DNA of 64,000 nucleotides, from NCBI RefSeq assembly GCF_003206715.1, contig NZ_PZJU01000006.1, forward strand, positions 1-64,000. Reading direction: 5' to 3'. The first letter of the stretch is position 1. Each line of letters starts with the position of its first letter. Positions 1 to 64,000 of the stretch are shown one piece after another. Below the pieces are notes generated by a model that saw nothing but the letters and a program-made list of their open reading frames with translations, was not told where the DNA came from and did not search any database. Source of the stretch: Salinicola peritrichatus (GTDB taxonomy: Bacteria > Pseudomonadota > Gammaproteobacteria > Pseudomonadales > Halomonadaceae). Both the position numbers and the translations under genes were made by a program.

Positions 1-1
1 C

Positions 2-295
2 GACGTCAACAGCCTCGAGCATCACGCCGCCGACAGCTTGCCGCTCAACGCCATCGGTCGTTGCCGGGTGGAGTTGACCGCCAGCGTACCGCTGGACGAC
101 TACCGAACCAGCCCGGGCACCGGCAGCTTCGTGGTCATCGATCGGTTGACCAACATCACCGTCGGTGCCGGTCTGATCCGAGGGGCGGCAATGGCAACCG
201 CCGGAATTGAACGTCCTTATACGGAAGCGGAAAAAGCACTCAATGCCTATATCCGGGAATTCTACCCGGAGTGGGAATGCCGAAAGATCGGGTGA
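2..295 (+). CDS. cysN: Sulfate adenylyltransferase subunit 1 (CysN), C-terminal part; gene starts before the window
   Basis: The frame is open from the first bases and ends at TGA 293-295. The residues match the C-terminal beta-barrel of CysN (VELTASVPLDDY, then FVVIDRLTN and a GAGLI turn) and end in the short helical tail typical of stand-alone CysN, so no CysC kinase domain is fused. With CysD, CysN makes adenosine 5'-phosphosulfate from ATP and sulfate in the cytoplasm, driven by GTP. A separate cysC lies at 8047-8643, and two sulfotransferase genes follow directly, so the activated sulfate is probably used for polysaccharide sulfation. The TTG at position 38 is internal and not the true start. 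Confidence 0.9.
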   Translation, partial: DVNSLEHHAADSLPLNAIGRCRVELTASVPLDDYRTSPGTGSFVVIDRLTNITVGAGLIRGAAMATAGIERPYTEAEKALNAYIREFYPEWECRKIG

Positions 296-302
296 GGCTG
301 GC

Positions 303-998
303 ATGGCAAAGATTCCGAAATATCGAATGGTGAGTTCGATACTCGTTCCGATCATCGGCCCGGCCAAGAGCGAGAACCTGATCAATCACATCAAGAATCC
401 CTATTCTCGCTGGGAGGATCGACATCAGTGCATCTTCGTTCATGTACCGAAAGCGGCCGGCAAGGCGATCTCCCGATCGCTACTCGACGCGCCCAATGGA
501 ACGGGGCACAACAAGTTGAGGAACTACGAGAGGAATCGAGAGAAGTATAGCGTCTATCGGAAAGTGTCGGTCATCAGGAACCCTTGGGATCGGTTGGTCT
601 CCGCATTTTTCTATTTGCGGAGCCTGGATGCACGGACCAACGGCGGGGCGTTTTTCAAGCGCCACATAGGGCATGACATCGAATTTCAGTCATTCATCCG
701 ACGACTGGAGGATCCTTCCTATCGAGAAAAAATTCTCGAGTGGGAACATTTCACGCCGCAAAAACGCTTCCTGATTCGTCGTGATGGTCAACTCGGTGTC
801 GATTTTATTGCACGCTTCGAGTCGCTTTCTTCCGACTTCGAGACGATGAAGGCGCTCGTTAATCCCGGTGCATCGGATCTTTCTAGAATCAACGCCAGTA
901 AGCGAGAATCCTACGAAAGCTACTACGACGAAAAGCTGAAAGCTATTGTTCAGCATGCTTACTCAGAAGATATCGATACATTCGAATACGAATTCTGA
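303..998 (+). CDS. Sulfotransferase family protein (PAPS-dependent)
   Basis: This 231-aa protein begins 7 bases after the cysN stop. It has the two PAPS-binding signatures of the sulfotransferase superfamily: a 5'-phosphosulfate loop at residues 45-60 (FVHVPKAAGKAISRSL) and a 3'-phosphate motif at 92-104 beginning RNPWDRLVSAFF. The family moves sulfate from PAPS to a hydroxyl or amine, often on a carbohydrate. The position between cysN and capsule genes points to sulfation of the surface polysaccharide; the exact acceptor cannot be told. ATG 303 is chosen because upstream in-frame codons lie inside cysN. The Shine-Dalgarno sequence is weak, suggesting coupling to cysN translation. Confidence 0.8.
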   Translation: MAKIPKYRMVSSILVPIIGPAKSENLINHIKNPYSRWEDRHQCIFVHVPKAAGKAISRSLLDAPNGTGHNKLRNYERNREKYSVYRKVSVIRNPWDRLVSAFFYLRSLDARTNGGAFFKRHIGHDIEFQSFIRRLEDPSYREKILEWEHFTPQKRFLIRRDGQLGVDFIARFESLSSDFETMKALVNPGASDLSRINASKRESYESYYDEKLKAIVQHAYSEDIDTFEYEF

Positions 999-1077
999 AC
1001 TTAGGCCTGGTGCTGAATGGGTCATCGCGCTTCGGTCATAAAACATGGGCCGATGTTTTCGAAATCAATGAGCTGCG

Positions 1078-1830
1078 ATGCTTGTACGACTCATGGAGAG
1101 CGCAATGTTCCAATACGGCAGAACTGTCGTTGCCAAAAGTGGATTGAAGAATTATATCCAACCCGTATATCGTAGTGTCGTTCCGCTGTTGATGAGAGAC
1201 CGGTTGGCGAGAGAGTGTGTCAACCCTTACAGTGAACTGGAGAATGCCAATCAGGTAATTTTTGTTCATATTCCCAAGAATGCCGGGAATGGAGTGGCCA
1301 AGTCGCTATTCGATATGACGCCTAAAGGGCACAACTATTTGTCGCAATATCGTAGTGCCGACCCGCAGAAATACGTTGATTATTTCAGGTTTGCGTTCTC
1401 GAGAAATATCTGGAGTCGTTTTTACTCGGCTTACGCTTATTTGAAAAAGGGCGGGTTCGGCGTTTACGACCAGGAGTTTTCCCGAAAGTACCTGGAGCGT
1501 TACGCTTCTTTCACCGACTTTGTCCATGCCATGGAAGATGACGTTCTAGCTTCCAAGATCATGAGTTGGACGCATTTCATTCCCCAGTCGCGATTTATCC
1601 TCATCGATGGACGCAACGAGCTCGACTTCCTGGGTAGTGTCGAAGACATGTCTGCGAGCATCTCATACATCAGAGAGCGGTTAGGATTGCCCCAACGAGA
1701 TGTTAGCCGAGTCAATGCCAGTGATAGTCGTGACTATCGATACGAATACGATGCACGAAGTGTCGATATCGTAGGTCGGCTCTACGCGGATGATGCGGAA
1801 TTGCTGGGCTATACCTTCCATCCTGAATGA
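1078..1830 (+). CDS. Second sulfotransferase family protein
   Basis: A 250-aa paralogue-like protein with the same architecture: PAPS 5'-loop at residues 62-78 (FVHIPKNAGNGVAKSLF) and a 3'-phosphate motif at about 108-122 (SRNIWSRFYSAYAYL). It differs enough from the gene upstream to suggest a different acceptor position rather than a recent copy. ATG codons also occur in frame at 1093 and 1105; none has a strong ribosome site, so the start is uncertain. Base composition from here to about 2.7 kb looks more AT-rich than the flanking genes, as is common for exchangeable polysaccharide genes. Confidence 0.78.
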   Translation: MLVRLMESAMFQYGRTVVAKSGLKNYIQPVYRSVVPLLMRDRLARECVNPYSELENANQVIFVHIPKNAGNGVAKSLFDMTPKGHNYLSQYRSADPQKYVDYFRFAFSRNIWSRFYSAYAYLKKGGFGVYDQEFSRKYLERYASFTDFVHAMEDDVLASKIMSWTHFIPQSRFILIDGRNELDFLGSVEDMSASISYIRERLGLPQRDVSRVNASDSRDYRYEYDARSVDIVGRLYADDAELLGYTFHPE

Positions 1831-1908
1831 TAAAACTCACCATGGGTGGACGGAAAACATCCTCGTACCTTTGTCGTCCATTGATTCGATAACTGGGATA
1901 AATAAAGC

Positions 1909-3060
1909 TTGGTTGTTAATATTAGGCGATTTTATATAGCGGCGCTAGTCATCCTGGCGGTGGCGATACCCAAGTCGGGAGTTGCGGTTGGCGGCGTGCC
2001 ACTCAATGGCATATATCTCCTGTTGTGTTTATCGTTTCCGCTTTTCTTGGTCAAGTTCGTGGTGGGCGGCAAGACAGTCGGTGGAGGGTATGATGTTTAT
2101 ATGCTTCTCCTGTTGCCATTCTGGATGCTTTTCCTTGCCATAACGTTGATGAACGGTGTTGCCAAGCCTCCGGCATACGTGGGCTATGTGATGTCGCTGA
2201 TCGTGGTGCCGATTTTCTTTTATCTATGGTCAAAGACCCTAGGGCCGGAGCAGCTGCAATATCTGCTTCAGGTGCTGGTGAAATGTATCCGTTTTGCCAT
2301 TGCTTTCGGATTGTTCCTGTTTATGTACAAAATTGCGACGGGGCAATATGTTTCGGTTCCGATGTTGACGACGACTCTGGGTGCCGACAAAACGCTGGAA
2401 GCCAGGATGAATGACAGAGGAGGGATCTTTAAATTCTTCTCGACCTATAACAATGGCAATATCTACGCCGTCTGCATGATCATGTTATTACCGGTGTATA
2501 ACGTTATCGAGCAGAACCGGAAATGGGTTCTGTTGCTCATGCTGACGATCATGTTGACGCTGTCACGCACGGCATGGGCACTATTGATGGCATATTGTGT
2601 ATTCGAGTACCTGCTGTTCAACAAGGCAGTCTCGGTCAAGAAACTGATCGTCATCTGTTCGGCACTCTGTGTCGTCGTGCCGGGCATCATCGGGCTGCTG
2701 GGGATCATGGGGCGCGATGTCAGTTTCCTGTTCGACAGCAATCTCGGTGGCAGAGCGGCCTATCTGGAGTACTTCTACGATGCTGGGCTGATTTCGTTCA
2801 CGCCGCTCTACTGGTCCTACGAGATTCCCTATGTCTCGATTGCGGAATTCGTCGGCTTGATCGGCCTGGTTCCGTTTCTGATGTTCTTCTCCAACATCAT
2901 TCTGGCGCGCAGTCTCTTCGACGTCTCCCGGCCGCTCAGCCGCAGTGCCAGCATCGGCTGCGTGATGTACTGGGTGGCGACATTCTCGGACGCCGCGCTA
3001 ATCCTCGTCCCGACCTTCATCATCTTCTCTCTGCTGGTAATGCTCTCTTTCAGCGAATGA
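1909..3060 (+). CDS. Multi-pass membrane protein, probable polysaccharide polymerase (Wzy/O-antigen ligase-like)
   Basis: A 383-aa, very hydrophobic protein with about ten predicted membrane segments and a longer extracytoplasmic stretch near residues 150-180, the topology of Wzy polymerases and O-antigen ligases. No short signature allows a firm name; these proteins are recognised by topology and by position among glycosyltransferase genes. It would join repeat units at the periplasmic face of the inner membrane. The start used is TTG (1909), the most upstream in-frame start near a purine-rich stretch; another start is possible. It ends 4 bases before the next gene, indicating one operon. 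Confidence 0.6.
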   Translation: MVVNIRRFYIAALVILAVAIPKSGVAVGGVPLNGIYLLLCLSFPLFLVKFVVGGKTVGGGYDVYMLLLLPFWMLFLAITLMNGVAKPPAYVGYVMSLIVVPIFFYLWSKTLGPEQLQYLLQVLVKCIRFAIAFGLFLFMYKIATGQYVSVPMLTTTLGADKTLEARMNDRGGIFKFFSTYNNGNIYAVCMIMLLPVYNVIEQNRKWVLLLMLTIMLTLSRTAWALLMAYCVFEYLLFNKAVSVKKLIVICSALCVVVPGIIGLLGIMGRDVSFLFDSNLGGRAAYLEYFYDAGLISFTPLYWSYEIPYVSIAEFVGLIGLVPFLMFFSNIILARSLFDVSRPLSRSASIGCVMYWVATFSDAALILVPTFIIFSLLVMLSFSE

Positions 3061-3064
3061 TCTC

Positions 3065-4142
3065 ATGAAAATCATGCATGTCTGCGAAACGGTGACGGGT
3101 GGTATCGCCACTTACCTCAACAACATCGTCGCCGAACAGGCGCGGCGTCCCGAAGTGAGCGATGTCTCGGTGGTGCTGCCGGGGGCGCAAGTCGACGAGA
3201 TCAACTTCGGCGATACCGACGGACTCGACGACAAGATTCATATGCTCGAATTTCCCGGCGAGAGCCGAATCCAGCGCCTGCGTCATCTAGCCATGCGCCT
3301 GTCCGGTGCCATCGATGAGGCATCGCCGGACGTCATACACGTCCACAGCACCTTCGCGGGGTTTCTCTGTCGCGCGCTGCCGGTCTCGTATCGTGGCGCC
3401 AAGCTGATCTATCAGCCCCACGGGGTGGCCTTCGACCCGCACCGTATCTCGGGAATCAAGAAACGCGGCATTCAATGGGTCGAGCGGATGCTCTATCAGC
3501 GTACCGATGGCATCGTCGCGATCTCCGAGTACGAGCAGGCGCTGCTGGAACGGGCCGGGATGGGGGACAAGACGCTGTTGATCAAGAACTGCGTGCGCGA
3601 TACCCGCGAGACGATCGGTAGTGAGCGCAAGGAAGACTTCTACCTGTTCATTGGCCGTTTCGATCGCCAGAAGGGGTTCGACCGTCTCTACGACTTCTGG
3701 GACGAGTCGCGGGAGAAGCTCAAGATCGTTGGTGGCAACGTGGTCGATGCCGACGCGAGCTTCGCGCCGCGGGACAACATGGAATTTCTCGGCTGGCTGG
3801 ACAATACCACCCTCGACGGCCTGATCGCCCGCGCCAAGGCGCTGATCGTGCCCAGCCGCTGGGAGGGATTCGGATTGGTGGTGCTCGAGGCCTATCGCAA
3901 TGCCACACCGGTGATCTGCTCCAATCGGGGGGCGTTGCCCGAGCTGGTACGCGAGGGCGATACCGGCTTCGTGTTCGATTTCGACGACTTCGCGGCCTCG
4001 CTCGGACAGGCGATCGAGCGTTTCGAGCAGTGCGACCAGGCAGCCATGGGCAGTCGCTGCCGGACGTGCTACGAGCGGGAGTTCTCGCCGGCGAGCATGA
4101 ACACCGAACTCCTGAAACTCTATCAGCCTAACGGGCGGTGCT

Positions 4143-4150
<8 letters not shown>
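3065..4150 (+). CDS. Glycosyltransferase family 4 (GT-B fold)
   Basis: This 361-aa protein has the GT4 layout: an N-terminal acceptor half starting MKIMHVCETVTGGIATY (the glycine-rich loop), then a donor half with FIGRFDRQKGFD and the nucleotide-sugar motif SRWEGFGLVVLEAY near residues 265-280, including the E-x7-E pair. The family adds a sugar from an NDP-sugar with retention of configuration at the cytoplasmic membrane face. Donor and acceptor are unknown. The gene overlaps the KpsS-like gene by 8 bases, so the two are probably translated together. Confidence 0.85.
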
Positions 4151-6255
<2,105 letters not shown>

Positions 6256-6256
<1 letters not shown>

Positions 6257-6810
6257 TGGCGCGTCCTGACCTGCGCGCGCAAGTCGAACTGGTGCTGTTC
6301 GATGTCGACGGCGTGCTGACCGATGGCACGCTGTTGATCGGCCCCGAGGGCGAGGCGCTCAAGCCGTTCAACGTACGTGACGGCGTCGCCGTCGGCCTGC
6401 TGCGCCAACATGGCATCAAGAGCGGCGTGCTGTCGGCCAAGTCGAGCCAGCCGCTGATCACCCGGGCGAGCCAGCTTGGCATGGATGTGATCAAGATCGG
6501 TTTCAACCGCAAGCTCGAGGCGATCGAGCAGATTGCCGAGGAGTGGGGCATCGCCGCCGAGCGCATTGGCTTCGTCGGCGACGACATCATCGACATCCCG
6601 GTAATGCGGCGGGTAGGCGTTTCCTACGCGCCGGCCGACGCCCACCCGCTGGTGCTCGAGACCGCCGACCGCATCACCCGGGCTCCCGGCGGCCGCGGCG
6701 TGGCCCGCGAGGTCGCCGAGGATCTGCTGGCGGCGAAAGGCCTCGGCCAGGCCGAGATGTATGCCCATATGCTGGAGGACGAGGACGCCATGCGTCGTCT
6801 CGTCCAGTGA
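6256..6810 (+). CDS. kdsC: 3-deoxy-D-manno-octulosonate-8-phosphate phosphatase
   Basis: A 184-aa HAD-superfamily phosphatase without a cap domain, the KdsC type. It carries HAD motif I as FDVDGVLTDG (nucleophile Asp and general-acid Asp), a motif II Ser in the GVLSAKSS loop, and motif III/IV in GDDIIDIPVM. It removes phosphate from Kdo 8-phosphate to give Kdo. Translation is coupled to kdsA through a TGATG overlap. The C-terminal tail ends in an acidic MLEDEDAM stretch. Confidence 0.95.
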
Positions 6811-7077
6811 TCTGAAGTTGCTGTAACCCCAAGTCGCCGGCCCGCTGGCTGCCGGCCTCGACGAACCTCTTCGGCCGAAGGCGTTCGTTCCCTGCGGTTC
6901 CTCATCCCGGGGCTGTAACTGCCCTGAACACCTGCCACCGGATTCGGTCCCGACCGTTTCCGGCCCTGGCGGTGTCCGCTCGTCAGCGTTGCACACCGAT
7001 ACCGGCCAAGGCTGCTAACGCCGGCGCAGAGATCGCGCCTCGCGTGTCGGCAGGTCCGCAGACCAATGGAGGGAATC

Positions 7078-8010
7078 ATGAATCTGAAATATCTCGAAAC
7101 CGCCCGGCAGGTCTTCGTCAAGGAAGCCGAGTCGCTGCTGGACGTCTCCAAGAAGCTCGACAACGATCTGGTCACCGCCGTGGATGCGATTCTCAGCACC
7201 CCGGGCCGCGTGATCATCTGCGGCATGGGCAAGTCCGGCATCGTCGGGCGCAAGATCGCCGCCACCATGGCCAGCACCGGCACGCCCAGTTTCTTCATGC
7301 ACCCGGGCGAGGCCTACCACGGCGACCTGGGCATGGTGACCGAGCATGACGTCTTCCTGGCGATCTCCAATTCCGGCGAGACCGAGGAAGTGGTCAAGCT
7401 GATCCCGTTTTTGAAGGATAACGGCAACTACCTGGTGGGCATGACCGGTAATGCCGATTCCACCCTGGCGCGAGCCTCCCATAGCCACCTCGACATCGGC
7501 GTGATCGAAGAGGCCTGCCCGTTGCAACTGGCGCCGACCTCGTCGACCACGGCGACGCTGGCGATGGGCGATGCGCTGGCGGTGACACTGATGAAGGCGC
7601 GGGACTTCCAGCCGGAGAACTTTGCGCGTTTCCATCCCGGCGGCTCGCTCGGGCGCCGTCTGCTCAGCCGCGTCGAGCATGAGATGCGCAGCGACAATCT
7701 GCCGGTGGTGAGTGCCGACGCCGAGGTGCTGGATGTGATCCAGGCGATGTCCCGGGGCCAGTTGGGGATGGCGGTGGTCCAGCACAACGATAGTTGGGGG
7801 ATCATCACCGACGGTGACCTGCGTCGAGCGGTCGAAAAGTACGGCGAGTACGTGTTCTCCAAGAAGGCCTACGACTTCATGACGCCGCAAGCGACTCGTA
7901 TCGCGCCGACGGCTCGGGTGGAGGACGCGCTGACGCTGATGGATTCGAAGCAGATCAATGCGTTGCTGGTATTCGAGAAGGACCAGCTGGTCGGCGTATT
8001 CAAGAAATGA
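7078..8010 (+). CDS. kdsD: Arabinose-5-phosphate isomerase (KdsD/KpsF family)
   Basis: This 310-aa protein has an N-terminal SIS sugar-isomerase domain (CGMGKSGIVGRKIAATMAS near residues 46-64; the SNSGETEE loop; PTSSTTATLAMGDALA) and two C-terminal CBS domains. It converts ribulose 5-phosphate to arabinose 5-phosphate, the first step to Kdo. It ends at VGVFKK, about ten residues before the usual family C-terminus, so the last CBS helix looks clipped. ATG 7078 is chosen over 7066 because GGAGG lies five bases upstream. The 267 bases between kdsC and this gene hold only a short GCCGGC hairpin that I can see. Confidence 0.93.
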   Translation: MNLKYLETARQVFVKEAESLLDVSKKLDNDLVTAVDAILSTPGRVIICGMGKSGIVGRKIAATMASTGTPSFFMHPGEAYHGDLGMVTEHDVFLAISNSGETEEVVKLIPFLKDNGNYLVGMTGNADSTLARASHSHLDIGVIEEACPLQLAPTSSTTATLAMGDALAVTLMKARDFQPENFARFHPGGSLGRRLLSRVEHEMRSDNLPVVSADAEVLDVIQAMSRGQLGMAVVQHNDSWGIITDGDLRRAVEKYGEYVFSKKAYDFMTPQATRIAPTARVEDALTLMDSKQINALLVFEKDQLVGVFKK

Positions 8011-8046
8011 TCCGCAAGCCGGAATTTGACGAACGAGAGATGACGC

Positions 8047-8643
8047 ATGAGTGACAACACCGTTTGGCATGCCCACAGAATCTGCCGCCATCATCGCGAA
8101 AACCTCAACGGACAGCGGTCCTGCCTGTTGTGGTTCACCGGTCTGAGTGGTTCCGGCAAGTCGACGATTGCCGGACTGGTCGAAGAGCGGCTGCATGCGC
8201 TGGGCAAGCTGACCTATCTGCTCGACGGCGACAACGTGCGCAAGGGGATGAACGGCGATCTCGGTTTCTCCGACGCGGATCGTATCGAGAACATTCGTCG
8301 GATCGGGGAGATGTCGAAGTTGTTCGTCGACGCCGGTCTGATCACGCTCTCGGCGTTCATTTCGCCGTTCCGCTCCGAGCGGGCGGCGGTGCGCGAATTG
8401 ATGAAAGAGGGCGATTTCATCGAGGTGTTCATCGATGCGCCACTGGATACCTGCGAGACCCGCGATCCCAAGGGGCTTTACCAGCGCGCGCGCAACGGTG
8501 AGATCAAGAACTTCACCGGTATCGACTCGCCCTACGAAGTTCCCGAATCCGCCGAACTCCATCTCGTCAACGATGGCAGCGCAACGCCTGCCGAGGTAGC
8601 CGGGGCGGTGGTGGAGTATCTGCGGGAGCGCAAGTTCATTTAG
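8047..8643 (+). CDS. cysC: Adenylylsulfate kinase
   Basis: A 198-aa APS kinase with P-loop GLSGSGKST at residues 32-40, the DGDNVR motif, the RIGEMSKLF helix and the SPFRSER segment. It phosphorylates APS to PAPS, the sulfate donor for sulfotransferases. Together with the cysN end at the left edge and two sulfotransferases, it completes PAPS supply inside the capsule locus. It lies 36 bases after kdsD with a GAGAG ribosome site. Confidence 0.95.
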
Positions 8644-8723
8644 GTCTGTTGCCCTAGGTTTCGCCGGTTCCTTGATTCGTCAATGCAGGAAAGGATTACC
8701 AGGATGGTGACGGGAGAACGAAT

Positions 8724-10085
8724 ATGAAAAGTCTGAATCCGGTAAGACGCTTGGCGCCCGTGATCGATGTGATGGCGATTTTGTTGGCTGGCATCCTGGC
8801 CAACGAGATCCGCTTCCAGACTTCGACGCTCGACAATGCCAATGCGCTGGTGCTGATCGTGATGGCTCTCGCTGTGGTGCTGATCAATCTTTTCGGTGGC
8901 GGCTACAGCAAGTGGCGTTCGACACGCCTGCGTAGCCGTATCTATCGACTGATATGGGTGTGGACGGCAGTATTCGCCGTCATCGCCTCGCTGTTGTATC
9001 TGTTCAAGATTTCCGAGAGCGTGTCACGGCAGTGGCTGGTGTTCACCTTCGTGCTGTCGTTCTGCCTGGTCTGTGCTTCTCGGGCGATGCTGATGATGCT
9101 GGCGCTCTACCACAACTCGAGCATCAAGAATCGGCGCAAGGTCTTCCTGGTCGGCCCGGAAGAGAACCTGCTGGACGTGGCACGCTCCCTGCGCCAGCAC
9201 CAGGAGCAGGGGTATGCCATCGCGGGTGTCTGCCGTGCACGGGTCGTGCGGGCGGAAAAGGCACCGCGCAATCTGGCCAAACGGGTAGAGAACTCCGGCG
9301 CCGACGAGGTCTGGATCTGCCTGCCGGTCTCCGAGGGTGCGCATGTGAAGGCGATCATGTACAACCTGCGCCACCTGCCGCTGGAAATCCGCTTCATTCC
9401 GCATTTCGCGGACATTCCGCTGCTCAATCACCGGGTCAGTCATATCGCCGGCAACCATGCCATCGACCTGAGCGTGAGTCCGATTTCCGGCAGTGCGCTG
9501 TGGATCAAGCGGCTGGAGGACATCATCATCGGCGGTTTGATCCTGTTGCTGATTTCGCCGGTCTGTGTGGCCTGCGCCATTGCGGTGAAGCTGTCCTCGC
9601 CGGGGCCGGTGTTGTTCAAGCAGTTGCGTACCGGCGTCAATGGTCACGACGTGCAGGTCTACAAGTTCCGTTCGATGAAGGTGCATCAGGAGGAGGACGG
9701 CAAGGTTTCCCAGGCGACGCGCCGCGACCCGCGCATCACACGGGTGGGGGCTTTCCTGCGCCGGACCTCGCTGGATGAGCTGCCGCAGTTCATCAACGTG
9801 CTGCAGGGGCAGATGTCGATCGTCGGCCCGCGCCCCCATGCACTGGCCCACAACGAGTACTACAAGGATCTGGTGGAGTCCTACATGCAGCGCCACATGG
9901 TCAAGCCGGGCATCACCGGCTGGGCCCAGGTCTGCGGCTTCCGTGGCGAAACCGATACCCTGGAAAAAATGCAGCGCCGCGTGGAGCATGATCTCTGGTA
10001 CATCAACAACTGGTCGCTGATGCTGGACCTGAAGATCATCTTCCTGACGGTATTCAAGGGCTTTACCGGCAATAACGCCTATTGA
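8724..10085 (+). CDS. Undecaprenyl-phosphate sugar phosphotransferase (WcaJ/WbaP type)
   Basis: This 453-aa initiating transferase has four or five N-terminal membrane segments, a central nucleotide-binding-like domain (near 130-250), and a C-terminal bacterial sugar transferase domain from about 265. The latter shows the membrane hairpin, YKFRSMKVH, the RRTSLDELPQFINVLQG motif and GPRPHALAH. It loads the first sugar-1-phosphate, usually glucose or galactose, onto undecaprenyl phosphate. That chemistry belongs to Wzy-dependent polymers, which contrasts with the KpsS/Kdo genes upstream. ATG 8724 has GGGAG upstream. Confidence 0.9.
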   Translation: MKSLNPVRRLAPVIDVMAILLAGILANEIRFQTSTLDNANALVLIVMALAVVLINLFGGGYSKWRSTRLRSRIYRLIWVWTAVFAVIASLLYLFKISESVSRQWLVFTFVLSFCLVCASRAMLMMLALYHNSSIKNRRKVFLVGPEENLLDVARSLRQHQEQGYAIAGVCRARVVRAEKAPRNLAKRVENSGADEVWICLPVSEGAHVKAIMYNLRHLPLEIRFIPHFADIPLLNHRVSHIAGNHAIDLSVSPISGSALWIKRLEDIIIGGLILLLISPVCVACAIAVKLSSPGPVLFKQLRTGVNGHDVQVYKFRSMKVHQEEDGKVSQATRRDPRITRVGAFLRRTSLDELPQFINVLQGQMSIVGPRPHALAHNEYYKDLVESYMQRHMVKPGITGWAQVCGFRGETDTLEKMQRRVEHDLWYINNWSLMLDLKIIFLTVFKGFTGNNAY

Positions 10086-10166
10086 CCGGCCGCCGTTGCC
10101 GTATCGTCGATCTTGCCCCGTCATCTCGGGGCGTTTTCCGTTGAAACTATTATCAGGAGCCCTTCG

Positions 10167-10349
10167 ATGTCGATCTCGCGACGCGATTTCTTGCTGGGTT
10201 TGGGAAGTTGCACGCTGCTGCTGGCGTTACCGGCCTGGAGCCTGCCGGCAGCGGCAAGAGCCCAACCCCAGGGCGCCGGCAAGGCTGATGCAACACCGGC
10301 GGCCGGTGTCAGACTCACCAGCGAGGCGAACGTGATCGTGCTGCGCTGA
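10167..10349 (+). CDS. Small protein with a Tat-type signal peptide
   Basis: A 60-aa ORF after the sugar transferase. It begins with a near-perfect twin-arginine signal (SRRDFLLGLG, then a leucine-rich hydrophobic stretch and an Ala-rich cleavage region) and leaves only about 30 residues of mature peptide. GGAG lies seven bases before ATG 10167. I do not recognise the mature part. It may be the 5' remnant of a longer exported protein, or a genuine small exported peptide. Confidence 0.5.
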   Translation: MSISRRDFLLGLGSCTLLLALPAWSLPAAARAQPQGAGKADATPAAGVRLTSEANVIVLR

Positions 10350-10436
10350 TTCCCGCTTCAATCCCAACATTCCTGCCTTCCCGACTTCCTTCTTGAAAAG
10401 CCGTACGTCGCACTGGCGGACGGCTCGCCACGCCGA

Positions 10437-12807
10437 CTACTGGTCGCGAGCGACCTTGAGTCCGAAACGTAGTGCCGCATAGTCGGTATTGCTCTCCTCT
10501 CCGCGAGCGACGACGTCGACCGGTGCGAAATGCAGGTCGCGGTTGCTCGACGCCTCCAGTTGTGCCGGCTCCCCGCCCGAGATTTCGTTGATATTGAGAT
10601 TGACGATGTGGCTGTGCAGCGGAATCAGATTGCGTATCAGCCGAAATGCATGCCCGGGCTTGCGTCCTGACTTGCGTGCGTCGCTGATGGCGATGGCAGT
10701 CTTCACTCCCGGTGCCTCGATACGCAGGTCATTGATATCGAAGATCGCCACGCCGGCATAAGCGCGCAGTTGAACCAGCAATGGAATGACGCCGGCTGGC
10801 TGCTCGACCAGCGACTCGATCGCGCCTTCCTTCCAGCAGGCGTACTTGGCGCTATTGGTGCCGAGGGCGATGAGGACGTCGTTGTCCTTCGCCGGCTTGG
10901 TGTAGGTGAAGCGACAGCCATGGAAGTACTGGGCCTGGGCGTTGCTGTGATCGCGCATGTCGACGACGACGTCGCTGTGGTTGACGTTGCGATAGGTCAC
11001 ATTGGCCCAGGAGTCGACGATCACGCCACCGAAGCCTTCGCCTTCGTAGAGGAAGGCGCCGGTGTCGAGGGTCACGTCCTGCTCGAAATCCGGGTCCTCG
11101 AAACCCGCAAGGCGCCGGAACAGCGTCTTGCCGAGCCCAGGGCCGAATTTGGGCTCGGCGAATCTGGCGTGAATCGAGGCCGAGCTGGCGGTCTGCCGGG
11201 CGACGAAGTTCTTGATCACGTTGCCACGGGTCGCATAGAAGATCGAAATGCCGAAGTTGGCCGCGTTCTCGGCGTAGATGCCGTCGAACAGACAATAGGT
11301 GCAGCCTTCGAGATCGAACGCGGTATCGCTGACCTCCTTGGCGCTGCAGCCGAAGACCTTGACGTTGTGGGCGTTGTTGAAATAGATCGCACCGTTGGTC
11401 CAGCGGCAGTGCACGTCCTGAATGAAGCCGTCGCGCAGACGTCGCATCCATTTCAATTCTCCGCCCTTGCCCGGACGCGCCGAGCCCCCCCCAGCCGGAG
11501 ACGTTGCAGTAGTCCATATGGACATGGGAGATGCTGAAGTCGCGCACGAAATTCAGGCGTACGGCATTGGCGCGCTGGCTGTCTCCAGGACGATAGGTGT
11601 AGCGGCCGGCGCCGCCGGAGAGAGCGCTGATCCGGATCTTCTCGCTCAGGTCGTCCGGCGCGTCGGGGTTGAATCCGGCCAATACGGCGTTGTCGGTGCC
11701 TGGGTCCTCGTCGGCATCCTTGATCGAATAGCGCCCGTTGAGCTCCAACTCGTGGAAGATCTTGATCCCGCCGCAACGAACATGATGGTTGTCGCTGTAG
11801 GTGACGTTGCGAACACAGACCAGCGAGACGGCGCCACGCGCAAAGTCGGTTGCCTCGAAGGTCAGGCCGCTCAGGTGGATATCATGACTGAAAGCGTCGT
11901 CGAGGTTGCCGTCGGGACGGCCATCGGCCCAGACATTGACGACACGCTCCTCGCGCAGCAGCAGCAGGCCGTCGTTGAACGCCTCGGCGACGTAGTCGCT
12001 GACGATACGGCTATTGGCCTGGGCGCCATCGCCGACGATGCGAGTGCCGGAACGCAGCGCTATCCGTTGATCGCCGACATAGAGCCCGCTGCCGAAGGGT
12101 AGGTTGGGTAGATACTTGGTGCGATAGGGGGTTTTGTCGATGGTTTCCTGAAGCCATTTCGACTCGTCCGTGCCGCGACGCTCTTCCCCTTCGCTGGAGT
12201 AATCGGCACGAAAGCCGACCTTGAGCAGGTTGATGTCGTAACTGTGCTGGGTATAGGCCGCGCCATCCTCGCTCCAGACCACGAAGACATGGAAATCGTC
12301 GCGAGTCGGATGCGCCGCTTTCACCCAGGCCATCCCGCCGGCACGGGATTCGTCGTCGAGACTGGCGCTGCGCTGCAGCTCGATATTCAATTCATAGGGA
12401 AGGTCGCGATAGAAACTACGACAGATCAGGCGACAGCCATCCGGCACCTGATCGCCAGGCCAGGATTTCAGGGTGTCGACGGAGTCGAGCACGATCAGTC
12501 GCTGATTCAGTGCATGGCTCAACGACTGTGTGCCACTGGCGGAGTCCACGGCGGTTTGATCGAAAAACTGGGTGCCCAGGCGCTGCCGGGATTCGCCGTT
12601 GGCGACGTCGATGGCGTAGTGGCCGTTGGGCGCGGCGAACTGGATCTGGCCCTCCGGGCCCGCCTGAAAGGGATTGGCGAGCGGCTTCCCCTGGGCATCC
12701 TGGAGATTCCGTGCGGGGCTATCCTCTCCCTGGCGATAGACACTCACCTCCGCATGGGGAATGACCTTGCCGTCGGCGCTCTGGGCGAAGAAGGTTTTGA
12801 CTTCCAT
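10437..12807 (-). pseudogene. Tailspike-like right-handed beta-helix protein, frameshifted at a G8 tract
   Basis: Two overlapping minus-strand frames together encode one protein of about 790 residues. The 5' frame (from ATG 12807) has an N-terminal domain like phage tail fibre/tailspike attachment domains (MEVKTFFAQSADG; PLANPFQAGPEGQIQFAAPNG), then repeated short beta strands and asparagine turns of a pectate-lyase-type helix. At 11485-11492 eight Gs in the coding strand shift the frame. The sense reading continues in the next frame (MRRLRDGFIQDVHCRW onward) to the stop at 10437; the original frame reads on as nonsense. Removing one G restores the ORF. Such proteins bind or cut polysaccharides, fitting a role on the neighbouring capsule. 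It could be a decayed gene, a phase-variable gene or a sequencing error. Confidence 0.75.
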
Positions 12808-12942
12808 GTCCTGCTGACTCCGTGCGTTTCGACCTTCGTCGATGATGCCCGGGAAGAAGGACAGGGTGCTTAGCGTGTTGTTGGGGTTTTGTCAGGATTG
12901 TGGGCGATATGTAATCACCGGATATCCCTTGCGCCAGGCCCT

Positions 12943-13671
12943 TCAGAGTCCGAAGAGATGCACGATCGGTGGGAGCAGGAAGGCCGTCAGCAAGCCGGAA
13001 AGACCCATCGACAGCCCGGAAAAGGCGCCGGCCACGGCACCTATCGAGGCGAAGCAATAAGCGGTGCCGAAGCCATGCGCGGCGAGGCCCATGGTATAGC
13101 CCTGGATCGAGGGATCGGTGATCCGTGTCCATCGGAAGATCCACGGGCCGACGATGCAGCCGACGACGCCGGTGAGCAGTACCAGCCCCGCGGTGAGCGA
13201 GGGAATGCCACCCAGCTTCTCGGCAATTCCCATAGCGATGGGGGAAGTGACTGATTTGGGCGCCAGAGACAGCACCGTTTGCGGATCGGCGCCAAGCAAT
13301 AGTGCAATGCCCACCGCGGTGACCACCGCCGTGGCGATGCCGACGAGGCTGCCGATGGCGATCGGCAGCAACATGCGGCGAACGCGTTCGCGATGGTCGT
13401 AGAGCGGAATCGCCAGCGCCACGGTCGCTGGTCCCAGCAGAAAATGCAGAAACTGCGCGCCCTCGAAATAGGTGGTGTAATCAGTGCCCGTCAGCAGCAG
13501 GAAGCCAATCAACAGCGCGATGGCGACGATCACCGGGTGCAGCAGCTGAGTTCCCCCGGCCCAGCGATTGACCCGCGTGGCAACCAGAAAGGCGATCAGC
13601 GTGGCGAACAGATGCAGCAGCGGGCTGGCGGCAAGATAGACCCAGATTTGCTGGAAACCGAAGCCGTTCAT
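12943..13671 (-). CDS. lrgB: LrgB/CidB family membrane protein
   Basis: A 242-aa polytopic inner-membrane protein with family motifs: LGPATVALAIPLY near 80, the PKSVTSPIAM segment near 139-148, and AAHGFGTAYCF near 198. LrgA/LrgB pairs act in holin-like control of murein hydrolase activity and, in several bacteria, in transport of small carboxylates; the role here cannot be decided. Its ATG overlaps the lrgA stop (ATGA). Confidence 0.92.
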   Translation of the reverse strand: MNGFGFQQIWVYLAASPLLHLFATLIAFLVATRVNRWAGGTQLLHPVIVAIALLIGFLLLTGTDYTTYFEGAQFLHFLLGPATVALAIPLYDHRERVRRMLLPIAIGSLVGIATAVVTAVGIALLLGADPQTVLSLAPKSVTSPIAMGIAEKLGGIPSLTAGLVLLTGVVGCIVGPWIFRWTRITDPSIQGYTMGLAAHGFGTAYCFASIGAVAGAFSGLSMGLSGLLTAFLLPPIVHLFGL

Positions 13672-14036
13672 GGATCGCTCTCCTGGTGCTTGCCGGTCCG
13701 GCGCGCCGTACGCTGCAGCGCCTGACTGGTAACCAGAATCGTGACCGCCGTGGAAACCACCAGCGTGACCGCCAATATCCAGAATTCGCGGCTGATCAAG
13801 CCAAAATGCTGAATCAGCCCAACCCCGGCGGGAACGAACAGCAGGGTCAGGTATTTGAGCAAGCCTTCGCCCATCATACGCAAACTGCCCGGGACTCCAC
13901 CTCGGACCATCAGTCCTATCAACAGGATCAGCATGCCCAGCACCGGGCCGGGGATCGGTAGTGCCAGGGCGCGGCTGATGACCTCTCCCAGAAACTGGCA
14001 GCCAAGCAGAATGCTCATGCCCACAATCAGCGACAT
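13668..14036 (-). CDS. lrgA: CidA/LrgA family holin-like protein
   Basis: A 122-aa protein with four predicted membrane helices. It has the family signature LPIPGPVLGMLILL near residues 26-39 and FVPAGVGLI near 68-76. It is the first gene of a two-gene lrgAB operon transcribed leftward and is the last chromosomal gene before the integration site. Confidence 0.9.
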   Translation of the reverse strand: MSLIVGMSILLGCQFLGEVISRALALPIPGPVLGMLILLIGLMVRGGVPGSLRMMGEGLLKYLTLLFVPAGVGLIQHFGLISREFWILAVTLVVSTAVTILVTSQALQRTARRTGKHQESDP

Positions 14037-14184
14037 GACGGGCCTCTTGAGACTTTAGTCTAAGGAATGGATTGTACGCGCCCTAACGGACAGGCGCGAG
14101 TGTCGTGGCAGGGCAGCGGAGAAGTCCAGCGCCATTGCCCGAACGTTTCCAAGGCAGGGGAAAAGGCGTAAAGAAGCAGCAAAG

Positions 14185-14218
14185 AAAAAGCCGCTCGGTC
14201 ATGATGACTAAGCGGCTT
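14185..14218 (-). terminator. Rho-independent terminator downstream of the tRNA-Pro site
   Basis: Read on the minus strand, AAGCCGCT and AGCGGCTT pair around a 15-base loop and are followed by a run of Ts. It sits 12 bases after the tRNA 3' end, so it is the natural terminator of the original tRNA-Pro transcript. The rest of 14037-14184 shows no gene. Confidence 0.7.
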
Positions 14219-14230
14219 CTTCGTCGATCT

Positions 14231-14276
14231 TGGTCGGAGCGACAGGATTCGAACCTGCGACCTCTGCAACCCCATT
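14231..14276 (-). other. Left attachment site: 3' fragment of tRNA-Pro(GGG)
   Basis: Read on the minus strand this is the 3' part of a tRNA: anticodon loop ATGGGGT (U33, anticodon GGG, G37), the 3' anticodon stem, a variable loop, the T arm around GGTTCGAATCC, then the acceptor strand CGCTCCG, A and CCA. The 5' half is absent, so it is not functional alone. The identical 46 bp recur at 24997-25042. It is the left boundary of the satellite. Confidence 0.85.
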
Positions 14277-14405
14277 GCGTTTTATACGTATTTCAGGAGA
14301 AACGGGGAGAAACAAGAGTAACGATATTATCTGATTCAAATCAGTAATATAAAACAAATTTGTGGTTTCTCGTTGTTGCTTTCCTGCCCTTGTTATATCC
14401 TCATT

Positions 14406-14427
14406 CTGCTACCTATTTGCTACCTAG
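14406..14427 (+). repeat. Candidate integrase arm-type sites, left arm
   Basis: Two copies of TGCTACCTA, 11 bases apart, form a 22-bp unit that is repeated exactly at 24911-24932 near the other end of the satellite. Identical short direct repeats on both sides of the core are typical arm-binding sites for tyrosine integrases. The unit lies immediately before the integrase gene and could also affect its promoter. Apart from this, 14277-14439 holds AT-rich sequence without a visible gene. Confidence 0.5.
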
Positions 14428-14439
14428 AGCGGCGTGAAT

Positions 14440-15816
14440 ATGGCGCGGACGTTGAAGCTGACAGCAAAGGCGATGGATCAGTTGGCGAAGTCGCAACCGG
14501 ATGAAGACGTGTTTGATAGCGAGTTGCCCGGCTTCCACGTCCGCGCCGGTAAACGCGGATTGACCTTTCGGCTCTACTACCGGACCAAGGTTGGGAAACA
14601 GAGAATTCTCACACTTGGGCGATATGGCACGCTGACGGCCGCGCAGGCACGAGAGGACGCCAAGGAAGCATTGGCGATCGTCGCCCAAGGCGGCGACCCG
14701 CGAGGAATCCTTGAGGAAGCCAAGATCGAAAGCGCCCGCCAGCAGCAACAGACGCTTCGCGCTTACCTCGAAGGCCCTTATACCGCCTTCCAGAATCGCC
14801 GTAAGGATGGCCAAGGTACCTTGAGCCGGATCAGCCGGGACTTCTCCGATTGGCTTGACCGCCCGATGGGGAACCTGACCCGCGCCGATGTCGAGCGCTG
14901 GCAGGCCGATCAGGAAGTGAAGGAGAAGCCTCGCGCCTTCTCCACGCTGAAACGGAGCTACGACGCGCTGGCGGCCCTGCTGGCCCACGCGGCAGAGCGC
15001 AAGGTGATTCCCGTACACCCGCTGAAAGGGGTGAAGCTACAGAAGCCAGCCTTCACCGAGGAGGAACTGGCGGAGCTTGGCAGCGAACGTCGCTACCTTG
15101 AACCCCACGAAGTCGAAGCCCTGTTTGTCGGGATCGAGGCCTATCAGGATGAGAAGCGCCAGCAGCGCCGGCGCAGCCGCCAGCACGGGAAAGCCTACCT
15201 GCCCGACCTTGATCACGTGCCATACGTCGATCACGTCGTGCCGTGGATCCTGACGATGTTCTACACCGGCTTCCGCCCGGGCGACCTGTTTGGGCTGCGC
15301 TGGGAGCACATCAATCTGACCTTCGCCACGATTAGGAAAACGATCGAGAAGACTGCCCACAAGCGCCCCGAGCCACAGACTTTCCCGCTATCAGGTTCGG
15401 CTGTGGAAGTGCTCAAGACATGGCACAGGCAACAGGGGCAGCCGTCGGTGGGTCTCGTCTTCCCGAGCCCACGCACCGGCAAGCGCCTGGACCGGACGGC
15501 GATGCAAAAGCCGTGGGCGGCAGTGCGTAAGCTGGCGGAGCTTCCCGAGGATCTGCAGCTCTACACCTTGCGGCACAACTTCGCGAGCCAATTGGTCATG
15601 GCTGGCACCGATATTCTGACCGTCTCGAAGCTGATGGCCCACAGCAGCATCGAGACAACAATACAGTTCTATGCTCACTTGGCGCCGGAACACAAACGCG
15701 AAGCGGTCGAAGTGTTCGCGCGGCTGGCGGAAGGCAGAGAAGAAACCGCCGAACTGGCGGGAGAAGATGGCCCCGAGGTGATGAAGCACCCCAGGGCCGC
15801 ACATAACGGCAACTGA
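14440..15816 (+). CDS. int: Tyrosine recombinase integrase of the satellite
   Basis: A 458-aa P4-type integrase: N-terminal arm-binding domain (DUF4102-like, residues 1-90), SAM-like core-binding domain (about 105-195) and catalytic domain. Catalytic residues are visible: Arg in TGFRPGDLFGL, the LYTLRHNFAS box (Arg and His), the LMAHSSIETTIQFY box with His and the nucleophile Tyr. It would integrate and excise the element at the tRNA-Pro site next to it. GTG 14434 is an alternative start; neither has a clear ribosome site. Confidence 0.93.
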   Translation: MARTLKLTAKAMDQLAKSQPDEDVFDSELPGFHVRAGKRGLTFRLYYRTKVGKQRILTLGRYGTLTAAQAREDAKEALAIVAQGGDPRGILEEAKIESARQQQQTLRAYLEGPYTAFQNRRKDGQGTLSRISRDFSDWLDRPMGNLTRADVERWQADQEVKEKPRAFSTLKRSYDALAALLAHAAERKVIPVHPLKGVKLQKPAFTEEELAELGSERRYLEPHEVEALFVGIEAYQDEKRQQRRRSRQHGKAYLPDLDHVPYVDHVVPWILTMFYTGFRPGDLFGLRWEHINLTFATIRKTIEKTAHKRPEPQTFPLSGSAVEVLKTWHRQQGQPSVGLVFPSPRTGKRLDRTAMQKPWAAVRKLAELPEDLQLYTLRHNFASQLVMAGTDILTVSKLMAHSSIETTIQFYAHLAPEHKREAVEVFARLAEGREETAELAGEDGPEVMKHPRAAHNGN

Positions 15817-15832
15817 CAAAGGAGATGCCGAA

Positions 15833-16123
15833 ATGCACAGCAAGTCTACCACTCACACCGTCACGCTGGCCCGAACAGGGACACAGCAAGAAGTCACCGC
15901 CGAGACCTGGCGGGATGCCTTGCGCGTCGTCGGGCAGCCTGATGCCTGCGTCGTCGAGCACACCGGCGAACGCTCCTGCCGTATCAGCTTTGATCCGGAA
16001 GATCCGCAAATCCTCGAAGTTCGCACGCGGGATGGCGAGCTATCAGAAGTCGTGCGCTGGGGGCTGGATAACGTGGTTCACCATCTGGACATGGCGATTT
16101 CCCTGCAGGAGGTGCGGGCATGA
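15833..16123 (+). CDS. Satellite hypothetical protein
   Basis: A 96-aa acidic protein with AAGGAG upstream of ATG 15833, 16 bases after the integrase stop. No known domain is evident; it is mostly beta-strand-like with a short C-terminal helix. Its stop overlaps the next start (ATGA), so it is part of an early operon. Confidence 0.65.
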   Translation: MHSKSTTHTVTLARTGTQQEVTAETWRDALRVVGQPDACVVEHTGERSCRISFDPEDPQILEVRTRDGELSEVVRWGLDNVVHHLDMAISLQEVRA

Positions 16124-16425
16124 ATGTGATCAAAGAAAGTGTCGAAATGCCGGACAAGGCTAGCACCACAGATATTCTGATGGGCTACCGGGCTGCAATG
16201 AGTGGAGCAGCGGATGAAATAGACAAGGCGATGCTGGGGCAGAGGGCCATTATCAAATTGCTTCAGGATACGAACATCGACCTCAACGGTTTTCATAAAG
16301 AAGGGCTTTTGGCTGCACTTGATATTCTCGCTGATAGTGTGGCGTGTCGAGGTTGGCGCTTGATGGAATGTCTCGACGAACATGCCGAGCAGCTTGGCTG
16401 CGCACGTTATGACGATCGGGACTGA
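16120..16425 (+). CDS. Satellite hypothetical protein, helical
   Basis: A 101-aa, mostly helical acidic protein with no recognised motif. It is translationally coupled to the gene before it (4-base overlap). After it, 16438-16465 holds an imperfect GC-rich hairpin before the next gene. Confidence 0.6.
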   Translation: MNVIKESVEMPDKASTTDILMGYRAAMSGAADEIDKAMLGQRAIIKLLQDTNIDLNGFHKEGLLAALDILADSVACRGWRLMECLDEHAEQLGCARYDDRD

Positions 16426-16489
16426 CGCCGTTCATCGGCCGGCGCGTGCTTGAAGGCGCGTCGGCACTTTCATTCATTGGGGAGCGCTG

Positions 16490-17128
16490 ATGAACCATCA
16501 TATGCCTCGAGGATCAGGCGTACTGCCACTAAATTCTGAGCGGCAGGATAGACTGGTACGGCTATTCAGCAAATGGGAGCGCAATAAGCCAGATGATCCC
16601 GAGAAGTTGGCAGAAGATATTGACCATACCTGCGCCTGGATCGAGTTTGAGGAACAGGAGTTCGGCACCGATCTGACCGCCGGCGAATACCGGGCGGCAG
16701 TGGCACACTATCGGGACTGTCTCGATCGCGCGCGAGAGGCACTGAGAGAACTCCCACCACCAGCCGCACAAATAATGGCTCAAAACGCCGCATTCTACAT
16801 CGACCCGTTGGGAGAGGTTGGGAGTATCATTCCGCTTCAAACGGCCTTGACGGGCCATGATGCACTGCTTCGAATGTTATCCAGCCTAGCCAATGACTAC
16901 CTGGAGAATCACGCACCAGAGCCTCGAAAGCGCCCTCGATACGACCTGAAGAAGATCAGAGCCATTGCCAACGTATGTGAAGATCACGGCATCACGGTGG
17001 GGCAGTCTGACCGCGGGCATTTCCCGGAAATAGTTGCAGCAGCAATTCCCACGGCTGCTGTGGATGGGCATCGCGATAAAATCCGGCAAGCGTTCGGCTT
17101 GGGGAAATACGCCCACGATAATGAGTAA
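16490..17128 (+). CDS. Satellite hypothetical protein
   Basis: A 212-aa protein with GGGGAG ahead of ATG 16490. Highly charged and helical, with no membrane segment and no recognised domain. Its place between the integrase and AlpA-like genes suggests an early, DNA-related or regulatory role, but nothing in the sequence proves that. Confidence 0.62.
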   Translation: MNHHMPRGSGVLPLNSERQDRLVRLFSKWERNKPDDPEKLAEDIDHTCAWIEFEEQEFGTDLTAGEYRAAVAHYRDCLDRAREALRELPPPAAQIMAQNAAFYIDPLGEVGSIIPLQTALTGHDALLRMLSSLANDYLENHAPEPRKRPRYDLKKIRAIANVCEDHGITVGQSDRGHFPEIVAAAIPTAAVDGHRDKIRQAFGLGKYAHDNE

Positions 17129-17202
17129 AATCCCCCCGCGAGATAATTTGGGGCGGCAGCCAACATTGAAGGCGTCATCAAGCAGACATAAGGACGCCTT
17201 CG

Positions 17203-17511
17203 ATGTACGTAGATATTGGTTACCAACCGCAAGTATTGGCGAGCGCTCTCGCTCGTTACCGCGACGGATTCGACCCGACTCTGATTGAGCTGCCCGAATC
17301 CGCTGTTTTCCCCCACCTCATCCCGGTGCAGCCGGCTACGGCTCGCAAGGCCCGCACTACTGGCCGCTTGCTGGGTAAGCCTGCCCCTCGCTTCGTCAAG
17401 CACGGCCGAACCGTACGCTACCGCCTCAAGGATGTATTCGACTGGCTGGCTGAAGGTGACGCCTACACCAGCACTGCCGAAGCCGCAATGTCTCAGGAGA
17501 TGGCGTCATGA
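17203..17511 (+). CDS. AlpA/MerR-type helix-turn-helix regulator
   Basis: A 102-aa protein whose C-terminal half (about residues 57-85: LLGKPAPRFVKHGRTVRYRL, then KDVFDWL) is the excisionase/AlpA winged-helix signature in which the RYR strand precedes the second recognition element. In phage satellites AlpA proteins activate transcription of the excision or integrase region, and related proteins act as Xis. This is the best candidate for the satellite's induction or excision switch, since no CI-like repressor is seen. Confidence 0.75.
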   Translation: MYVDIGYQPQVLASALARYRDGFDPTLIELPESAVFPHLIPVQPATARKARTTGRLLGKPAPRFVKHGRTVRYRLKDVFDWLAEGDAYTSTAEAAMSQEMAS

Positions 17512-17783
17512 GCCTCGAAAGAAAAATCATGATCAACGATTACACCGACGAGCTCGAAAAGCTTTCATTGGCATCCGAAGACCTGCTACAGGCCGCCGCG
17601 CTGTTTAGAGCTGTCGAGGCCATGATCGAGAAAGACCCGTTCGATCCAGCAGCCAAGCGGATCGCAAAGGCCGGGCGCCAGATGGCGGAGCGTCGATCGG
17701 AATACTTCGAAGACGAGGCTGGCGCGCTGGAGGCCACAATCTCGCAGCTTGAAGCGGAAGAGGAGGCAGAATCATGCGAGTAG
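17508..17783 (+). CDS. Satellite hypothetical protein, coiled coil
   Basis: A 91-aa acidic, wholly helical protein. ATG 17508 overlaps the stop of the AlpA-like gene; ATG 17529 is a possible alternative. No domain recognised. It overlaps the next gene by 10 bases. Confidence 0.6.
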   Translation: MSLERKIMINDYTDELEKLSLASEDLLQAAALFRAVEAMIEKDPFDPAAKRIAKAGRQMAERRSEYFEDEAGALEATISQLEAEEEAESCE

Positions 17784-18055
17784 AAACGAAAAAACCCGGC
17801 CTCTCCCCAGGCCGGGCTCATTCGAATACTGTTGCTGAACTTGATCCTACCACCCAGACGGGACGAGTGCTAGAGGCGCTGAGGCGCCATCCGATGAGCG
17901 CCGCTGAATTGCAGTGGGATTTACGAATCGCCCACGCGCCAGCAGCGATCAGAGACCTGCGCAATCGGGGCTTCACCATCGTTACGGAATGGCACCCGCA
18001 ACCTGCAAAGCCCAAGGCCAAGATCAAGCGCTATCGTCTGGTCGAGACCGAGTAG
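17774..18055 (+). CDS. Small winged-helix DNA-binding protein
   Basis: A 93-aa protein with a compact helix-turn-helix (about 31-70: TGRVLEALRRHPMSAAELQ, then a helix and RGFTIVTEW wing). GAGGAGG precedes ATG 17774. Its first codons span a GC-rich inverted repeat at 17797-17817 that would read as an intrinsic terminator on the minus strand. Role unknown; a transcription regulator is likely. Confidence 0.65.
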   Translation: MRVETKKPGLSPGRAHSNTVAELDPTTQTGRVLEALRRHPMSAAELQWDLRIAHAPAAIRDLRNRGFTIVTEWHPQPAKPKAKIKRYRLVETE

Positions 18056-18060
18056 CTGGC

Positions 18061-18091
18061 GCGAGGGTGTCGTGAAACACGACGCCCTCGC
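18061..18091 (+). repeat. Long intergenic hairpin
   Basis: GCGAGGG and GTCGTG pair with CACGAC and CCCTCGC around an AAA loop, 13 base pairs with one mismatch. It ends just before the AGGAGG ribosome site of the next gene. There is no T-run, so it may affect mRNA stability or translation rather than termination. Confidence 0.55.
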
Positions 18092-18107
18092 CTCCTAGGA
18101 GGATGGC

Positions 18108-18509
18108 ATGGCGAAGAAGAAGCGCGATCGGGTAGCTGCGCCCGGCGGCTTCCTCGCACTGCCCAAGCTACTGATGGAGCAGCGGGACTTCCGCGAGTTG
18201 TCACCGTCTGCCCTGAAAGTGCTGATAGTGCTGGGAAGCCAGTACAACGGCCGCAACAACGGCAATCTGGCCGCCACTCATTCGATGATGGATGTGTGGG
18301 GCGGCATGGCCAAGGCAACGCTGGCCAAGTCGCTGAGGGAGCTGCAAGACCGCAACCTGATCAGCAAGACTCGAGAGAATCGGCGTGGCCGAGAAGGTGC
18401 CCGCTGTGCGCTGTTCGCGCTCACGTGGCACACCATCGACGATTGTCCGGGTAAGGATCTGGACGTGGTGCCGAGCATCATCCCACAGCGAAGGTTGTCC
18501 CAGGCCTGA
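18108..18509 (+). CDS. Winged-helix protein, possible replication or regulatory protein
   Basis: A 133-aa protein with a helix-turn-helix core (about 34-90: LSPSALKVLIVLGSQYNG, then a SLRELQDRNLI recognition segment) like the N-terminal domains of phage replication initiators and helix-turn-helix regulators. No primase or helicase gene is present in the satellite, so this is the only candidate for an initiator. The iteron-like repeats right after it (18571-18660) would suit either role. Strong AGGAGG ribosome site. Confidence 0.6.
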   Translation: MAKKKRDRVAAPGGFLALPKLLMEQRDFRELSPSALKVLIVLGSQYNGRNNGNLAATHSMMDVWGGMAKATLAKSLRELQDRNLISKTRENRRGREGARCALFALTWHTIDDCPGKDLDVVPSIIPQRRLSQA

Positions 18510-18844
18510 ACAGATTGTTCACCTCTTTCGACCCGCCCTTGAGGCGGGTCGATTTTCACCGCGTTCAAAATTTGCCACCCACGGTGGCAAAAAATGAACC
18601 CTTATCCAGTTGAGGATGCTGCCACCTTTAAATAAGGGTTCAAAAAATGAACCCTTATCCGGGATTTTCGATTTTTACCGCGTTCAATAATTGGACACCC
18701 TTCTAGAGTTACCACCCTGTGGGGGTTTGAAGGTGATTACGAGTCACTTTTAAAACACCTATGCAACGATATATCATTGCGTCTATGGTGGATATTCGTA
18801 CAGTGCCACCAGCCCAACCCGACACCGCCACAAGGTGAATCATC
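18510..18844 (+). promoter_or_regulatory. Repeat-rich control region ahead of the capsid operon
   Basis: This 335-base gap holds several ordered signals: a perfect inverted repeat TTTGCCACC/GGTGGCAAA (18571-18591); a 19-bp direct repeat containing AATGAACCCTTATCC at 18589-18607 and 18642-18660; an 11-bp inverted repeat ATAAGGGTTCA/TGAACCCTTAT (18632-18658); and a near-palindrome of 18 bp centred on GATATATC (18763-18780). A weak promoter-like pair TTGAAG (18727) and TAAAAC (18751) lies between. It could be a replication origin, the late-promoter control region, or both. Confidence 0.5.
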
Positions 18845-20062
18845 ATGAAATTGAGTGCCCTACGTGAGCAGCGTTCCGCCAAGGTCGCCGCCATGAAAAA
18901 CCTGGTCGAAACCGCCTCCAACGAAGGGCGCGACCTGACCGCTGACGAAACCCAGAACTTCGACGCCCTCAAGGCCGAGGAGCGCAACCTGGTCGGCCAA
19001 ATCGAGCGAGCCGAGTATGTGGCCGATGCCGAGCGCCGCAGTGTCGCCACGCCCGTGAACAACGAAGCTGGCGGCGATCTGGACAAGCTGGCGCGTCAGG
19101 TCAGCGTGGTGAAGGTGATGCGCGCCCAGATGGAAGGACGATCACTTGACGGCGCCGAACGCGAGTACAGCCAGGAAGCCGAACGCCGATCGGGTCGCAA
19201 AGCTCAAGGCGCGTTCATTCCAATGCAGGCGCTCGAGACCCGTGCCAACGAGACCAGCACCGCCAGCCAGATTGTGCCGGTGCAGCATCGCCCCCAGGAC
19301 TACATCGGCGCGCTGCGTAATCGCCTGCTGGCTCGCAGTCTGGGCGTTCGCGTGCTGTCCGGCCTTTCCGGTGATGTCGCTATTCCCAAGTACGGCACCG
19401 GGCTGGCTACCGGCTGGGTGACGGAAGGCCAAGCGGTGCCCGAAGGCCAAATGTCGTTTGGTGACGTGAAGCTGACGCCCAAGCACGTGGGCGGCAAGAC
19501 GGAGATGTCCCGTCAGCTCATCCAGCAGTCGAGCCCGGACATCGAGGAGCTGGTGCGCAGTGACTTGACCGCACTGATCGCCGAGCAAATCGACCGCGCC
19601 ATCCTCGCCGGTACCGGGACCGATGGCGAGCCGACCGGCATCCTCAATGCCGCTGGCATCCAGACCGCCAACCTGCCGAGCGACTGGGCAGGCGTACTGG
19701 GTCTGTCCGAGTTGCTGGAACTGGCCAACCTCGAGGCGATCAACTGGCTGGCGGCGCCGGGGATCAAGACCACTTACGCCAGCACCGAGAAGGTGCCGGG
19801 CAGCGGCTCCGGCTTCCTGCTGCAAGGTGGCCGGATGGACGACAAGCCGTTCAACGTCACCAACCAGATGCCGACCGATACCCTGCTGCTGGGCGACTTC
19901 AGCCAGGTGATGCTGGGGATCTGGTCGGAGCTCGACATTCTGGTCAACCCGTATGCCGAGCCGGCCTACAGCCGTGGCGGTGTTCAGGTGCGCGCGATGG
20001 CGACCGCCGATGTGGCGATTCGCCACCCGCAAGGCTTCGTTGTCGCCAAGCCGGAAGCCTGA
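18845..20062 (+). CDS. Major capsid protein, HK97 family
   Basis: A 405-aa HK97-fold coat protein. The first roughly 110 residues are a helical, charged delta/scaffold domain, to be removed by the protease encoded next. The mature part follows with typical segments: PKYGTGLATGWVTEGQAVPE, KHVGGKTEMSRQL, DRAILAGTGTDGEPTGILN and a C-terminal ADVAIRHPQGFVV strand. It opens the head operon, with AAGGTG upstream of ATG 18845. Confidence 0.95.
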   Translation: MKLSALREQRSAKVAAMKNLVETASNEGRDLTADETQNFDALKAEERNLVGQIERAEYVADAERRSVATPVNNEAGGDLDKLARQVSVVKVMRAQMEGRSLDGAEREYSQEAERRSGRKAQGAFIPMQALETRANETSTASQIVPVQHRPQDYIGALRNRLLARSLGVRVLSGLSGDVAIPKYGTGLATGWVTEGQAVPEGQMSFGDVKLTPKHVGGKTEMSRQLIQQSSPDIEELVRSDLTALIAEQIDRAILAGTGTDGEPTGILNAAGIQTANLPSDWAGVLGLSELLELANLEAINWLAAPGIKTTYASTEKVPGSGSGFLLQGGRMDDKPFNVTNQMPTDTLLLGDFSQVMLGIWSELDILVNPYAEPAYSRGGVQVRAMATADVAIRHPQGFVVAKPEA

Positions 20063-20064
20063 TC

Positions 20065-20586
20065 ATGGAAGTGCGCGCCAGCAACGAGATGAAGCCCCAG
20101 GGGCGCAAGCTGACCGGCTATGTGTCCCGCTTCAACGAGCCTGCCGATCTGGGCGAGTTCGTCGAGGTCGTTCGGCCTGGCGCGTTCACTCGCACGCTGG
20201 GCGACCCGAGAGCCCGCAACATCCGCGCCATCTACGAGCATGACGGCCGCGCCCTGCTGGGGAGAGTAGGTGCCGGCAGTCTGAGGCTGGCGGAAGATGC
20301 CGCTGGGCTCGCCTTCGAGATCGACCTACCCGATACCACGCTGGGCCGGGACCTAGCGGCACTGGTCACGCGCGGCGACGTGGCCGGCTGTTCGTTCGGC
20401 TTCCTGCCGGTGCGGGATCGCTGGATCGAGGAGAACGGGCGCCCGGTGCGTGAGCTGCTGGACGTTGACCTGTTCGAGGTGACGGTAACGGCGGCACCCG
20501 CCTATGACGCCTCGAGCGTTCAGGTTCGCCATACCCAACACCGTGCCATTCGCTTGGCCCGGCTCTACCTGGAGGCCTGCCAGTGA
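20065..20586 (+). CDS. HK97-type prohead protease
   Basis: A 173-aa serine protease of the HK97 gp4 (herpesvirus-type) fold. YEHDGRALLGR (His59) and GDVAGCSFGF (Ser110) are the expected catalytic neighbourhoods. It matures the capsid by removing the delta domain. It starts 2 bases after the capsid stop and overlaps the portal start. Confidence 0.92.
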   Translation: MEVRASNEMKPQGRKLTGYVSRFNEPADLGEFVEVVRPGAFTRTLGDPRARNIRAIYEHDGRALLGRVGAGSLRLAEDAAGLAFEIDLPDTTLGRDLAALVTRGDVAGCSFGFLPVRDRWIEENGRPVRELLDVDLFEVTVTAAPAYDASSVQVRHTQHRAIRLARLYLEACQ

Positions 20587-21752
20587 AGCTTTTCCGACGC
20601 CGCACCGAGAAGCGGGCCGACGCCTACGACCGTTACTGGGACAAGGTGGCGGCCGTTCAGGACGTAGCCGGCGTGAACGTGACGCCATCCAGCGCCGAGG
20701 GTATTTCCGCCGTCTATGCCGCCGTGGCAGCCATTTCCGAGAGCGTGGCGAGCCTGCCTCTCGACATCTACCGGCGCACGGAGGATGGCCGGGAGAAAGC
20801 CCGCTCCCATCCGCTGTACAAGGTGCTGCACACCGAGCCCAACTCGAAGCAAACCGCGCTCGAGTTCCGCGAGATGATGCAGCGCCACGTGCTGCTGAGG
20901 GGCAATGCCTATGCCGAGATCCAGTGGAATCGTGCCGGGCGCGTCGAGGCGCTGCTACCGCTGCACCCTGATCGCGTGAGCGTGCTGCTGACCGACGATG
21001 ATTCACTGATCTACGAGGTGAGCGATCGACGCGGCAACATCCGCCGGCTGCTGGCCGAGGAGGTGCTGCACCTTCGCTACCACACCGATGACGGGATCAT
21101 GGGAAGAAGCCCCATTCAGGTCGCGCGCGACACCGTGGGGCTAGCACTGGCCGAGCGCACGCACGGGGAACGGATGTTCGCCCAGGGCACCAAGCTATCC
21201 GGAGTGATCCAGACGCAAGCTGGCACCACCAAGCAGCAGGCCGGCGACATTCGGGAGAGCTGGGCGGCTGGCTATGGCGGCGTGGGTAGCCATGGCAAGA
21301 CCGCCGTCCTTCCTGCTGGCGCCGAGTTCAAGACCGTCAGCATGACGCTGGAGGATGCCGAGTGGATCGAGGCCCGCCGGATGAGTGTCGAGGAGGTGGC
21401 GCGCCTGTTCCGCGTGCCGCCTGTCCTGATCGGGGATCTGCGAGAGGCCAACTACTCCAACGCCGTGGAGCTGGGCCGGTACTTCGTGACGCACACGCTG
21501 CGCCGGCACCTGGTGATGTGGGAGCAGGCGGCGGGCCGATCGTTGATCAACGACCCGGCCACCTTCTACGCCGAGCACAACGTGGAAGGGCTGCTGCGCG
21601 GCGATAGCCTCAAGCGCGCCCAGTTCTACCAGCGCTCGATCGAGGACGGCTGGATGATGCGTTCAGAGGTTCGTCGCCTGGAGAACCTGCCTACCGTGGA
21701 GGGTATCGACGATGCGCCCCGTCAAGAAGCAGCGCCGCGTACCGCTGAGTAG
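20583..21752 (+). CDS. Phage portal protein, HK97 family
   Basis: A 389-aa portal (GTG start overlapping the protease stop). Family features include AVYAAVAAISESVASLPLDI near residues 38-57, the YAEIQWNRAGRVEALLPLHP stretch, and MSVEEVARLFRVPPVLIGDL near 267-286. It forms the dodecameric DNA channel at one capsid vertex. It overlaps the HNH gene by 41 bases. Confidence 0.93.
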   Translation: MKLFRRRTEKRADAYDRYWDKVAAVQDVAGVNVTPSSAEGISAVYAAVAAISESVASLPLDIYRRTEDGREKARSHPLYKVLHTEPNSKQTALEFREMMQRHVLLRGNAYAEIQWNRAGRVEALLPLHPDRVSVLLTDDDSLIYEVSDRRGNIRRLLAEEVLHLRYHTDDGIMGRSPIQVARDTVGLALAERTHGERMFAQGTKLSGVIQTQAGTTKQQAGDIRESWAAGYGGVGSHGKTAVLPAGAEFKTVSMTLEDAEWIEARRMSVEEVARLFRVPPVLIGDLREANYSNAVELGRYFVTHTLRRHLVMWEQAAGRSLINDPATFYAEHNVEGLLRGDSLKRAQFYQRSIEDGWMMRSEVRRLENLPTVEGIDDAPRQEAAPRTAE

Positions 21753-22044
21753 CGCGGCATGGCGCAAGCTGCGTGCCCAAGTGCTCGCAGAGGAGCCGCT
21801 GTGTCGACAGTGCGTGGCGCTGGGCATCGTCACCCCGGCTACTGATGTCGACCACATCGACAACGCCGAGGGCGACTACACGGACGACAACAGCCGCGAG
21901 AACCTGCAGCCACTGTGCCACGAGTGCCACTCACGCAAGACGATGGCAGAGACCCAAGGCCGCGGCGCGACCGTCATCGGATGCGACACGAGTGGAATGC
22001 CGCTCGACCCGGACCACCCGTGGCGAAAAATCACCAGCAACTGA
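21712..22044 (+). CDS. HNH endonuclease of the packaging module
   Basis: A 110-aa HNH nuclease: CRQC, then TDVDHIDNAEGDYTDD, NLQPLCHECHSRKT, giving the zinc knuckles and the HNH catalytic His residues. In HK97-type phages and cf-PICIs an HNH protein encoded beside the terminase is needed for cos cleavage and packaging. The element is therefore predicted to be a cos-type packager. Confidence 0.9.
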   Translation: MRPVKKQRRVPLSSAAWRKLRAQVLAEEPLCRQCVALGIVTPATDVDHIDNAEGDYTDDNSRENLQPLCHECHSRKTMAETQGRGATVIGCDTSGMPLDPDHPWRKITSN

Positions 22045-22089
22045 CCCGGCCCACACCGCCGCCAAAGGTCGCTTTTATCGGTAACTGCC

Positions 22090-22551
22090 ATGAAATCCAC
22101 GCCACGCCGACACCGATCCGACAGCGCTAAGGCCGCTGTGACGGCTGCCCAGGCCGCCTCTATGGGGCCGCTCGAGCCGCCGGCATTCGTGCGCGTGCGA
22201 GACCGTGACCGCCCGGCGTGGGACGCCATCGTGACCGCTCGAGCGCGTGACACGTGGACAGAAGCCGACCTGATGCTGGCGGCGCAACTGGCCCGCGCCT
22301 ATGGCGACATCGCGGAGCTGGAGGCCTACATCGACGAGAACGGCATGATTCTAGGCGATCAAATCAACCCGGCCTGCACGCTGCTGGACAAGGTGAGCCG
22401 GCGAGCATTGGCGATGGCCCGCCAACTCAAGGTCGACACGATCAGCGTGGTGGGCAAGTCGCAGGATATCCACAAGGGTGCGGCACTCGAGCGTGGCGCC
22501 CGCCAGGGTATCGACGATGACGACGACCTGATTCCGAGGGCGCTGCAATGA
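22090..22551 (+). CDS. terS: Terminase small subunit, P27 family
   Basis: A 153-aa protein with the P27 TerS pattern: AWDAIVTARARDTWTEADL, the helical LARAYGDIAELEAYIDENG and LDKVSRRALAMARQL. It would recognise the satellite's own cos/pac site. It overlaps terL by 4 bases. Confidence 0.85.
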   Translation: MKSTPRRHRSDSAKAAVTAAQAASMGPLEPPAFVRVRDRDRPAWDAIVTARARDTWTEADLMLAAQLARAYGDIAELEAYIDENGMILGDQINPACTLLDKVSRRALAMARQLKVDTISVVGKSQDIHKGAALERGARQGIDDDDDLIPRALQ

Positions 22552-24044
22552 CCCGCGCCGATCGCGTGATTCGCTTCATCGAGCGCTACTGCGTCACGCC
22601 TGAAGGTGCAGGCGTGGGCAAGCCGATGGTGCTGGCGGACTTCCAACAGCAGTTCATCCGCGACATCTACGACAACCCGGCCGGCACACGGCGCGCGATC
22701 CTGTCGGTGGGCCGCAAGAACGGCAAGACCGGGCTGATCGCCGCCCTGCTACTGGCCCACCTGGTGGGCCCCGAGGCGAAGCAGAATAGCCAGCTCGTCT
22801 CCGGCGCCCTGAGCCGCGATCAGGCGGCGCTGGTATTCAACCTAGCGTCCAAGATGGTGCAGCAGTCGGCGGAGCTTTCGCGCATCGTGAGGATTGTGCC
22901 CAGTGGCAAGCGCCTCATAGGGCTGACGATGAATACGGAGTTCAAGGCGCTGGCGGCCGATGGCAAGACGGCGCACGGCCTGTCGCCGGTGCTGGCCATC
23001 CTCGACGAGGTGGGCCAGGTGCGCGGGCCACAGTCCGACTTCGTGGACGCGATCACTACCAGCCAGGGCGCCCACGAAAGCCCGTTATTGATCACGATCA
23101 GCACGCAGGCGGCGAACGATGCCGACCTGCTGAGCCAGTGGATCGACGACGCGTTGCGCTCGAAAGACCCGCGCACCGTCTGCCGACTCTACGCCGCGCC
23201 CGAAGGCTGCGACCTGATGGACGAGGAGGCGTGGAAGGCTGCCAATCCAGCGCTTGGCATCTTCCGCAGTCAGGACGATATGCGCGAGCAGATGGCGCAG
23301 GCCGAACGGATGCCGAGCATGTCGAACACCGCGCGCAACCTGCTGCTGAATCAGCGCGTGAGCCTGGATAGCCCGTTCATCAGCCCGGACGTGTGGGCCG
23401 GCTGCGCCGAGACGCCCGAGCCATTCGATGGCCCGGTCTATGGCGGGCTAGACCTGTCGGCTCGAACCGACCTCACCGCGCTGGTGCTGGTGGGCAAGGT
23501 CGGCGGCGTGTGGCAAGTGCGGCCTTACTTCTGGACGCCAGAGCAGGGGTTATTCGACCGCTCCAAGGCTGACCGCGCCCCCTATGACGTGTGGGCGCGC
23601 TCCGGACTGCTTCGCACCACGCCCGGCGCCACCGTGGACTATGAGGCAGTGGCCGCCGAGCTGGCGGACATCCTGCAGGACGTGGATCTGCACGCGCTGG
23701 CCTTCGACCGCTGGCGCATCGACATCTTCCGTAAGGAGCTGGACCGGCTGGGCATCGAGCTACCACTGGTCCCTCACGGCCAAGGCTTCCGAGACATGGC
23801 GCCGGCACTCGATGCCCTGGAGGCGGAGCTACTGAACGGCCGCATCGCCCACGGCAATCACCCGGTGCTGACGATGTGCGCGGCCAACGCCGTCGCCGTC
23901 ACCGATCCGGCCGGCGCCCGTAAGCTGGACAAGTCGCGGCGAACCGGCCGCATCGACGGCATTCAGGCGCTGGCGATGGCAATGGGCGCCGCCCAGGGGG
24001 CCGAGGAGCCCGCCGATATCGAAACCGAGGTGTATTTCATATGA
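22548..24044 (+). CDS. terL: Terminase large subunit
   Basis: A 498-aa packaging motor. ATPase Walker A SVGRKNGKTG (about 53-62), Walker B LAILDEVG (about 149-156), and a C-terminal RNase-H-like nuclease beginning YGGLDLSARTDLTALVLVG (about 302-320). It is somewhat shorter than many HK97-type TerL proteins but all motifs are present. Confidence 0.94.
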   Translation: MTRADRVIRFIERYCVTPEGAGVGKPMVLADFQQQFIRDIYDNPAGTRRAILSVGRKNGKTGLIAALLLAHLVGPEAKQNSQLVSGALSRDQAALVFNLASKMVQQSAELSRIVRIVPSGKRLIGLTMNTEFKALAADGKTAHGLSPVLAILDEVGQVRGPQSDFVDAITTSQGAHESPLLITISTQAANDADLLSQWIDDALRSKDPRTVCRLYAAPEGCDLMDEEAWKAANPALGIFRSQDDMREQMAQAERMPSMSNTARNLLLNQRVSLDSPFISPDVWAGCAETPEPFDGPVYGGLDLSARTDLTALVLVGKVGGVWQVRPYFWTPEQGLFDRSKADRAPYDVWARSGLLRTTPGATVDYEAVAAELADILQDVDLHALAFDRWRIDIFRKELDRLGIELPLVPHGQGFRDMAPALDALEAELLNGRIAHGNHPVLTMCAANAVAVTDPAGARKLDKSRRTGRIDGIQALAMAMGAAQGAEEPADIETEVYFI

Positions 24045-24322
24045 CGACCGTCACGCTGCAGGAAGCAAAGGACCATTTACGAATCCTCGAGGATGACGAG
24101 GACGCTTACATTACCGGGCTGCTGGCAGCCGCTGAGGGCCACGTAGCCGGCTACCTTGGCGATGACCTGCCCGAGCCGATGCCGGCGCCTGTGCGCGCCG
24201 CCGTCCTTCTGCTGGTCGGCGACCTGTACGAGCATCGCGAGCGGCAGAACGATCGGGCGCTGTACGAGAACGCCACGTTTCATCTGCTGCTGAACCCCTA
24301 CCGATCGCACGAGGTGCTGTGA
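24041..24322 (+). CDS. Head-tail connector, gp6-like
   Basis: A 93-aa protein of the HK97 gp6/SPP1 gp15 family: TLQEAKDHLRILEDDEDAYI followed by LLAAAEGHVAGYLG and a C-terminal helix with LVGDLYEHRE. It forms the ring under the portal. It overlaps terL and the next gene by 4 bases each. Confidence 0.88.
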   Translation: MTTVTLQEAKDHLRILEDDEDAYITGLLAAAEGHVAGYLGDDLPEPMPAPVRAAVLLLVGDLYEHRERQNDRALYENATFHLLLNPYRSHEVL

Positions 24323-24648
24323 TGCGAGCGGGCAAGCTGCGACACCTGGTGACGATCCAGAACTTCAGCCAGACCCAGAACCAATATGGCGAGGTGATAA
24401 CCGAGTGGATCGACGGCCCACGTATCCGCGCCAGTGTCGAGCCGCTGCGTGGGCGTGAATACTTCGCCGCAGCGCAGGTGAACGCGGAGACGACCTATCG
24501 CGTCCGATGCCGCTATCACCCGGAGCTGGCGACCGGTAACGCTACAAGCAAGCGCCTCACAGTACAGGGCATGATGTTCGAGATCGAGGCTGTGCTGGAC
24601 GTGGAGCTGAAACACGAGTGGATGGAGATCATCTGCCATACGAGGTAG
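24319..24648 (+). CDS. Head closure protein (head-tail adaptor)
   Basis: A 109-aa beta-barrel head-completion protein with the family start MMRAGKLRHLVTIQ and the EPLRGREYFAAAQ segment. It is the last gene of the satellite. In a siphophage, neck and tail genes would follow here; instead a terminator and the right att site do. Confidence 0.88.
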   Translation: MMRAGKLRHLVTIQNFSQTQNQYGEVITEWIDGPRIRASVEPLRGREYFAAAQVNAETTYRVRCRYHPELATGNATSKRLTVQGMMFEIEAVLDVELKHEWMEIICHTR

Positions 24649-24733
24649 GAACCCGCAGCCAGTGCGGTCCCAAGAGGGAATAGACTGGCCGGGGATCAGT
24701 CGGACAGTGCCCCGATCGAGCAAAACCCCGACA

Positions 24734-24767
24734 GCCGGCAGGCGCAGTTCCTCGCGCCGTGGCCGGC
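24734..24767 (+). terminator. Terminator-like hairpin ending the satellite head operon
   Basis: GCCGGC pairs with GCCGGC and inner GGCGC with GCGCC, followed by an AT-rich tail (atctcttatttt). In the rest of 24649-24945 I see no gene; it also holds a perfect 11-bp inverted repeat GGGTTTTACGA/TCGTAAAACCC at 24819-24845. Confidence 0.6.
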
Positions 24768-24910
24768 ATCTCTTATTTTCTGCAAACCATTGAAAAGCAA
24801 TAATTCCTGCACAGGTCGGGGTTTTACGAAGGTCTCGTAAAACCCATCAAACGGTGGGATTTTCGGCACTACCCTCGAAAGCGCCTTTCGTTGCTACCTG
24901 TTGCCCGCCA

Positions 24911-24932
24911 CTGCTACCTATTTGCTACCTAG
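24911..24932 (+). repeat. Candidate integrase arm-type sites, right arm
   Basis: An exact copy of the 22-bp unit at 14406-14427, again two TGCTACCTA sites 11 bases apart; a further TTGCTACCT lies at 24891-24899. It is about 65 bases from the right att core, as expected for an attP arm. Confidence 0.5.
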
Positions 24933-24945
24933 TCGCTAAGCAACG

Positions 24946-24985
24946 AAAAACCGCCACCCGGCATGATCCGTAAGTGGCGGTTTTT
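24946..24985. terminator. Bidirectional terminator beside the right att site
   Basis: A perfect 12-bp stem AAAAACCGCCAC/GTGGCGGTTTTT with runs of A and T on both sides. On the minus strand it would end the tRNA-Pro transcript, replacing the chromosomal terminator (14185-14218) when the satellite is integrated. Confidence 0.75.
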
Positions 24986-24996
24986 ACTAGCCATTC

Positions 24997-25042
24997 TGGT
25001 CGGAGCGACAGGATTCGAACCTGCGACCTCTGCAACCCCATT
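24997..25042 (-). other. Satellite/prophage junction att site: second tRNA-Pro(GGG) 3' fragment
   Basis: Identical for 46 bp to 14231-14276. Beyond it the sequence does not continue into a tRNA 5' half, so this copy is also incomplete. It therefore is the right end of the satellite and the left end of the next element. Confidence 0.85.
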
Positions 25043-25142
25043 TTGGCGCCGATAGGTAGATATGCCGTTGATAATAAAAGAGAAACGCGAGAATGGGATA
25101 GGGGCTAAAACGCTCGATTCGCTCCATATGAATCAATGGGTT

Positions 25143-26285
25143 CTATGAGGGTTTTGGAAGGGATAGCAAGGCGTTCATGTCGTACACATTGCCTTTGGCA
25201 GCCTGCCAGCGTATGCCATGCCCGTCGAGGTAATGCTGGGTCATTTCTTCGTCGGCGTGCCCCATTAAAATTTGAATGTCGCCAATGGGCACGCCTTTGA
25301 GCTCGAGTAGCCGAGATCCTAGCGAGCGGATCTCATGGAAGGTCGGCTGTTCTTTTTCCGGCAGGCGCGCGATGCTTTGAACTTTCACCCGCAACTCTGC
25401 GAACTGCCGAGAAATCTTGTCTGGCGTGACACTACTCCAATGCTCGCGTCTCTTCGCTGCTTTCGTTATCCGCCTCGGCGTTCTGTGGACGATGAAAGGG
25501 GAGACTGGCGGTAATTGCCGACTTCGCTGAATGAGGCTTTCTATTGCTGGAGTCATCCCGATCGCGACGTAGGCGGTCTTTGAGCGCTCCCGCGTTTTCT
25601 GCCGGACGTAGTGTAGGGCGTTGTCGTAGATATGGTCGTACCGGGCTGCCGCGGCTTCGGCCCGGCCAAACAGGCAGACAAGAGCCATCTCCATGGCGAT
25701 CTGAAACCACTCGGGCGCCATGGCGTAAATCGCCTTGTATTGCTCGATGGTGAGCCGCCTGCGCTGCTTCTCGTAGGATTCATCGCTCTTCCGTGTCGGA
25801 GCTATCGGGTTTCCATTCATCCAGCCCTTCGTCTGCGCGTAGTCGAAGATCTGCGACAGCACCGACCGGTACTGGATGTACGGGTCGCCTTTGAAGTTTT
25901 CGTCTAGGTACTCGGCGCACCAACGAGTGTCTATCTGGTCCAGGCGCGCGTCACCACGATCTTTGATGATGCGACCCGTCCGGTAATGCTTGTTCTGCTT
26001 TGTGCTGTCACTGAGTTTTCGGTGATCGTCTACACGTTCTTTCAAGAAGAGCTTTGCCGCATGTTTGAGCGTGACCCCCTCCAAACCCATCACGCGGGCG
26101 ACCAGGTCAGAGCTCTTCATCAGGCGGGCATTGAGCACGCGAGCCGCCGCTTGTGCCTTGGCCTTATCGGAGCCCATACCGTGCCATTTTTGGGTAACCG
26201 GATTCTTGTACGAGTAATACCCGCGACTTTCATATAGATTGGGTTCCAGCCCTCGCTTGCTGCGAGAGCGCGGTCTTGCTGCCAC
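25143..26285 (-). CDS. int: Tyrosine recombinase integrase of the prophage
   Basis: A 380-aa integrase: N-terminal arm-binding segment, core-binding domain (about 70-160), catalytic domain with Arg in FGRAEAAAAR, FHEIRSLGSRLL (His and Arg) and LMGHADEEMTQHY (His and nucleophile Tyr). It is unrelated in sequence detail to the satellite integrase yet lies at the same tRNA site. GTG 26285 overlaps the Xis stop (TAGTG). Confidence 0.92.
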   Translation of the reverse strand: MAARPRSRSKRGLEPNLYESRGYYSYKNPVTQKWHGMGSDKAKAQAAARVLNARLMKSSDLVARVMGLEGVTLKHAAKLFLKERVDDHRKLSDSTKQNKHYRTGRIIKDRGDARLDQIDTRWCAEYLDENFKGDPYIQYRSVLSQIFDYAQTKGWMNGNPIAPTRKSDESYEKQRRRLTIEQYKAIYAMAPEWFQIAMEMALVCLFGRAEAAAARYDHIYDNALHYVRQKTRERSKTAYVAIGMTPAIESLIQRSRQLPPVSPFIVHRTPRRITKAAKRREHWSSVTPDKISRQFAELRVKVQSIARLPEKEQPTFHEIRSLGSRLLELKGVPIGDIQILMGHADEEMTQHYLDGHGIRWQAAKGNVYDMNALLSLPKPS

Positions 26286-26500
26286 TAGGCACTCTCCATA
26301 TTCTTCAGCACGTCATCGGCCAGATCGTTGCCGGTCTGATTACGCTCTGCGTCGACATCGATATACCAATTCCCACCGATACGCTTTGCCGGGATCGTCC
26401 CGTCATTACACCAGCGCCGAACCGTAGAGCGCCCGGGCGGCTTGCCCAGGAAGCGTGCTTTTCGCCAATCATCAAGGCTCATGAGCTTACCAGTCGACAT
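26285..26500 (-). CDS. xis: Excisionase (MerR-like winged helix)
   Basis: A 71-aa basic protein with SLDDWRKARFLGKPPGRSTV, then RRWCNDGTIPAKRIGGNWYI, the winged-helix pattern of phage excisionases. Two adjacent ATG codons follow GGAGG; the second (26500) has the better spacing. It is coupled to int, as in many phages. Confidence 0.82.
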   Translation of the reverse strand: MSTGKLMSLDDWRKARFLGKPPGRSTVRRWCNDGTIPAKRIGGNWYIDVDAERNQTGNDLADDVLKNMESA

Positions 26501-26542
26501 CATGTCCTCCTTGCCGTTGGCCTGACAGGGCCGAGCAGGCAC

Positions 26543-26564
26543 AAAAAAGCCGGCAGGTGCCGGC
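26543..26564 (-). terminator. Intrinsic terminator ahead of xis-int
   Basis: On the minus strand GCCGGC-ACCT-GCCGGC followed by TTTTTTG. It separates the long early operon from xis-int, so integration functions may need antitermination or their own promoter. Confidence 0.75.
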
Positions 26565-26591
26565 GTGTCATTTTCCGTCTGTAGTAGGCGC

Positions 26592-26819
26592 CTATCCCGA
26601 GCTCTTCCTCGGTCGCCCGCGCGCCGTGACGGGCTTTTCCACGGCTTTCTTGAGAGCGGCTTCCCGGCTCAGACCCTTCGCTTCCAGCATCCTCAGCCTC
26701 GTTTTCAACGTGCCGAGTGGCATACCGGCTTCTTCGGCGATGCTCGACAGGCTGCGCGCGGCGCGTTCAGGCTTTTTCCTGGCCTTGGTCAGTGGCTTGT
26801 CGTGTGTCGTGATTTTCAT
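26592..26819 (-). CDS. Small basic DNA-binding-like protein
   Basis: A 75-aa, Lys/Arg-rich protein with a possible helix-turn-helix (SLSSIAEEAGMPLGTLKTRL, about 23-42) and a basic RGRPRK tail like an AT-hook. It overlaps the next gene upstream by 4 bases. Exact role unknown. Confidence 0.65.
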   Translation of the reverse strand: MKITTHDKPLTKARKKPERAARSLSSIAEEAGMPLGTLKTRLRMLEAKGLSREAALKKAVEKPVTARGRPRKSSG

Positions 26820-27472
26820 CGGCTGCTGCCTCCTAGCTCAGCCTCTGCCTGGCGCCACGCTTCCTGCACTGCATGAAACGCCTCTGCACTCCCGCCACGA
26901 TCCGGATGTGTCTCGCGAAGCTTCCGCCGGTATGCGGCTTGCACCTCCTGACGATCACTGCTTTCCGTGCCGAGTATCGTTCGCCAGTGCGGCCGACCCA
27001 TGGCCTCCGGACTGGCCAGTTGGGCAAAGCCGGTGAATGCGGCCCGCATCAACCCGGCATCGTGGCGCTCGATGGTGCGCAACGATTCGATCACGTCGGC
27101 GATCGCGGCCAGGTTGTCAGCGATACGGGTGTAGACGTCGCACGGTATGCACTGCTGCTGTCCGTCCAGCTCGAAGTAGACCGCGGCGCCAGGGTCTTTC
27201 GGCTCACGCTGACCAGATCGAGGCAGGCCGTCGCTTCGGAGTGCCAGGTCGGAGCTGATGATGATAGTGTCCGGCGGCACCCGATAGGGATGGCCTGCGC
27301 GGGTGTATCGATCGAGAGCAGAAAGCACGCGGTCGCGACCCTCGGCCAGGGTCAGCTCCTTCAGACCCCAGCCCTGCGCGTTGCGCTTGCCAAAGCGGCC
27401 GGATTTGCGGTCATTGGCTAGCGTTCGCGGCTTGCCCGGCGGCCAGCATAGTGGCGAGGCCGTTATCGTCAC
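26816..27472 (-). CDS. Phage protein with C-terminal J domain
   Basis: A 218-aa protein (GTG start) ending in a J-domain-like segment: QEVQAAYRRKLRETHPDRGG with the HPD tripeptide near residues 190-192 and a following helix. The N-terminal 150 residues are not recognised. J domains recruit DnaK; in phages such proteins may aid replication complex remodelling. Confidence 0.75.
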   Translation of the reverse strand: MTITASPLCWPPGKPRTLANDRKSGRFGKRNAQGWGLKELTLAEGRDRVLSALDRYTRAGHPYRVPPDTIIISSDLALRSDGLPRSGQREPKDPGAAVYFELDGQQQCIPCDVYTRIADNLAAIADVIESLRTIERHDAGLMRAAFTGFAQLASPEAMGRPHWRTILGTESSDRQEVQAAYRRKLRETHPDRGGSAEAFHAVQEAWRQAEAELGGSSR

Positions 27473-27732
27473 GACTCACCTCCCAAGTTATTCAGAATCT
27501 GATCGACTTCTCCCACAGCTATCTGTGCTGCTGCGTAGTCAGCCGCAATCGCCCTGTGCATTCCTCCTTCTATCGACCGATTAGCCTGCTTATACAGCCC
27601 GGCGTGGCGCATGCAGCCATCGAACAGTTCACCTTTCGTTTTACGAAACAGTGCCGCCGAGCTGTCTTCCAGAACACAAACGCCGGCGATGGCCGGCGCG
27701 AATTGATTGGTGTAGGTGGTTGTGGTGGTCAT
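27469..27732 (-). CDS. Prophage hypothetical protein
   Basis: An 87-aa protein starting MTTTTTYTNQ with AGGGGG upstream of ATG 27732. No recognised domain. It overlaps its neighbours by 4 bases on each side, so it is a genuine operon member. Confidence 0.6.
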   Translation of the reverse strand: MTTTTTYTNQFAPAIAGVCVLEDSSAALFRKTKGELFDGCMRHAGLYKQANRSIEGGMHRAIAADYAAAQIAVGEVDQILNNLGGES

Positions 27733-28322
27733 GCGGCCCCCTTGATCCTTTGCGCGTAAGCGTGCCATGCATCTACGTCGCGCTTCTGGACTGATACCGT
27801 GTCATCACCTCGCTGCCACGTGACTCTCCCCTGAAGGCCGGGGACGCGCATGTCTACTCCAGGCTGATTGCTTCGCGAGGTGCCATGAAAGATGTAGGTG
27901 ATCTCTGCGCCGGGGAACTTCGCCCGAGCCTCATCGGCAACGGCCCGTTCCAGCTCCTGCCGCGCCTTAATCTCGGCTACTTCGGTATCGTGGTGCTCGG
28001 AGTTGTAGTAGGTCCAGTTGCCGACGAAGACAGGGTCACAGTCTTCCTCTTCGTCGTGGATCAGGTCTTCATAGATCACCTGGTCGCACCCGCAATTGCA
28101 CGGAACCCGCCATCCTTGATCTATTAGCGCGTGATCTGGAACACCACCGCGACGGCCGGCATATTGATCAGCCCATGGCGCACGCCGGCAAAACTCGACG
28201 AACTCCCATTCGGTGCCAAGCTCACCGGCACCTTGCCGGCGAGCGGCCGCGCTGTTGGTGGCGAACACGATGCAGCAATGAGCTTCGTGGTCTTCCTGAA
28301 CATGATATGCCTTCAGTTGCAT
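27729..28322 (-). CDS. Prophage hypothetical protein with a Cys-rich loop
   Basis: A 197-aa protein. ATG 28322 is preceded by AGGAG, so upstream in-frame codons are excluded. A segment PCNCGCDQVIYEDLIHDEEE (about 95-114) could bind metal. Function unknown. Confidence 0.62.
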   Translation of the reverse strand: MQLKAYHVQEDHEAHCCIVFATNSAAARRQGAGELGTEWEFVEFCRRAPWADQYAGRRGGVPDHALIDQGWRVPCNCGCDQVIYEDLIHDEEEDCDPVFVGNWTYYNSEHHDTEVAEIKARQELERAVADEARAKFPGAEITYIFHGTSRSNQPGVDMRVPGLQGRVTWQRGDDTVSVQKRDVDAWHAYAQRIKGAA

Positions 28323-28332
28323 GAGAGTCTCC

Positions 28333-29262
28333 TCACGGTGTTGGGACGCTCGGCTCGGCCTCGCCACCCAGCCATTCCAGCAGGCTGGCGATAACCTTCG
28401 ACATCGCGTCGCTCCACAGCGCGAAGTCCGTTTCGAGTCGCACGGCAGGGTCGTCGCCGTCATCGGCCTGGCTGGCTTCATCGAGCAGCGCGTCGTCGAA
28501 CTTCAGCCCCTTGATGCTCAAGTCATCGTAAAGCTGGAACCGCGCGAGACCTTCGATGCCAATGGCGAGACGCGTGGCCTGACGTCCCCCTTCCAGCAAG
28601 TGCTGCATTTCCTCGCTGTCCAGATCGACCTGGCGCGCGCGGTAGATTCCCTCATCCTCTGCGGCACGCAGTTCGACCTGGTCGCCCAGCAGCAAAATCG
28701 CCGGCCGGCTGCCTGGATCGCTCAGCCACTGCGTCATGCCGCGTGCCGGTGGTGTGCGTGTCGCCAGCGGCGTGACCTTGAGCGAGCCCAGCGACTGCCG
28801 CAGCAGATCCAGCGCTTCCTCGGCGGCTTTTCGGCTGCCGGCGTTGATGCCGATGATGCGGTTCGCGGTGTCCCACCAGACATCGATCCGCTTCGTGCGC
28901 GTGAATGCCTGCGGTAGCAACTCTTCCAGTACCTGCTCCTTGAGTAACTGGCGCTCACGACGGGACAGGGGCTGGCCCTCAGCGGCTTCGCGGGCCTCTG
29001 CCCGTTCGGCCACTTCGTCATTGACCACCGCCGCAGGCAGCAGGCGCTCCTGCTTGAGCATCGTGATCAGGATGTGGCGCTGGATCTCGTGGGAGAGCGC
29101 CTCGCTCTGCTTGCCGGCCGGCGTAGTCCAACCGACGCGGCGCATCTCTCGCGGCGACACGGGGCGGAAGGCGAACTCGGCCAGTGCGGCTTCGAGGTCT
29201 TCGAGCGCGATCGCCTGTTCGTCGCCGTGGATGCGGTAGAAAAACATGGCTTTGGGGAACAT
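28333..29262 (-). CDS. rdgC: RdgC-like recombination-associated protein
   Basis: A 309-aa homologue of RdgC: it starts MFPKAMFFYRI and has the PVSPREMRRVGW segment near 34-45, RIDVWWDTANRIIGINAGS, the LRQSLGSLKVTPLATRTPP strand and a C-terminal DFALWSDAMSKVI. RdgC is a ring-shaped DNA-binding protein that restrains RecA; phage copies probably shield or tune recombination of phage DNA. Length is typical. Confidence 0.88.
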   Translation of the reverse strand: MFPKAMFFYRIHGDEQAIALEDLEAALAEFAFRPVSPREMRRVGWTTPAGKQSEALSHEIQRHILITMLKQERLLPAAVVNDEVAERAEAREAAEGQPLSRRERQLLKEQVLEELLPQAFTRTKRIDVWWDTANRIIGINAGSRKAAEEALDLLRQSLGSLKVTPLATRTPPARGMTQWLSDPGSRPAILLLGDQVELRAAEDEGIYRARQVDLDSEEMQHLLEGGRQATRLAIGIEGLARFQLYDDLSIKGLKFDDALLDEASQADDGDDPAVRLETDFALWSDAMSKVIASLLEWLGGEAEPSVPTP

Positions 29263-29272
29263 TACGGATCTC

Positions 29273-30358
29273 CTAGAACGAAGAAGCCGCCCCAGAGGCG
29301 GCTTCGTTGATGATTAGCTTTGTGTCTCGATATGCCTCGATGAACGTCACCGCCGCTTCCGCGACGATCGCGTTTCCGTAGGCGCGCAGTCGTCCCACTC
29401 GGGAGGGAGCCCCATGAGCCAGCGGGAGTGTGCCGGGTTCAACTGGCCGCCACTTTCCATCCCGGCAGAAGATCCAGTCAGCATCTCGCCAGAAGCCGTT
29501 AGTCGGGCCGGGCCGCACATCTTGGCGATCCCCTGATTCGATGGTCGCGGCTTTGTCTTGTCCCCCTGGTCGTACTGGTAGTCGCCTCGGCGGCTGTCGA
29601 TCGTCGTGGGCGTCTGCCATCCGGCCATCTCTGCCTGGAGGTTCAGCGCCGTCAGGCTGACTCCGCACTTTCCGTCGAGTTTCCGTTTCCGATCGAGAAA
29701 TGCTTCCGGCGACCCACCGGCTTCCGTTGTTGTGGGCGTTCCCCAGCCTGCCAGCATCGCGAAGTCGTTCAGGTTCGATCCGTGACGAGTTTCGCCCATC
29801 GCGCGCTTCGCTTGGCCACCGCCTGTGCTGTCGCTGGTTTGGGTTGTCGGCCAGCCCGTCAGCAACAAACCACAGCCGTTGTCGCCAGTGCGGCGCGCCG
29901 ACGCCCGCAGCGCACAGATCCGCCGTCCCGACGGCGTAGCCCGTTCCTTCCAGGTCAGCTTGCACAAGGTCGAGCCAACCGAGGCCGTCCTTGCTCGCAA
30001 CCTGCTCGCCAAAGACGACTGGAGGGCGGCACTGTTCGATGAGATGGTGGAACGCTGGCCATAGGTGCCGCTCGTCAAGCATTCCAGATCGGCGGCCTGC
30101 CGCGCTGAAAGGTTGGCAGGGGCAGGAACCACTCCAAACAGGTCGACTATCTGGCCAGCCGGCACGCCGAAGCGCGTAGGACCAGACACCGATTCCGGCG
30201 AAGAAGTGGCACTGCGTGTATCCATGCAGGTCGCTGGGATAGACATCGCGAATATCTCTCTCGTCTACGTCGCCGGGCGCGATGTGGCCGGCCTCGATGA
30301 GGTTTCGCAACCACTGCGCGGCGTATGGGTCGAACTCGTTGTAGTAGGCGCGTGGCAT
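29273..30358 (-). CDS. DNA cytosine-C5 methyltransferase
   Basis: A 361-aa C5 methyltransferase with motifs in order: I ([11 protein letters not shown], about 50-60), IV ([12 protein letters not shown], catalytic Cys about 81), VI as GEQV instead of the usual ENV, VIII ([12 protein letters not shown]), and a C-terminal motif X-like [21 protein letters not shown]. The middle part is low-complexity and Arg-rich; there a second reading frame (29347-30246) is also open. It probably protects phage DNA against host restriction. GGAGG precedes ATG 30358. A 9-bp hairpin (29283-29305) spans the end of the gene. Confidence 0.9.
29347..30246 (-). CDS. Overlapping reading frame inside the C5 methyltransferase gene
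   Basis: A 299-aa ORF shifted by one base relative to the methyltransferase and lying wholly inside it. Its product has an ordered, non-random look: repeated [16 protein letters not shown] units, [13 protein letters not shown], and the end [20 protein letters not shown]. From memory, proteins with this ending occur in other phages linked to cytosine methyltransferases. GAGAGA lies upstream of ATG 30246. Function is unknown; it may assist target recognition. The alternative, that it is an accidental ORF, is weakened by its length and motif content. Confidence 0.55.
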
Positions 30359-30387
30359 GCGTCCTCCAGAACCAAGGAAGCCGCCAA

Positions 30388-32922
30388 TCAGGCGGCCTCG
30401 TCGTCTTCAAGCACATCGAATAGCGATGGCATCGACATCTCTCGTTCAGCGGCCGCGCAGTAGGCGGCGCCATCCAGGTAATAGGCGGGATTGAGCTCGA
30501 CGCCGCGGCCGCGACGCTTGAGCTTCACCGCACAGTACGGCACGGTCATTAGCCCGCCGAACGGGTCGAAGATCTCTTCGCCGGGCATGCTGTACTGCTC
30601 GATGCAGCGCTCGACGATGTCGATCGGCAGTGGGCACAGATGCTGATCCTTGCCCTTCGAGGCCTGGCTGGTGTTGAGCGTCCGCATCCTGACCACGTCT
30701 GCCCATACGTCCGGGTGCCAGCTCTGCGGCTGTAGCAGCATGAATGTCGTTGGCAGCCATCCCGATTCGTCGACGGCTTCGGCAATCTTCACGTTGTGCC
30801 GGTAGTCGTAGACGGTCTCCAGGCTGTAGCGCTTGTACAGTTGGAAGATGGCGGCCTGATCCAGTGATTCGAGCTCTTTCGGATCGAGCAGGCGGTCGCC
30901 GCTGGACCGCATGAATCCATGGGCGTCCATCTGCCAGCGCGCGCGAGAATATTCGGCCTTGTTCTTCACGACCGGCGTGTCGGCATAGCCGTTGCTGGGA
31001 TCGCTCGTCGGCTTTCGGAACACCAGCAGGTACTCCGGCATGCCGTTGCCCATGCGCGAGCCGTCCTTGCACTGCTCGGACCATCCCAGCCGGTAGGTCT
31101 GATTGTTCTCGCGTACGACATCGGTGACGATCGTCTTCCTGGCCAGGAACGCGAAGCCGTGCTTCGTGAAGTTGGCAACGGTCTCGTCGCTGAACGGGTG
31201 GACGGTCTGGAAGCCGAACCCGTTGATGCCGCCCGGCGTGATTCGGTCCTTCACGTGGATCGCCGCGACGCGCCCCGGTTTCAGCACGCGCAGCAACTCC
31301 GGTACCAGGTAGTCCATCTGCTGCCAGAAATGCGCGTTATCGTCGGTGTGGCCGAAGTCGTTATAGCTCGGGCTGTACTCGTACTGCGTCGCGAACGGAA
31401 TGCTGGTCACGATCAGGTCGACGCTGTTCTCGTCCATGCTGCGCGTCTCTTCCACGCAGTCGTTGTTGACCACCGTGTAGTCTTGGCCACTCGCCTCGAC
31501 GCGCTTCACGCCCAGCGAGCGAGCTAGCGTTGCCGCCATGGCGGCATGGGTGAGGCCGTACTCTCGTATGAACTCGGTCATCTTCTTCACCATCGTGTCG
31601 TGCTGGCGCCATTTCCGCTCGAGCTGACGCTTCACCTCGACTTCGGCTTCGGTGTAGATCAAATCGATCCGGACCGGCCTGGTTTGGAGGAAGCGCTGGA
31701 TGCGGTGAATGGCTTGAATGAAGTCGTTGAACTTGAACCCGATGCCGAGGAATACGGCCCAGGCGCAATGCCGCTGGAAGTTGCAGCCGCTGCCGGCGAT
31801 GGAGGGCTTGGCGGCGAGTTCCTGGAAGCGACCGTCACTGAAATCGACGATGGCCTGTTCGCGCTTGTCCAGGTCCTGGCTGCCGTAGACGCTCACGATA
31901 TCGGGAATCGCTGACTCGATGGCGTGACGCTCGGCCTCGAGGTCGTGCCAGATCAGACGGTGCGCCGCCGGATCCTCGGCGCGGATGGCCATGAGCTTGT
32001 CGATACGCGCCGGCAGGCTGTCGCGTTTCTCGCGCGCCGCGTCCTGGATGCCGATCGCGGCATTGGCGAACAACCGGCCCTGGCCATCTTTCTCGGCGCC
32101 GGCCTTGGTGTGGTCGCTGGGAATCTCGTGCCAGCGCACATCCATTGAGGGGAGTTCGTAGCCCTCGTCGCTGAATCCGAGATCGGAGGGGCGCTGGACG
32201 AACAGCCCCCAGCTCGCTACCCACAGCCAGAACTCCTTCTCCTTGTGCGGGTGCAGTGTGAGCTTGTCGGCCTTCTCGGCGTTGCGCTTGAAGAAGCGCG
32301 TCTTGGCCTGGCCGACGTCCATGATGCCCAGGAAAGCCGCATAGGCGAGCAGCTCGATGTACTCGTTCGGGCTCGGCGTTGCCGTGGCCACGAACCGGTA
32401 CCGGATCCCTTCGGTGCGGATCCCGTTCTTCCGGTCATCGCCGGCGAACAGCGCCATGAACTCGCGGAAAGTCTTGCTGCCGCCGAAGCCGCGCAGGCAG
32501 GATGCCTCGTCGAGCGATGTCACGCTGAACAGCCTGGGATCGAGCTTACCGTCGCGCACCGACTCGTAGTTTGTGAGGTAGATCGCCTCCGGGTCGGTAG
32601 CCTCCTCGATCCGGCGGATGAACTTCACCTTGATGCCGAGCATCTCGGCGTCACGCCGGAACTCTTGGCGAACGCCCAGCGGGATGACGATCAGCGCCAT
32701 GCCGCCGGCACGCTCACGACAGATCCGCACCGCCTCGAGCTGAATAACAGACTTGCCCAGGCCAAAGGCGGCGAAACAAGCCCGACGGCCGCCGTCGACC
32801 ATCCACTGCACCATGGCGCGCTGGTGATCCTTCAGGATTGGGTTGATGTCGGCGGGGGCGATCGGTACGCCATAGACAGGCGCGACCGCGACCTTCGCCT
32901 TGAGGAAGTCGTGGTATTCCAT
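30388..32922 (-). CDS. Helicase-DNA methyltransferase fusion
   Basis: An 844-aa protein in two parts. The N-terminal half is an SF2/SNF2-like ATPase: AAFGLGKSVIQLE (Walker A, about 51-63), SLDEAS (Walker B, about 136-141), FVATATPSPNEYIE (motif III) and QAIHRIQRFLQTR (motif VI). The C-terminal half is a beta-class amino-methyltransferase with motif IV TSIPF near 505 placed before motif I (FDPFGG near 784). No nuclease domain is seen. It may modify phage DNA processively, like the modification half of a Type I or ISP-like system. GGAG precedes ATG 32922. Confidence 0.82.
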   Translation of the reverse strand: MEYHDFLKAKVAVAPVYGVPIAPADINPILKDHQRAMVQWMVDGGRRACFAAFGLGKSVIQLEAVRICRERAGGMALIVIPLGVRQEFRRDAEMLGIKVKFIRRIEEATDPEAIYLTNYESVRDGKLDPRLFSVTSLDEASCLRGFGGSKTFREFMALFAGDDRKNGIRTEGIRYRFVATATPSPNEYIELLAYAAFLGIMDVGQAKTRFFKRNAEKADKLTLHPHKEKEFWLWVASWGLFVQRPSDLGFSDEGYELPSMDVRWHEIPSDHTKAGAEKDGQGRLFANAAIGIQDAAREKRDSLPARIDKLMAIRAEDPAAHRLIWHDLEAERHAIESAIPDIVSVYGSQDLDKREQAIVDFSDGRFQELAAKPSIAGSGCNFQRHCAWAVFLGIGFKFNDFIQAIHRIQRFLQTRPVRIDLIYTEAEVEVKRQLERKWRQHDTMVKKMTEFIREYGLTHAAMAATLARSLGVKRVEASGQDYTVVNNDCVEETRSMDENSVDLIVTSIPFATQYEYSPSYNDFGHTDDNAHFWQQMDYLVPELLRVLKPGRVAAIHVKDRITPGGINGFGFQTVHPFSDETVANFTKHGFAFLARKTIVTDVVRENNQTYRLGWSEQCKDGSRMGNGMPEYLLVFRKPTSDPSNGYADTPVVKNKAEYSRARWQMDAHGFMRSSGDRLLDPKELESLDQAAIFQLYKRYSLETVYDYRHNVKIAEAVDESGWLPTTFMLLQPQSWHPDVWADVVRMRTLNTSQASKGKDQHLCPLPIDIVERCIEQYSMPGEEIFDPFGGLMTVPYCAVKLKRRGRGVELNPAYYLDGAAYCAAAEREMSMPSLFDVLEDDEAA

Positions 32923-32979
32923 GGATGCTCCAGAACTAAGTCGGCCACCGCGTGGGTGGCCAATCAAATAGGGTGGGAC

Positions 32980-33096
32980 TCAGTCCCGGTTGTCTTCGGC
33001 CCACGCCTGATTCCACGAGTCGATGACTCGATAGACGCGACGAACCAGCCATGGCGTCACTGCAACGCCGACGGCGGTGAATGCTATCCAAGCCAT
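32980..33096 (-). CDS. 38-residue single-span membrane peptide
   Basis: A short ORF with an excellent GGAGG ribosome site five bases before ATG 33096. It encodes an N-terminal hydrophobic helix (MAWIAFTAVGVAVTPWLV) and a charged tail. It fits between neighbours without overlap. Function unknown. Confidence 0.5.
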   Translation of the reverse strand: MAWIAFTAVGVAVTPWLVRRVYRVIDSWNQAWAEDNRD

Positions 33097-33108
33097 GGCT
33101 GCCTCCGG

Positions 33109-33300
33109 CTAGAAGTGGTTGAGCCGCTTGGCCCGGCGCCGAGCTTTCCGCTTGGCTGCCTGGCGCTGGTGGGATTTGACGCTGCCGGCCTGGGCGCGCG
33201 GCATCGGCTGGATGTAGGGCGTGGCCTGCGTGCATCGGGGCAGGTTCCAGTCCTGAGCGGTGGCGCTGAGCATGCGGGCAACGGCGGAGAGGATGGTCAT
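33109..33300 (-). CDS. Small very basic protein
   Basis: A 63-aa ORF with a strongly basic C-terminus (KRKARRRAKRLNHF). Its ATG overlaps the stop of the MazG-like gene (TGATG), which supports translation by coupling. It may bind nucleic acid; no family recognised. Confidence 0.5.
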   Translation of the reverse strand: MTILSAVARMLSATAQDWNLPRCTQATPYIQPMPRAQAGSVKSHQRQAAKRKARRRAKRLNHF

Positions 33301-33701
33301 CAGTAAGCCTTTCCTCCGGCCTTGATGCGATTTTCCGGCTTGTGATCGGCGCGCCGCGCGTTGTATTCAAGTTTCTCCACCATGGCCCCGATGATGTCGT
33401 AGCCAGCGCGGCCTGCCAGGTCATAGATCCGTATGACAGCATCGGCCAACTCAACCTCGACCATCTCGCGGTGTGGCAGTTTGTCGTCCATCAATCCTTT
33501 GCGATGCCCCTCCATTGCCTCGCTGATTTCCGAATGAATCAGGCACAGCTTTTGCGCGAATCGCTCCGGGGTGAGTTCGTAAGCCTGCCCAGTTTTGGCA
33601 TCAGACCACCATCCGGCGGCGCATGATCTCTGATAGCACAGCCTTGCCAGTTGTTCGGCGCCACGCTGGTCGAACTCTCCAATCATCGTGCTTTTGCTCA
33701 T
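33300..33701 (-). CDS. MazG-like nucleoside triphosphate pyrophosphohydrolase
   Basis: A 133-aa all-alpha NTP pyrophosphatase-like protein. It has the metal-binding pattern HSEISEAMEGHRKG (E-x2-E type, about 56-69) and the second acidic motif EVELADAVIRIYD (E-x2-D, about 82-94). Such enzymes alter nucleotide or (p)ppGpp pools in infected cells. Three ATGs in a row follow AAGGAG; the last (33701) has the best spacing. Confidence 0.75.
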   Translation of the reverse strand: MSKSTMIGEFDQRGAEQLARLCYQRSCAAGWWSDAKTGQAYELTPERFAQKLCLIHSEISEAMEGHRKGLMDDKLPHREMVEVELADAVIRIYDLAGRAGYDIIGAMVEKLEYNARRADHKPENRIKAGGKAY

Positions 33702-33751
33702 CATCATCTCCTTGAATTGGGGCCATCTTGACGCGGTGGCACACGGCCCGG

Positions 33752-34177
33752 TCAGTGCATGACGGGGTCAGGTTTCACCGCTGGATGCTGCTTGATTTTT
33801 TCGAGATAGCGCTGCATCAGATGCTCGTCGGCTTCGCGGAAGCGCTCGAAACTCGCGATCTTCGCCATCTCGCACATTGCCGGCAGCAAGCCGGTATACG
33901 ATTCGTCCGTCACGAACACTGGCTGACCATCCGTATCGATCACTGGAATCTCTACAAGTCTCTTGCCAGTACGTTTTTCTGTGACGTTGATTGCATGGCC
34001 TTCTCCCCGAACAACGAGGAAAGCAAATGCTTCGATGGTTTCGCCCTGGTGGTTGCCATCAAGCACTTCGAGACGAAGGTCGCAAAACGCTTCTACCTCA
34101 GTCGGTCCCTGGTCGGTCTGCACCAGTCGCATGAAGTCTTCATCGCCAATCGGCTCTACCGTTTCTTCGAGCTGCAT
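33752..34177 (-). CDS. Prophage hypothetical protein
   Basis: A 141-aa acidic protein with AAGGAG before ATG 34177. No recognised domain; it looks mixed alpha/beta. The 224 bases upstream to the ssb stop hold no ORF I would support. Confidence 0.62.
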   Translation of the reverse strand: MQLEETVEPIGDEDFMRLVQTDQGPTEVEAFCDLRLEVLDGNHQGETIEAFAFLVVRGEGHAINVTEKRTGKRLVEIPVIDTDGQPVFVTDESYTGLLPAMCEMAKIASFERFREADEHLMQRYLEKIKQHPAVKPDPVMH

Positions 34178-34401
34178 GATGATCTCCTTGAATTCGATGG
34201 CCCCGTCTCGTGGGGCATCCGGCTTTGCCTGGGCCTACCGCATTTGCGGTTCCGGTCATCCGTAAACGCTCGACCCCATGCCGAGCGCCCACGGGTAGTC
34301 CCGGGAGTGCGGCCCATCTCAGCTGCTGACGTGGATATTGGATACGCAAACCACCCGCCGGCCCGTCCGAGCGAGCAGCGCGGTGCGGCGGGGTGTCCTA
34401 A

Positions 34402-34875
34402 TCAGAAGGGGATTTCGTCGTTGAAATCGTCGAAGCTGCCGGGCGCCGGCGCTCCGTAATTCTGCTGACCGCCTTGCGGCGGTTGGTTCTGCTGCTGTGC
34501 GTAGTTGGATTTAGCCTGCTGATAGCCGCCGTAGTTCGGCTGTTGTGACGATTGCTGCTGCCCACCTTGGCCGCCAACCAGATTGATCTCAGAAACCTTC
34601 AGCGTTACCGCAAACCCTGGGCTGCCATCTTTCTTTTGAAACTCACGCGTACCAATCTCACCAGATACGAACACCTCCTGCCCCTTGACGAGGTATTGAA
34701 TCAAGCCACCCTCGGCGCGCTTTCCCCAGATCGAACAATCCAACCAGAGAGTGGACTTGTTCTGCCCAAAGCCGACATCCACCGCGACGGGAAATCCCGC
34801 CACGGCATGGCCGCCTTGGGTCTGGCGAACTTCTGCCTGACGACCTACGCGTCCGACTGCTGTGTAAACACCCAT
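34402..34875 (-). CDS. ssb: Single-stranded DNA-binding protein
   Basis: A 157-aa SSB: an OB-fold of about 105 residues, then a Gln/Gly/Asn-rich linker and the acidic tip DDFNDEIPF that recruits partner proteins. AAGGGG precedes ATG 34875. It is coupled to the gene upstream (TGAAATG) and belongs with the Rad52-like annealase in a phage recombination cassette. Confidence 0.93.
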   Translation of the reverse strand: MGVYTAVGRVGRQAEVRQTQGGHAVAGFPVAVDVGFGQNKSTLWLDCSIWGKRAEGGLIQYLVKGQEVFVSGEIGTREFQKKDGSPGFAVTLKVSEINLVGGQGGQQQSSQQPNYGGYQQAKSNYAQQQNQPPQGGQQNYGAPAPGSFDDFNDEIPF

Positions 34876-34876
34876 T

Positions 34877-35830
34877 TCATACCCCTTGGTTAAATGCAGT
34901 GTGGCGGACATCGCCGGCGGCGATAGCAGTGAGAGCAGCGTGAGCGGATTGTGTGTCCAGACCGGCATCGATCAGATCGGCCAGGGCCTCATTCCAGCGA
35001 GATTGCTCTTTGACATGAGCGGCCTGCGGCTCATCGAAACCAGGATCAAAACCGATCCACTCAGGGGTATCCGATGGCGCAGCGTACGTTACCTGCTGTG
35101 CCGGATCATCCGCCGGGGCAGTCACCGCGGTGGCGGCAGCTTCCTGCTGCTCCTTAAATCGACGCAGTTCTTCTAGCTCGGCGCGCTCCGCTTCCTGGCG
35201 CTCTGCTTCTTCTCGCAGCCGGCGGCGCTCTGCCTCAACTTCCGCTTGCTCGGCGGCGAGTCGTTCACGTTCCAGCGCGGCAGCATGCATGTCGCGGAGC
35301 GTATTGATGACGTTAGCCTTCGCGTCTTCGGCTTCGGCAGTGATGTCGAAATAGTCGCCAGTGCTGATATCGAGAGCCGAGTCGTATAGATCGGCCAGGG
35401 CAGTGGAGTCGAGGCCCTGGGCGGTATCGAGATAGCTGTTGATCTCCCGATCGAGGCGCTCGCGCAGCCGGGCGATGCGTTCTTCCTTTTTGCGCTGTTC
35501 TGCCTCGTCCGCGGCCTGCTTCGCATCGCGGTGCGGCTTCTCAAGTTTCTCGATTTCCGAGATCAGTGATTTGCCATAGTTGTTCACTCGCTCGATGAAG
35601 TCGCGGTGTGGCTTAGTGATCGCCAGTCGGGCTTTGTCTGTCCCGGTACGGTAGCCGGTTAGTTCCTTGATCGATGCCTTACCGGCCTTGTAGCCCTCTG
35701 GAGTCGAGTAGTCCGGCACGTTGCCGTGGCGGGCGCGGAGTTCGGCCAGCGCCTGCTCGACGCGGTTCAACTCGACGAGCTCGGTGCCGTAGGGCTCCTG
35801 GTCGTTCAGTTTCTCTGCTGTGTTAGCCAT
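34877..35830 (-). CDS. Coiled-coil phage recombination-cassette protein (DUF1351-like)
   Basis: A 317-aa protein with a long central coiled coil (about 85-235, rich in Glu, Arg, Ala) and an N-terminal segment GYRTGTDKARLAITKPHRDF typical of proteins encoded between phage annealases and SSB. ATG 35830 overlaps the end of the annealase gene by 8 bases. It probably assists the annealase; its enzymatic role, if any, is unknown. Confidence 0.65.
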   Translation of the reverse strand: MANTAEKLNDQEPYGTELVELNRVEQALAELRARHGNVPDYSTPEGYKAGKASIKELTGYRTGTDKARLAITKPHRDFIERVNNYGKSLISEIEKLEKPHRDAKQAADEAEQRKKEERIARLRERLDREINSYLDTAQGLDSTALADLYDSALDISTGDYFDITAEAEDAKANVINTLRDMHAAALERERLAAEQAEVEAERRRLREEAERQEAERAELEELRRFKEQQEAAATAVTAPADDPAQQVTYAAPSDTPEWIGFDPGFDEPQAAHVKEQSRWNEALADLIDAGLDTQSAHAALTAIAAGDVRHTAFNQGV

Positions 35831-36638
35831 TGGTGGTCTCCTTCTTATCGGCCAGATTGCGCTTGGCATTTTCAATGCCATCAGCCATGGCCTGACGGAT
35901 CATCTGGATGCCCTTATCGGGATCGACTCGGGCGACGCTGGCGCGATCGCGAATCCGGTTCAGAATCGCTTCTCCGGCCATCTGGATGCTGCGGGGGTGC
36001 GGGATCTTCTCCCGCAGAGTGGTGCATTCGCGCTTGAGCCAGTCGGCATACTCGTCGCGATACTTCTGCAGCTCGGAATCGAAGTCATCGGCGGCGGCCA
36101 GGCGGGTCTCTGCTTCTCGAACCGCTCGATAGCCCTGGTCATCGAACAGGCCGGAAAAGATGTCGGCGGCGAAGCCGAGGCAACTGAGGCACTTCTTCAT
36201 AGCGTCGGAGACCGATTTCTTCGGCGCTTCGCCGTCAGTCATCCACGTGCCTTTGTTGGTGCGGTAAACGGCGCGGGTATGGCCGTACTGAGTGACCTCG
36301 CCGCGTTCGCCGTGCCATTTGTACCAGAGCGTCAACCGGATGGTATGGGTCTGCTCGTGGGCGATCAGGCTGCCGGTCTGGGGATCGATGACCGGCGCGC
36401 CCTGGTCGAATCGCTCTTCGTCGATCCCGTAGCCCCAGCCCAGCCCCATCGGACCGAATACCTGAGTAGCTAGCCGGATCATGTGCATGGTGTCGATCGC
36501 GGTGATCGACTGGCCGTTGACGTTCGCCTGCTTGGTTGCGGTTGTGGGCGTCTTCTCGACCTGCTTCCACAACGCCATGTGGTCGGCTGCGCACGCCGAA
36601 GCCTGCGAGCCGCCCGCGTGGGTGACTTGCTGATTCAT
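35823..36638 (-). CDS. Rad52-like single-strand annealing protein
   Basis: A 271-aa protein with the Rad52/Sak-type core: MGLGWGYGIDEERFDQG near 59-75, a THTIRLTLWYKW strand, and GEAPKKSVSDAMKKCLSCLG near 127-146 (a Rad52 'TDA(L)KRCLRT-like' helix). The C-terminal half is helical. Such proteins anneal complementary single strands in phage recombination. GGAG precedes ATG 36638. An ERF-type protein is the alternative. Confidence 0.72.
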   Translation of the reverse strand: MNQQVTHAGGSQASACAADHMALWKQVEKTPTTATKQANVNGQSITAIDTMHMIRLATQVFGPMGLGWGYGIDEERFDQGAPVIDPQTGSLIAHEQTHTIRLTLWYKWHGERGEVTQYGHTRAVYRTNKGTWMTDGEAPKKSVSDAMKKCLSCLGFAADIFSGLFDDQGYRAVREAETRLAAADDFDSELQKYRDEYADWLKRECTTLREKIPHPRSIQMAGEAILNRIRDRASVARVDPDKGIQMIRQAMADGIENAKRNLADKKETTNG

Positions 36639-36690
36639 GAAGTTCTCCGGGAGAGATGCCGGCGGGCGCCGGACGGGGTAATGCGGTGGG

Positions 36691-37062
36691 CTAAGCGGCG
36701 GACTTGAGTAGGCTCTCCAACTTGCCGTCCTTAACTTCCCAGCCGATGGCCGCAAGAGCGCTATCGACGGCTTCAGTGTGTTCTCGAACGAGCCGATCAT
36801 CTTCAGGCTCACAGCCAAGCGCGAGGCAGGCAATCCACGCCGCCGCCCAGTTCCATATCTCACGCAGCACGTTATCGAGGCTGTCACTGCGCTCGCCGGA
36901 TAGCCATCGGCTCATCATCTCGGCATACGCCGGATGCTCGTAGCAGTGATCGAGTACGTCCTGGCAGTCATAGACCAGATTGACGCCGGCGTAATCCTGG
37001 CGATCGGCCAGGGTCATGAAGGCGCGTTCCAATTCCCCATCTAGCAGTGCATTCCTGTCCAT
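36691..37062 (-). CDS. Prophage hypothetical protein
   Basis: A 123-aa acidic, helical protein (several Trp residues near 70-80). No recognised family. It lies two bases from its upstream neighbour in the same operon. Confidence 0.6.
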   Translation of the reverse strand: MDRNALLDGELERAFMTLADRQDYAGVNLVYDCQDVLDHCYEHPAYAEMMSRWLSGERSDSLDNVLREIWNWAAAWIACLALGCEPEDDRLVREHTEAVDSALAAIGWEVKDGKLESLLKSAA

Positions 37063-37063
37063 A

Positions 37064-37258
37064 TCACACCCCCAGTTGCTGCCGCGCAGGCAGGTTGCGG
37101 AGCTTCATTTCGAACTCGACACGGCGCTGAATATTGACCGGGTCAGTAGGCGGCCGACATCCGATCAAAGGCCGGCCGGTGTCGATTACTGGCTTGCCGG
37201 CAACCCGGCACTGCGCCCGGTACTCGATCATCCGAGCGCGTCGATCGTTTGCGGTCAT
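37064..37258 (-). CDS. Small prophage protein
   Basis: A 64-aa basic protein starting MTANDRRARMIEYRAQC, with GGAGG before ATG 37258. A terminator-like hairpin lies directly upstream (37280-37300). Function unknown. Confidence 0.58.
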   Translation of the reverse strand: MTANDRRARMIEYRAQCRVAGKPVIDTGRPLIGCRPPTDPVNIQRRVEFEMKLRNLPARQQLGV

Positions 37259-37279
37259 GGCCGCCTCCTTGGAATAAAA

Positions 37280-37300
37280 AGCGCCCGACGAATGCCGGGC
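37280..37300 (-). terminator. Intrinsic terminator or attenuator inside the early operon
   Basis: On the minus strand GCCCGGCATTCGTCGGGC is followed by GCTTTTTATT, then at once by the ribosome site of the next gene. A terminator in mid-operon suggests control by antitermination. The stretch 37301-37514 has no supported gene. Confidence 0.6.
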
Positions 37301-37514
37301 TAAAGGCCGCTGGGACGCGGCATGCAGGGGAACTTCGGGGTGGGCTCTGCCGAACATCTCGCAGCATGTCGGCTACATTGGCCCGTGACGCGAGGGGTGC
37401 TGCGACAACATCATCGCCACATCAGCCTGCGTATTCAGAGCCCACTCCGAAGGACAGATATTCTCATCCTCTGCCGTAGCGCTATGCCGCGTTACCCAGC
37501 GGATCGGGTGGTGC

Positions 37515-37679
37515 TCATACATCACTTCCAGCTACGGTTTCGCGGATGTCGTCGATTACGCATTCTGGAGACCATCCACGCATGAAATACGTGTGGTAGC
37601 GATATGTGTCTAGCGACAGGTCAAGCCCATGATCGTCGGCTTCGTCTTTCAAATGCTCAAGCCAAGTCTCGTAATCCAT
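37515..37679 (-). CDS. Small acidic prophage protein
   Basis: A 54-aa protein (MDYETWLEHLKDEADDHGLD at the start) with GGAGAGG just upstream of ATG 37679. Acidic and helical; such proteins can be DNA mimics, but nothing specific supports that here. Confidence 0.5.
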   Translation of the reverse strand: MDYETWLEHLKDEADDHGLDLSLDTYRYHTYFMRGWSPECVIDDIRETVAGSDV

Positions 37680-37767
37680 CACCCTCTCCTCTGGTTGTCG
37701 ATCCCGCATACCACTCGTCGAATGGCATCTGGGATCGGCCACTGCCGTAGCAATGGCCATGCCTTTT

Positions 37768-38001
37768 CTAATGGCGCTTGATGAGATCGTCGATTGAAAC
37801 CTCACGCCCTGATGCTCGATGTAAGCTTGGGCCTGCATCGATGTCGTCCTCGTCGTCCCATACGAGAAAGTAACGCTCTCCAATCCGTCGCGGCTGGCTA
37901 AAATCGGCACCACTTGCGCCAGCGTTCTTAATTGCTTGCACGACCTCGTCATATTCGTCTTCTGACAAGCCAGCGGTTTTGACGTAATCTCCACGTTCCA
38001 T
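37768..38001 (-). CDS. Small prophage protein
   Basis: A 77-aa protein with GGAGAG before ATG 38001, containing GERYFLVWDDEDDIDAGPSL and ending in SIDDLIKRH. No recognised domain. Confidence 0.52.
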   Translation of the reverse strand: MERGDYVKTAGLSEDEYDEVVQAIKNAGASGADFSQPRRIGERYFLVWDDEDDIDAGPSLHRASGREVSIDDLIKRH

Positions 38002-38158
38002 ATAGTCTCTCCAAAACCAAAACCTGCTGCCCATCAACAGGCTTTGGAAGCGGGCCTCGCCGTGGCGAAGCCCTGAATCCTGATCCGTAACACGACCCGG
38101 CATCGCTCTCTGCCGTGGGGTGCCAGCCCCAACGCCTTGGCCCTCAATCGCCCGGCGA

Positions 38159-38689
38159 TCAAGCTGCAAGCTCGTGCGTGATCACTCCGCGCTTTAGCCG
38201 ATTCAACTTCATCGGTATCAGTTGCCAGTTGCCGTACCAGTGGAGTCCGCAGACGTTCGGGTCGATGATCGGCACGATGTGATCGACCTCGAACTTGATC
38301 CCGGTCCATTCCTCGTACTGCTTGGCAAGCTGTCGCAGATGCTTCATCCGAGCCTTGTTGCGTGCCATGAACAGGGGATCATCGATATTCAGCGTTCCGG
38401 CCTTAGTGAGCTTGACTCGACGCTTTCTGGCCGCGTCAGCCCTTGGGCTGAATCGGTTGTAGTCGACGAAGTATTGACGGTTACGCTCCTGGTAAGCCTG
38501 CTGATAAGCCTTGTTTCGATCGGCGTTATCTCGCTTCCATTTCCGGTCTTTCTCGTACTTACACTGAAGGCACTCGCGCCACATGCTTCTTTCGCAGACG
38601 TGCCCCTTAGGGCACGGCTCTCCAGTGAAGTAGCGCTTCATGCCAAGTGCCTTTGCCTGCTTTCTTGAAATGATGTGAACGTGAAGCAT
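38159..38689 (-). CDS. HNH endonuclease, possibly homing type
   Basis: A 176-aa protein with an N-terminal zinc-finger-like segment (CPKGHVC, then CLQC) and a C-terminal HNH core: FEVDHIVPIIDPNVCGLHWY followed by NWQLIPMKLNRLKRG. The VCGLH and NWQ elements are typical of phage HNH nucleases that act as free-standing homing enzymes. It is the first clear gene of the leftward operon. Confidence 0.82.
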   Translation of the reverse strand: MLHVHIISRKQAKALGMKRYFTGEPCPKGHVCERSMWRECLQCKYEKDRKWKRDNADRNKAYQQAYQERNRQYFVDYNRFSPRADAARKRRVKLTKAGTLNIDDPLFMARNKARMKHLRQLAKQYEEWTGIKFEVDHIVPIIDPNVCGLHWYGNWQLIPMKLNRLKRGVITHELAA

Positions 38690-39079
38690 GGTTTTCTCCG
38701 TCTTCGCATCCAGAGGCGCCCCAAAAGACGCCTTTGGATGCGCCCTCGCCGAGGGCGCTATCTCTCGCACAGATGATGTCGCCATCGGCTTCCACGGGGT
38801 GCCGCCCCGGTTCCGCCTCCATACCGACCCTCAATTGCCGGATGACCCGCGACGGTCGCCATACTGTGGTTGGCCGCCTCCGCATGCGGGATAGCTGTGC
38901 GTGTACTTCGCCGAGTTGATAAAGAACTTGCTGTTGCCCGGTCAGCATCCGGCGGCCTGGTAGGGCCGGCGATCCCTAGAAAACAACCTAAGTTGTTATG
39001 TAAGTTATACCTAGGTTGTTTTGTCGTCAACACCTAGGTTGTAAATTTTTCGCGGGAAGCAGATGAGGAGTTTGATGCA
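38690..39079 (-). promoter_or_regulatory. Leader and left operator region (OL/PL) of the prophage
   Basis: Three 14-bp sites like ACAACCTAGGTTGT lie at 38983-38996, 39006-39019 and 39029-39042, each 23 bases apart. Minus-strand promoter-like elements TTGACG (39025-39030) and TATAAC (39004-39009) overlap them, with a short 15-base spacing. They would drive the leftward operon under CI control. A strong hairpin with a TTTT loop (38704-38740) precedes the HNH gene. A 113-aa ORF (38607-38948, minus) is open here but has no ribosome site, so I do not call it. Confidence 0.75.
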
Positions 39080-39082
39080 GGC

Positions 39083-39108
39083 ACAAAAAACCCGCCGGGC
39101 GGCGGGTT
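39083..39108 (-). terminator. Intrinsic terminator after the repressor operon
   Basis: On the minus strand AACCCGCC-GCCC-GGCGGGTT runs into TTTTTTG. It ends the cI transcript after the gene at 39128-39514 and insulates the left operator region. Confidence 0.85.
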
Positions 39109-39127
39109 GGGCGAGGGAATAGAAATG

Positions 39128-39514
39128 CTATGTTAGGCGTAAGCGCTCAATAGTCGCTACGGTGTCAAAGGACGGGTCGTTAATATCGAAGAATACTTCG
39201 GCGAAGCCGTAAGCGTCTTGCCAGTTCGGATGGGCCATTTCGAACATTCGTAGATGATCTTTGATCACAGCCACCACCTCCCTCGTATCTGTCCCGGCTG
39301 TAATTTGCCTGTCCATGACCAGCGCCGTAACTGTCTGGGAAAGCCTTCTTAAAAACTCTTCATACGCAGCACGACCTTTGTCTTTGCCAAACCAGGTGCG
39401 TTTCCCATGGCTTTTGATCACCTTCGCCATAGCGACGACCAGCCCTTGAAGCGCTGTATAGGTATGTTTTCTTGTCAGCGCCAGCCTTTGTTGAAATAGT
39501 TCATTCCCTGCCAT
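39128..39514 (-). CDS. Lysogeny-operon hypothetical protein
   Basis: A 128-aa helical, basic protein encoded 17 bases after cI, in the same transcript and before its terminator. It is therefore expected to be made in the lysogen. No domain recognised. Genes in this position are often superinfection-exclusion or host-fitness factors, which is inference only. Confidence 0.62.
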   Translation of the reverse strand: MAGNELFQQRLALTRKHTYTALQGLVVAMAKVIKSHGKRTWFGKDKGRAAYEEFLRRLSQTVTALVMDRQITAGTDTREVVAVIKDHLRMFEMAHPNWQDAYGFAEVFFDINDPSFDTVATIERLRLT

Positions 39515-39531
39515 GTTATGCCTCTACTTAT

Positions 39532-40182
39532 TTACGTTTCTGCCCCTGCAAAGATCACTGTCCCCACGATCCGGCAGTTCCCGTTGATGGCGATATAGGG
39601 CTCAGGCCAATTAGGGTTCATGGCTTTGAGCATCTTCTGTCCGCCGTCTTCGATGTATTGCTTGAACGTGGCTTCGTTGGAGTCGCTCAGCATGGCGACT
39701 ACTTTCTTTCCGCTGATCGCCACTACTTCGGGATCGACAAAGATGATGTGGCCTTGCGGGAAGTAGGGCGCCATGGAGTCGCCTTTGACCCGCAGTGCGA
39801 ATGTGTAGGGACTGCACGGAACCGGGCAGGGCCAGTGCCTGGCTTCCGACACGTCGATCTGAGAAACGTCGACAGATGTCCAGGCACCTGCCTGAACCCA
39901 CGATAGCTCTGGCACTGATCGAGCGTTGGATAGCGACCCTACATATTCGACGTTCGATTCTTGAACTTTCCGGTTACGTCCATCCTCCTCACCGGCTTCA
40001 AGCCAATCAGCCGTGACCCCCAGTGTGCGGGCGATAGAAGACATGAAGCGCGATCGAGAAGATCTTCCGCTTTCAAGTTTTTGATAGGCCGCCTGAGACA
40101 TGCCTGATTTCTCAGCCACCTGATCCTGAGTAAGGCCAGCTTGCAGTCTGGCGGCGATCAATCGATCACGTAATGTTTTCAT
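39532..40182 (-). CDS. cI: CI-type repressor with S24 peptidase domain
   Basis: A 216-aa repressor: N-terminal helix-turn-helix (about 17-55, LTQDQVAEKSGMSQAAYQKL), a linker, and a LexA/CI autoprotease domain. The cleavage site is Ala98-Gly99 in WVQAGAW; the catalytic dyad is Ser136 (GDSMAPYF) and Lys174 (ATFKQY). It should hold the lytic promoters off and be cleaved with RecA after DNA damage. There is no ribosome site; the promoter spacing suggests a leaderless mRNA. Confidence 0.93.
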   Translation of the reverse strand: MKTLRDRLIAARLQAGLTQDQVAEKSGMSQAAYQKLESGRSSRSRFMSSIARTLGVTADWLEAGEEDGRNRKVQESNVEYVGSLSNARSVPELSWVQAGAWTSVDVSQIDVSEARHWPCPVPCSPYTFALRVKGDSMAPYFPQGHIIFVDPEVVAISGKKVVAMLSDSNEATFKQYIEDGGQKMLKAMNPNWPEPYIAINGNCRIVGTVIFAGAET

Positions 40183-40188
40183 TTCGTC

Positions 40189-40253
40189 AAGCTACAACCA
40201 AGGTTGTGAATTGACAAACAACCTAAGTGGTCTTTAAATACAACCTATGTTGT
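40189..40253. promoter_or_regulatory. Right operator region (OR) with divergent PRM and PR
   Basis: Three 14-bp operators: ACAACCAAGGTTGT (40194-40207), ACAACCTAAGTGGT (40218-40231) and ACAACCTATGTTGT (40240-40253). PR (plus strand): TTGACA at 40211-40216 and TTAAAT at 40234-40239, 17-base spacing. PRM (minus strand): TTGTCA (40212-40217) and TAGCTT (40189-40194), 17-base spacing. The two -35 boxes overlap. PRM would start about at the cI ATG. Confidence 0.82.
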
Positions 40254-40268
40254 TTGAGGAGTGCGGTT

Positions 40269-40526
40269 ATGCCCGCTTTGGCTGCGAAACCCGACATGGC
40301 TATTCAGCGCCGATTGGTTCGTGAAGCGATGAAGCTTCACAACGATAGCCAGTCAGCGCTGGCCGACTCCGTAGGGTGCTCTCAGACGATGATCTGGAAG
40401 CTGCTCAACGGTAAATCCCGCATCTCTGTCGAGATGGCTAGACGTATCCACCGCGCTACCGATGGTCGATGCCCCGAGCATGAATTCCGCCCCGATTTTT
40501 TCGAGGCGCCTGAAGAGGCCGCCTAA
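40269..40526 (+). CDS. Cro-like regulator (YdaS-type helix-turn-helix)
   Basis: An 85-aa protein, first gene of the rightward operon, with helix-turn-helix at about 28-60 (QSALADSVGCSQTMIWKLLN followed by a GKSRISVEMARRI helix). ATG 40269 has GGAG upstream, 16 bases after the last operator. By position and size it is the Cro counterpart of the CI switch. Confidence 0.85.
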   Translation: MPALAAKPDMAIQRRLVREAMKLHNDSQSALADSVGCSQTMIWKLLNGKSRISVEMARRIHRATDGRCPEHEFRPDFFEAPEEAA

Positions 40527-40586
40527 AACTCTGCGCCGTCCGTGAGGCCCGCGTGCAATCGCAACTGACTGAAGGATCAACGTCAT

Positions 40587-40925
40587 ATGCACTCTCGCTT
40601 TATCGAAGACCGGCGCTGCAAGGCTGACGGCGAACATCTCGATAACCCGGTGAAGACACGACTCACCGACGAGGAGTTCGAACGCCTGGAGCGGCATGCC
40701 GAGAAACGCCACGCCGGCGTGCTCTCGCACACCATTCGCGAGTTCGTGCTGCTCGGCATGGACATGGCGGAGCAGCGCCAGGCCGCGCTCGTCGACGTGC
40801 TCGACAGCGGCCAGAACTGGGATGAGCTACAGCGCGACATCATGCAGGCGCTGATGGCTCAGATCGTAGACCAGCGCATGACCGAGCGGCTTGCCGCGAG
40901 GGTAGTGCAACAGCAAACGGCCTGA
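40587..40925 (+). CDS. Small prophage regulator, ribbon-helix-helix-like
   Basis: A 112-aa protein with a segment NPVKTRLTDEEFERLERHAE and following helix that fit a ribbon-helix-helix fold, then a long helix. Possibly a CII-position regulator, but there is no direct similarity I can name. Confidence 0.6.
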   Translation: MHSRFIEDRRCKADGEHLDNPVKTRLTDEEFERLERHAEKRHAGVLSHTIREFVLLGMDMAEQRQAALVDVLDSGQNWDELQRDIMQALMAQIVDQRMTERLAARVVQQQTA

Positions 40926-40945
40926 CAGGGCCGAGGAGTCGCCCC

Positions 40946-41158
40946 ATGGAACCGATCAATCGTTCCGATATTCGAGGTTCTTTGGACCGGATGAGCGCAG
41001 CCGGAAGGGCAGAGCTGCATCGTGCAGCCGGTGAGCGCGGGATCACTGCCGAGCAGTTTTTCGTCGACGTGATTTTCGAGAATGCCGGCGGGCTGCAGGA
41101 GCAGTTGTATTCGCTGCGGCAGGCCATGACGCGCTCGCATCTGCGGGCGGTGAAGTAG
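40946..41158 (+). CDS. Small prophage hypothetical protein
   Basis: A 70-aa protein with a clear start at ATG 40946, helical, no recognised family. It lies in the rightward early operon between the two regulators and the HNH gene. Confidence 0.55.
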   Translation: MEPINRSDIRGSLDRMSAAGRAELHRAAGERGITAEQFFVDVIFENAGGLQEQLYSLRQAMTRSHLRAVK

Positions 41159-41316
41159 GGGAGTAGAGCGCCTTGAGAAGGGCGCTTTGCTTCGTAGATA
41201 CAAGGCCCTGTCAGGCCAAATCCGGACAGGCGAACATGAAAAAGCCCCGCAGGTTGTGGCGACCAGGGCGGGGCTATCTCACTAACAGAGCATCAAGCAC
41301 AAGCAAGGAATTCAAT

Positions 41317-41541
41317 ATGCCTGATCTTGCCCATGACGTAAAGCCCGGACGGTTCCAGTCGAGTGTGGTCGCTGGCCCTTGGCCTTCATACGTCCATTTT
41401 CGAAATCTGCCGGAGCGCGACCGCTGGGTCATGTACGGACACGCCAAGCGTGTGCGCCAGGACATGGAAGATACCGGCTTCGAGTTCACCGAGACCTACG
41501 AACAGTTTATCGCCCGCGTGTGCCGCGAGCTGGAGATTTGA
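41317..41541 (+). CDS. Small prophage hypothetical protein
   Basis: A 74-aa protein with AAGGAA upstream of ATG 41317. It contains PERDRWVMYGHAKRVRQDME and is otherwise unremarkable. It ends 2 bases before the HNH gene. Confidence 0.58.
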   Translation: MPDLAHDVKPGRFQSSVVAGPWPSYVHFRNLPERDRWVMYGHAKRVRQDMEDTGFEFTETYEQFIARVCRELEI

Positions 41542-41543
41542 GC

Positions 41544-41969
41544 ATGGATTTCGACGATTTCTTCATGACCTTTCCAGAAGAAGTAGCTGAGCAGCTCCGC
41601 AAAGACGCGGAAGCAGAAGAAATTGCTGTCAGCACTTTCAAAAACTTCATCCGTGAAAATCGAGACATCCTTTCTCCAATCTCCAGGTGGGGTGACGGGA
41701 AGTGCGGCTACATGAGAGAGCTTCTTTGCGAAGAGTTCGGCATTAACCCCTTTGAGAACGAGCCTCGCGGTTACAGGAAGCAGAAAATCTCACAGTCCTT
41801 GAGAACCAAAGTCTTCGAGAGAGATGAGTACCGCTGCAAGTGGTGTGGTGATCACAAAAACCTATGCGTCGATCACATCTACCCCGAATCCAAGGGCGGC
41901 AGCCTGGAGCTTTCAAACCTTCAGACTTTGTGCCGCACCTGCAATCTCAAGAAAGGAGATCGGGTATGA
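41544..41969 (+). CDS. HNH endonuclease
   Basis: A 141-aa protein with a C-terminal HNH core: VFERDEYRCKWCG, LCVDHIYPESKGG, NLQTLCRTCNLKKGDR. Both CxxC knuckles and the DH pair are present. The N-terminal 70 residues are helical and unrecognised. Its stop overlaps the next start. Confidence 0.85.
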   Translation: MDFDDFFMTFPEEVAEQLRKDAEAEEIAVSTFKNFIRENRDILSPISRWGDGKCGYMRELLCEEFGINPFENEPRGYRKQKISQSLRTKVFERDEYRCKWCGDHKNLCVDHIYPESKGGSLELSNLQTLCRTCNLKKGDRV

Positions 41970-42754
41970 GCATCCGCAGAGCCCCTCGCCCCGAGAGCAA
42001 TTTCTACCTGCTCGATAAGCGCATCAGCGAAGACGAGCGCCTTTCCTGGGCTGCTCGCGGGATGCTCATCTTCCTGCTGGGCAAGCCTGATCACTGGATT
42101 GTGTCTGTCGCCAACCTGATCAATGAAACCGCCGGGTCTAGCAAGAAGTCAGGTCGTGATGCGGTGTACGGCACACTGAAGGAGCTTGAGCGGGCAGGCT
42201 ATCTGACTCGCGAGAAAGCCCGCGCCGATGGCGGAGAGTTTGGTGGAGTTGATTACGTCGTCCACGAGTCACCGCTTACGGAAAAGCCGCACACGGCGAA
42301 TCCGGATACGGTCAAACCGCACACGGCGAATCCGGATACGGTCAAACCGGATACGGCGAATCCGACACAAGTAAGTATTGAAGGGGTAGTAAGTAATGAA
42401 ACCCCAGCAAGGAATGAAACCTCTTTGGCGTCTGGCGACGCAAAGCGAGCGAAGAAAAACACGCAGCTTCCTGACGACTTTCAGCCCAACGACACGAACC
42501 GTCGCATTGCTGCCGAGCGTGGTGTGAACCTGGAAGATGAGCTGGCGAACTTCAAGGACTACCACGGCGCCAAGGGATCCAAGTTCAAGGATTGGAATCT
42601 TGCCCTGAACACCTGGCTTCGCCGGGCACGCGGCACCAAGGTGCCCGGCAACGTCCACCCGTTCCCGGGGAGGCCGCGCCCGCAGCACAGCAACCTGGAT
42701 CAAGCCACCTCGCACGGCCTCACGCCGCGTGCTGACGGGACGTATTCGCTATGA
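41966..42754 (+). CDS. Phage replication protein with N-terminal winged helix
   Basis: A 262-aa protein of the phage replication-initiator/O-like type: winged helix at about 23-95 (LSWAARGMLIFLLGKPDHW; AVYGTLKELERAGYL), a Thr/Pro-rich linker with 10-residue tandem repeats (PHTANPDTVK), and a C-terminal DUF-like segment with FKDWNLALNTWLRRA that is common in such proteins. AAAGGAG precedes ATG 41966. It probably binds the phage origin and recruits the loader and DnaB encoded next. Confidence 0.75.
   Translation: MSIRRAPRPESNFYLLDKRISEDERLSWAARGMLIFLLGKPDHWIVSVANLINETAGSSKKSGRDAVYGTLKELERAGYLTREKARADGGEFGGVDYVVHESPLTEKPHTANPDTVKPHTANPDTVKPDTANPTQVSIEGVVSNETPARNETSLASGDAKRAKKNTQLPDDFQPNDTNRRIAAERGVNLEDELANFKDYHGAKGSKFKDWNLALNTWLRRARGTKVPGNVHPFPGRPRPQHSNLDQATSHGLTPRADGTYSL
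42287..42364 (+). repeat. 30-bp in-frame tandem repeat in the replication gene
   Basis: Two full copies and a partial third copy of a 30-bp unit beginning CCGCACACGGCGAATCC encode PHTANPDTVK repeats. It may be only a flexible linker, or, as with lambda O, iterons inside the initiator gene acting as its origin. Confidence 0.65.
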
Positions 42755-43521
42755 CCGAGACATCGATCATGGGCGTCCTGGAAACGCGAGCCGCGCATTG
42801 CGATCAGCACGGGGACTATGAGTCTTTGCTGCTGAACGTCGGCGGCAAGCGTTGGACAGGGTGCCCGCAATGCTCGCAGGCGGCGATCGACCGAGCCGAA
42901 GCTGAGCGCGAACAAAACCAGGTCGTCGATCTTCGCAGCCAGCGCGGTCAGGCCATGTTCGAACAGTCCGGCATTCCTGCGCGCCTGCGTGAGGCCACAC
43001 TCAAAAACTACGTCAGCGCGGGCGACTCTCAGCAGCGCGCCCACAAGCAGGTATGCGAGTACGCTCGCCACCTACCCGAACGTCTTGGCGACGGCAATGG
43101 GTTGATCCTGATGGGCAATATGGGGACTGGCAAGACGCATCTCGCTGTCGGGCTGATCCGGCACTGTACTCGCAACCTCGCGGTCGCCGCCAAGTACACC
43201 ACCGCGCCGGCGCTATTCTCCCGCATCCGAGCCTCATACAACTCTCACACCGAAACCGAGGCCAAGATTCTCGCCGAGCTGATCGCCGCCCCTTTGCTGG
43301 TGTTGGATGAGATCGGCGTCGGCAAAGGTTCCGACAACGAGTTGAACGTGACCTATAGCCTGCTTGGCCAGCGTTACGACGAACGCCGACCGACCATCGT
43401 CATCACCAACCTGATGAGCGAGGAATTCAAGGCGTGGTTGGGCGAACGCGTCGTCGATCGCATGCGCGAGACGAACCCTGTCGTCCTGTTCGATTGGGAA
43501 TCGCACAGGGGGCGCTCATGA
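42751..43521 (+). CDS. DnaC-like helicase loader (AAA+)
   Basis: A 256-aa ATPase: a Cys/His zinc-knuckle-like N-terminus (C17, H20, C38, C41), Walker A GNMGTGKT at 122-129, Walker B LLVLDEIG at 182-189, and sensor-like TIVITNLMSEEF. It loads the phage DnaB. Overlaps of 4 bases on each side show tight coupling with the replication protein and dnaB. Confidence 0.9.
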   Translation: MTETSIMGVLETRAAHCDQHGDYESLLLNVGGKRWTGCPQCSQAAIDRAEAEREQNQVVDLRSQRGQAMFEQSGIPARLREATLKNYVSAGDSQQRAHKQVCEYARHLPERLGDGNGLILMGNMGTGKTHLAVGLIRHCTRNLAVAAKYTTAPALFSRIRASYNSHTETEAKILAELIAAPLLVLDEIGVGKGSDNELNVTYSLLGQRYDERRPTIVITNLMSEEFKAWLGERVVDRMRETNPVVLFDWESHRGRS

Positions 43522-45881
43522 ACCTGTACAGCCAAGACGCAGAAGCGTCAGTCGTGGGCGCTGCGCTGCTCAAGCCTGATCTGATCGCCGATCTTTCCGA
43601 GGCCGTGCGACCCGAGGACTTCGGATACATCGAATACCGTATTATCTGGAGCGCAGTGATCAACATGGCCCGCCGCGGCGAGGAGATCGACGCGATCACT
43701 GTGTCCGAGTACCTGGCATCCTCAGGCACGCTGGATGATGTCGGCGGACTGGCAGCTATCAGCGAGATGGCTCGCAGCACGCCTTCGACGGATAACGCCG
43801 GGTCATACGCCGGCATTGTTGCCGACCTGGCACAGCGACGTGCCCTGATCGCCATGCTGCCGGACTGTGAACAGGCGATAGCCGAGCGCGACAAGCCGGT
43901 CGACGAGATCGTCACCGCGCTGCAAGGCCGTCTTGAGTCTACGAGGCGCAAGACTCGGCAGCGGCTTCTTCGCGCCGCAGAGTACCTGCCGACAGAATTC
44001 GCCGATCCGTTGGACCGGAAATTCAACGGCCAGGAGGAGTCCATGGGTGTCTCCTACGGGCTTCGCGACCTCGACAAAAACACAATGGGCATGAAGCCGA
44101 ATGAGCTTGTCGTGGTCGGCGGTCGACCATCGATGGGCAAGGCGCAGCCGCTCGACGCCAAGGTGCTTACGCGACGCGGCTGGAAGCTGATGGGGGAGAT
44201 CCAGATCGGTGACGAACTGGCTTCAGTGGACGGGAAACTATCGTTCGTGACGGGAGTATTCCCGCAGGGTGTGAAAGATATTTACGAAGTGGCGTTCTCG
44301 GATGGTCGCTCAACCCGCGCTTGCGCTGAACACCTATGGAGCGTCACCTATCGCGATTGGGACGGGCCGCGGGTAGTGTCCACCGCCAAGCTGATCGACA
44401 TGCTGGGCAAGAAGCGCTACCAGAACCGCCTTTGGATCGATGTTTACCGCGGCGACCATGGGCATGACGAAACGCTGCCGCTGCATCCGTGGGTTGTAGG
44501 CGCCATGATCGCAAACGGCAACGTGACTGACGGCACGCCGCGGATCAGCACTGGTGACCCCGAGAATCTCGACAAGCTGATTGAGTTGATGGGCGGCGCC
44601 GTCTCGCCAACACCGGACGGTGATTGCTCATATCGCCTGAAAGGCGTCAAGCAGAAGAACGCTCTGGCTGACGGGCTCAAGCAGATCGGTATGTGGGGTT
44701 GCTTGTCCTACGAGAAGCGAGTCCCCGCGGCGTATTTGGAGGCACCGAAGTCTGACCGCATTGACCTGCTCGCCGGCCTGATTGACAACGATGGCTGGGT
44801 AGAGAAGTTCGGTGCCGTCCTGTACTCCACCTCAAGCCGCGGCCTGGCGGAAGACGTCCAGTACCTCGTTCGCTCCTTGGGCGGGGTCTGCAACATCGCA
44901 ACCAAAGAACCTGCGTACCGCGGCAAGGAAGGCGAGCGACTGATCGGCAGGACGCATTACACCTGCACGATATGCCTGCCCTGCTTCGATGGCGTGGTCA
45001 CGCTGCCGCGGAAGCTGGAGCGGATTGGGGCGAAGAAATCCAACCGCCAGAAGCGCATCAATGTCGCCAGTATTCGCTTGGTATCACGCGAGCAAGCGCA
45101 GTGCATTTCTGTATCTCATGATCGCCACCTGTATGTGACTGACGACTTTATCGTCACTCACAACACCGCGTTCATGATGAACACGCTTCGCGCTGCGCTT
45201 CGAGGTGACAAGCCGATACTGGTCGAGAGCCTGGAGATGAAGCGACCAGCGCTGTTCAACCGTCTCGTGGCCGGCATGGGTGGGTTTCCAATCGCCGCTC
45301 TGCAAGATCCTCAAAATAATGGGATGGATGAGTACTGGACCTACCTTTCCGCCCCGATGCTGACGATCAAGAACAGTGATCTGTACATCAACGACGAGAC
45401 GCCGCGCACCATCAGCCAGATCCGCGCCCAGGTGAAAGAGATCCACGACCGGCACGGCTCGATTGGTCTCGTGATGATCGACTACCTGGGCAAGGTCAAG
45501 GTCGAGGGCGACTACGGGCTACGTCATGACCGTGCCATTGAGGAGGTAGTGACCGGCGCCAAGGCGATCGCCAAGGAGTTCAACTGCCCCGTGATGTTGC
45601 TTTCCCAGCTCAACCGGAAGCTGGAAGAGCGCCCGAATAAGCGCCCGAATATGGGCGATCTCAAGGATTCGTCGGCCATCGAGCAGGAGGCCGACACGAT
45701 CCTCTTTCTGTACCGCGATGAGGTCTACAACAAGGACAACCCCAACAACAAGGGGCTGGCCGAGATCATCATCGCAAAGCAGCGCGAGGGCATTACCGAC
45801 ACCGTTCACGTCGTTTCCCGTCTCAGCCATGCCCGGTTCGAAGACCTGGCGCCGTCGTATTACGCAGAGGAGGCCTCATGA
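43518..45881 (+). CDS. dnaB: Replicative DNA helicase DnaB with in-frame intein
   Basis: A 787-aa precursor. Residues 1-208 are the DnaB N-terminal domain and the P-loop up to GGRPSMGK; 209-549 are an intein; 550-787 resume with TAFMMNTL and the RecA-fold core (LVMIDYLGKV Walker B; MLLSQLNRKLEERPNKRP; SSAIEQEADTILFLYRD). The spliced helicase is 446 aa, a normal DnaB length. The intein splits the ATP-binding loop between Lys and Thr, so helicase activity depends on splicing. It unwinds DNA at the phage replication fork. Confidence 0.95.
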   Translation: MNLYSQDAEASVVGAALLKPDLIADLSEAVRPEDFGYIEYRIIWSAVINMARRGEEIDAITVSEYLASSGTLDDVGGLAAISEMARSTPSTDNAGSYAGIVADLAQRRALIAMLPDCEQAIAERDKPVDEIVTALQGRLESTRRKTRQRLLRAAEYLPTEFADPLDRKFNGQEESMGVSYGLRDLDKNTMGMKPNELVVVGGRPSMGKAQPLDAKVLTRRGWKLMGEIQIGDELASVDGKLSFVTGVFPQGVKDIYEVAFSDGRSTRACAEHLWSVTYRDWDGPRVVSTAKLIDMLGKKRYQNRLWIDVYRGDHGHDETLPLHPWVVGAMIANGNVTDGTPRISTGDPENLDKLIELMGGAVSPTPDGDCSYRLKGVKQKNALADGLKQIGMWGCLSYEKRVPAAYLEAPKSDRIDLLAGLIDNDGWVEKFGAVLYSTSSRGLAEDVQYLVRSLGGVCNIATKEPAYRGKEGERLIGRTHYTCTICLPCFDGVVTLPRKLERIGAKKSNRQKRINVASIRLVSREQAQCISVSHDRHLYVTDDFIVTHNTAFMMNTLRAALRGDKPILVESLEMKRPALFNRLVAGMGGFPIAALQDPQNNGMDEYWTYLSAPMLTIKNSDLYINDETPRTISQIRAQVKEIHDRHGSIGLVMIDYLGKVKVEGDYGLRHDRAIEEVVTGAKAIAKEFNCPVMLLSQLNRKLEERPNKRPNMGDLKDSSAIEQEADTILFLYRDEVYNKDNPNNKGLAEIIIAKQREGITDTVHVVSRLSHARFEDLAPSYYAEEAS
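44142..45164 (+). other. Class 3 intein with LAGLIDADG-type domain (341 aa) inside DnaB
   Basis: Intein residue 1 is Ala, so there is no standard N-terminal Cys or Ser. The class 3 triad is present: Trp66 two residues after block B His64, Cys321 at the F:4 position (AQCISVS), and Thr339 before the terminal His340-Asn341. The +1 extein residue is Thr. An internal homing-endonuclease region has LAGLIDNDG at 210-218; the first motif reads VVGAMIANG (118-126), with Asn where the catalytic acid is expected, so endonuclease activity may be lost. Confidence 0.92.
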
Positions 45882-46129
45882 CCATCCACAGCTTCAACGA
45901 CGCAAACGCGCGCCGAATCGTTCTCAACATCGTGAGTTGCCATCAACCGATGACGCTGACCGATATCGCGCATGCCGCGTCCCATCATTTCGGCCGGGCC
46001 TTGAGCCGGGAAGAGATCGAACAGGCAATCGACGGACTGCGCGAGCGTGGCTACCGAATCGAATCTCACGACGACGGTATTGCGGTCGAGTATTGGGTCG
46101 AGGAGCCGACAGGAGGTGATGCCGCATGA
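45878..46129 (+). CDS. Small prophage protein with helix-turn-helix-like fold
   Basis: An 83-aa protein overlapping dnaB by 4 bases. The pattern PMTLTDIAHAASHHFGRALS, then a recognition-like helix and a RGYRIES wing resembles a small winged helix. Function unknown. Confidence 0.6.
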   Translation: MTIHSFNDANARRIVLNIVSCHQPMTLTDIAHAASHHFGRALSREEIEQAIDGLRERGYRIESHDDGIAVEYWVEEPTGGDAA

Positions 46130-46551
46130 ACTCCATCGAGAACCGCTGGCACCAGGCAGAGCTCGATTTCCTGATCGCGAAGTACCCACTGCCGGGCTGG
46201 ACGGTGCAGGCGATACAGCTGGCTCTGCCAGGCCAGCGCCGGACCGTGGAGGCGATCAAACGCAAGGCCGCCTATCTCCAGTTGTCCCGGCTCCGCCGCG
46301 ACGCCGTCGAAGAGATCCGCGGCCGCATGGTCGAGGACATCTACGACATGTGCGTGCTCGATTACACGGTCGAGCGGATGGCGGCGGAGCTCGCCAGCCA
46401 GTATCGCATACCCGTGAGCGAGGACCTGGTAGGCCAATTGATGCGGGAACGGCTGAATCCGTGCACGTATCGATGCTGGTTGCAGCGCTATCACGAGCGC
46501 CAGGTGCGCGGGCAAAAGCGGGGCTGGGAGACGACAAGGAGAGCAGCATGA
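46126..46551 (+). CDS. Myb/SANT-like DNA-binding protein, possible late regulator
   Basis: A 141-aa protein whose N-terminus (AELDFLIAKYPLPGWTVQAI then TVEAIKRKAAYLQL) fits the Myb/SANT-like helix-turn-helix seen in many phage proteins. The basic C-terminus ends RQVRGQKRGWETT. Position after replication genes is where phage late regulators are often found, but this is inference. Confidence 0.58.
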   Translation: MNSIENRWHQAELDFLIAKYPLPGWTVQAIQLALPGQRRTVEAIKRKAAYLQLSRLRRDAVEEIRGRMVEDIYDMCVLDYTVERMAAELASQYRIPVSEDLVGQLMRERLNPCTYRCWLQRYHERQVRGQKRGWETTRRAA

Positions 46552-46730
46552 CGGTATTCACCGATACGGCGGCCGCCATCGACGAGGCGGTCTGGTTGGC
46601 CGGCATGACCGATCAGGCGCACGTCATTGTCCGCTGCGAAGGCGGGGTGGCTGTTATGAGCTACGCCGATGCCTGGTTCCAACGCAAAGAGATCCTCGAG
46701 ACGGTCCATCCGACTTGGGAGGCCGCATGA
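46548..46730 (+). CDS. Small prophage hypothetical protein
   Basis: A 60-aa protein with AAGGAGAG upstream and 4-base overlaps with both neighbours. No recognised domain. Confidence 0.58.
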   Translation: MTVFTDTAAAIDEAVWLAGMTDQAHVIVRCEGGVAVMSYADAWFQRKEILETVHPTWEAA

Positions 46731-47230
46731 CCAAATCCAAACGCCAGCCCATCTACCTGCGCACGGTTCGGCTCATCGATCCTCAGACGGGCGCCGAGGT
46801 GTCGGCAATGATTCCGGCCAGCGCCACAGACCAGAACCAGATCCGGGAACGGGGCATCACGCTGGGCAAGGTGCTACGTGCCGATTTGACTGAACCACGT
46901 AACCCGCAGTTTCACCGGCTGGCCCACGCAATCGGTGGTCTCTGCATCGAGCACATCGAGGCATTCGAGGGCCTGGGACAGCACGAAGCACTGAAGAAGC
47001 TTCAGCGCGAATCCGGCGTCGAGTGCGATATCAGCTACATCGAAATCCCTGGTGGTGGCGCACTCGAGCACCGGCAACCGCGGTCGATGGCGTTCGACAG
47101 TATGGACCAGACCCGTTTCTATCAGTTCGTGTCCGCGCTGTGTGGCTACATCGCCCGCACCTATTGGCCAACCTGTACAGCAGAAGAAGTCGAGGCAATG
47201 GCCGATGCGATGGTGAGGGAGGCAGCGTGA
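46727..47230 (+). CDS. DUF1367-like phage protein (YbcN/nin-region type)
   Basis: A 167-aa protein: basic N-terminal strand, then TEPRNPQFHRLAHAIGGLCI and a helical C-terminus, the layout of DUF1367 proteins found in lambda-like nin regions. These are linked to recombination or replication, without firm function. Coupled to both neighbours. Confidence 0.6.
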   Translation: MTKSKRQPIYLRTVRLIDPQTGAEVSAMIPASATDQNQIRERGITLGKVLRADLTEPRNPQFHRLAHAIGGLCIEHIEAFEGLGQHEALKKLQRESGVECDISYIEIPGGGALEHRQPRSMAFDSMDQTRFYQFVSALCGYIARTYWPTCTAEEVEAMADAMVREAA

Positions 47231-47682
47231 GCGACGTTCCTATCGATCCTCAAGATTTCACGGGAGGCCTGAAGGTCGTTGATATCGGCGACCTGCGCGT
47301 AGCGCGCGGCTGGTCTCGGCGGCCGGCGGTCACTTGTCGCCATCTCAACATGACGTATGACGATAAGGAGCGCCGAATCTGGTGCTCTGACTGTGAGACC
47401 GAGGTCGAGCCTTACGACGCCTTCAAGGTCGTGTGCGAGAACATCGATACAGCCACCAAGCGCTTGAAACGACGTGAGGCAAGCCTAAAGGAGGCCGAGC
47501 AATTCGCGCTGCGCAGCCGAGCGGCAAAGGTCATGGATGGGTTCTGGCGTGGCCGCTCGCTGGCGCCTCTCTGCCCGCATTGCAATGAAGCCCTTTTGCC
47601 AGAAGACGTGGTTAACGGGCTCGCAGGGTCGAATCCTGATTGGGTGCGTCGTCTGCGGAAAAAGCATAGGGAGAGGAAATGA
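47227..47682 (+). CDS. Zinc-ribbon-like phage protein
   Basis: A 151-aa protein (GTG start overlapping the previous stop) with two Cys pairs or near-pairs: CRHLN...WCSDCETE (about 37-58) and LCPHCNEALLP near the C-terminus, joined by a coiled coil. A nucleic-acid-binding role is likely but unproven. Confidence 0.6.
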   Translation: MSDVPIDPQDFTGGLKVVDIGDLRVARGWSRRPAVTCRHLNMTYDDKERRIWCSDCETEVEPYDAFKVVCENIDTATKRLKRREASLKEAEQFALRSRAAKVMDGFWRGRSLAPLCPHCNEALLPEDVVNGLAGSNPDWVRRLRKKHRERK

Positions 47683-47978
47683 TGCTCACACAACGACAGG
47701 TAGTCCACCGCGACCGCAAATGGCTCGCCGCCGTGCACGAGATCGACCAGTGCGTGCTGTGCGGCGCCTGGGGCGTGCAGGCGGCTCATCGCAACCAGGG
47801 CAAAGGAATGGGGCGCAAAGCCGACGACTGTCTGACGGCCGCCATCTGCCCGGCCTGTCATCACGAGATCGACAACGGCACGGGCATGACCCGGGAACAG
47901 CGCCGCGCGCGTCTCGACGAGGCCGTGGTGCTCACGATCCAGCAACTGGCCCGGCGCGGGCTTATCGGGGTGAAGTGA
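47682..47978 (+). CDS. HNH-like nuclease, DUF1364 type
   Basis: A 98-aa protein with CVLCGAWGVQAAHRNQGKGM, then a CPACHHEIDNG segment, i.e. CxxC, AH, CxxCH as in DUF1364/HNH proteins of phage nin regions. A Met codon lies one triplet earlier (47679). The catalytic function is inferred from the family. Confidence 0.7.
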   Translation: MLTQRQVVHRDRKWLAAVHEIDQCVLCGAWGVQAAHRNQGKGMGRKADDCLTAAICPACHHEIDNGTGMTREQRRARLDEAVVLTIQQLARRGLIGVK

Positions 47979-48163
47979 TGGGGCGCTTTAAATTCCCGAT
48001 CCCGTTCCAGGTATATCAACCCACTCCATTTGACGCTGGCATTGAAGCATTCAACCGCGGCGAAGGATGGGACCGATGCCCTCGATATGAATCGGCACAA
48101 GACAGGTTGATGTGGCAGCGCGGGTGGAGCGCGGCCATGCGCGATCGGAGGGACGGCAGATGA
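47978..48163 (+). CDS. Small prophage protein
   Basis: A 61-aa protein whose ATG overlaps the stop before it (TGATG). It contains a CPRYESAQDRLMWQRGWSAA segment, like short phage proteins that accompany nin-region nucleases. Function unknown. Confidence 0.58.
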   Translation: MGRFKFPIPFQVYQPTPFDAGIEAFNRGEGWDRCPRYESAQDRLMWQRGWSAAMRDRRDGR

Positions 48164-48546
48164 CGCCGATCGTTCTGTTCGTGCCGTATATCGCCAGCAG
48201 CACCAACGTTGGCACCCGGCAGCACTGGACGGCCCGGAAGCGTGAGGTCGACACGTGCCACATGCTCGTGCGCAATGCGGTACGCCGTGCCGGTATCGGT
48301 CGCATCACCGTGCCGGTGGACCTGACGTTCAGGCCTAGGCTTGGAAAGGGCGTTCGCCGCCGGGACACGTCGAATTATTCGATCTCGCTCAAGAACCTCG
48401 AGGACGGGCTGGTCGCTGCCGGCGTGCTGCCAGATGATCGGGGCGAGTACGTGCGCCGCGTCATCCTCGAGCCGCCAATGGTAGATCGCAAGGCCGAGAC
48501 GGGGACATGGATCGAGATTCGAGCAGCTCAGGAGCAGGCGGCATGA
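48160..48546 (+). CDS. rusA: RusA-like Holliday junction resolvase
   Basis: A 128-aa RusA-fold protein. Catalytic region: RRDTSNYSISLKNLEDGLVA followed by AGVLPDDRGEYV. Asp69 and the DD pair at 92-93 match RusA, but the second Asp of the usual D-x-D-N motif is Ser71. It may therefore be a variant or less active. It resolves recombination or replication junctions before packaging. Confidence 0.78.
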   Translation: MTPIVLFVPYIASSTNVGTRQHWTARKREVDTCHMLVRNAVRRAGIGRITVPVDLTFRPRLGKGVRRRDTSNYSISLKNLEDGLVAAGVLPDDRGEYVRRVILEPPMVDRKAETGTWIEIRAAQEQAA

Positions 48547-48588
48547 TCGAGGGAATTGATAGGCACCTCTCAGTAGGAAAACGGTACG

Positions 48589-48621
48589 ACGGCACGCTAC
48601 ACGGTACGACGTGCCGTTTTC
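48589..48621 (+). terminator. Terminator-like hairpin after rusA
   Basis: ACGGCACG pairs with CGTGCCGT across a 13-base loop and is followed by TTTTCG. A direct repeat ACGGTACGACG overlaps it. It would close the early rightward transcript before the strong promoter at 48711. Confidence 0.5.
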
Positions 48622-48696
48622 GTGCCGTCATGCATGGTTGAGATATGGGGTATCCGGATTAAATGGTGGATCGGGTCTTTTTGGAACATATTTTTA

Positions 48697-48738
48697 TACA
48701 CACAAAACTATTGCATGGTAGTTATGTGTGTATATAAT
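48697..48738 (+). promoter_or_regulatory. Strong promoter under an inverted-repeat operator
   Basis: TTGCAT (48711-48716) and TATAAT (48733-48738) are 16 bases apart. A 14-bp inverted repeat, TACACACAAAACTA (48697-48710) and TAGTTATGTGTGTA (48719-48732), 13 of 14 paired, covers the -35 and spacer. This is an AT-rich island in GC-rich DNA. A dimeric repressor there would block the promoter. Confidence 0.75.
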
Positions 48739-48800
48739 TGAGTCATAGGTTGAGACACAGCCAACCGGCGCCTCCCGGGATGAGGGGTAGAGAGAACACC

Positions 48801-49157
48801 ATGAATATCGTTATCACCAAGCAGCTCCCCAACGGCGTCATCATCCAGGCTCAGAGCCACGACGGTCGCTATCAATGGTTTAGCGGTCAGGACGGCTACA
48901 TTCGCGACACCCTGGATGGCCGCAGTATTTACCAGATGGCTTACTTGAAGCGTGCCGGCGAGGGCTTTGGTAGCGACCCACTGCCGGATGGCGTGGCAAA
49001 TGACGTGCGGGCATTCTGGGCTTCCCTGAATCCCCTGGTTGCTGCACGCGAAGAAGCCGCTGAGCGGGCTCGCATAGAGCGGGAAGTTGCGACGATCGAT
49101 GCGCGTGAAGACCTCTATCGCATAATGGATAGCCACATGGACCCCAAAGACCGATGA
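48801..49157 (+). CDS. Moron-like protein behind its own promoter
   Basis: A 118-aa protein, first of two genes served by the promoter at 48711-48738. N-terminal beta-rich half, C-terminal charged helix (REEAAERARIEREVATIDAR). No recognised domain. It overlaps the next gene by 4 bases. Confidence 0.62.
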   Translation: MNIVITKQLPNGVIIQAQSHDGRYQWFSGQDGYIRDTLDGRSIYQMAYLKRAGEGFGSDPLPDGVANDVRAFWASLNPLVAAREEAAERARIEREVATIDAREDLYRIMDSHMDPKDR

Positions 49158-49522
49158 GCAACCAAAACCGCAAGCGCATCATCATCCAGGCTGGCGAGTC
49201 CAGCCTGATGTACCCAACAGCCAAAGTACCCAGCTACGATGATCTCGGTCTGGTGTCTGTGGGTGATGACACTGGGCGCCTGCTTCGCAACAAGCGATCC
49301 GGGACATACGTCATGTATATCGGCGGAGCAACCCGCTCACTCGATCAGCGTAAAGTGCGCTCGGCGCTGGGCATCGGCCCTGGCCGTCCCGAGCAAATGC
49401 AGGGTGGTCGCCGCCGCAACGTCTACATGAGCGATGCGGATGCCGACTACCTGCGCCAGATCGGCAACGGCAATCTCTCCGAGGGCATCCGGGTCGCGGT
49501 CGCTGCGCATCGCGAGCAGTGA
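49154..49522 (+). CDS. Possible ribbon-helix-helix autoregulator
   Basis: A 122-aa protein. The C-terminal 37 residues (RRRNVYMSDADADYLRQIG followed by NGNLSEGIRVAVAAHRE) look like a short-repressor ribbon-helix-helix, strand then two helices. It may bind the inverted repeat upstream and regulate this two-gene unit; that link is inference. Confidence 0.6.
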   Translation: MSNQNRKRIIIQAGESSLMYPTAKVPSYDDLGLVSVGDDTGRLLRNKRSGTYVMYIGGATRSLDQRKVRSALGIGPGRPEQMQGGRRRNVYMSDADADYLRQIGNGNLSEGIRVAVAAHREQ

Positions 49523-49607
49523 CCGGTAAGCAAGATTCCACCAGCATCACCCAGATTGCGCCATCCGTTCAGCACCCTCCCGAAACCCCGGTACCATGAT
49601 CCTGACC

Positions 49608-49621
49608 ACGCCGTGAGGCGT
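49608..49621 (+). repeat. GTGA-loop hairpin, copy 1
   Basis: ACGCC-GTGA-GGCGT: five base pairs closing a GNRA-type tetraloop in RNA, 31 bases before the next ATG. Confidence 0.7.
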
Positions 49622-49652
49622 CATCACATTTCAATTGCTATCAGGTGCCGAC

Positions 49653-49937
49653 ATGAGTGACCCCAAGCCGAGCGAAGAGCAGCTCCACGAACTCACCTGG
49701 CATATGGCTACCAGCTTTCTGTGTAGTACTCCGGAGTTGTCGCCCGACCCAAATCTTCCGCGACCCGAATACCTCGCAGCGCGCCAAGCGATCAATCAAT
49801 CTCTGTTGGAGCAGACCCGGCCTCAGATCGAAAAGACGGTCTATTTCGAAGCGGCCAACGCCGCGCATCCCGATCTCTTTGTCGCAACGGCAGAAATTAA
49901 CGACCGGTCGAAATACGTGGCCATCGCAGCCGAATAA
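49653..49937 (+). CDS. Prophage hypothetical protein
   Basis: A 94-aa acidic protein with AGGT before ATG 49653. No recognised domain. It precedes the lysis genes. Confidence 0.6.
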   Translation: MSDPKPSEEQLHELTWHMATSFLCSTPELSPDPNLPRPEYLAARQAINQSLLEQTRPQIEKTVYFEAANAAHPDLFVATAEINDRSKYVAIAAE

Positions 49938-49975
49938 CCGTTCATTCCTAACCACTGTCGGGAGACAGAGGATCA

Positions 49976-50536
49976 ATGGATTCCAATCTCAAGGCCAAGC
50001 TGATCGCCGGCGTGCGTGAGCGCGAGAAGGGCTACAGCGATCATCCCGCCGACAAGGGCGGGCCAACAATGGACGGCGTCACCCAGGCGACAGCGCGCCG
50101 CTACGGCTACCAGGGTGACATGCGCGACATCCCGTCCACTCTCATCGATCAGATCTACGCCGACCTCTACTGGCAGCCTCTCAACCTCGACGAATTCTCC
50201 ACGCTCAGCGAAGACCTGACGGTCGTGCTGTTCGACTTCGGCGTCAATTCTGGCACCGGCCGAGCTGCGAAGGACCTGCAGCGCGCACTGAACGTGCTGA
50301 ACCGCCGCGGAGCCGACTATCCCGACATCGTTGCCGACGGCGCCATCGGCCCGAAGACGATGGCTTCCGTGTCTGCATTCGCTGCCAAGCGCGGAGACGA
50401 GGGCGTCGAGATGCTTGCCGACATCGTCAACGGCATGCGCCTGTCGTTTCTCGTCGAGCTATCGGAACGCGACGAATCCCAAGAGGCATTCACGTTCGGC
50501 TGGCTGCGGCGGGTGATCCACCTGCTGTGGGCATGA
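49976..50536 (+). CDS. Endolysin, GH108-type N-acetylmuramidase
   Basis: A 186-aa glycosidase: EREKGYSDHPADKGGPTMDG near 15-34 (catalytic Glu17 in place of the usual EGGY context), VTQATARRYGY, and a C-terminal peptidoglycan-binding-like domain with GADYPDIVADGAIGPKT. It cleaves the glycan strands at lysis. There is no signal peptide, so it needs a holin. Confidence 0.92.
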   Translation: MDSNLKAKLIAGVREREKGYSDHPADKGGPTMDGVTQATARRYGYQGDMRDIPSTLIDQIYADLYWQPLNLDEFSTLSEDLTVVLFDFGVNSGTGRAAKDLQRALNVLNRRGADYPDIVADGAIGPKTMASVSAFAAKRGDEGVEMLADIVNGMRLSFLVELSERDESQEAFTFGWLRRVIHLLWA

Positions 50537-50583
50537 CCATGACCAGGAATCACCGAGGTGATCGTTATGCGGAGTCGTAACAT

Positions 50584-50946
50584 ATGGACCAGCAGACCTC
50601 GACACCGGACGGACTTTGGCTGGTCTCGTGGTTCATCGCCAATGCCCCTTGGATCTATGCCGGATGCGCCTCTGCTGCTTTCCGCTTTGTGTATCAGTGG
50701 GGTGTCGATCATCGCCCCGTTCGCACGGCGGCTTCAGAGGCGTTTATGTGCGGTGCCGTGGTCAGTGTATCTGCTCCAGTGGCCGCCGTTGTGGGCTTCA
50801 ACGAGACCTGGGCGATGGTTGTTGGAATTGCTGTCGGTCTTGCTGGCCCTGAGGTTGTGCGGAGTGCTGCCGTAGAGCGTCTCAGGGCGGCAGGACGGGC
50901 GGCAGCCAAGGTGCTTTTCAAGGGAGATGACGATGCCGGGCACTGA
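50584..50946 (+). CDS. Holin-like membrane protein
   Basis: A 120-aa protein with three predicted membrane segments (about 12-32, 50-70, 75-95) and a basic C-terminus. Placed directly after the endolysin, it is a lambda-type holin candidate. It overlaps the spanin-like gene. Confidence 0.68.
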   Translation: MDQQTSTPDGLWLVSWFIANAPWIYAGCASAAFRFVYQWGVDHRPVRTAASEAFMCGAVVSVSAPVAAVVGFNETWAMVVGIAVGLAGPEVVRSAAVERLRAAGRAAAKVLFKGDDDAGH

Positions 50947-51394
50947 GTTCCTGACGGAGCAGGTCAGGCGCGAACGGGAACGCGGCGACCGGGAGCGTCG
51001 CCGTGGCAACTGGTCGTACGGACTCATGGTCGTTGCTGTGATCGGCGCCATCGTTGTCGGGTACCTGTGGTTCAAGGCCGATAACCGCGTCGGTGAACTG
51101 ACGCGAGAGATCGCCTCTCAACAGGCTGACTACAAGCGTCGCCTCGACGATCAGGCGGCGGACTACAAGCGTCAACTGGCGCGCGAGAAGCGGATCAATG
51201 ACGACTACAGCGCACGCATCACCCGGCTATGGGCGGCCAACGCGGTGGCCGTTGGGTCACTGATCTACGAGCGCAAGAAAGCGGGCGATCTCGCCGCCGA
51301 CAACAAGCGGATCTGGCGTCGCAATCGTGACTTGCAGGAAGACAAACAGCGGATGCGTGAAAACTGGACATCCGAGCTCAGCATCGATCAATGA
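50933..51394 (+). CDS. Rz-like inner-membrane spanin candidate
   Basis: A 153-aa protein: short charged N-terminus, one membrane helix (about 31-48, GLMVVAVIGAIVVGYLWF), then a periplasmic coiled coil rich in Arg, Lys, Asp and Glu. This is i-spanin topology. I do not see an embedded Rz1 lipoprotein. ATG 50933 has GGGAG at better spacing than ATG 50927. Confidence 0.65.
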   Translation: MPGTEFLTEQVRRERERGDRERRRGNWSYGLMVVAVIGAIVVGYLWFKADNRVGELTREIASQQADYKRRLDDQAADYKRQLAREKRINDDYSARITRLWAANAVAVGSLIYERKKAGDLAADNKRIWRRNRDLQEDKQRMRENWTSELSIDQ

Positions 51395-51403
51395 GGGCGT
51401 GTC

Positions 51404-51997
51404 ATGTCAGTGGACTGGAAATCGGCAATCGGCGAAGTCGCGAAGTACGCACCAGCCGTGGCAACGGCTCTCGGCGGTCCCGGTGTCGGCGGCGTAACGG
51501 CCGGGGCGGCAAAGGTTGTCTCCAGCATGCTGGGTATCGACGACGATCCCGCGTCGTTCGTTGCTGCCACGAAGAATCCCGAGTTGCTGGCCAAGCTGCA
51601 GCAGATCAACAACGACCACGAGCGGGAACTGCTGTCGTTGCGACTCCAGGCCGAGCAGGCCGCCGCCGCAGAGAAGACCAAGCAGATGACCGAGGTCAAC
51701 GCCACCATCCGCGCGGAGCTTGGCACTGAAGGCTGGTTCAAGTCCGGCTGGCGCCCGGCCATCGGCTGGGTCATGGCGCTGGCATTCGCCGTCATGTCCG
51801 GTGCCATGGCGTATGCGCTGATCGTCGATCCCAGTCAGCTACCATCGATCATGGACGGCATCATCACGCTGATCGTCGCCATGGGTACCGTGCTGGGCGT
51901 GAACATCAATGCGCGCACGACCGAAAAGCACTTGCAGACTACCGGCACGAAGCCGCTGTCGCTGATGGATGCGATCAAGACACGGGTGGCGAAGTAG
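51404..51997 (+). CDS. Holin of the 3TM (gene-transfer-release) family
   Basis: A 197-aa protein with an N-terminal Ala/Gly-rich helix, a helical linker, then GWRPAIGWVMALAFAVMSGA and a second C-terminal membrane hairpin. The W-F-K-S-G-W-R-P motif near 107-115 is typical of 3TM holins. With the gene at 50584 it gives two holin candidates, one perhaps an antiholin. Confidence 0.75.
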   Translation: MSVDWKSAIGEVAKYAPAVATALGGPGVGGVTAGAAKVVSSMLGIDDDPASFVAATKNPELLAKLQQINNDHERELLSLRLQAEQAAAAEKTKQMTEVNATIRAELGTEGWFKSGWRPAIGWVMALAFAVMSGAMAYALIVDPSQLPSIMDGIITLIVAMGTVLGVNINARTTEKHLQTTGTKPLSLMDAIKTRVAK

Positions 51998-52044
51998 CCG
52001 ATCGATCATCGGCCCTCGTCCGCTGTGGGACGATGACATAGAAC

Positions 52045-52077
52045 ACGCCGTGAGGCGTTATTCGGGCCGTGAGGCCC
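52045..52077 (+). repeat. GTGA-loop hairpins, copies 2 and 3
   Basis: Two hairpins in tandem: ACGCC-GTGA-GGCGT (52045-52058) and GGGCC-GTGA-GGCCC (52064-52077). Different stems keep the same loop, a sign that the structure rather than the sequence matters. Confidence 0.7.
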
Positions 52078-52114
52078 CACACCAATGGCGGTCGAGGCCG
52101 TCGAGGAGCAAGCA

Positions 52115-52585
52115 GTGATCGATATCAAGATTCGTCCCGTGACGCGGTTCATCGTGACCCGGCACACCGACAACGGTACGACCGGGTCGAACGAGGAATG
52201 CGGGGAATTTATCTCCCATGACCAGGCCGAGCATGTTGCGTTCGGGCTCGAAGCACTGGCCAAGGCCGATGGCAAGCAGGTTCAAGTCGTCTCGTCCGAC
52301 GACCGCATGGCTGATCTGACCGATATTGACCTGCTGGCAGAACTGATTCGGCGTCGCGGCGTCGGGCACGCGCCAAAGCGGCGGGAGTACCACACACCGC
52401 ATTACGACGTCTGTGTCGGAGTCGGCCGCGACCACACTGCCGACATTACCCTGGACGGCGATTCGCTGCTGGAACTGAACCGACGTCGTGGGTGTGTCGA
52501 CCCCAGCCGGATCATCGTCGATGACGATTCGGTCAACGAAGCGCTGAGTAGCGAGCGGTGGAGTCTCGACAGCGACGGGCAGTAA
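52115..52585 (+). CDS. Prophage hypothetical protein ahead of the terminase
   Basis: A 156-aa acidic protein. GTG 52115 follows GAGGAG at ideal spacing; the upstream ATG 52085 has no ribosome site but would add ten residues. No recognised domain. Confidence 0.58.
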   Translation: MIDIKIRPVTRFIVTRHTDNGTTGSNEECGEFISHDQAEHVAFGLEALAKADGKQVQVVSSDDRMADLTDIDLLAELIRRRGVGHAPKRREYHTPHYDVCVGVGRDHTADITLDGDSLLELNRRRGCVDPSRIIVDDDSVNEALSSERWSLDSDGQ

Positions 52586-52603
52586 TCGCGAGTTTGGGCG
52601 GCA

Positions 52604-52654
52604 CGTCGTGAGACGCCCGCCCTGTTTTACACGGAGCAGCACGCCGTGAGGCGT
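52604..52654 (+). repeat. GTGA-loop hairpins, copies 4 and 5
   Basis: CGTC-GTGA-GACG at 52604-52615 and ACGCC-GTGA-GGCGT at 52641-52654. The second ends 11 bases before the TerS start codon, which has no clear Shine-Dalgarno sequence. Confidence 0.7.
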
Positions 52655-52665
52655 CCTGACAGCAC

Positions 52666-53238
52666 ATGGCAAAGCCGAAGGGCAAACGCTACGACTGGGA
52701 AGCGATCGAGGCGGACTATCGCACCGGACGCTTTTCGCTCCAGCAGCTCGCCGACAAGCACGGGCCGAGCAAGACGCAGGTTGCGAGACGGGCCCGGGAA
52801 GAGGGCTGGGAGAAGGATCTCACCCGGTCGGTCCAGCAGCGCACACGTGAGAAGCTGACGCGTCGCGAATCCGATCTACCCGACACACCCGAATGCGAGA
52901 TCGTCGAGCGCGCGGCAACCGAGAACGCAGCCGTCGTTTACGGTCATCGAGCGACGCTGGCGCACTGGCGTGGCATCAGCGAGCGCTTCGCGAAGCGCCT
53001 GACCGAGCAGCTCGATCAGGGCTACCGGACGGCGATTCTGAACGGCAATCTCGTCGAGCTTGATCTCGATCTCGAGTACATCGGCAAGTGCATCAATCAC
53101 GGCACTGGTGCCGTCGAGCGCGTCATCAGAATGGAGCGTACTTCATACGGCCTGGACGCTGACAACGGCGAGGAAGAGGGCAAGACGCTCCAGGAGTTGA
53201 TGGGTGAGCTCAAGGAACGCGAGAACGCCGATGGCTGA
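52666..53238 (+). CDS. terS: Terminase small subunit (helix-turn-helix type)
   Basis: A 190-aa protein with an N-terminal helix-turn-helix (YDWEAIEADYRTGRFSLQQL then a SKTQVARRAREEGW helix, about 7-46), followed by a helical oligomerisation region. Position directly before TerL supports the call. It overlaps TerL by 8 bases. Unrelated in type to the satellite's P27 TerS. Confidence 0.8.
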   Translation: MAKPKGKRYDWEAIEADYRTGRFSLQQLADKHGPSKTQVARRAREEGWEKDLTRSVQQRTREKLTRRESDLPDTPECEIVERAATENAAVVYGHRATLAHWRGISERFAKRLTEQLDQGYRTAILNGNLVELDLDLEYIGKCINHGTGAVERVIRMERTSYGLDADNGEEEGKTLQELMGELKERENADG

Positions 53239-54832
53239 CCGTGCCCGCGAAGTGAAACGCGCGGACCGGTTCCTGCGCCTGTACCGCGAAGGAAAGCTAA
53301 CGGATCGCGCCGACTTGATCTATGCGCTGTCGCTCAAGTGGTTTCGGCTCAATGCGCTGTACAAGATCAAGGACAAGAACGGGAAGGTGCGCCGGTTCCG
53401 GCCGAACATGGCGCAGCGTGAGCGGTTCATCAATGCCCATTTCTGGGACCTAATTTTGAAGGCGCGCCAGCTCGGCATGACTACATTCGAGATGATCGAT
53501 GCCCTCGACGACTGCCTGTTCATCGACAACTACTCGGCAGGCTGCATCGCGCACAAGCTCGACGATGCCAAGGACATCTTCCACAACAAGATCAAGTTCG
53601 CGTACGAGAACCTCGATCCCGAGTGGCTGGCCATCTTCAAGCTGATCGGCCTGAAGCTGCCGCGCCCGGTCAACGACAAGGGTGAAGGGATCCGATTCGA
53701 TAACGGGTCGAGCATCAAGGTCTCGACGTCGTATCGCGGCGGCACACTGCAGCGCCTTCATGTCAGTGAGTTCGGCAAGATCTGCCGGAAGTATCCGGAC
53801 AAGGCCAAGGAGATCGTGACCGGCGCGTTCGAAGCCGTTGGCGTCGGCAACAAGATCACGATCGAGAGCACGGCGGAGGGGCGAGAGGGCTATTTCTACG
53901 ATTACGCGCAGTCTGCACAGCAGCTCCAGCAGATGGGCAAGACGCCAACCGAGCTGGATTTCCAGTTCCATTTCTTCCCGTGGTGGCGTGATCCGGCCTA
54001 CAGGCTGAATCCGGATGGCGTCGTCGTCCCGCAGTATCTCCGCGAATACTTCGAGCAGTTGGAGTTGAAGCACGGTATCCGCACCGACGCTGGTCAGCAG
54101 GCCTGGTATGCGAAGAAGGCCGAGAAGCTCCAGGACGACATGAAGCGCGAATACCCGTCACTGCCGGCCGAGGCATTCGAACAGTCCGCCGAGGGCGCTT
54201 ACTACCTGCAGCAGATGATGTTCCTGCGCAAGCACGGCCGTATCACCACGAAGGTGCAGCACAATCCGGCGCTGCCGGTGTTCACCGGCTGGGACCTTGG
54301 CATGGACGATCAGATGGCAATCTGGTTCGCACAGGTCGTCGGCAGGGAAATCCATCTGATCGACTACCTCGAGGATTCCGGCGAGGGCATCGAGTACTAC
54401 GCCGGCTTGCTCAACAAGAAACCCTACAACTACGGCGGCCACTTCGGTCCGCATGATCTGGCCGTGAAGGAGATCGGTACCGGCAAGAGTCGGGTCGATG
54501 TGGCCAAGGGCTACGGCATCAATTTCACCATCATTCCGCGCATCTCGACGATGAGCGAGGGCCGTCAGGCCGTGCGCGCATTCCTTCCCAACTGCTGGAT
54601 TGCCGAGGATGCGTGCTCGCAAGGGGTGGATTGCCTCGACAATTACCGCAGGGAGTGGGACGACAAGCTTGGCGTCTACAAGGACAAGCCACGGCACGAC
54701 TGGGCATCTCACGGTGCCAAGGCGTTCGAGACACTGGCGCGCTCCGACATTCTCGACCGTTCGGGCATCGGGGGTGGGTTTAACGCCCCGAGAAGTGACC
54801 AAAATCGTAGAAGCTGGGGAGCATTCACGTGA
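53231..54832 (+). CDS. terL: Terminase large subunit
   Basis: A 533-aa motor-nuclease. The ATPase P-loop is of the divergent KARQLGMTT type (about 78-86), Walker B region HVSEFGKI, and the RNase-H-like nuclease starts FTGWDLGMDDQMAIW near 351-365. It belongs to the group that includes podovirus headful packagers; cos or pac cannot be told. ATG 53231 overlaps the TerS end. Confidence 0.93.
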   Translation: MADRAREVKRADRFLRLYREGKLTDRADLIYALSLKWFRLNALYKIKDKNGKVRRFRPNMAQRERFINAHFWDLILKARQLGMTTFEMIDALDDCLFIDNYSAGCIAHKLDDAKDIFHNKIKFAYENLDPEWLAIFKLIGLKLPRPVNDKGEGIRFDNGSSIKVSTSYRGGTLQRLHVSEFGKICRKYPDKAKEIVTGAFEAVGVGNKITIESTAEGREGYFYDYAQSAQQLQQMGKTPTELDFQFHFFPWWRDPAYRLNPDGVVVPQYLREYFEQLELKHGIRTDAGQQAWYAKKAEKLQDDMKREYPSLPAEAFEQSAEGAYYLQQMMFLRKHGRITTKVQHNPALPVFTGWDLGMDDQMAIWFAQVVGREIHLIDYLEDSGEGIEYYAGLLNKKPYNYGGHFGPHDLAVKEIGTGKSRVDVAKGYGINFTIIPRISTMSEGRQAVRAFLPNCWIAEDACSQGVDCLDNYRREWDDKLGVYKDKPRHDWASHGAKAFETLARSDILDRSGIGGGFNAPRSDQNRRSWGAFT

Positions 54833-55236
54833 AGGAAGACATCGAGATCGTTGGCCGGATCGATACCGGCACCATCGACCGTGACAAACGAGAAGCTGCC
54901 CGGGTGGCCGCCTATGTCGCGCCTTACCTGCAAGACATTGCCGTCGCACATCCCGACATCCGCAAGGACATCGGCAACGTGCAAGTCGATTTCGGCTATG
55001 CGCACTGGGGCGCGACGAAACACGACCCGATCTGCCGGTTGACGTTCCGGCTCCCGCACAATCTCGGCGCCGACATGAACATCAAGCTCGCCGATTTCCG
55101 CGCCGACCCCGCGGGCTATACCCGCGATTTACTCGACCATCTCGGGCCGATGTTCCGAAACGTGCAGCGCCTGCGCGTGAAGAAGCAAGCCGCCACGGAT
55201 GCCATCTATCGGGCAATGGGAGCGAAACATGGCTGA
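54829..55236 (+). CDS. Prophage hypothetical protein between terL and portal
   Basis: A 135-aa protein (GTG start overlapping the TerL stop) with a Lys-rich C-terminus, encoded where many podoviruses have a small conserved protein. No recognised domain. Confidence 0.62.
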   Translation: MKEDIEIVGRIDTGTIDRDKREAARVAAYVAPYLQDIAVAHPDIRKDIGNVQVDFGYAHWGATKHDPICRLTFRLPHNLGADMNIKLADFRADPAGYTRDLLDHLGPMFRNVQRLRVKKQAATDAIYRAMGAKHG

Positions 55237-57529
55237 ACGCCAGTCGCTAGGGCTTCTTCAGTACCGCAGCAGTGCCGACATGCTCGCCGACGAGCAGGAC
55301 GCCGAACGGCAGCGCCAAGAGGAGGAGCGTCGTCGCCGCGACATCGTCGAGCAATCGCTTTCCGGCCACATCCGCAAGTCGTGGGAAAACGCCAAGATGG
55401 CGAAGAATGAAGTCGAGCAGCGCATGCTCGACTGCCTGCGCCGCAGGAAGGGCGAATACGACAAGACGAAGCTGGCCCAGATTCGGAATGAGGGCGGTTC
55501 CGAGATCTACATGATGCTGACCGCCACCAAGTGCCGGGCAGCCAGCGCGTGGATTCGCGACATTCTCATGCCGGCGCATGAGCGGCCGTGGGGTCTGGAG
55601 CCCACGCCTGTCGCCGACATTCCGGCGCCGTACATGCAGCGCCTGCAAATGCAGGTCATGCAGCAGATCCAGCAGATGGTGGCGAACGGCCAGCAGGTCG
55701 ACCCCCAGCAGCAACTGGCCATGCTCGAGGACGCCAAGGATCAGTTGCGATCACACGTCCAGAAAATTGCCAGGAAAGCGGCCGATCGCCATGAAGACTT
55801 GATCGACGACCAGTTGACCGAGGGCGGCTGGCTGGAAGCGTTGGAAGGATTCGTCGACGACTTCACCACCTACCCGGGCGCCATTCTCAAAGGGCCGATG
55901 ATGCGTCGCGTGCCGACCTTGGCCTGGGGTGAGGGCTGGCAGCCGATCCAGACTACGGAGGTGCGCCCCGAGTTCGAACGCGTCTCGCCATTCGATCTCT
56001 ACCCGTCGCCGGATAGCGTGAACTGCGACGACGGTGCCTATCTGATCGAGCGCATCCGCTACACGCGTGCGCATCTCAACCAGTTGCGCGGTGTGCGCGG
56101 TTACAGCGACGACGCTCTGGAGAAGGTGTTGCGCGACTACGGCCAGGGCGGGCTGCGCGACTGGCTGTGGACCGACGGTGAACGTCAACAGCTCGAAGGC
56201 CGTGGCCACGAGTGGCTGAGTAACAGTGAGACCATCGACGGCCTGCAGTATTGGGGCAGTGCACAGGGCCTTTCATTGTTGCAGTGGGGCATGGACCCTG
56301 ACGCCATCGACCCGCTCGCCGAGTACGAGGTCGAGGCGATCCTGATCGGCCAGCACGTTATTCGGTGCGTCATCAATCGCGATCCGTTGGGCAGTCGGCC
56401 CTATCACAAGGCCAGTTATCAGCCGGTGCCGGGATCGTTCTGGGGACAGGCCATCGCCGAGCTCATGGCCGATATTCAGGACACGTGCAACGCCACGGCC
56501 CGGAGCCTGATCAACAACCTGTCGATTTCCTCCGGGCCGCAGGTCGACGTCAATATCGACCGAATACAAGCCGGCGAGGATATCTCGCAGTTCTATCCGT
56601 GGAAAATCTGGAAGACCAAGTCATCGCTGGTCAACAACGATCCGGCCGTTCGATTCTTCCAGCCGAACTCGAACGCCGCTGAATTGATGGGCGTTTACGA
56701 GAAGTTCGAGACCAAGGCCGACGACGCTACCAACATCCCGCGCTACACCTACGGCAACGAGAAAGTCGGCGGCGCCGGCAATACGGCGTCGGGGCTGTCG
56801 ATGCTGATGGAGAGCGCGAACAAAGGCATCAAGGATTCCGTTAGGCACATCGATCGCGGCGTCATTCGCCGCGTCATAGAGGCGCTGTGGCTGTTCAACA
56901 TGCAGTACAGCAACGACCAGAGCATCAAGGGCGACTGCAAGGCCGTACCGCGTGGATCGTCGGCGATGTTGCAGCGCGAGCAAGTGCAGATGCTGCGCCA
57001 GCAGTTCCTGCAGATGACCGGCAATCCCGTCGACATGGGCATTATCGGTACCGCCGGCCGCGCCAAGCTGCTGCGCGCCATTGCCGAGCAGCTCGACATG
57101 CCGGACCTGGTGCCGGATGACCGAGCCGTAGAGAGCCAGACGGCCCAGCAGCAGAAAGCCCAGCAGATGCTCAACCAGCTCGAACAGCAGATCAAGCAGG
57201 CCGAGGCTCAGGAGAAAGCGGCGCGCGCCCAGGAAGCTCAGGCCGATGCCCAGCAGACCCAGATCGAGACCCAGCACGATCAGGCCATGCTCCCGCTAGA
57301 GCAGAAAAAGATGCTGGCCGAGATTCTGAAGCTACTAGGAGATTCCCGTGGAGATCAGCACGCAGGAATGGAAGGCGTTGGCGCGTATCCGGCAGAGCCA
57401 GGACGGGGAGGTTTTGGTGGCACTCGTCCAGCGCTACCGAGAGGAGGCGCGGGAGGCGTTGGAAACGGCCCAGCCGCCGCATTTCAGCCTCCAGCAGGGT
57501 CGGGCGTCTCTGGTCCGGGATTTGGTTGA
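55229..57529 (+). CDS. Portal protein, P22-like/head-to-tail connector
   Basis: A 766-aa portal. Characteristic segments: MRRVPTLAWGEG and PEFERVSPFDLYPSPDSVN in the first half, PYHKASYQPVPGSFWGQAIA and ATARSLINNLSISSGPQVDV in the core, SGLSMLMESANKGIKD near the end, then a long Gln/Ala-rich coiled coil like the barrel of P22-type portals. The last 60 residues are Gly/Pro-rich and low-complexity, where another gene (57348-57569) overlaps in a different frame. Confidence 0.9.
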   Translation: MAERQSLGLLQYRSSADMLADEQDAERQRQEEERRRRDIVEQSLSGHIRKSWENAKMAKNEVEQRMLDCLRRRKGEYDKTKLAQIRNEGGSEIYMMLTATKCRAASAWIRDILMPAHERPWGLEPTPVADIPAPYMQRLQMQVMQQIQQMVANGQQVDPQQQLAMLEDAKDQLRSHVQKIARKAADRHEDLIDDQLTEGGWLEALEGFVDDFTTYPGAILKGPMMRRVPTLAWGEGWQPIQTTEVRPEFERVSPFDLYPSPDSVNCDDGAYLIERIRYTRAHLNQLRGVRGYSDDALEKVLRDYGQGGLRDWLWTDGERQQLEGRGHEWLSNSETIDGLQYWGSAQGLSLLQWGMDPDAIDPLAEYEVEAILIGQHVIRCVINRDPLGSRPYHKASYQPVPGSFWGQAIAELMADIQDTCNATARSLINNLSISSGPQVDVNIDRIQAGEDISQFYPWKIWKTKSSLVNNDPAVRFFQPNSNAAELMGVYEKFETKADDATNIPRYTYGNEKVGGAGNTASGLSMLMESANKGIKDSVRHIDRGVIRRVIEALWLFNMQYSNDQSIKGDCKAVPRGSSAMLQREQVQMLRQQFLQMTGNPVDMGIIGTAGRAKLLRAIAEQLDMPDLVPDDRAVESQTAQQQKAQQMLNQLEQQIKQAEAQEKAARAQEAQADAQQTQIETQHDQAMLPLEQKKMLAEILKLLGDSRGDQHAGMEGVGAYPAEPGRGGFGGTRPALPRGGAGGVGNGPAAAFQPPAGSGVSGPGFG

Positions 57530-57569
57530 TATTCTTGATCGTGCGCCGGGCGTTGCCCGGGAGCGCTGA
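57348..57569 (+). CDS. Small protein overlapping the portal 3' end
   Basis: A 73-aa helical protein, GTG start with AGGAG at correct spacing, overlapping the portal gene by 182 bases in another frame. It reads like a compact helical protein (VLVALVQRYREEAREALETA), whereas the portal frame there is low-complexity. It may be a head-assembly accessory; no family is recognised. A hairpin AAGCCGC/GCGGCTT follows at 57578-57600. Confidence 0.62.
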   Translation: MEISTQEWKALARIRQSQDGEVLVALVQRYREEAREALETAQPPHFSLQQGRASLVRDLVDILDRAPGVARER

Positions 57570-57697
57570 CCAGGCTCAAGCCGCTTCGCCGAGGCGGCTT
57601 CGGCGTGGGGCAGCTCGGACGTGAAGGCCAACACGGCCGAACTCTGACCCATAACCGTGAACTCCGGCAATGCCGGCTCACTTTGAAGGAACCAGAA

Positions 57698-58672
57698 ATG
57701 ACGCTACCGCAACGAGTCCGGGAACAAGCCGATGCCGCTGCCCGCCATTACGAACAACTCGGGAACACCGACAACGACACCGCGCAGGCCGGCGGCGACG
57801 TTCCGGCTCCCGGTGATGTGAATAATGACGACAACGGCCAGGACTCCGGCGATGACGCGCAACGTGATGGCGAAGATCGCCGCGCGGAACACCAGCCCGA
57901 GACGGAACAGGGTGCCGCCTACTGGCAGCATCGCTTCAACGTCAGCGAGGGCCGGCTCCGTAGCGTGACCGATGAGAATCGGACACTGAAAGAGACGATC
58001 AAGCAGCACGAAGGCCGCATCGCAGAGCTCGAGCGATCCGGTGGTCAGCAATCGGGAAATCTAACGCCCGGAGAAGTGACCAAACTGGAGAAGCTCCGGG
58101 AGGAATACGGCTCCGACCTGGTCGACGCGATAACGCAATTGGTGGAGCACAAGTTGCCGAAGGGCAATGCCAACGACGAGCGTGTCGAGCGACTCGAGCA
58201 GCAACTGCAGCAGAACCGGCAGGATCAGCAAGACGACCTCGAAGCTCGTTTCTGGCAGCGCCTGCATCAGCTTGTGCCCAACCTGCAAGAGATCAACGCC
58301 GACCAGGGGTTCCTGGACTGGCTTGCCGGTATCGACCGTTTCGCTGGCGTGCCGCGCCAGCAGTTGCTGGAAGATGCGCGGACCAAGCTCGATGCCGAGC
58401 GAGTAGCAGGCATTTTTGACGCGTACTCAAGTGGCGCGCAACCCCCTGACCAAAGTGGCGGGGCCGGGTCTGGAAAGCGGGAGATTCCCGAAGAACAGAT
58501 CCAGCCCCGTCAGTCTCGAAGCACCCAAACGCCTGCCGGTGCCAAAGTCTGGACGCGTGACGAAATCCAGAAGTTCTATAAGGATCGGCGGGAAGGAAGG
58601 TATTCGCGGGAAGAGGGCGAGCGTGTCGAAGCCGACATCTTTGCCGCACAGCAGCAAGGCCGCGTTCAGTAA
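57698..58672 (+). CDS. Scaffolding protein
   Basis: A 324-aa acidic, helical, Gln- and Asp-rich protein with a coiled coil (about 85-120 and 160-185) and a basic C-terminal helix-turn (WTRDEIQKFYKDRREGRYSR), the usual coat-binding end. Position between portal and coat is standard for P22-like and T7-like phages. AAGGA precedes ATG 57698. Confidence 0.82.
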   Translation: MTLPQRVREQADAAARHYEQLGNTDNDTAQAGGDVPAPGDVNNDDNGQDSGDDAQRDGEDRRAEHQPETEQGAAYWQHRFNVSEGRLRSVTDENRTLKETIKQHEGRIAELERSGGQQSGNLTPGEVTKLEKLREEYGSDLVDAITQLVEHKLPKGNANDERVERLEQQLQQNRQDQQDDLEARFWQRLHQLVPNLQEINADQGFLDWLAGIDRFAGVPRQQLLEDARTKLDAERVAGIFDAYSSGAQPPDQSGGAGSGKREIPEEQIQPRQSRSTQTPAGAKVWTRDEIQKFYKDRREGRYSREEGERVEADIFAAQQQGRVQ

Positions 58673-58690
58673 GGGACTGGAGCGGTAGTC

Positions 58691-58705
58691 ACGCCGTGAC
58701 GGCGT
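58691..58705 (+). repeat. GTGA-type hairpin, copy 6 (variant)
   Basis: ACGCCG-TGA-CGGCGT between scaffold and coat genes, 20 bases before the coat ATG. Stem extended by one pair relative to the other copies. Confidence 0.65.
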
Positions 58706-58724
58706 CACTGAAGGAATCGAAAAA

Positions 58725-59666
58725 ATGGCTGGTCCGACTCGTGCCGAAGGGCACCCCGACTATAGCTCCAGCTCCAGCGCTGGATTCATCCCGGAAATCT
58801 GGTCCGGGAAGATGATCGAGAAGCTGTATGCACGCACGTGCTACGGCGAGATCGCCAACACCGACTACGAAGGCGAGATCAAGCAGAAGGGCGATACCGT
58901 CCAGATCCGCACCACGCCTTCCATCACCATCCGCGACTACGAAGTTGGCGGCGGCCTCACTTACGAGAAGCCGACCAGCGACAAGGTCGAGCTGCAAATC
59001 GACCAGGCGAAGTATTTCGCCTTCGAGGTCAACGACGTCGATGCCTATCAGGCGGACATCAAGCTGATGGACGATTGGTCCGACGACGCCGGCCAGCAGA
59101 TGAAAATCCACATCGACACCAACCTGCTCGGCAAGCACTACGCCGATGCAGCGGCGGAGAATTCAGGATCTGGGGCGGGCGCCAAGTCTGGTTCCTACGA
59201 CCTGGGCGAAGCCGGCGCGCCGGTGGGGATCACTCGCGACAATATTCTGGACGTTCTCGTCGACTGCGGTTCCGTGCTCGACGAACAGAACGTGCCGGAA
59301 GAAAGCCGCTACGTGATTCTGCCGGCGTGGATGAACGGCATGCTGAAGAAGTCCGACCTTCGCGATGCGAGCGTCATGGGCGACAGCACGTCGGTTTTCC
59401 GCAACGGCAAGGTCGGGATGCTCGATCGATTTGCGGTCTTCATCTCCAACAACCTGTCGATCGTCAACGACGAAACCGCAGGCAAGCCGGCGACCAACGT
59501 CTTCTTCGGCCACAAGAAGGGCCTGACCTTCGCGTCGCAGATGACGAACATGGAGACGCTGCCGAACCCGACGGACTTCGGCAAGCTGGTTCGTGGCTTG
59601 AACGTCTTCGGCTCCAAGGTCATCGACCCGGATGCCGTTGGCCACCTCTACGCCGCGCGCGGCTAA
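58725..59666 (+). CDS. Major coat protein
   Basis: A 313-aa coat protein of the phage coat family found with P22-type portals: GFIPEIWSGKMIEKLYARTC near 20-39, then KQKGDTVQIRTTPSITIRDY, and KPATNVFFGHKKGLTFASQM near the C-terminus. An HK97-like fold without a delta domain, in keeping with a separate scaffold. A terminator-like hairpin follows at 59674-59700. Confidence 0.9.
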   Translation: MAGPTRAEGHPDYSSSSSAGFIPEIWSGKMIEKLYARTCYGEIANTDYEGEIKQKGDTVQIRTTPSITIRDYEVGGGLTYEKPTSDKVELQIDQAKYFAFEVNDVDAYQADIKLMDDWSDDAGQQMKIHIDTNLLGKHYADAAAENSGSGAGAKSGSYDLGEAGAPVGITRDNILDVLVDCGSVLDEQNVPEESRYVILPAWMNGMLKKSDLRDASVMGDSTSVFRNGKVGMLDRFAVFISNNLSIVNDETAGKPATNVFFGHKKGLTFASQMTNMETLPNPTDFGKLVRGLNVFGSKVIDPDAVGHLYAARG

Positions 59667-59673
59667 GTGAGCG

Positions 59674-59700
59674 AGGGGCGTCGCCTGGCGCCCCTTTCTT
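59674..59700 (+). terminator. Terminator-like hairpin after the coat gene
   Basis: AGGGGCG pairs with CGCCCCT across an 8-base loop, followed by TTTCTT. It may lower expression of downstream genes relative to coat. Confidence 0.6.
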
Positions 59701-59723
59701 GCCTCAACACAGGAGCAAGCACC

Positions 59724-60227
59724 ATGAGCGAACTGAACCGCGAGCAGTTGGTGGAGGCCATCGAGTCCGCCGAGACCAAGGAAGAGCTCATCGCCATTGC
59801 TGGCGAAAACGGCCTCAAGATCAATAAGCAGGGTGGGCTCGAAACCGTGCGCGGCAAACTGCTAGAGGCTGTCGAGGATATGGATGATGGGACGGAAGAG
59901 CCTGCGCCTAACACCGACCCCGACAGTGAAGCCGACGACAGCCAGGCGGATGCCGACAGCGTGGGTAATGCGGAAGAACCCGAAGCACCGGAAGTTAGCG
60001 AATCGAAGCCGGCTGCTACTGGTGGACCGTCTAAGGCTCATACTCCCAAGACTGAGCAGTTACCCCGCAAACCCAAGATCGATCCGGCTACTAACGGCAC
60101 GGAAAAGGGCGCTGCCGTAAAGGTCGAGGGCAAGCCGGCCAATCGCATGCTGACCAATACCAAAAACGGCCGCCGCTTCGTCTGGACTGCTGCGCTGGCC
60201 AAGCTGGCGCACATGCGCGAGGAGTAA
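59724..60227 (+). CDS. Acidic head-associated protein
   Basis: A 167-aa protein with a SAP/HeH-like N-terminal helix pair (NREQLVEAIESAETKEELIA then GLKINKQGGLETVRGKLL), a long acidic, low-complexity centre (about 52-110) and a basic C-terminus. Encoded after the coat gene with AGGAG. Possibly a decoration or head-assembly factor. Confidence 0.6.
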   Translation: MSELNREQLVEAIESAETKEELIAIAGENGLKINKQGGLETVRGKLLEAVEDMDDGTEEPAPNTDPDSEADDSQADADSVGNAEEPEAPEVSESKPAATGGPSKAHTPKTEQLPRKPKIDPATNGTEKGAAVKVEGKPANRMLTNTKNGRRFVWTAALAKLAHMREE

Positions 60228-60230
60228 GTG

Positions 60231-60932
60231 ATGGCCGTTACGACTGTTGGCGTCATCATCAACAACGCCAAGCTTGTGCTGCAAGAAGTCACTCAGGCCG
60301 GTACGCGCTGGACCAACGAAGAGCTGATTGGTTGGCTCAATGAAGGCTATCAGGCGATCACCCAGATCAAGCCCGATGCTGCCAGTGTCAATGCGACACA
60401 TGAGCTTGTGCCAGGTACTCGTCAGGAGATCCCTTCCGATGGTCTGCGCCTGATCGATGTCGTGCGCAACACCGCTGACACGAGCGAAAAGATGGGCATT
60501 TTGGTGACCACTCGTCGGGCTCTGGATACCACGCGACGCAGTTGGCACTCGGATACGCCTAGCATCGATGTTGAGCAGTACGTTTTCGATGATCAGGACC
60601 CCACGCGGTTCTATGTCTATCCGCCGGCGACTGAAGGGGCGGAGGTCGAGATCATCTATTCGTCCGTGCCAGCGCCTCATGACGTCAGCAAGGGACTGAA
60701 TGGTCTCAAGGACGATCCGATCAAACTCAACGACAGCTACGGGCCGTGTCTGACCGATTACATCCTGTATCGCGCATACAGCAAGGACGCCGAACATGCG
60801 GCAAACCTGAACCGGGCACAGATGCACTTGCAGTCTGTGGCAACGTCGCTTGGCCAGAAAATCGAGGTGGATCGGGCAATCTCGCCCAACGCCTACGATA
60901 ACTCGTCACATCCGCAACGGACGCGGCAATGA
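60231..60932 (+). CDS. Head-completion/adaptor protein (DUF6682-like)
   Basis: A 233-aa protein beginning with helix VGVIINNAKLVLQEVTQAGT and WTNEELIGWLNEGYQAIT, a pattern of podovirus adaptor proteins that bind under the portal, with a beta-rich middle (RFYVYPPATEGAEVEIIYSS). GAGGAG precedes ATG 60231. Overlaps the next gene by 4 bases. Confidence 0.68.
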   Translation: MAVTTVGVIINNAKLVLQEVTQAGTRWTNEELIGWLNEGYQAITQIKPDAASVNATHELVPGTRQEIPSDGLRLIDVVRNTADTSEKMGILVTTRRALDTTRRSWHSDTPSIDVEQYVFDDQDPTRFYVYPPATEGAEVEIIYSSVPAPHDVSKGLNGLKDDPIKLNDSYGPCLTDYILYRAYSKDAEHAANLNRAQMHLQSVATSLGQKIEVDRAISPNAYDNSSHPQRTRQ

Positions 60933-61474
60933 CGATCGAAGAACTGGTCGACGAGATTGTCGTCGACGTGCCGGAAGCGCCGATCATGGCAATTCGTGAC
61001 GCGGCGCGTTGGGCTCAGCGAGAGTTCTGCGACGGCACCAACGTTTGGCATATCGACTCGCCAGTAACGGTCGTTGACGGCGTGGGTTCGTATGAGGGAA
61101 TTGCCGATGCCGAGCCGGTGCGAGTCCTCTCTGTCAGCGACGGCGACCGCGTGCTCATTCCAGGTACCCAATACCATCAGGATGATCCGCAGTCGCTGGT
61201 GTTCGGCATTGCTGTCACGAACCCCGTGGCGGTTCTCGTTCTACGTCCCTCGCGTGGTCACGACATGCCGGCACCGCTCATCGGGCATTGGCGCGAAGCG
61301 CTGATCGCCGGTGCGTGTCATCGATTGCTGCGCATGCCGCAGCCCTGGCGCGAGATGGAACTCTCCGAATACCACCGCCGCCGTTTCATGTCTTTGACCG
61401 CCGATGCGCTGAAAACCACTGCGCTTGGGTATGGGAAGGGCGGTGCCAGAGTGAAGCTCCGCCGTTATCACTGA
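60929..61474 (+). CDS. Head-tail adaptor-like protein
   Basis: A 181-aa protein: N-terminal helices (MTIEELVDEIVVDVPEAPIM, then AIRDAARWAQREFCDG) and a beta domain, then a helical C-terminus. The arrangement resembles tail-tube or adaptor proteins encoded next to DUF6682 proteins. Function by position. Confidence 0.6.
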   Translation: MTIEELVDEIVVDVPEAPIMAIRDAARWAQREFCDGTNVWHIDSPVTVVDGVGSYEGIADAEPVRVLSVSDGDRVLIPGTQYHQDDPQSLVFGIAVTNPVAVLVLRPSRGHDMPAPLIGHWREALIAGACHRLLRMPQPWREMELSEYHRRRFMSLTADALKTTALGYGKGGARVKLRRYH

Positions 61475-61481
61475 GGCTGCC

Positions 61482-61679
61482 ATGACCGACGCTGACGCCA
61501 TTGCATTGCTGGAAGACGCCATCGACGAGACCGATGCCGAAATCGCTGCCGTGGAGCAGGGTTACGACGATTTGGACGATGCCCTGCGGGCGCTCGACTC
61601 GGCGCTGGGCGATGTTTCAGGGCGCCTGGCGTCGATGGAGAAACACGTACGCTACGCGAAAGATTACTTTGGGGTGTGA
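61482..61679 (+). CDS. Small acidic coiled-coil protein
   Basis: A 65-aa heptad-repeat protein (IALLEDAIDETDAEIAAVEQ then GYDDLDDALRALD). A similar short coiled-coil gene recurs at 63582-63749. Perhaps a fibre or assembly chaperone. Confidence 0.6.
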   Translation: MTDADAIALLEDAIDETDAEIAAVEQGYDDLDDALRALDSALGDVSGRLASMEKHVRYAKDYFGV

Positions 61680-61681
61680 GC

Positions 61682-63154
61682 ATGGCCACGACACTTGATC
61701 CTGCACTACAGGATAACATCGACAATCTCCAGGCACGCCATACAAAACTGGTCGATGCCGTGCGCAATTATCGGAATGGTAGTGTCGCGTCGGCTACCAA
61801 TGACGTCCTGGCGGCAAAAGCCCACGCTGATGCAACTATCGACGCAAGGGAATCTGCTCTGCTTGGATTGATTCAGACCCAAACCGATCAACCAGTGCCG
61901 TCTCTGTTGCTGGACTTCGCGAACCGGGTATACATGCAGGGAACACGCAGGCTCGAGCATGGATACGACGCATACGACCTATTGACTGTCAGCCGTTCGT
62001 CGCCGAAATGGGTCTTTGGTCCGTCGGGGAGACTCGTCGAAGTGGAGCCGAATAAACTGGCGTACGAGTACGATCCCGTCACCGGCGAGCCGCTGGGGGC
62101 GCTGATTGAAGAGGCGCGGACGAATCTGCTGTTGTGGAGTGAGGATTTTACGCAGGCGGATTGGAGTAAACGCAATTCATCTATCGAAACCGGCGATGCC
62201 AGTTCCCCTGCCGGTGGTGCGGCCCAAGCAGTCATCGACGGCGCGAATGTGGCACAGCTTAGGCAAACCAAATTTAATATTGCCACAGGGATATATACTT
62301 TCACCCTCTTCTTTAAGAAGAAAGATCACGATTTTGGTTGGATACGAATTCAAGATGTAGATTTCAATGCACTACAGTTATACTTCAACCTAGACACTTT
62401 GGAAATTAGCTATATATCACCTAGCGGATTCACGAATACTGCGCTGACTCGCTTATCTGACGGATGGATCAAGCTCACTGTGAATGTCGAGGTTGGCTTG
62501 GGCGATGAAGTGCGTATCTACGCAGGGGGCACCAATTCGGTAGCATTCAATACATGGCTAAGTGATGGGGATGGTGTGTCCGGTACGTATATTTGGGGTG
62601 CCCAACTCGAAGAAGGATCATCGCCCAGCTCATACATCCCCACGCAAGACGCCCCGGTAACCCGTGCGGCGGACACTAACTATCGCGATCTCGGAAATGA
62701 GTTAAATAAATCAGGGTTCACTCAGCTTGTCCGCTTTTATATGGCACCGGGCGAGGCTATGCCCGGGGGCGGCGTGTTTACTATCTCGACCGCAGATTCG
62801 TCATTTGGCAACTATGCAGCAAAGTCTGGGCTACGGGTGACCGGCGGACGCAATCTCAGCGCCGAGGTGTACTCGGATGGCGGGGCGACCGTCGTATCGC
62901 GTAATGCAGACCAAATGAGCGTCGTCGATGGCATCAACACAGCAGCGATTGCTGTAGACGCGGCAAGCGGAGTTGTTCGATTCGCGATCAACGGGCAAGT
63001 CGCCGAGACAACGACTGACCCGTTTACGATGTCCGAACTGACCCGGTTCTGGCTCGATCACTCCGGCGCCGAGCGACCCTTTAAACGTTATCTGTATGCG
63101 ACGTTATTAACGCACGCTCTCTCCGCCGCTGAACTTGAGGAGATCACAGCATGA
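61682..63154 (+). CDS. Structural protein with concanavalin/LamG-like domain
   Basis: A 490-aa protein: helical N-terminus (1-75), then two beta-rich domains with typical phage fibre phrases, EARTNLLLWSEDFTQADWSK near 140-160 and IWGAQLEEGSSPSSYIPTQD near 305-325, and a C-terminal LamG-like domain (FAINGQVAETTTDPF). The middle is more AT-rich than its neighbours, hinting at recent exchange of a receptor- or glycan-binding part. GTG 61676 is an alternative start. Confidence 0.72.
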   Translation: MATTLDPALQDNIDNLQARHTKLVDAVRNYRNGSVASATNDVLAAKAHADATIDARESALLGLIQTQTDQPVPSLLLDFANRVYMQGTRRLEHGYDAYDLLTVSRSSPKWVFGPSGRLVEVEPNKLAYEYDPVTGEPLGALIEEARTNLLLWSEDFTQADWSKRNSSIETGDASSPAGGAAQAVIDGANVAQLRQTKFNIATGIYTFTLFFKKKDHDFGWIRIQDVDFNALQLYFNLDTLEISYISPSGFTNTALTRLSDGWIKLTVNVEVGLGDEVRIYAGGTNSVAFNTWLSDGDGVSGTYIWGAQLEEGSSPSSYIPTQDAPVTRAADTNYRDLGNELNKSGFTQLVRFYMAPGEAMPGGGVFTISTADSSFGNYAAKSGLRVTGGRNLSAEVYSDGGATVVSRNADQMSVVDGINTAAIAVDAASGVVRFAINGQVAETTTDPFTMSELTRFWLDHSGAERPFKRYLYATLLTHALSAAELEEITA

Positions 63155-63570
63155 TCGACGCAATCATCTATGTAGCTGATTTCCCGGCGCTCGTTGCGTA
63201 TCTCGATGAGCACTACCCCGACCTTCTCGCCCGCGACGAGAACGGCGACACCACCCAGCCACCCGTTGTCACCGGGTTCGCCCGCACACCAGCGGTTGTC
63301 AACGGAAACGAGCTGATGATCTATGCCAGGCTATCGGAAAGTGATGCAGACATTTGGCGAGGCATGGAGGGCGTGACAATCCTCGCCGAAGCGGAGTTCG
63401 TCGGCAAGGGGGCAGCGGACACGCTTTATCAATCGGTCTTCGATAATGCGGATAAATACGCGATCTACTCTCGGGTCTATCCTCACGATCCGTACGAAAT
63501 TGAGGATCAAGAAATAGGCACTATTACGATCACACCGCCGAAGAAGTTCGGCATTATGGCGGGCGCGTAA
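63151..63570 (+). CDS. Prophage hypothetical structural-module protein
   Basis: A 139-aa protein, 4-base overlap with the fibre-like gene. Mixed alpha/beta, ends PPKKFGIMAGA. It may be a chaperone or partner of the fibre-like protein; not recognised. Confidence 0.6.
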   Translation: MIDAIIYVADFPALVAYLDEHYPDLLARDENGDTTQPPVVTGFARTPAVVNGNELMIYARLSESDADIWRGMEGVTILAEAEFVGKGAADTLYQSVFDNADKYAIYSRVYPHDPYEIEDQEIGTITITPPKKFGIMAGA

Positions 63571-63581
63571 AGGAGGCCGAC

Positions 63582-63749
63582 ATGTCGATTGAAGTGGAAT
63601 CTAAACTCCAGGCCCTTGCTGATGAGATATCGGATATTAAGGCCCAGCTTTCCGATACAGAAGCCGTATTGAGCATGACTCAAGTTGAGCTCTCTGCGGC
63701 AGAGAGCCGGATCGATGAGATGGAAAGCCAGATGCAGGAGCGGCAGTGA
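63582..63749 (+). CDS. Short coiled-coil protein
   Basis: A 55-aa ORF (starts MSIEVESKLQALADEISDIK) with AGGAGG just upstream of ATG 63582. Continuous heptads. Its stop overlaps the next GTG start by 4 bases, which supports its reality. Confidence 0.65.
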   Translation: MSIEVESKLQALADEISDIKAQLSDTEAVLSMTQVELSAAESRIDEMESQMQERQ

Positions 63750-64000
63750 AGATAGCCATTACCGCCTTCAAGGGTGAAATTCCGAAAGTTGATCCTCGCC
63801 TACTGCCGGATAGCAACGCCCAGGCAGCACGGAACGTCGATCTTGACCGTGGCACGGTCAAGTCGCTGCCGAATGTTTCGACGACGGATACGGTGCCCGA
63901 TGTGGCAAACCCGACCACGCTCTATCGCTATCCGAATGGCAACGATGGAGAGGGATTCTGGTTCGTATGGGGAATGGATAAGCACGTCCACATCGTTCGG
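63746..64000 (+). CDS. Probable tail or head-stabilisation protein, 5' part (runs off the window)
   Basis: 85 codons are visible from GTG 63746. The start MKIAITAFKGEIPKVDPRLL followed by NAQAARNVDLDRGTVKSLP is like large podovirus structural proteins encoded after the adaptor genes (tail accessory/stabilisation type). The rest lies outside. Confidence 0.6.
   Translation, partial: MKIAITAFKGEIPKVDPRLLPDSNAQAARNVDLDRGTVKSLPNVSTTDTVPDVANPTTLYRYPNGNDGEGFWFVWGMDKHVHIVR

Follow-up and report, generated by a model that had tools for sequence, protein, structure and literature searches.

Positions 14231-25042 of the window were found to contain a bounded 10.8-kb element inside tRNA-Pro(GGG), which with a probability of about 0.8 would be an integrated phage satellite working like a capsid-forming PICI (cf-PICI). 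The window is the first 64,000 nt of Salinicola peritrichatus contig NZ_PZJU01000006.1 (GCF_003206715.1), forward strand, and coordinates refer to it. The same reading in the first-pass annotation is supported by the gene content, the bounds and the conserved tail-less layout, and is known here from sequence alone. Three features are new here: g8 and its dyad repeats with their co-variation, the changed pair of cos base and TerS residue, and the 80-85-aa replacement of the closure protein.

Element boundaries and gene content

The 46-bp att sequence corresponds to the 3′ end of tRNA-Pro(GGG). The first-pass annotation had described two exact att repeats, and the copies proved identical; a third copy lies in the intact tRNA-Pro(GGG) gene (contig positions 82288-82364, minus strand), giving three tandem att copies rather than two. 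Exact 22-bp repeats inside both element ends are probable integrase arm sites, and similar repeats were present inside both ends of two relatives (L038 and L039). The integrase was 82-84% identical to the integrases of two other tRNA-Pro elements. Three attachment targets, tRNA-Pro, tRNA-Ser and ssrA, were recorded for the one common block.

Genes were scanned with Pfam (all 16) and PHROGs (10 of 16), and features are listed in Table 1. These searches confirmed the annotated set of integrase, small regulators and full HK97-type head and cos-packaging genes. The absence of tail genes was likewise upheld, as no tail family was matched in either scan and just 998 bp separate the TerL stop from the right att end. 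No primase or helicase family was matched among the element's genes in the same scans, as the annotation had stated. TerS scored 24.4 bits in Pfam, just below the cut-off of 24.7, and was clear in PHROGs. Of the PICI-type regulators (AlpA or Stl), no AlpA family was matched (Pfam at 0.01), and the only regulator-like matches were the HTH_39 protein and the weak excisionase-like protein; among relatives, L068 carries an int-alpA RNA and L040 and L041 carry excisionase-like regulators. The Proteo-phage-1 RNA was above cut-off in 8 of 275 family genomes, three of these at the satellites, and is not satellite-specific; no mention of it was found in the open-access literature searched. The first-pass annotation had not mentioned the prophage standing in tandem at this tRNA, nor the cos site, the repeat array or how large the family is.

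Table 1. Features of the Salinicola peritrichatus element
Feature	Position	Strand	Evidence
att repeat, left copy (tRNA-Pro(GGG) 3′ end)	14231..14276	.	exact 46-bp repeat
22-bp direct repeat inside left end, probable integrase arm site	14406..14427	.	exact repeat of 24911-24932
Tyrosine integrase, 460 aa	14434..15816	+	PF00589 5.4e-24, Arm-DNA-bind_3
Three small genes (96, 101, 212 aa), function not assigned	15833..17128	+	ORFs; no Pfam match at 0.01
Possible excisionase/regulator, 102 aa	17203..17511	+	phrog_66 E 0.0098, weak; 84-88% in L038, L039
Small gene, 91 aa, function not assigned	17508..17783	+	matched in L038, L040, L041, L042
HTH_39 regulator, 93 aa	17774..18055	+	PF14090 2.6e-12
g8, 133-aa winged-helix protein, lambda-O-like putative replication initiator	18108..18509	+	phrog_678/270 E about 2e-4; fold search; co-variation with repeats
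Dyad repeat array, putative origin	18585..18698	.	3 copies within 3 mismatches; 0/100 shuffles reach 3
HK97-fold major capsid protein, 405 aa	18845..20062	+	PF05065 2.8e-32; tree
Prohead protease (S78)	20065..20586	+	PF04586 3.2e-43
Portal protein	20583..21752	+	PF04860 2.8e-103
HNH endonuclease (packaging)	21712..22044	+	PF01844 5.8e-7
HK97-type cos, cleavage core and changed TerS-binding segment	22055..22085	+	exact match ACCGCCGCC-N13-AWCGSTAAC; 0/100 shuffles
Terminase small subunit (TerS), Gln at HK97 Arg128 position	22090..22551	+	phrog_5601 2.6e-35; alignment
Terminase large subunit (TerL), about 65-66% to HK97	22548..24044	+	PF20441/PF03354 (both domains)
gp6-like head-tail connector	24041..24322	+	PF05135 1.1e-13
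Head closure/head completion protein Hc1	24319..24648	+	PF05521 3.6e-27; phrog_25 1e-23
Proteo-phage-1 RNA (Rfam RF03044)	24653..24736	+	80.4 bits vs gathering score 42
22-bp end repeat, second copy, probable arm site	24911..24932	.	exact repeat of 14406-14427
att repeat, right copy	24997..25042	.	exact 46-bp repeat

Related elements and exchange of the closure gene

The first-pass annotation had named two findings that would speak against a satellite, tail genes in the same element of close relatives and a lack of relatives with the 10-11 kb layout; neither was borne out. Five further bounded elements of 10.4-10.8 kb with the same layout were found among the 275 family genomes, and no tail genes were seen in them, as judged by the space after TerL (746-998 bp between TerL stop and att end across the bounded elements) and by 10 unmatched left-hand genes, which gave excisionase and DNA-binding families only. 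As a control, in the two examined (L044 and L046) of four HK97-type prophages of the family, genes for neck, tail terminator, major tail and chaperone proteins come after the closure protein. The named relatives were from Vreelandella, Halomonas and Billgrantia, which fits the Halomonas-like host that had been guessed. Exact terminal repeats expected of a circle were present in 0 of 12 IMG/VR capsid loci (11 contigs whole, L063 in part). No prior description was found in the open-access literature searched for a Halomonas phage satellite or vB_Pae_U1.

The head-closure protein was replaced in 3 of 6 elements by an 80-85-aa protein of no known family, for which a helical hairpin was predicted (pLDDT 68). 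This protein had no Pfam match above cut-off and was absent from 50,697 phage records; among IMG/VR loci it was present in three, with this capsid block in two of them as well and a TerS match in one (L076). The exchange directs attention to the component that may determine which helper tail is used.

Putative replication gene and repeat array

The best match of g8 to phage replication-initiation (O-like) families in PHROGs was weak (E 1.9e-4), Pfam gave weak regulator and RepA_N matches only, the structure model had a pLDDT of 55 and all fold matches were at Z < 8; on these values g8 is a putative initiator. At least three repeat copies were counted at 26 of 45 distinct g8 loci, against 1 of 225 shuffles, and many relatives have four copies where the window element has three. 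A g8 helix residue (K/E) agreed with the base at the outer repeat position (G/C) in all of the usable sequences (20 of 20). Left out of this count were one tie (L113) and 10 of 28 order loci, whose frames were broken or short; rows with fewer than three half-sites or another residue were uncounted, and L128, with one C and no G, is a weak case. The sister pair L084/L085 was also counted in support. The co-variation comprised three independent changes, two of them forced by supported branches.

The first-pass annotation had proposed that the replication strategy may differ from the usual one. This held in outline, with an O-like winged-helix protein and a repeat array at the place of the primase-helicase, both putative. 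We read g8 and the dyad repeats, from their sequences, as a probable lambda-O-like replicon in place of a primase-helicase.

cos site and proposed terminase specificity

Comparison with the HK97 ends showed that the cos core has identical spacing. The terminase-binding base was changed from C21 in HK97 to G, and the contacting TerS residue from Arg128 in HK97 to Gln or Glu in the satellites. This residue and base form a contact that is described for HK97 in the available part of the published report (PMC11331095). The two agreed in 68 of 69 readable combinations, in a sample whose Arg/C rows are mostly near-identical HK97-type phages and were in many cases collected by a cos pattern leaving base 21 free. 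Nine of 110 loci were left out (cos unreadable or match short), and L095, L098 and L102 agree by eye; 2 of 71 rows were unread and were treated as non-Arg in the change and pair counts. The co-variation represents two to four independent changes, and with so few changes, here and for g8, sign tests are unable to reach significance. Arg is paired with G21 at locus L118, and Glu with G21 at L173, which lies on a 41-kb contig; the changed address is therefore not confined to satellites. The pattern suggests that the satellites and HK97-type phages may have a common cutting core and separate packaging addresses.

Alternative interpretations

The structural genes are all phage-like, with TerL 65-66% identical to that of HK97, as would be expected of a defective HK97-type prophage that had lost its tail genes and was decaying. 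This explanation was already disfavoured and is hardly tenable, because dN/dS was 0.03-0.14 in 9 of 9 genes compared with L064, indicating purifying selection (values against L038 were higher, at 0.35 for Hc1 and 0.30 for the capsid). The tail-less layout is common to all six bounded elements, and the order capsid-protease-portal-terminase differs from that of the family's HK97-type prophages (L043-L046); on selection, layout and gene order a decayed prophage was rejected. The 34 matched capsids also formed one branch, apart from 21 phage and prophage capsids and from Sp7/EcCIEDL933 (SH-aLRT 98, quick tree).

If the element is a satellite, a 57-kb podovirus-like prophage in tandem with it might be thought to serve as its helper, being integrated at the same tRNA, adjoining it at the attachment site and looking inducible with its S24-type repressor. 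Its portal is of the SU10 type, a different head-tail system, and PF05521-type closure proteins typically belong to phages with long tails; service by this prophage is considered highly improbable. No resident siphophage helper was found either, as the S. peritrichatus genome had one PF04860 portal (the satellite's own) and no PF10145 tape measure, and across six satellite genomes PF04883 was present in 0 of 6 and PF05521 in the satellites only. For g8 and its repeats, a switch controlling the head operon, with all replication done by the helper, is a rather unlikely alternative to an origin. It would suit the array lying directly upstream of the capsid gene in the window element and its closest relatives, the frequent role of wHTH proteins as repressors, and the Pfam matches of g8. 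Against it, the PHROGs matches are to replication initiators, and in the more distant elements L085 and L087 the array lies no more than about 160 bp from g8, with the capsid gene 1.0-1.2 kb beyond g8. In L088 and L089, too, g8 is followed by a four-copy array, and no match to this capsid set was found in the stretch examined. The caveat is that L082 and L091, first taken as capsid-less, carry different HK97-fold capsids, which weakens capsid-less relatives as evidence that g8 and the array act in replication. For L103 and L105, a looser look gave four array copies and the shuffle-controlled count two. Two L103 proteins were HSDR_N and NYN, and of five proteins scanned from L105 and L089 four had no match and one was HTH_39.

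Proposed mechanism and significance

For an integrated satellite of the cf-PICI kind, growth of a tailed helper phage in the cell would lead to excision of the element. g8 would then bind the array beside its gene and start replication at that point, using a helicase taken from the host or the helper. The satellite terminase would cut its own cos and fill the satellite head with about 10.8 kb, and the closed head would be completed with a helper tail. It is tentatively proposed, at somewhat less than even odds, that these elements form a separate gammaproteobacterial lineage of capsid-forming satellites, with a lambda-O-like initiator and multi-repeat origin for the primase-helicase, an HK97 cos core with altered address and TerS residue, and helper tails changed by exchange of the last neck gene only.

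The family makes testable how capsid-forming satellites replicate without a primase-helicase, and how self-packaging is set against packaging of a helper with the same cos core. Specificity could be tested directly on the swaps that nature provides (g8 K/E with repeat G/C; TerS Arg/Gln/Glu with cos C/G).

Comparison with known systems

The cf-PICI type element EcCIEDL933, which we take to be E. coli Sakai Sp7 / CP-933C, likewise has its own capsid, protease, portal, adaptor, TerS and TerL, no tail gene is annotated in the half examined, and its order also starts capsid-protease-portal (protease 44% and portal 38% identical to the element here). Its capsid differs, giving no tblastn match at 1e-3 and sitting on a long branch outside that of the satellites; its TerL is only 28% identical, and its adaptor and connector precede the terminase whereas here they follow it. 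Sp7 has a P4-alpha-like replication gene, according to the available text of PMC3378721, in place of which the 133-aa g8 and repeats are found here. The cf-PICI definition, as given in the accessible portion of PMC10690885, comprises capsid, maturation protease, portal, head-tail connectors, TerS, TerL and HNH. The element has the full head and packaging gene set, no tail genes and its own integrase at a specific att site; for the primase-helicase type replication gene it has the O-like g8.

The Vibrio cf-PISP (TG54) is also a capsid-forming satellite whose maintenance and replication genes are unlike those of the type elements; in the part of the source available (PMC13230959) it is plasmid-like with parA/repA and lacks an integrase, whereas the element here is integrated. 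Streptomyces MulchRoom and MiniFlayer similarly have their own capsid and packaging genes and no obvious replicase, but have direct terminal repeats and virulent helpers, with no significant cf-PICI homology reported in the accessible portion of PMC10690885.

HK97-type phages have the cos core at identical spacing and the similar TerL, but are full phages with tails, the terminase before the portal, Arg128/C21 rather than Gln/G21, and capsids on a different branch. A feature in common with P4-like satellites is the C4 antisense RNA, the immunity RNA of P4, which is present in several relatives and not in the window element. P4 has no capsid of its own and uses or remodels helper capsids; the element described here is set apart from that class by encoding its own capsid and portal.

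Boundaries and insertion site

Judged from its sequence, the 10.8-kb element is a phage satellite that would work like a capsid-forming PICI (cf-PICI). The att repeats are identical over 46 of 46 bp, as the first-pass annotation had claimed, and the gene list given there was correct. Tail genes and a primase were looked for among the genes of the element and neither was found, in line with the earlier claim that a primase-helicase is absent.

The repeats correspond to the 3' end of tRNA-Pro(GGG). An intact copy of this tRNA lies further along the contig, so two elements sit in tandem within one tRNA. The right-hand neighbour is a ∼57-kb prophage encoding a lambda-type integrase, DnaB-like helicase, terminase, SU10-type portal and S24 repressor; proteins of 1290 and 2564 aa are also encoded. 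By eye, a hairpin and T-run follow every copy of the tRNA 3' end, as if the tRNA terminator were restored by each element. Outside the element, two overlapping frames resemble a frameshifted tailspike-like gene, one giving a weak beta-helix match slightly below the cut-off.

Coordinates of features (window positions unless stated)
Feature	Position	Strand	Remark
att repeats	14231-14276; 24997-25042		
Intact tRNA-Pro(GGG)	contig 82288-82364	minus	
Tandem prophage	25043-64000, on to contig 82288		same tRNA-Pro; podovirus-like
Hairpin-T-runs	14150-14230; 24930-24990; L006:230-287		
Tailspike-like frames	10437-12807	minus	
g8	18108-18509	plus	133-aa winged-helix protein
cos match	22055-22085		between HNH and TerS
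Proteo-phage-1 RNA (RF03044)	24653-24736		3' of closure gene
L067 capsid block	L067:232-6009		

Related elements

TerL was searched over 275 genomes of the host's family. Matches were obtained in 51, the own genome counted: 90-92% identity in five genomes other than the own, 62-68% in four, and at most 37% in the remainder, except for one 63-residue piece at 43%. Relatives of the same layout, on which the first-pass annotation had made its reading depend, exist in five of the 275 genomes (L038-L042; elements of 10.4-10.8 kb) and carry the g8-to-gp6-connector block. Tail genes in close relatives, named there as contrary evidence, were not found: the TerL stop lies 746-998 bp from the right att end in all six bounded elements, and 10 of the unmatched left-hand genes in L039-L042 matched no tail family, the only matches being two to excisionase/DNA-binding families. 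Four control HK97-type prophages of the family (L043-L046, TerL 62-68%) have the order HNH-TerS-TerL-portal; of the four, L044 and L046 were scanned, and both have genes for Neck1, a tail terminator, a major tail protein and a tail chaperone after the closure gene.

The window element, L038 and L039 occupy tRNA-Pro(GGG) with related integrases; L040-L042 occupy tRNA-Ser(UGA) with an integrase of another type. Metagenomic locus L064 lies at ssrA, with structural proteins 91-96% identical to those of the window element, whose integrase has no match there. dN/dS was 0.03-0.14 against L064 in 9/9 genes compared, up to 0.35 (Hc1, head closure protein) against L038 and up to 0.20 (HNH) against L040.

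Locus L067 has the same capsid block, but its TerL is 33% identical and a TerS match is absent; its terminase was apparently exchanged. C4 antisense RNA was detected in the regulatory region of L040, L041, L042, L064, L066 and L070, and none at E 1 in the window element.

Neck gene

Hc1 is present in three of the six bounded elements (window, L038, L041); the others (L039, L040, L042) encode an 80-85-aa protein instead, and PF05521 gave no match in their whole genomes. Three IMG/VR loci also encode this replacement: two have the capsid block of the window element, and one has a matching TerS. It was not found in any phage record. Known cf-PICIs use helper tails, which makes the last neck gene a natural place for helper adaptation; adaptation to helpers may proceed through it here. 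Proteo-phage-1 RNA was also detected in L038, L041, L064 and L072, each Hc1-bearing, and was undetected in L039, L040, L042 and L076, all with the replacement protein.

g8 and the dyad array

g8 matched O-like initiator families weakly. Relatives were found in 42 IMG/VR loci, 35/390 genomes of the order and 1/50,697 phage records: PP003913.1 (Pseudomonas phage vB_Pae_U1, 16 kb), where the relative is annotated replication protein O and a primase comes after it. That record also holds an integrase and cox, with annotated capsid and tail genes absent, and may be a satellite deposited under a phage name.

Downstream (3') of g8 lies a dyad array, often of four dyads with spacings of 22, 52-63 and 44. 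Three or more copies were counted in 26 of 45 distinct loci vs 1 of 225 shuffles. Between elements the repeat sequence varies in step across sites. Lys at g8 residue 69 accompanies an outer repeat base G and Glu accompanies C in 20/20 usable rows, window included; three changes fit the tree, two of them forced. In the sister pair L084/L085, 8 of the 121 aligned g8 residues are different, including three within the residue-69 helix, and the outer repeat bases differ in most half-sites, the surrounding DNA being otherwise similar. The predicted structure was poor (pLDDT 55); in a fold search, four of the six top matches were titled initiator, Rep-DNA complex or N-terminal domain of a DNA-binding protein (Z <8). 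Overall, g8 likely binds the array, which is more likely a putative origin than an operator.

cos site and small terminase

Joined HK97 ends read ACCGCCGCC-N13-AACGCTAAC. The pattern ACCGCCGCC-N13-AWCGSTAAC was matched exactly in the window element and by 86 IMG/VR stretches; 100 shuffles gave 0 matches with 2 mismatches allowed. According to PMC11331095, the HK97 small terminase binds +15 to +29, Arg128 touches the guanine in the position-21 C:G pair, and swapping this pair makes binding undetectable. In the majority of satellites base 21 is G and the residue aligned to Arg128 is Gln or Glu; Arg with C21 occurs in HK97-type phages and satellites L068 and L072. The 71 distinct combinations, with 9/110 loci left out, were Arg/C 47, Gln/G 19, Glu/G 2, Arg/G 1 (L118) and unread 2; one Glu/G case, L173, is perhaps a full phage, given its 41-kb contig. 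As only 2-4 independent changes are involved, these counts stand as a pattern rather than as a significance test.

Capsid and comparison with known elements

No capsid at least 60% identical was found among 50,697 phage records (204 match at all); TerL is 60-80% identical in 39 of them, HK97, HK022 and HK446 being among the matches listed. A quick tree covering 56 capsids puts the 34 from satellite-type loci in a single branch (SH-aLRT 98); the satellite-type label denotes a capsid match, both ends having been checked for only seven of these elements. Next to this branch stand VP882, phiHAP-1 and phages like them. HK97 and E. coli Sakai Sp7, which we take to be the cf-PICI type element EcCIEDL933, fall outside it, Sp7 and some others being long branches. 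In its capsid, connector and packaging genes, its integrase and the absence of tail genes the window element agrees with a cf-PICI; the primase is the exception. PMC13230959 reports ∼900 cf-PICI capsids, and by sequence the lineage of the window element may already be among them.
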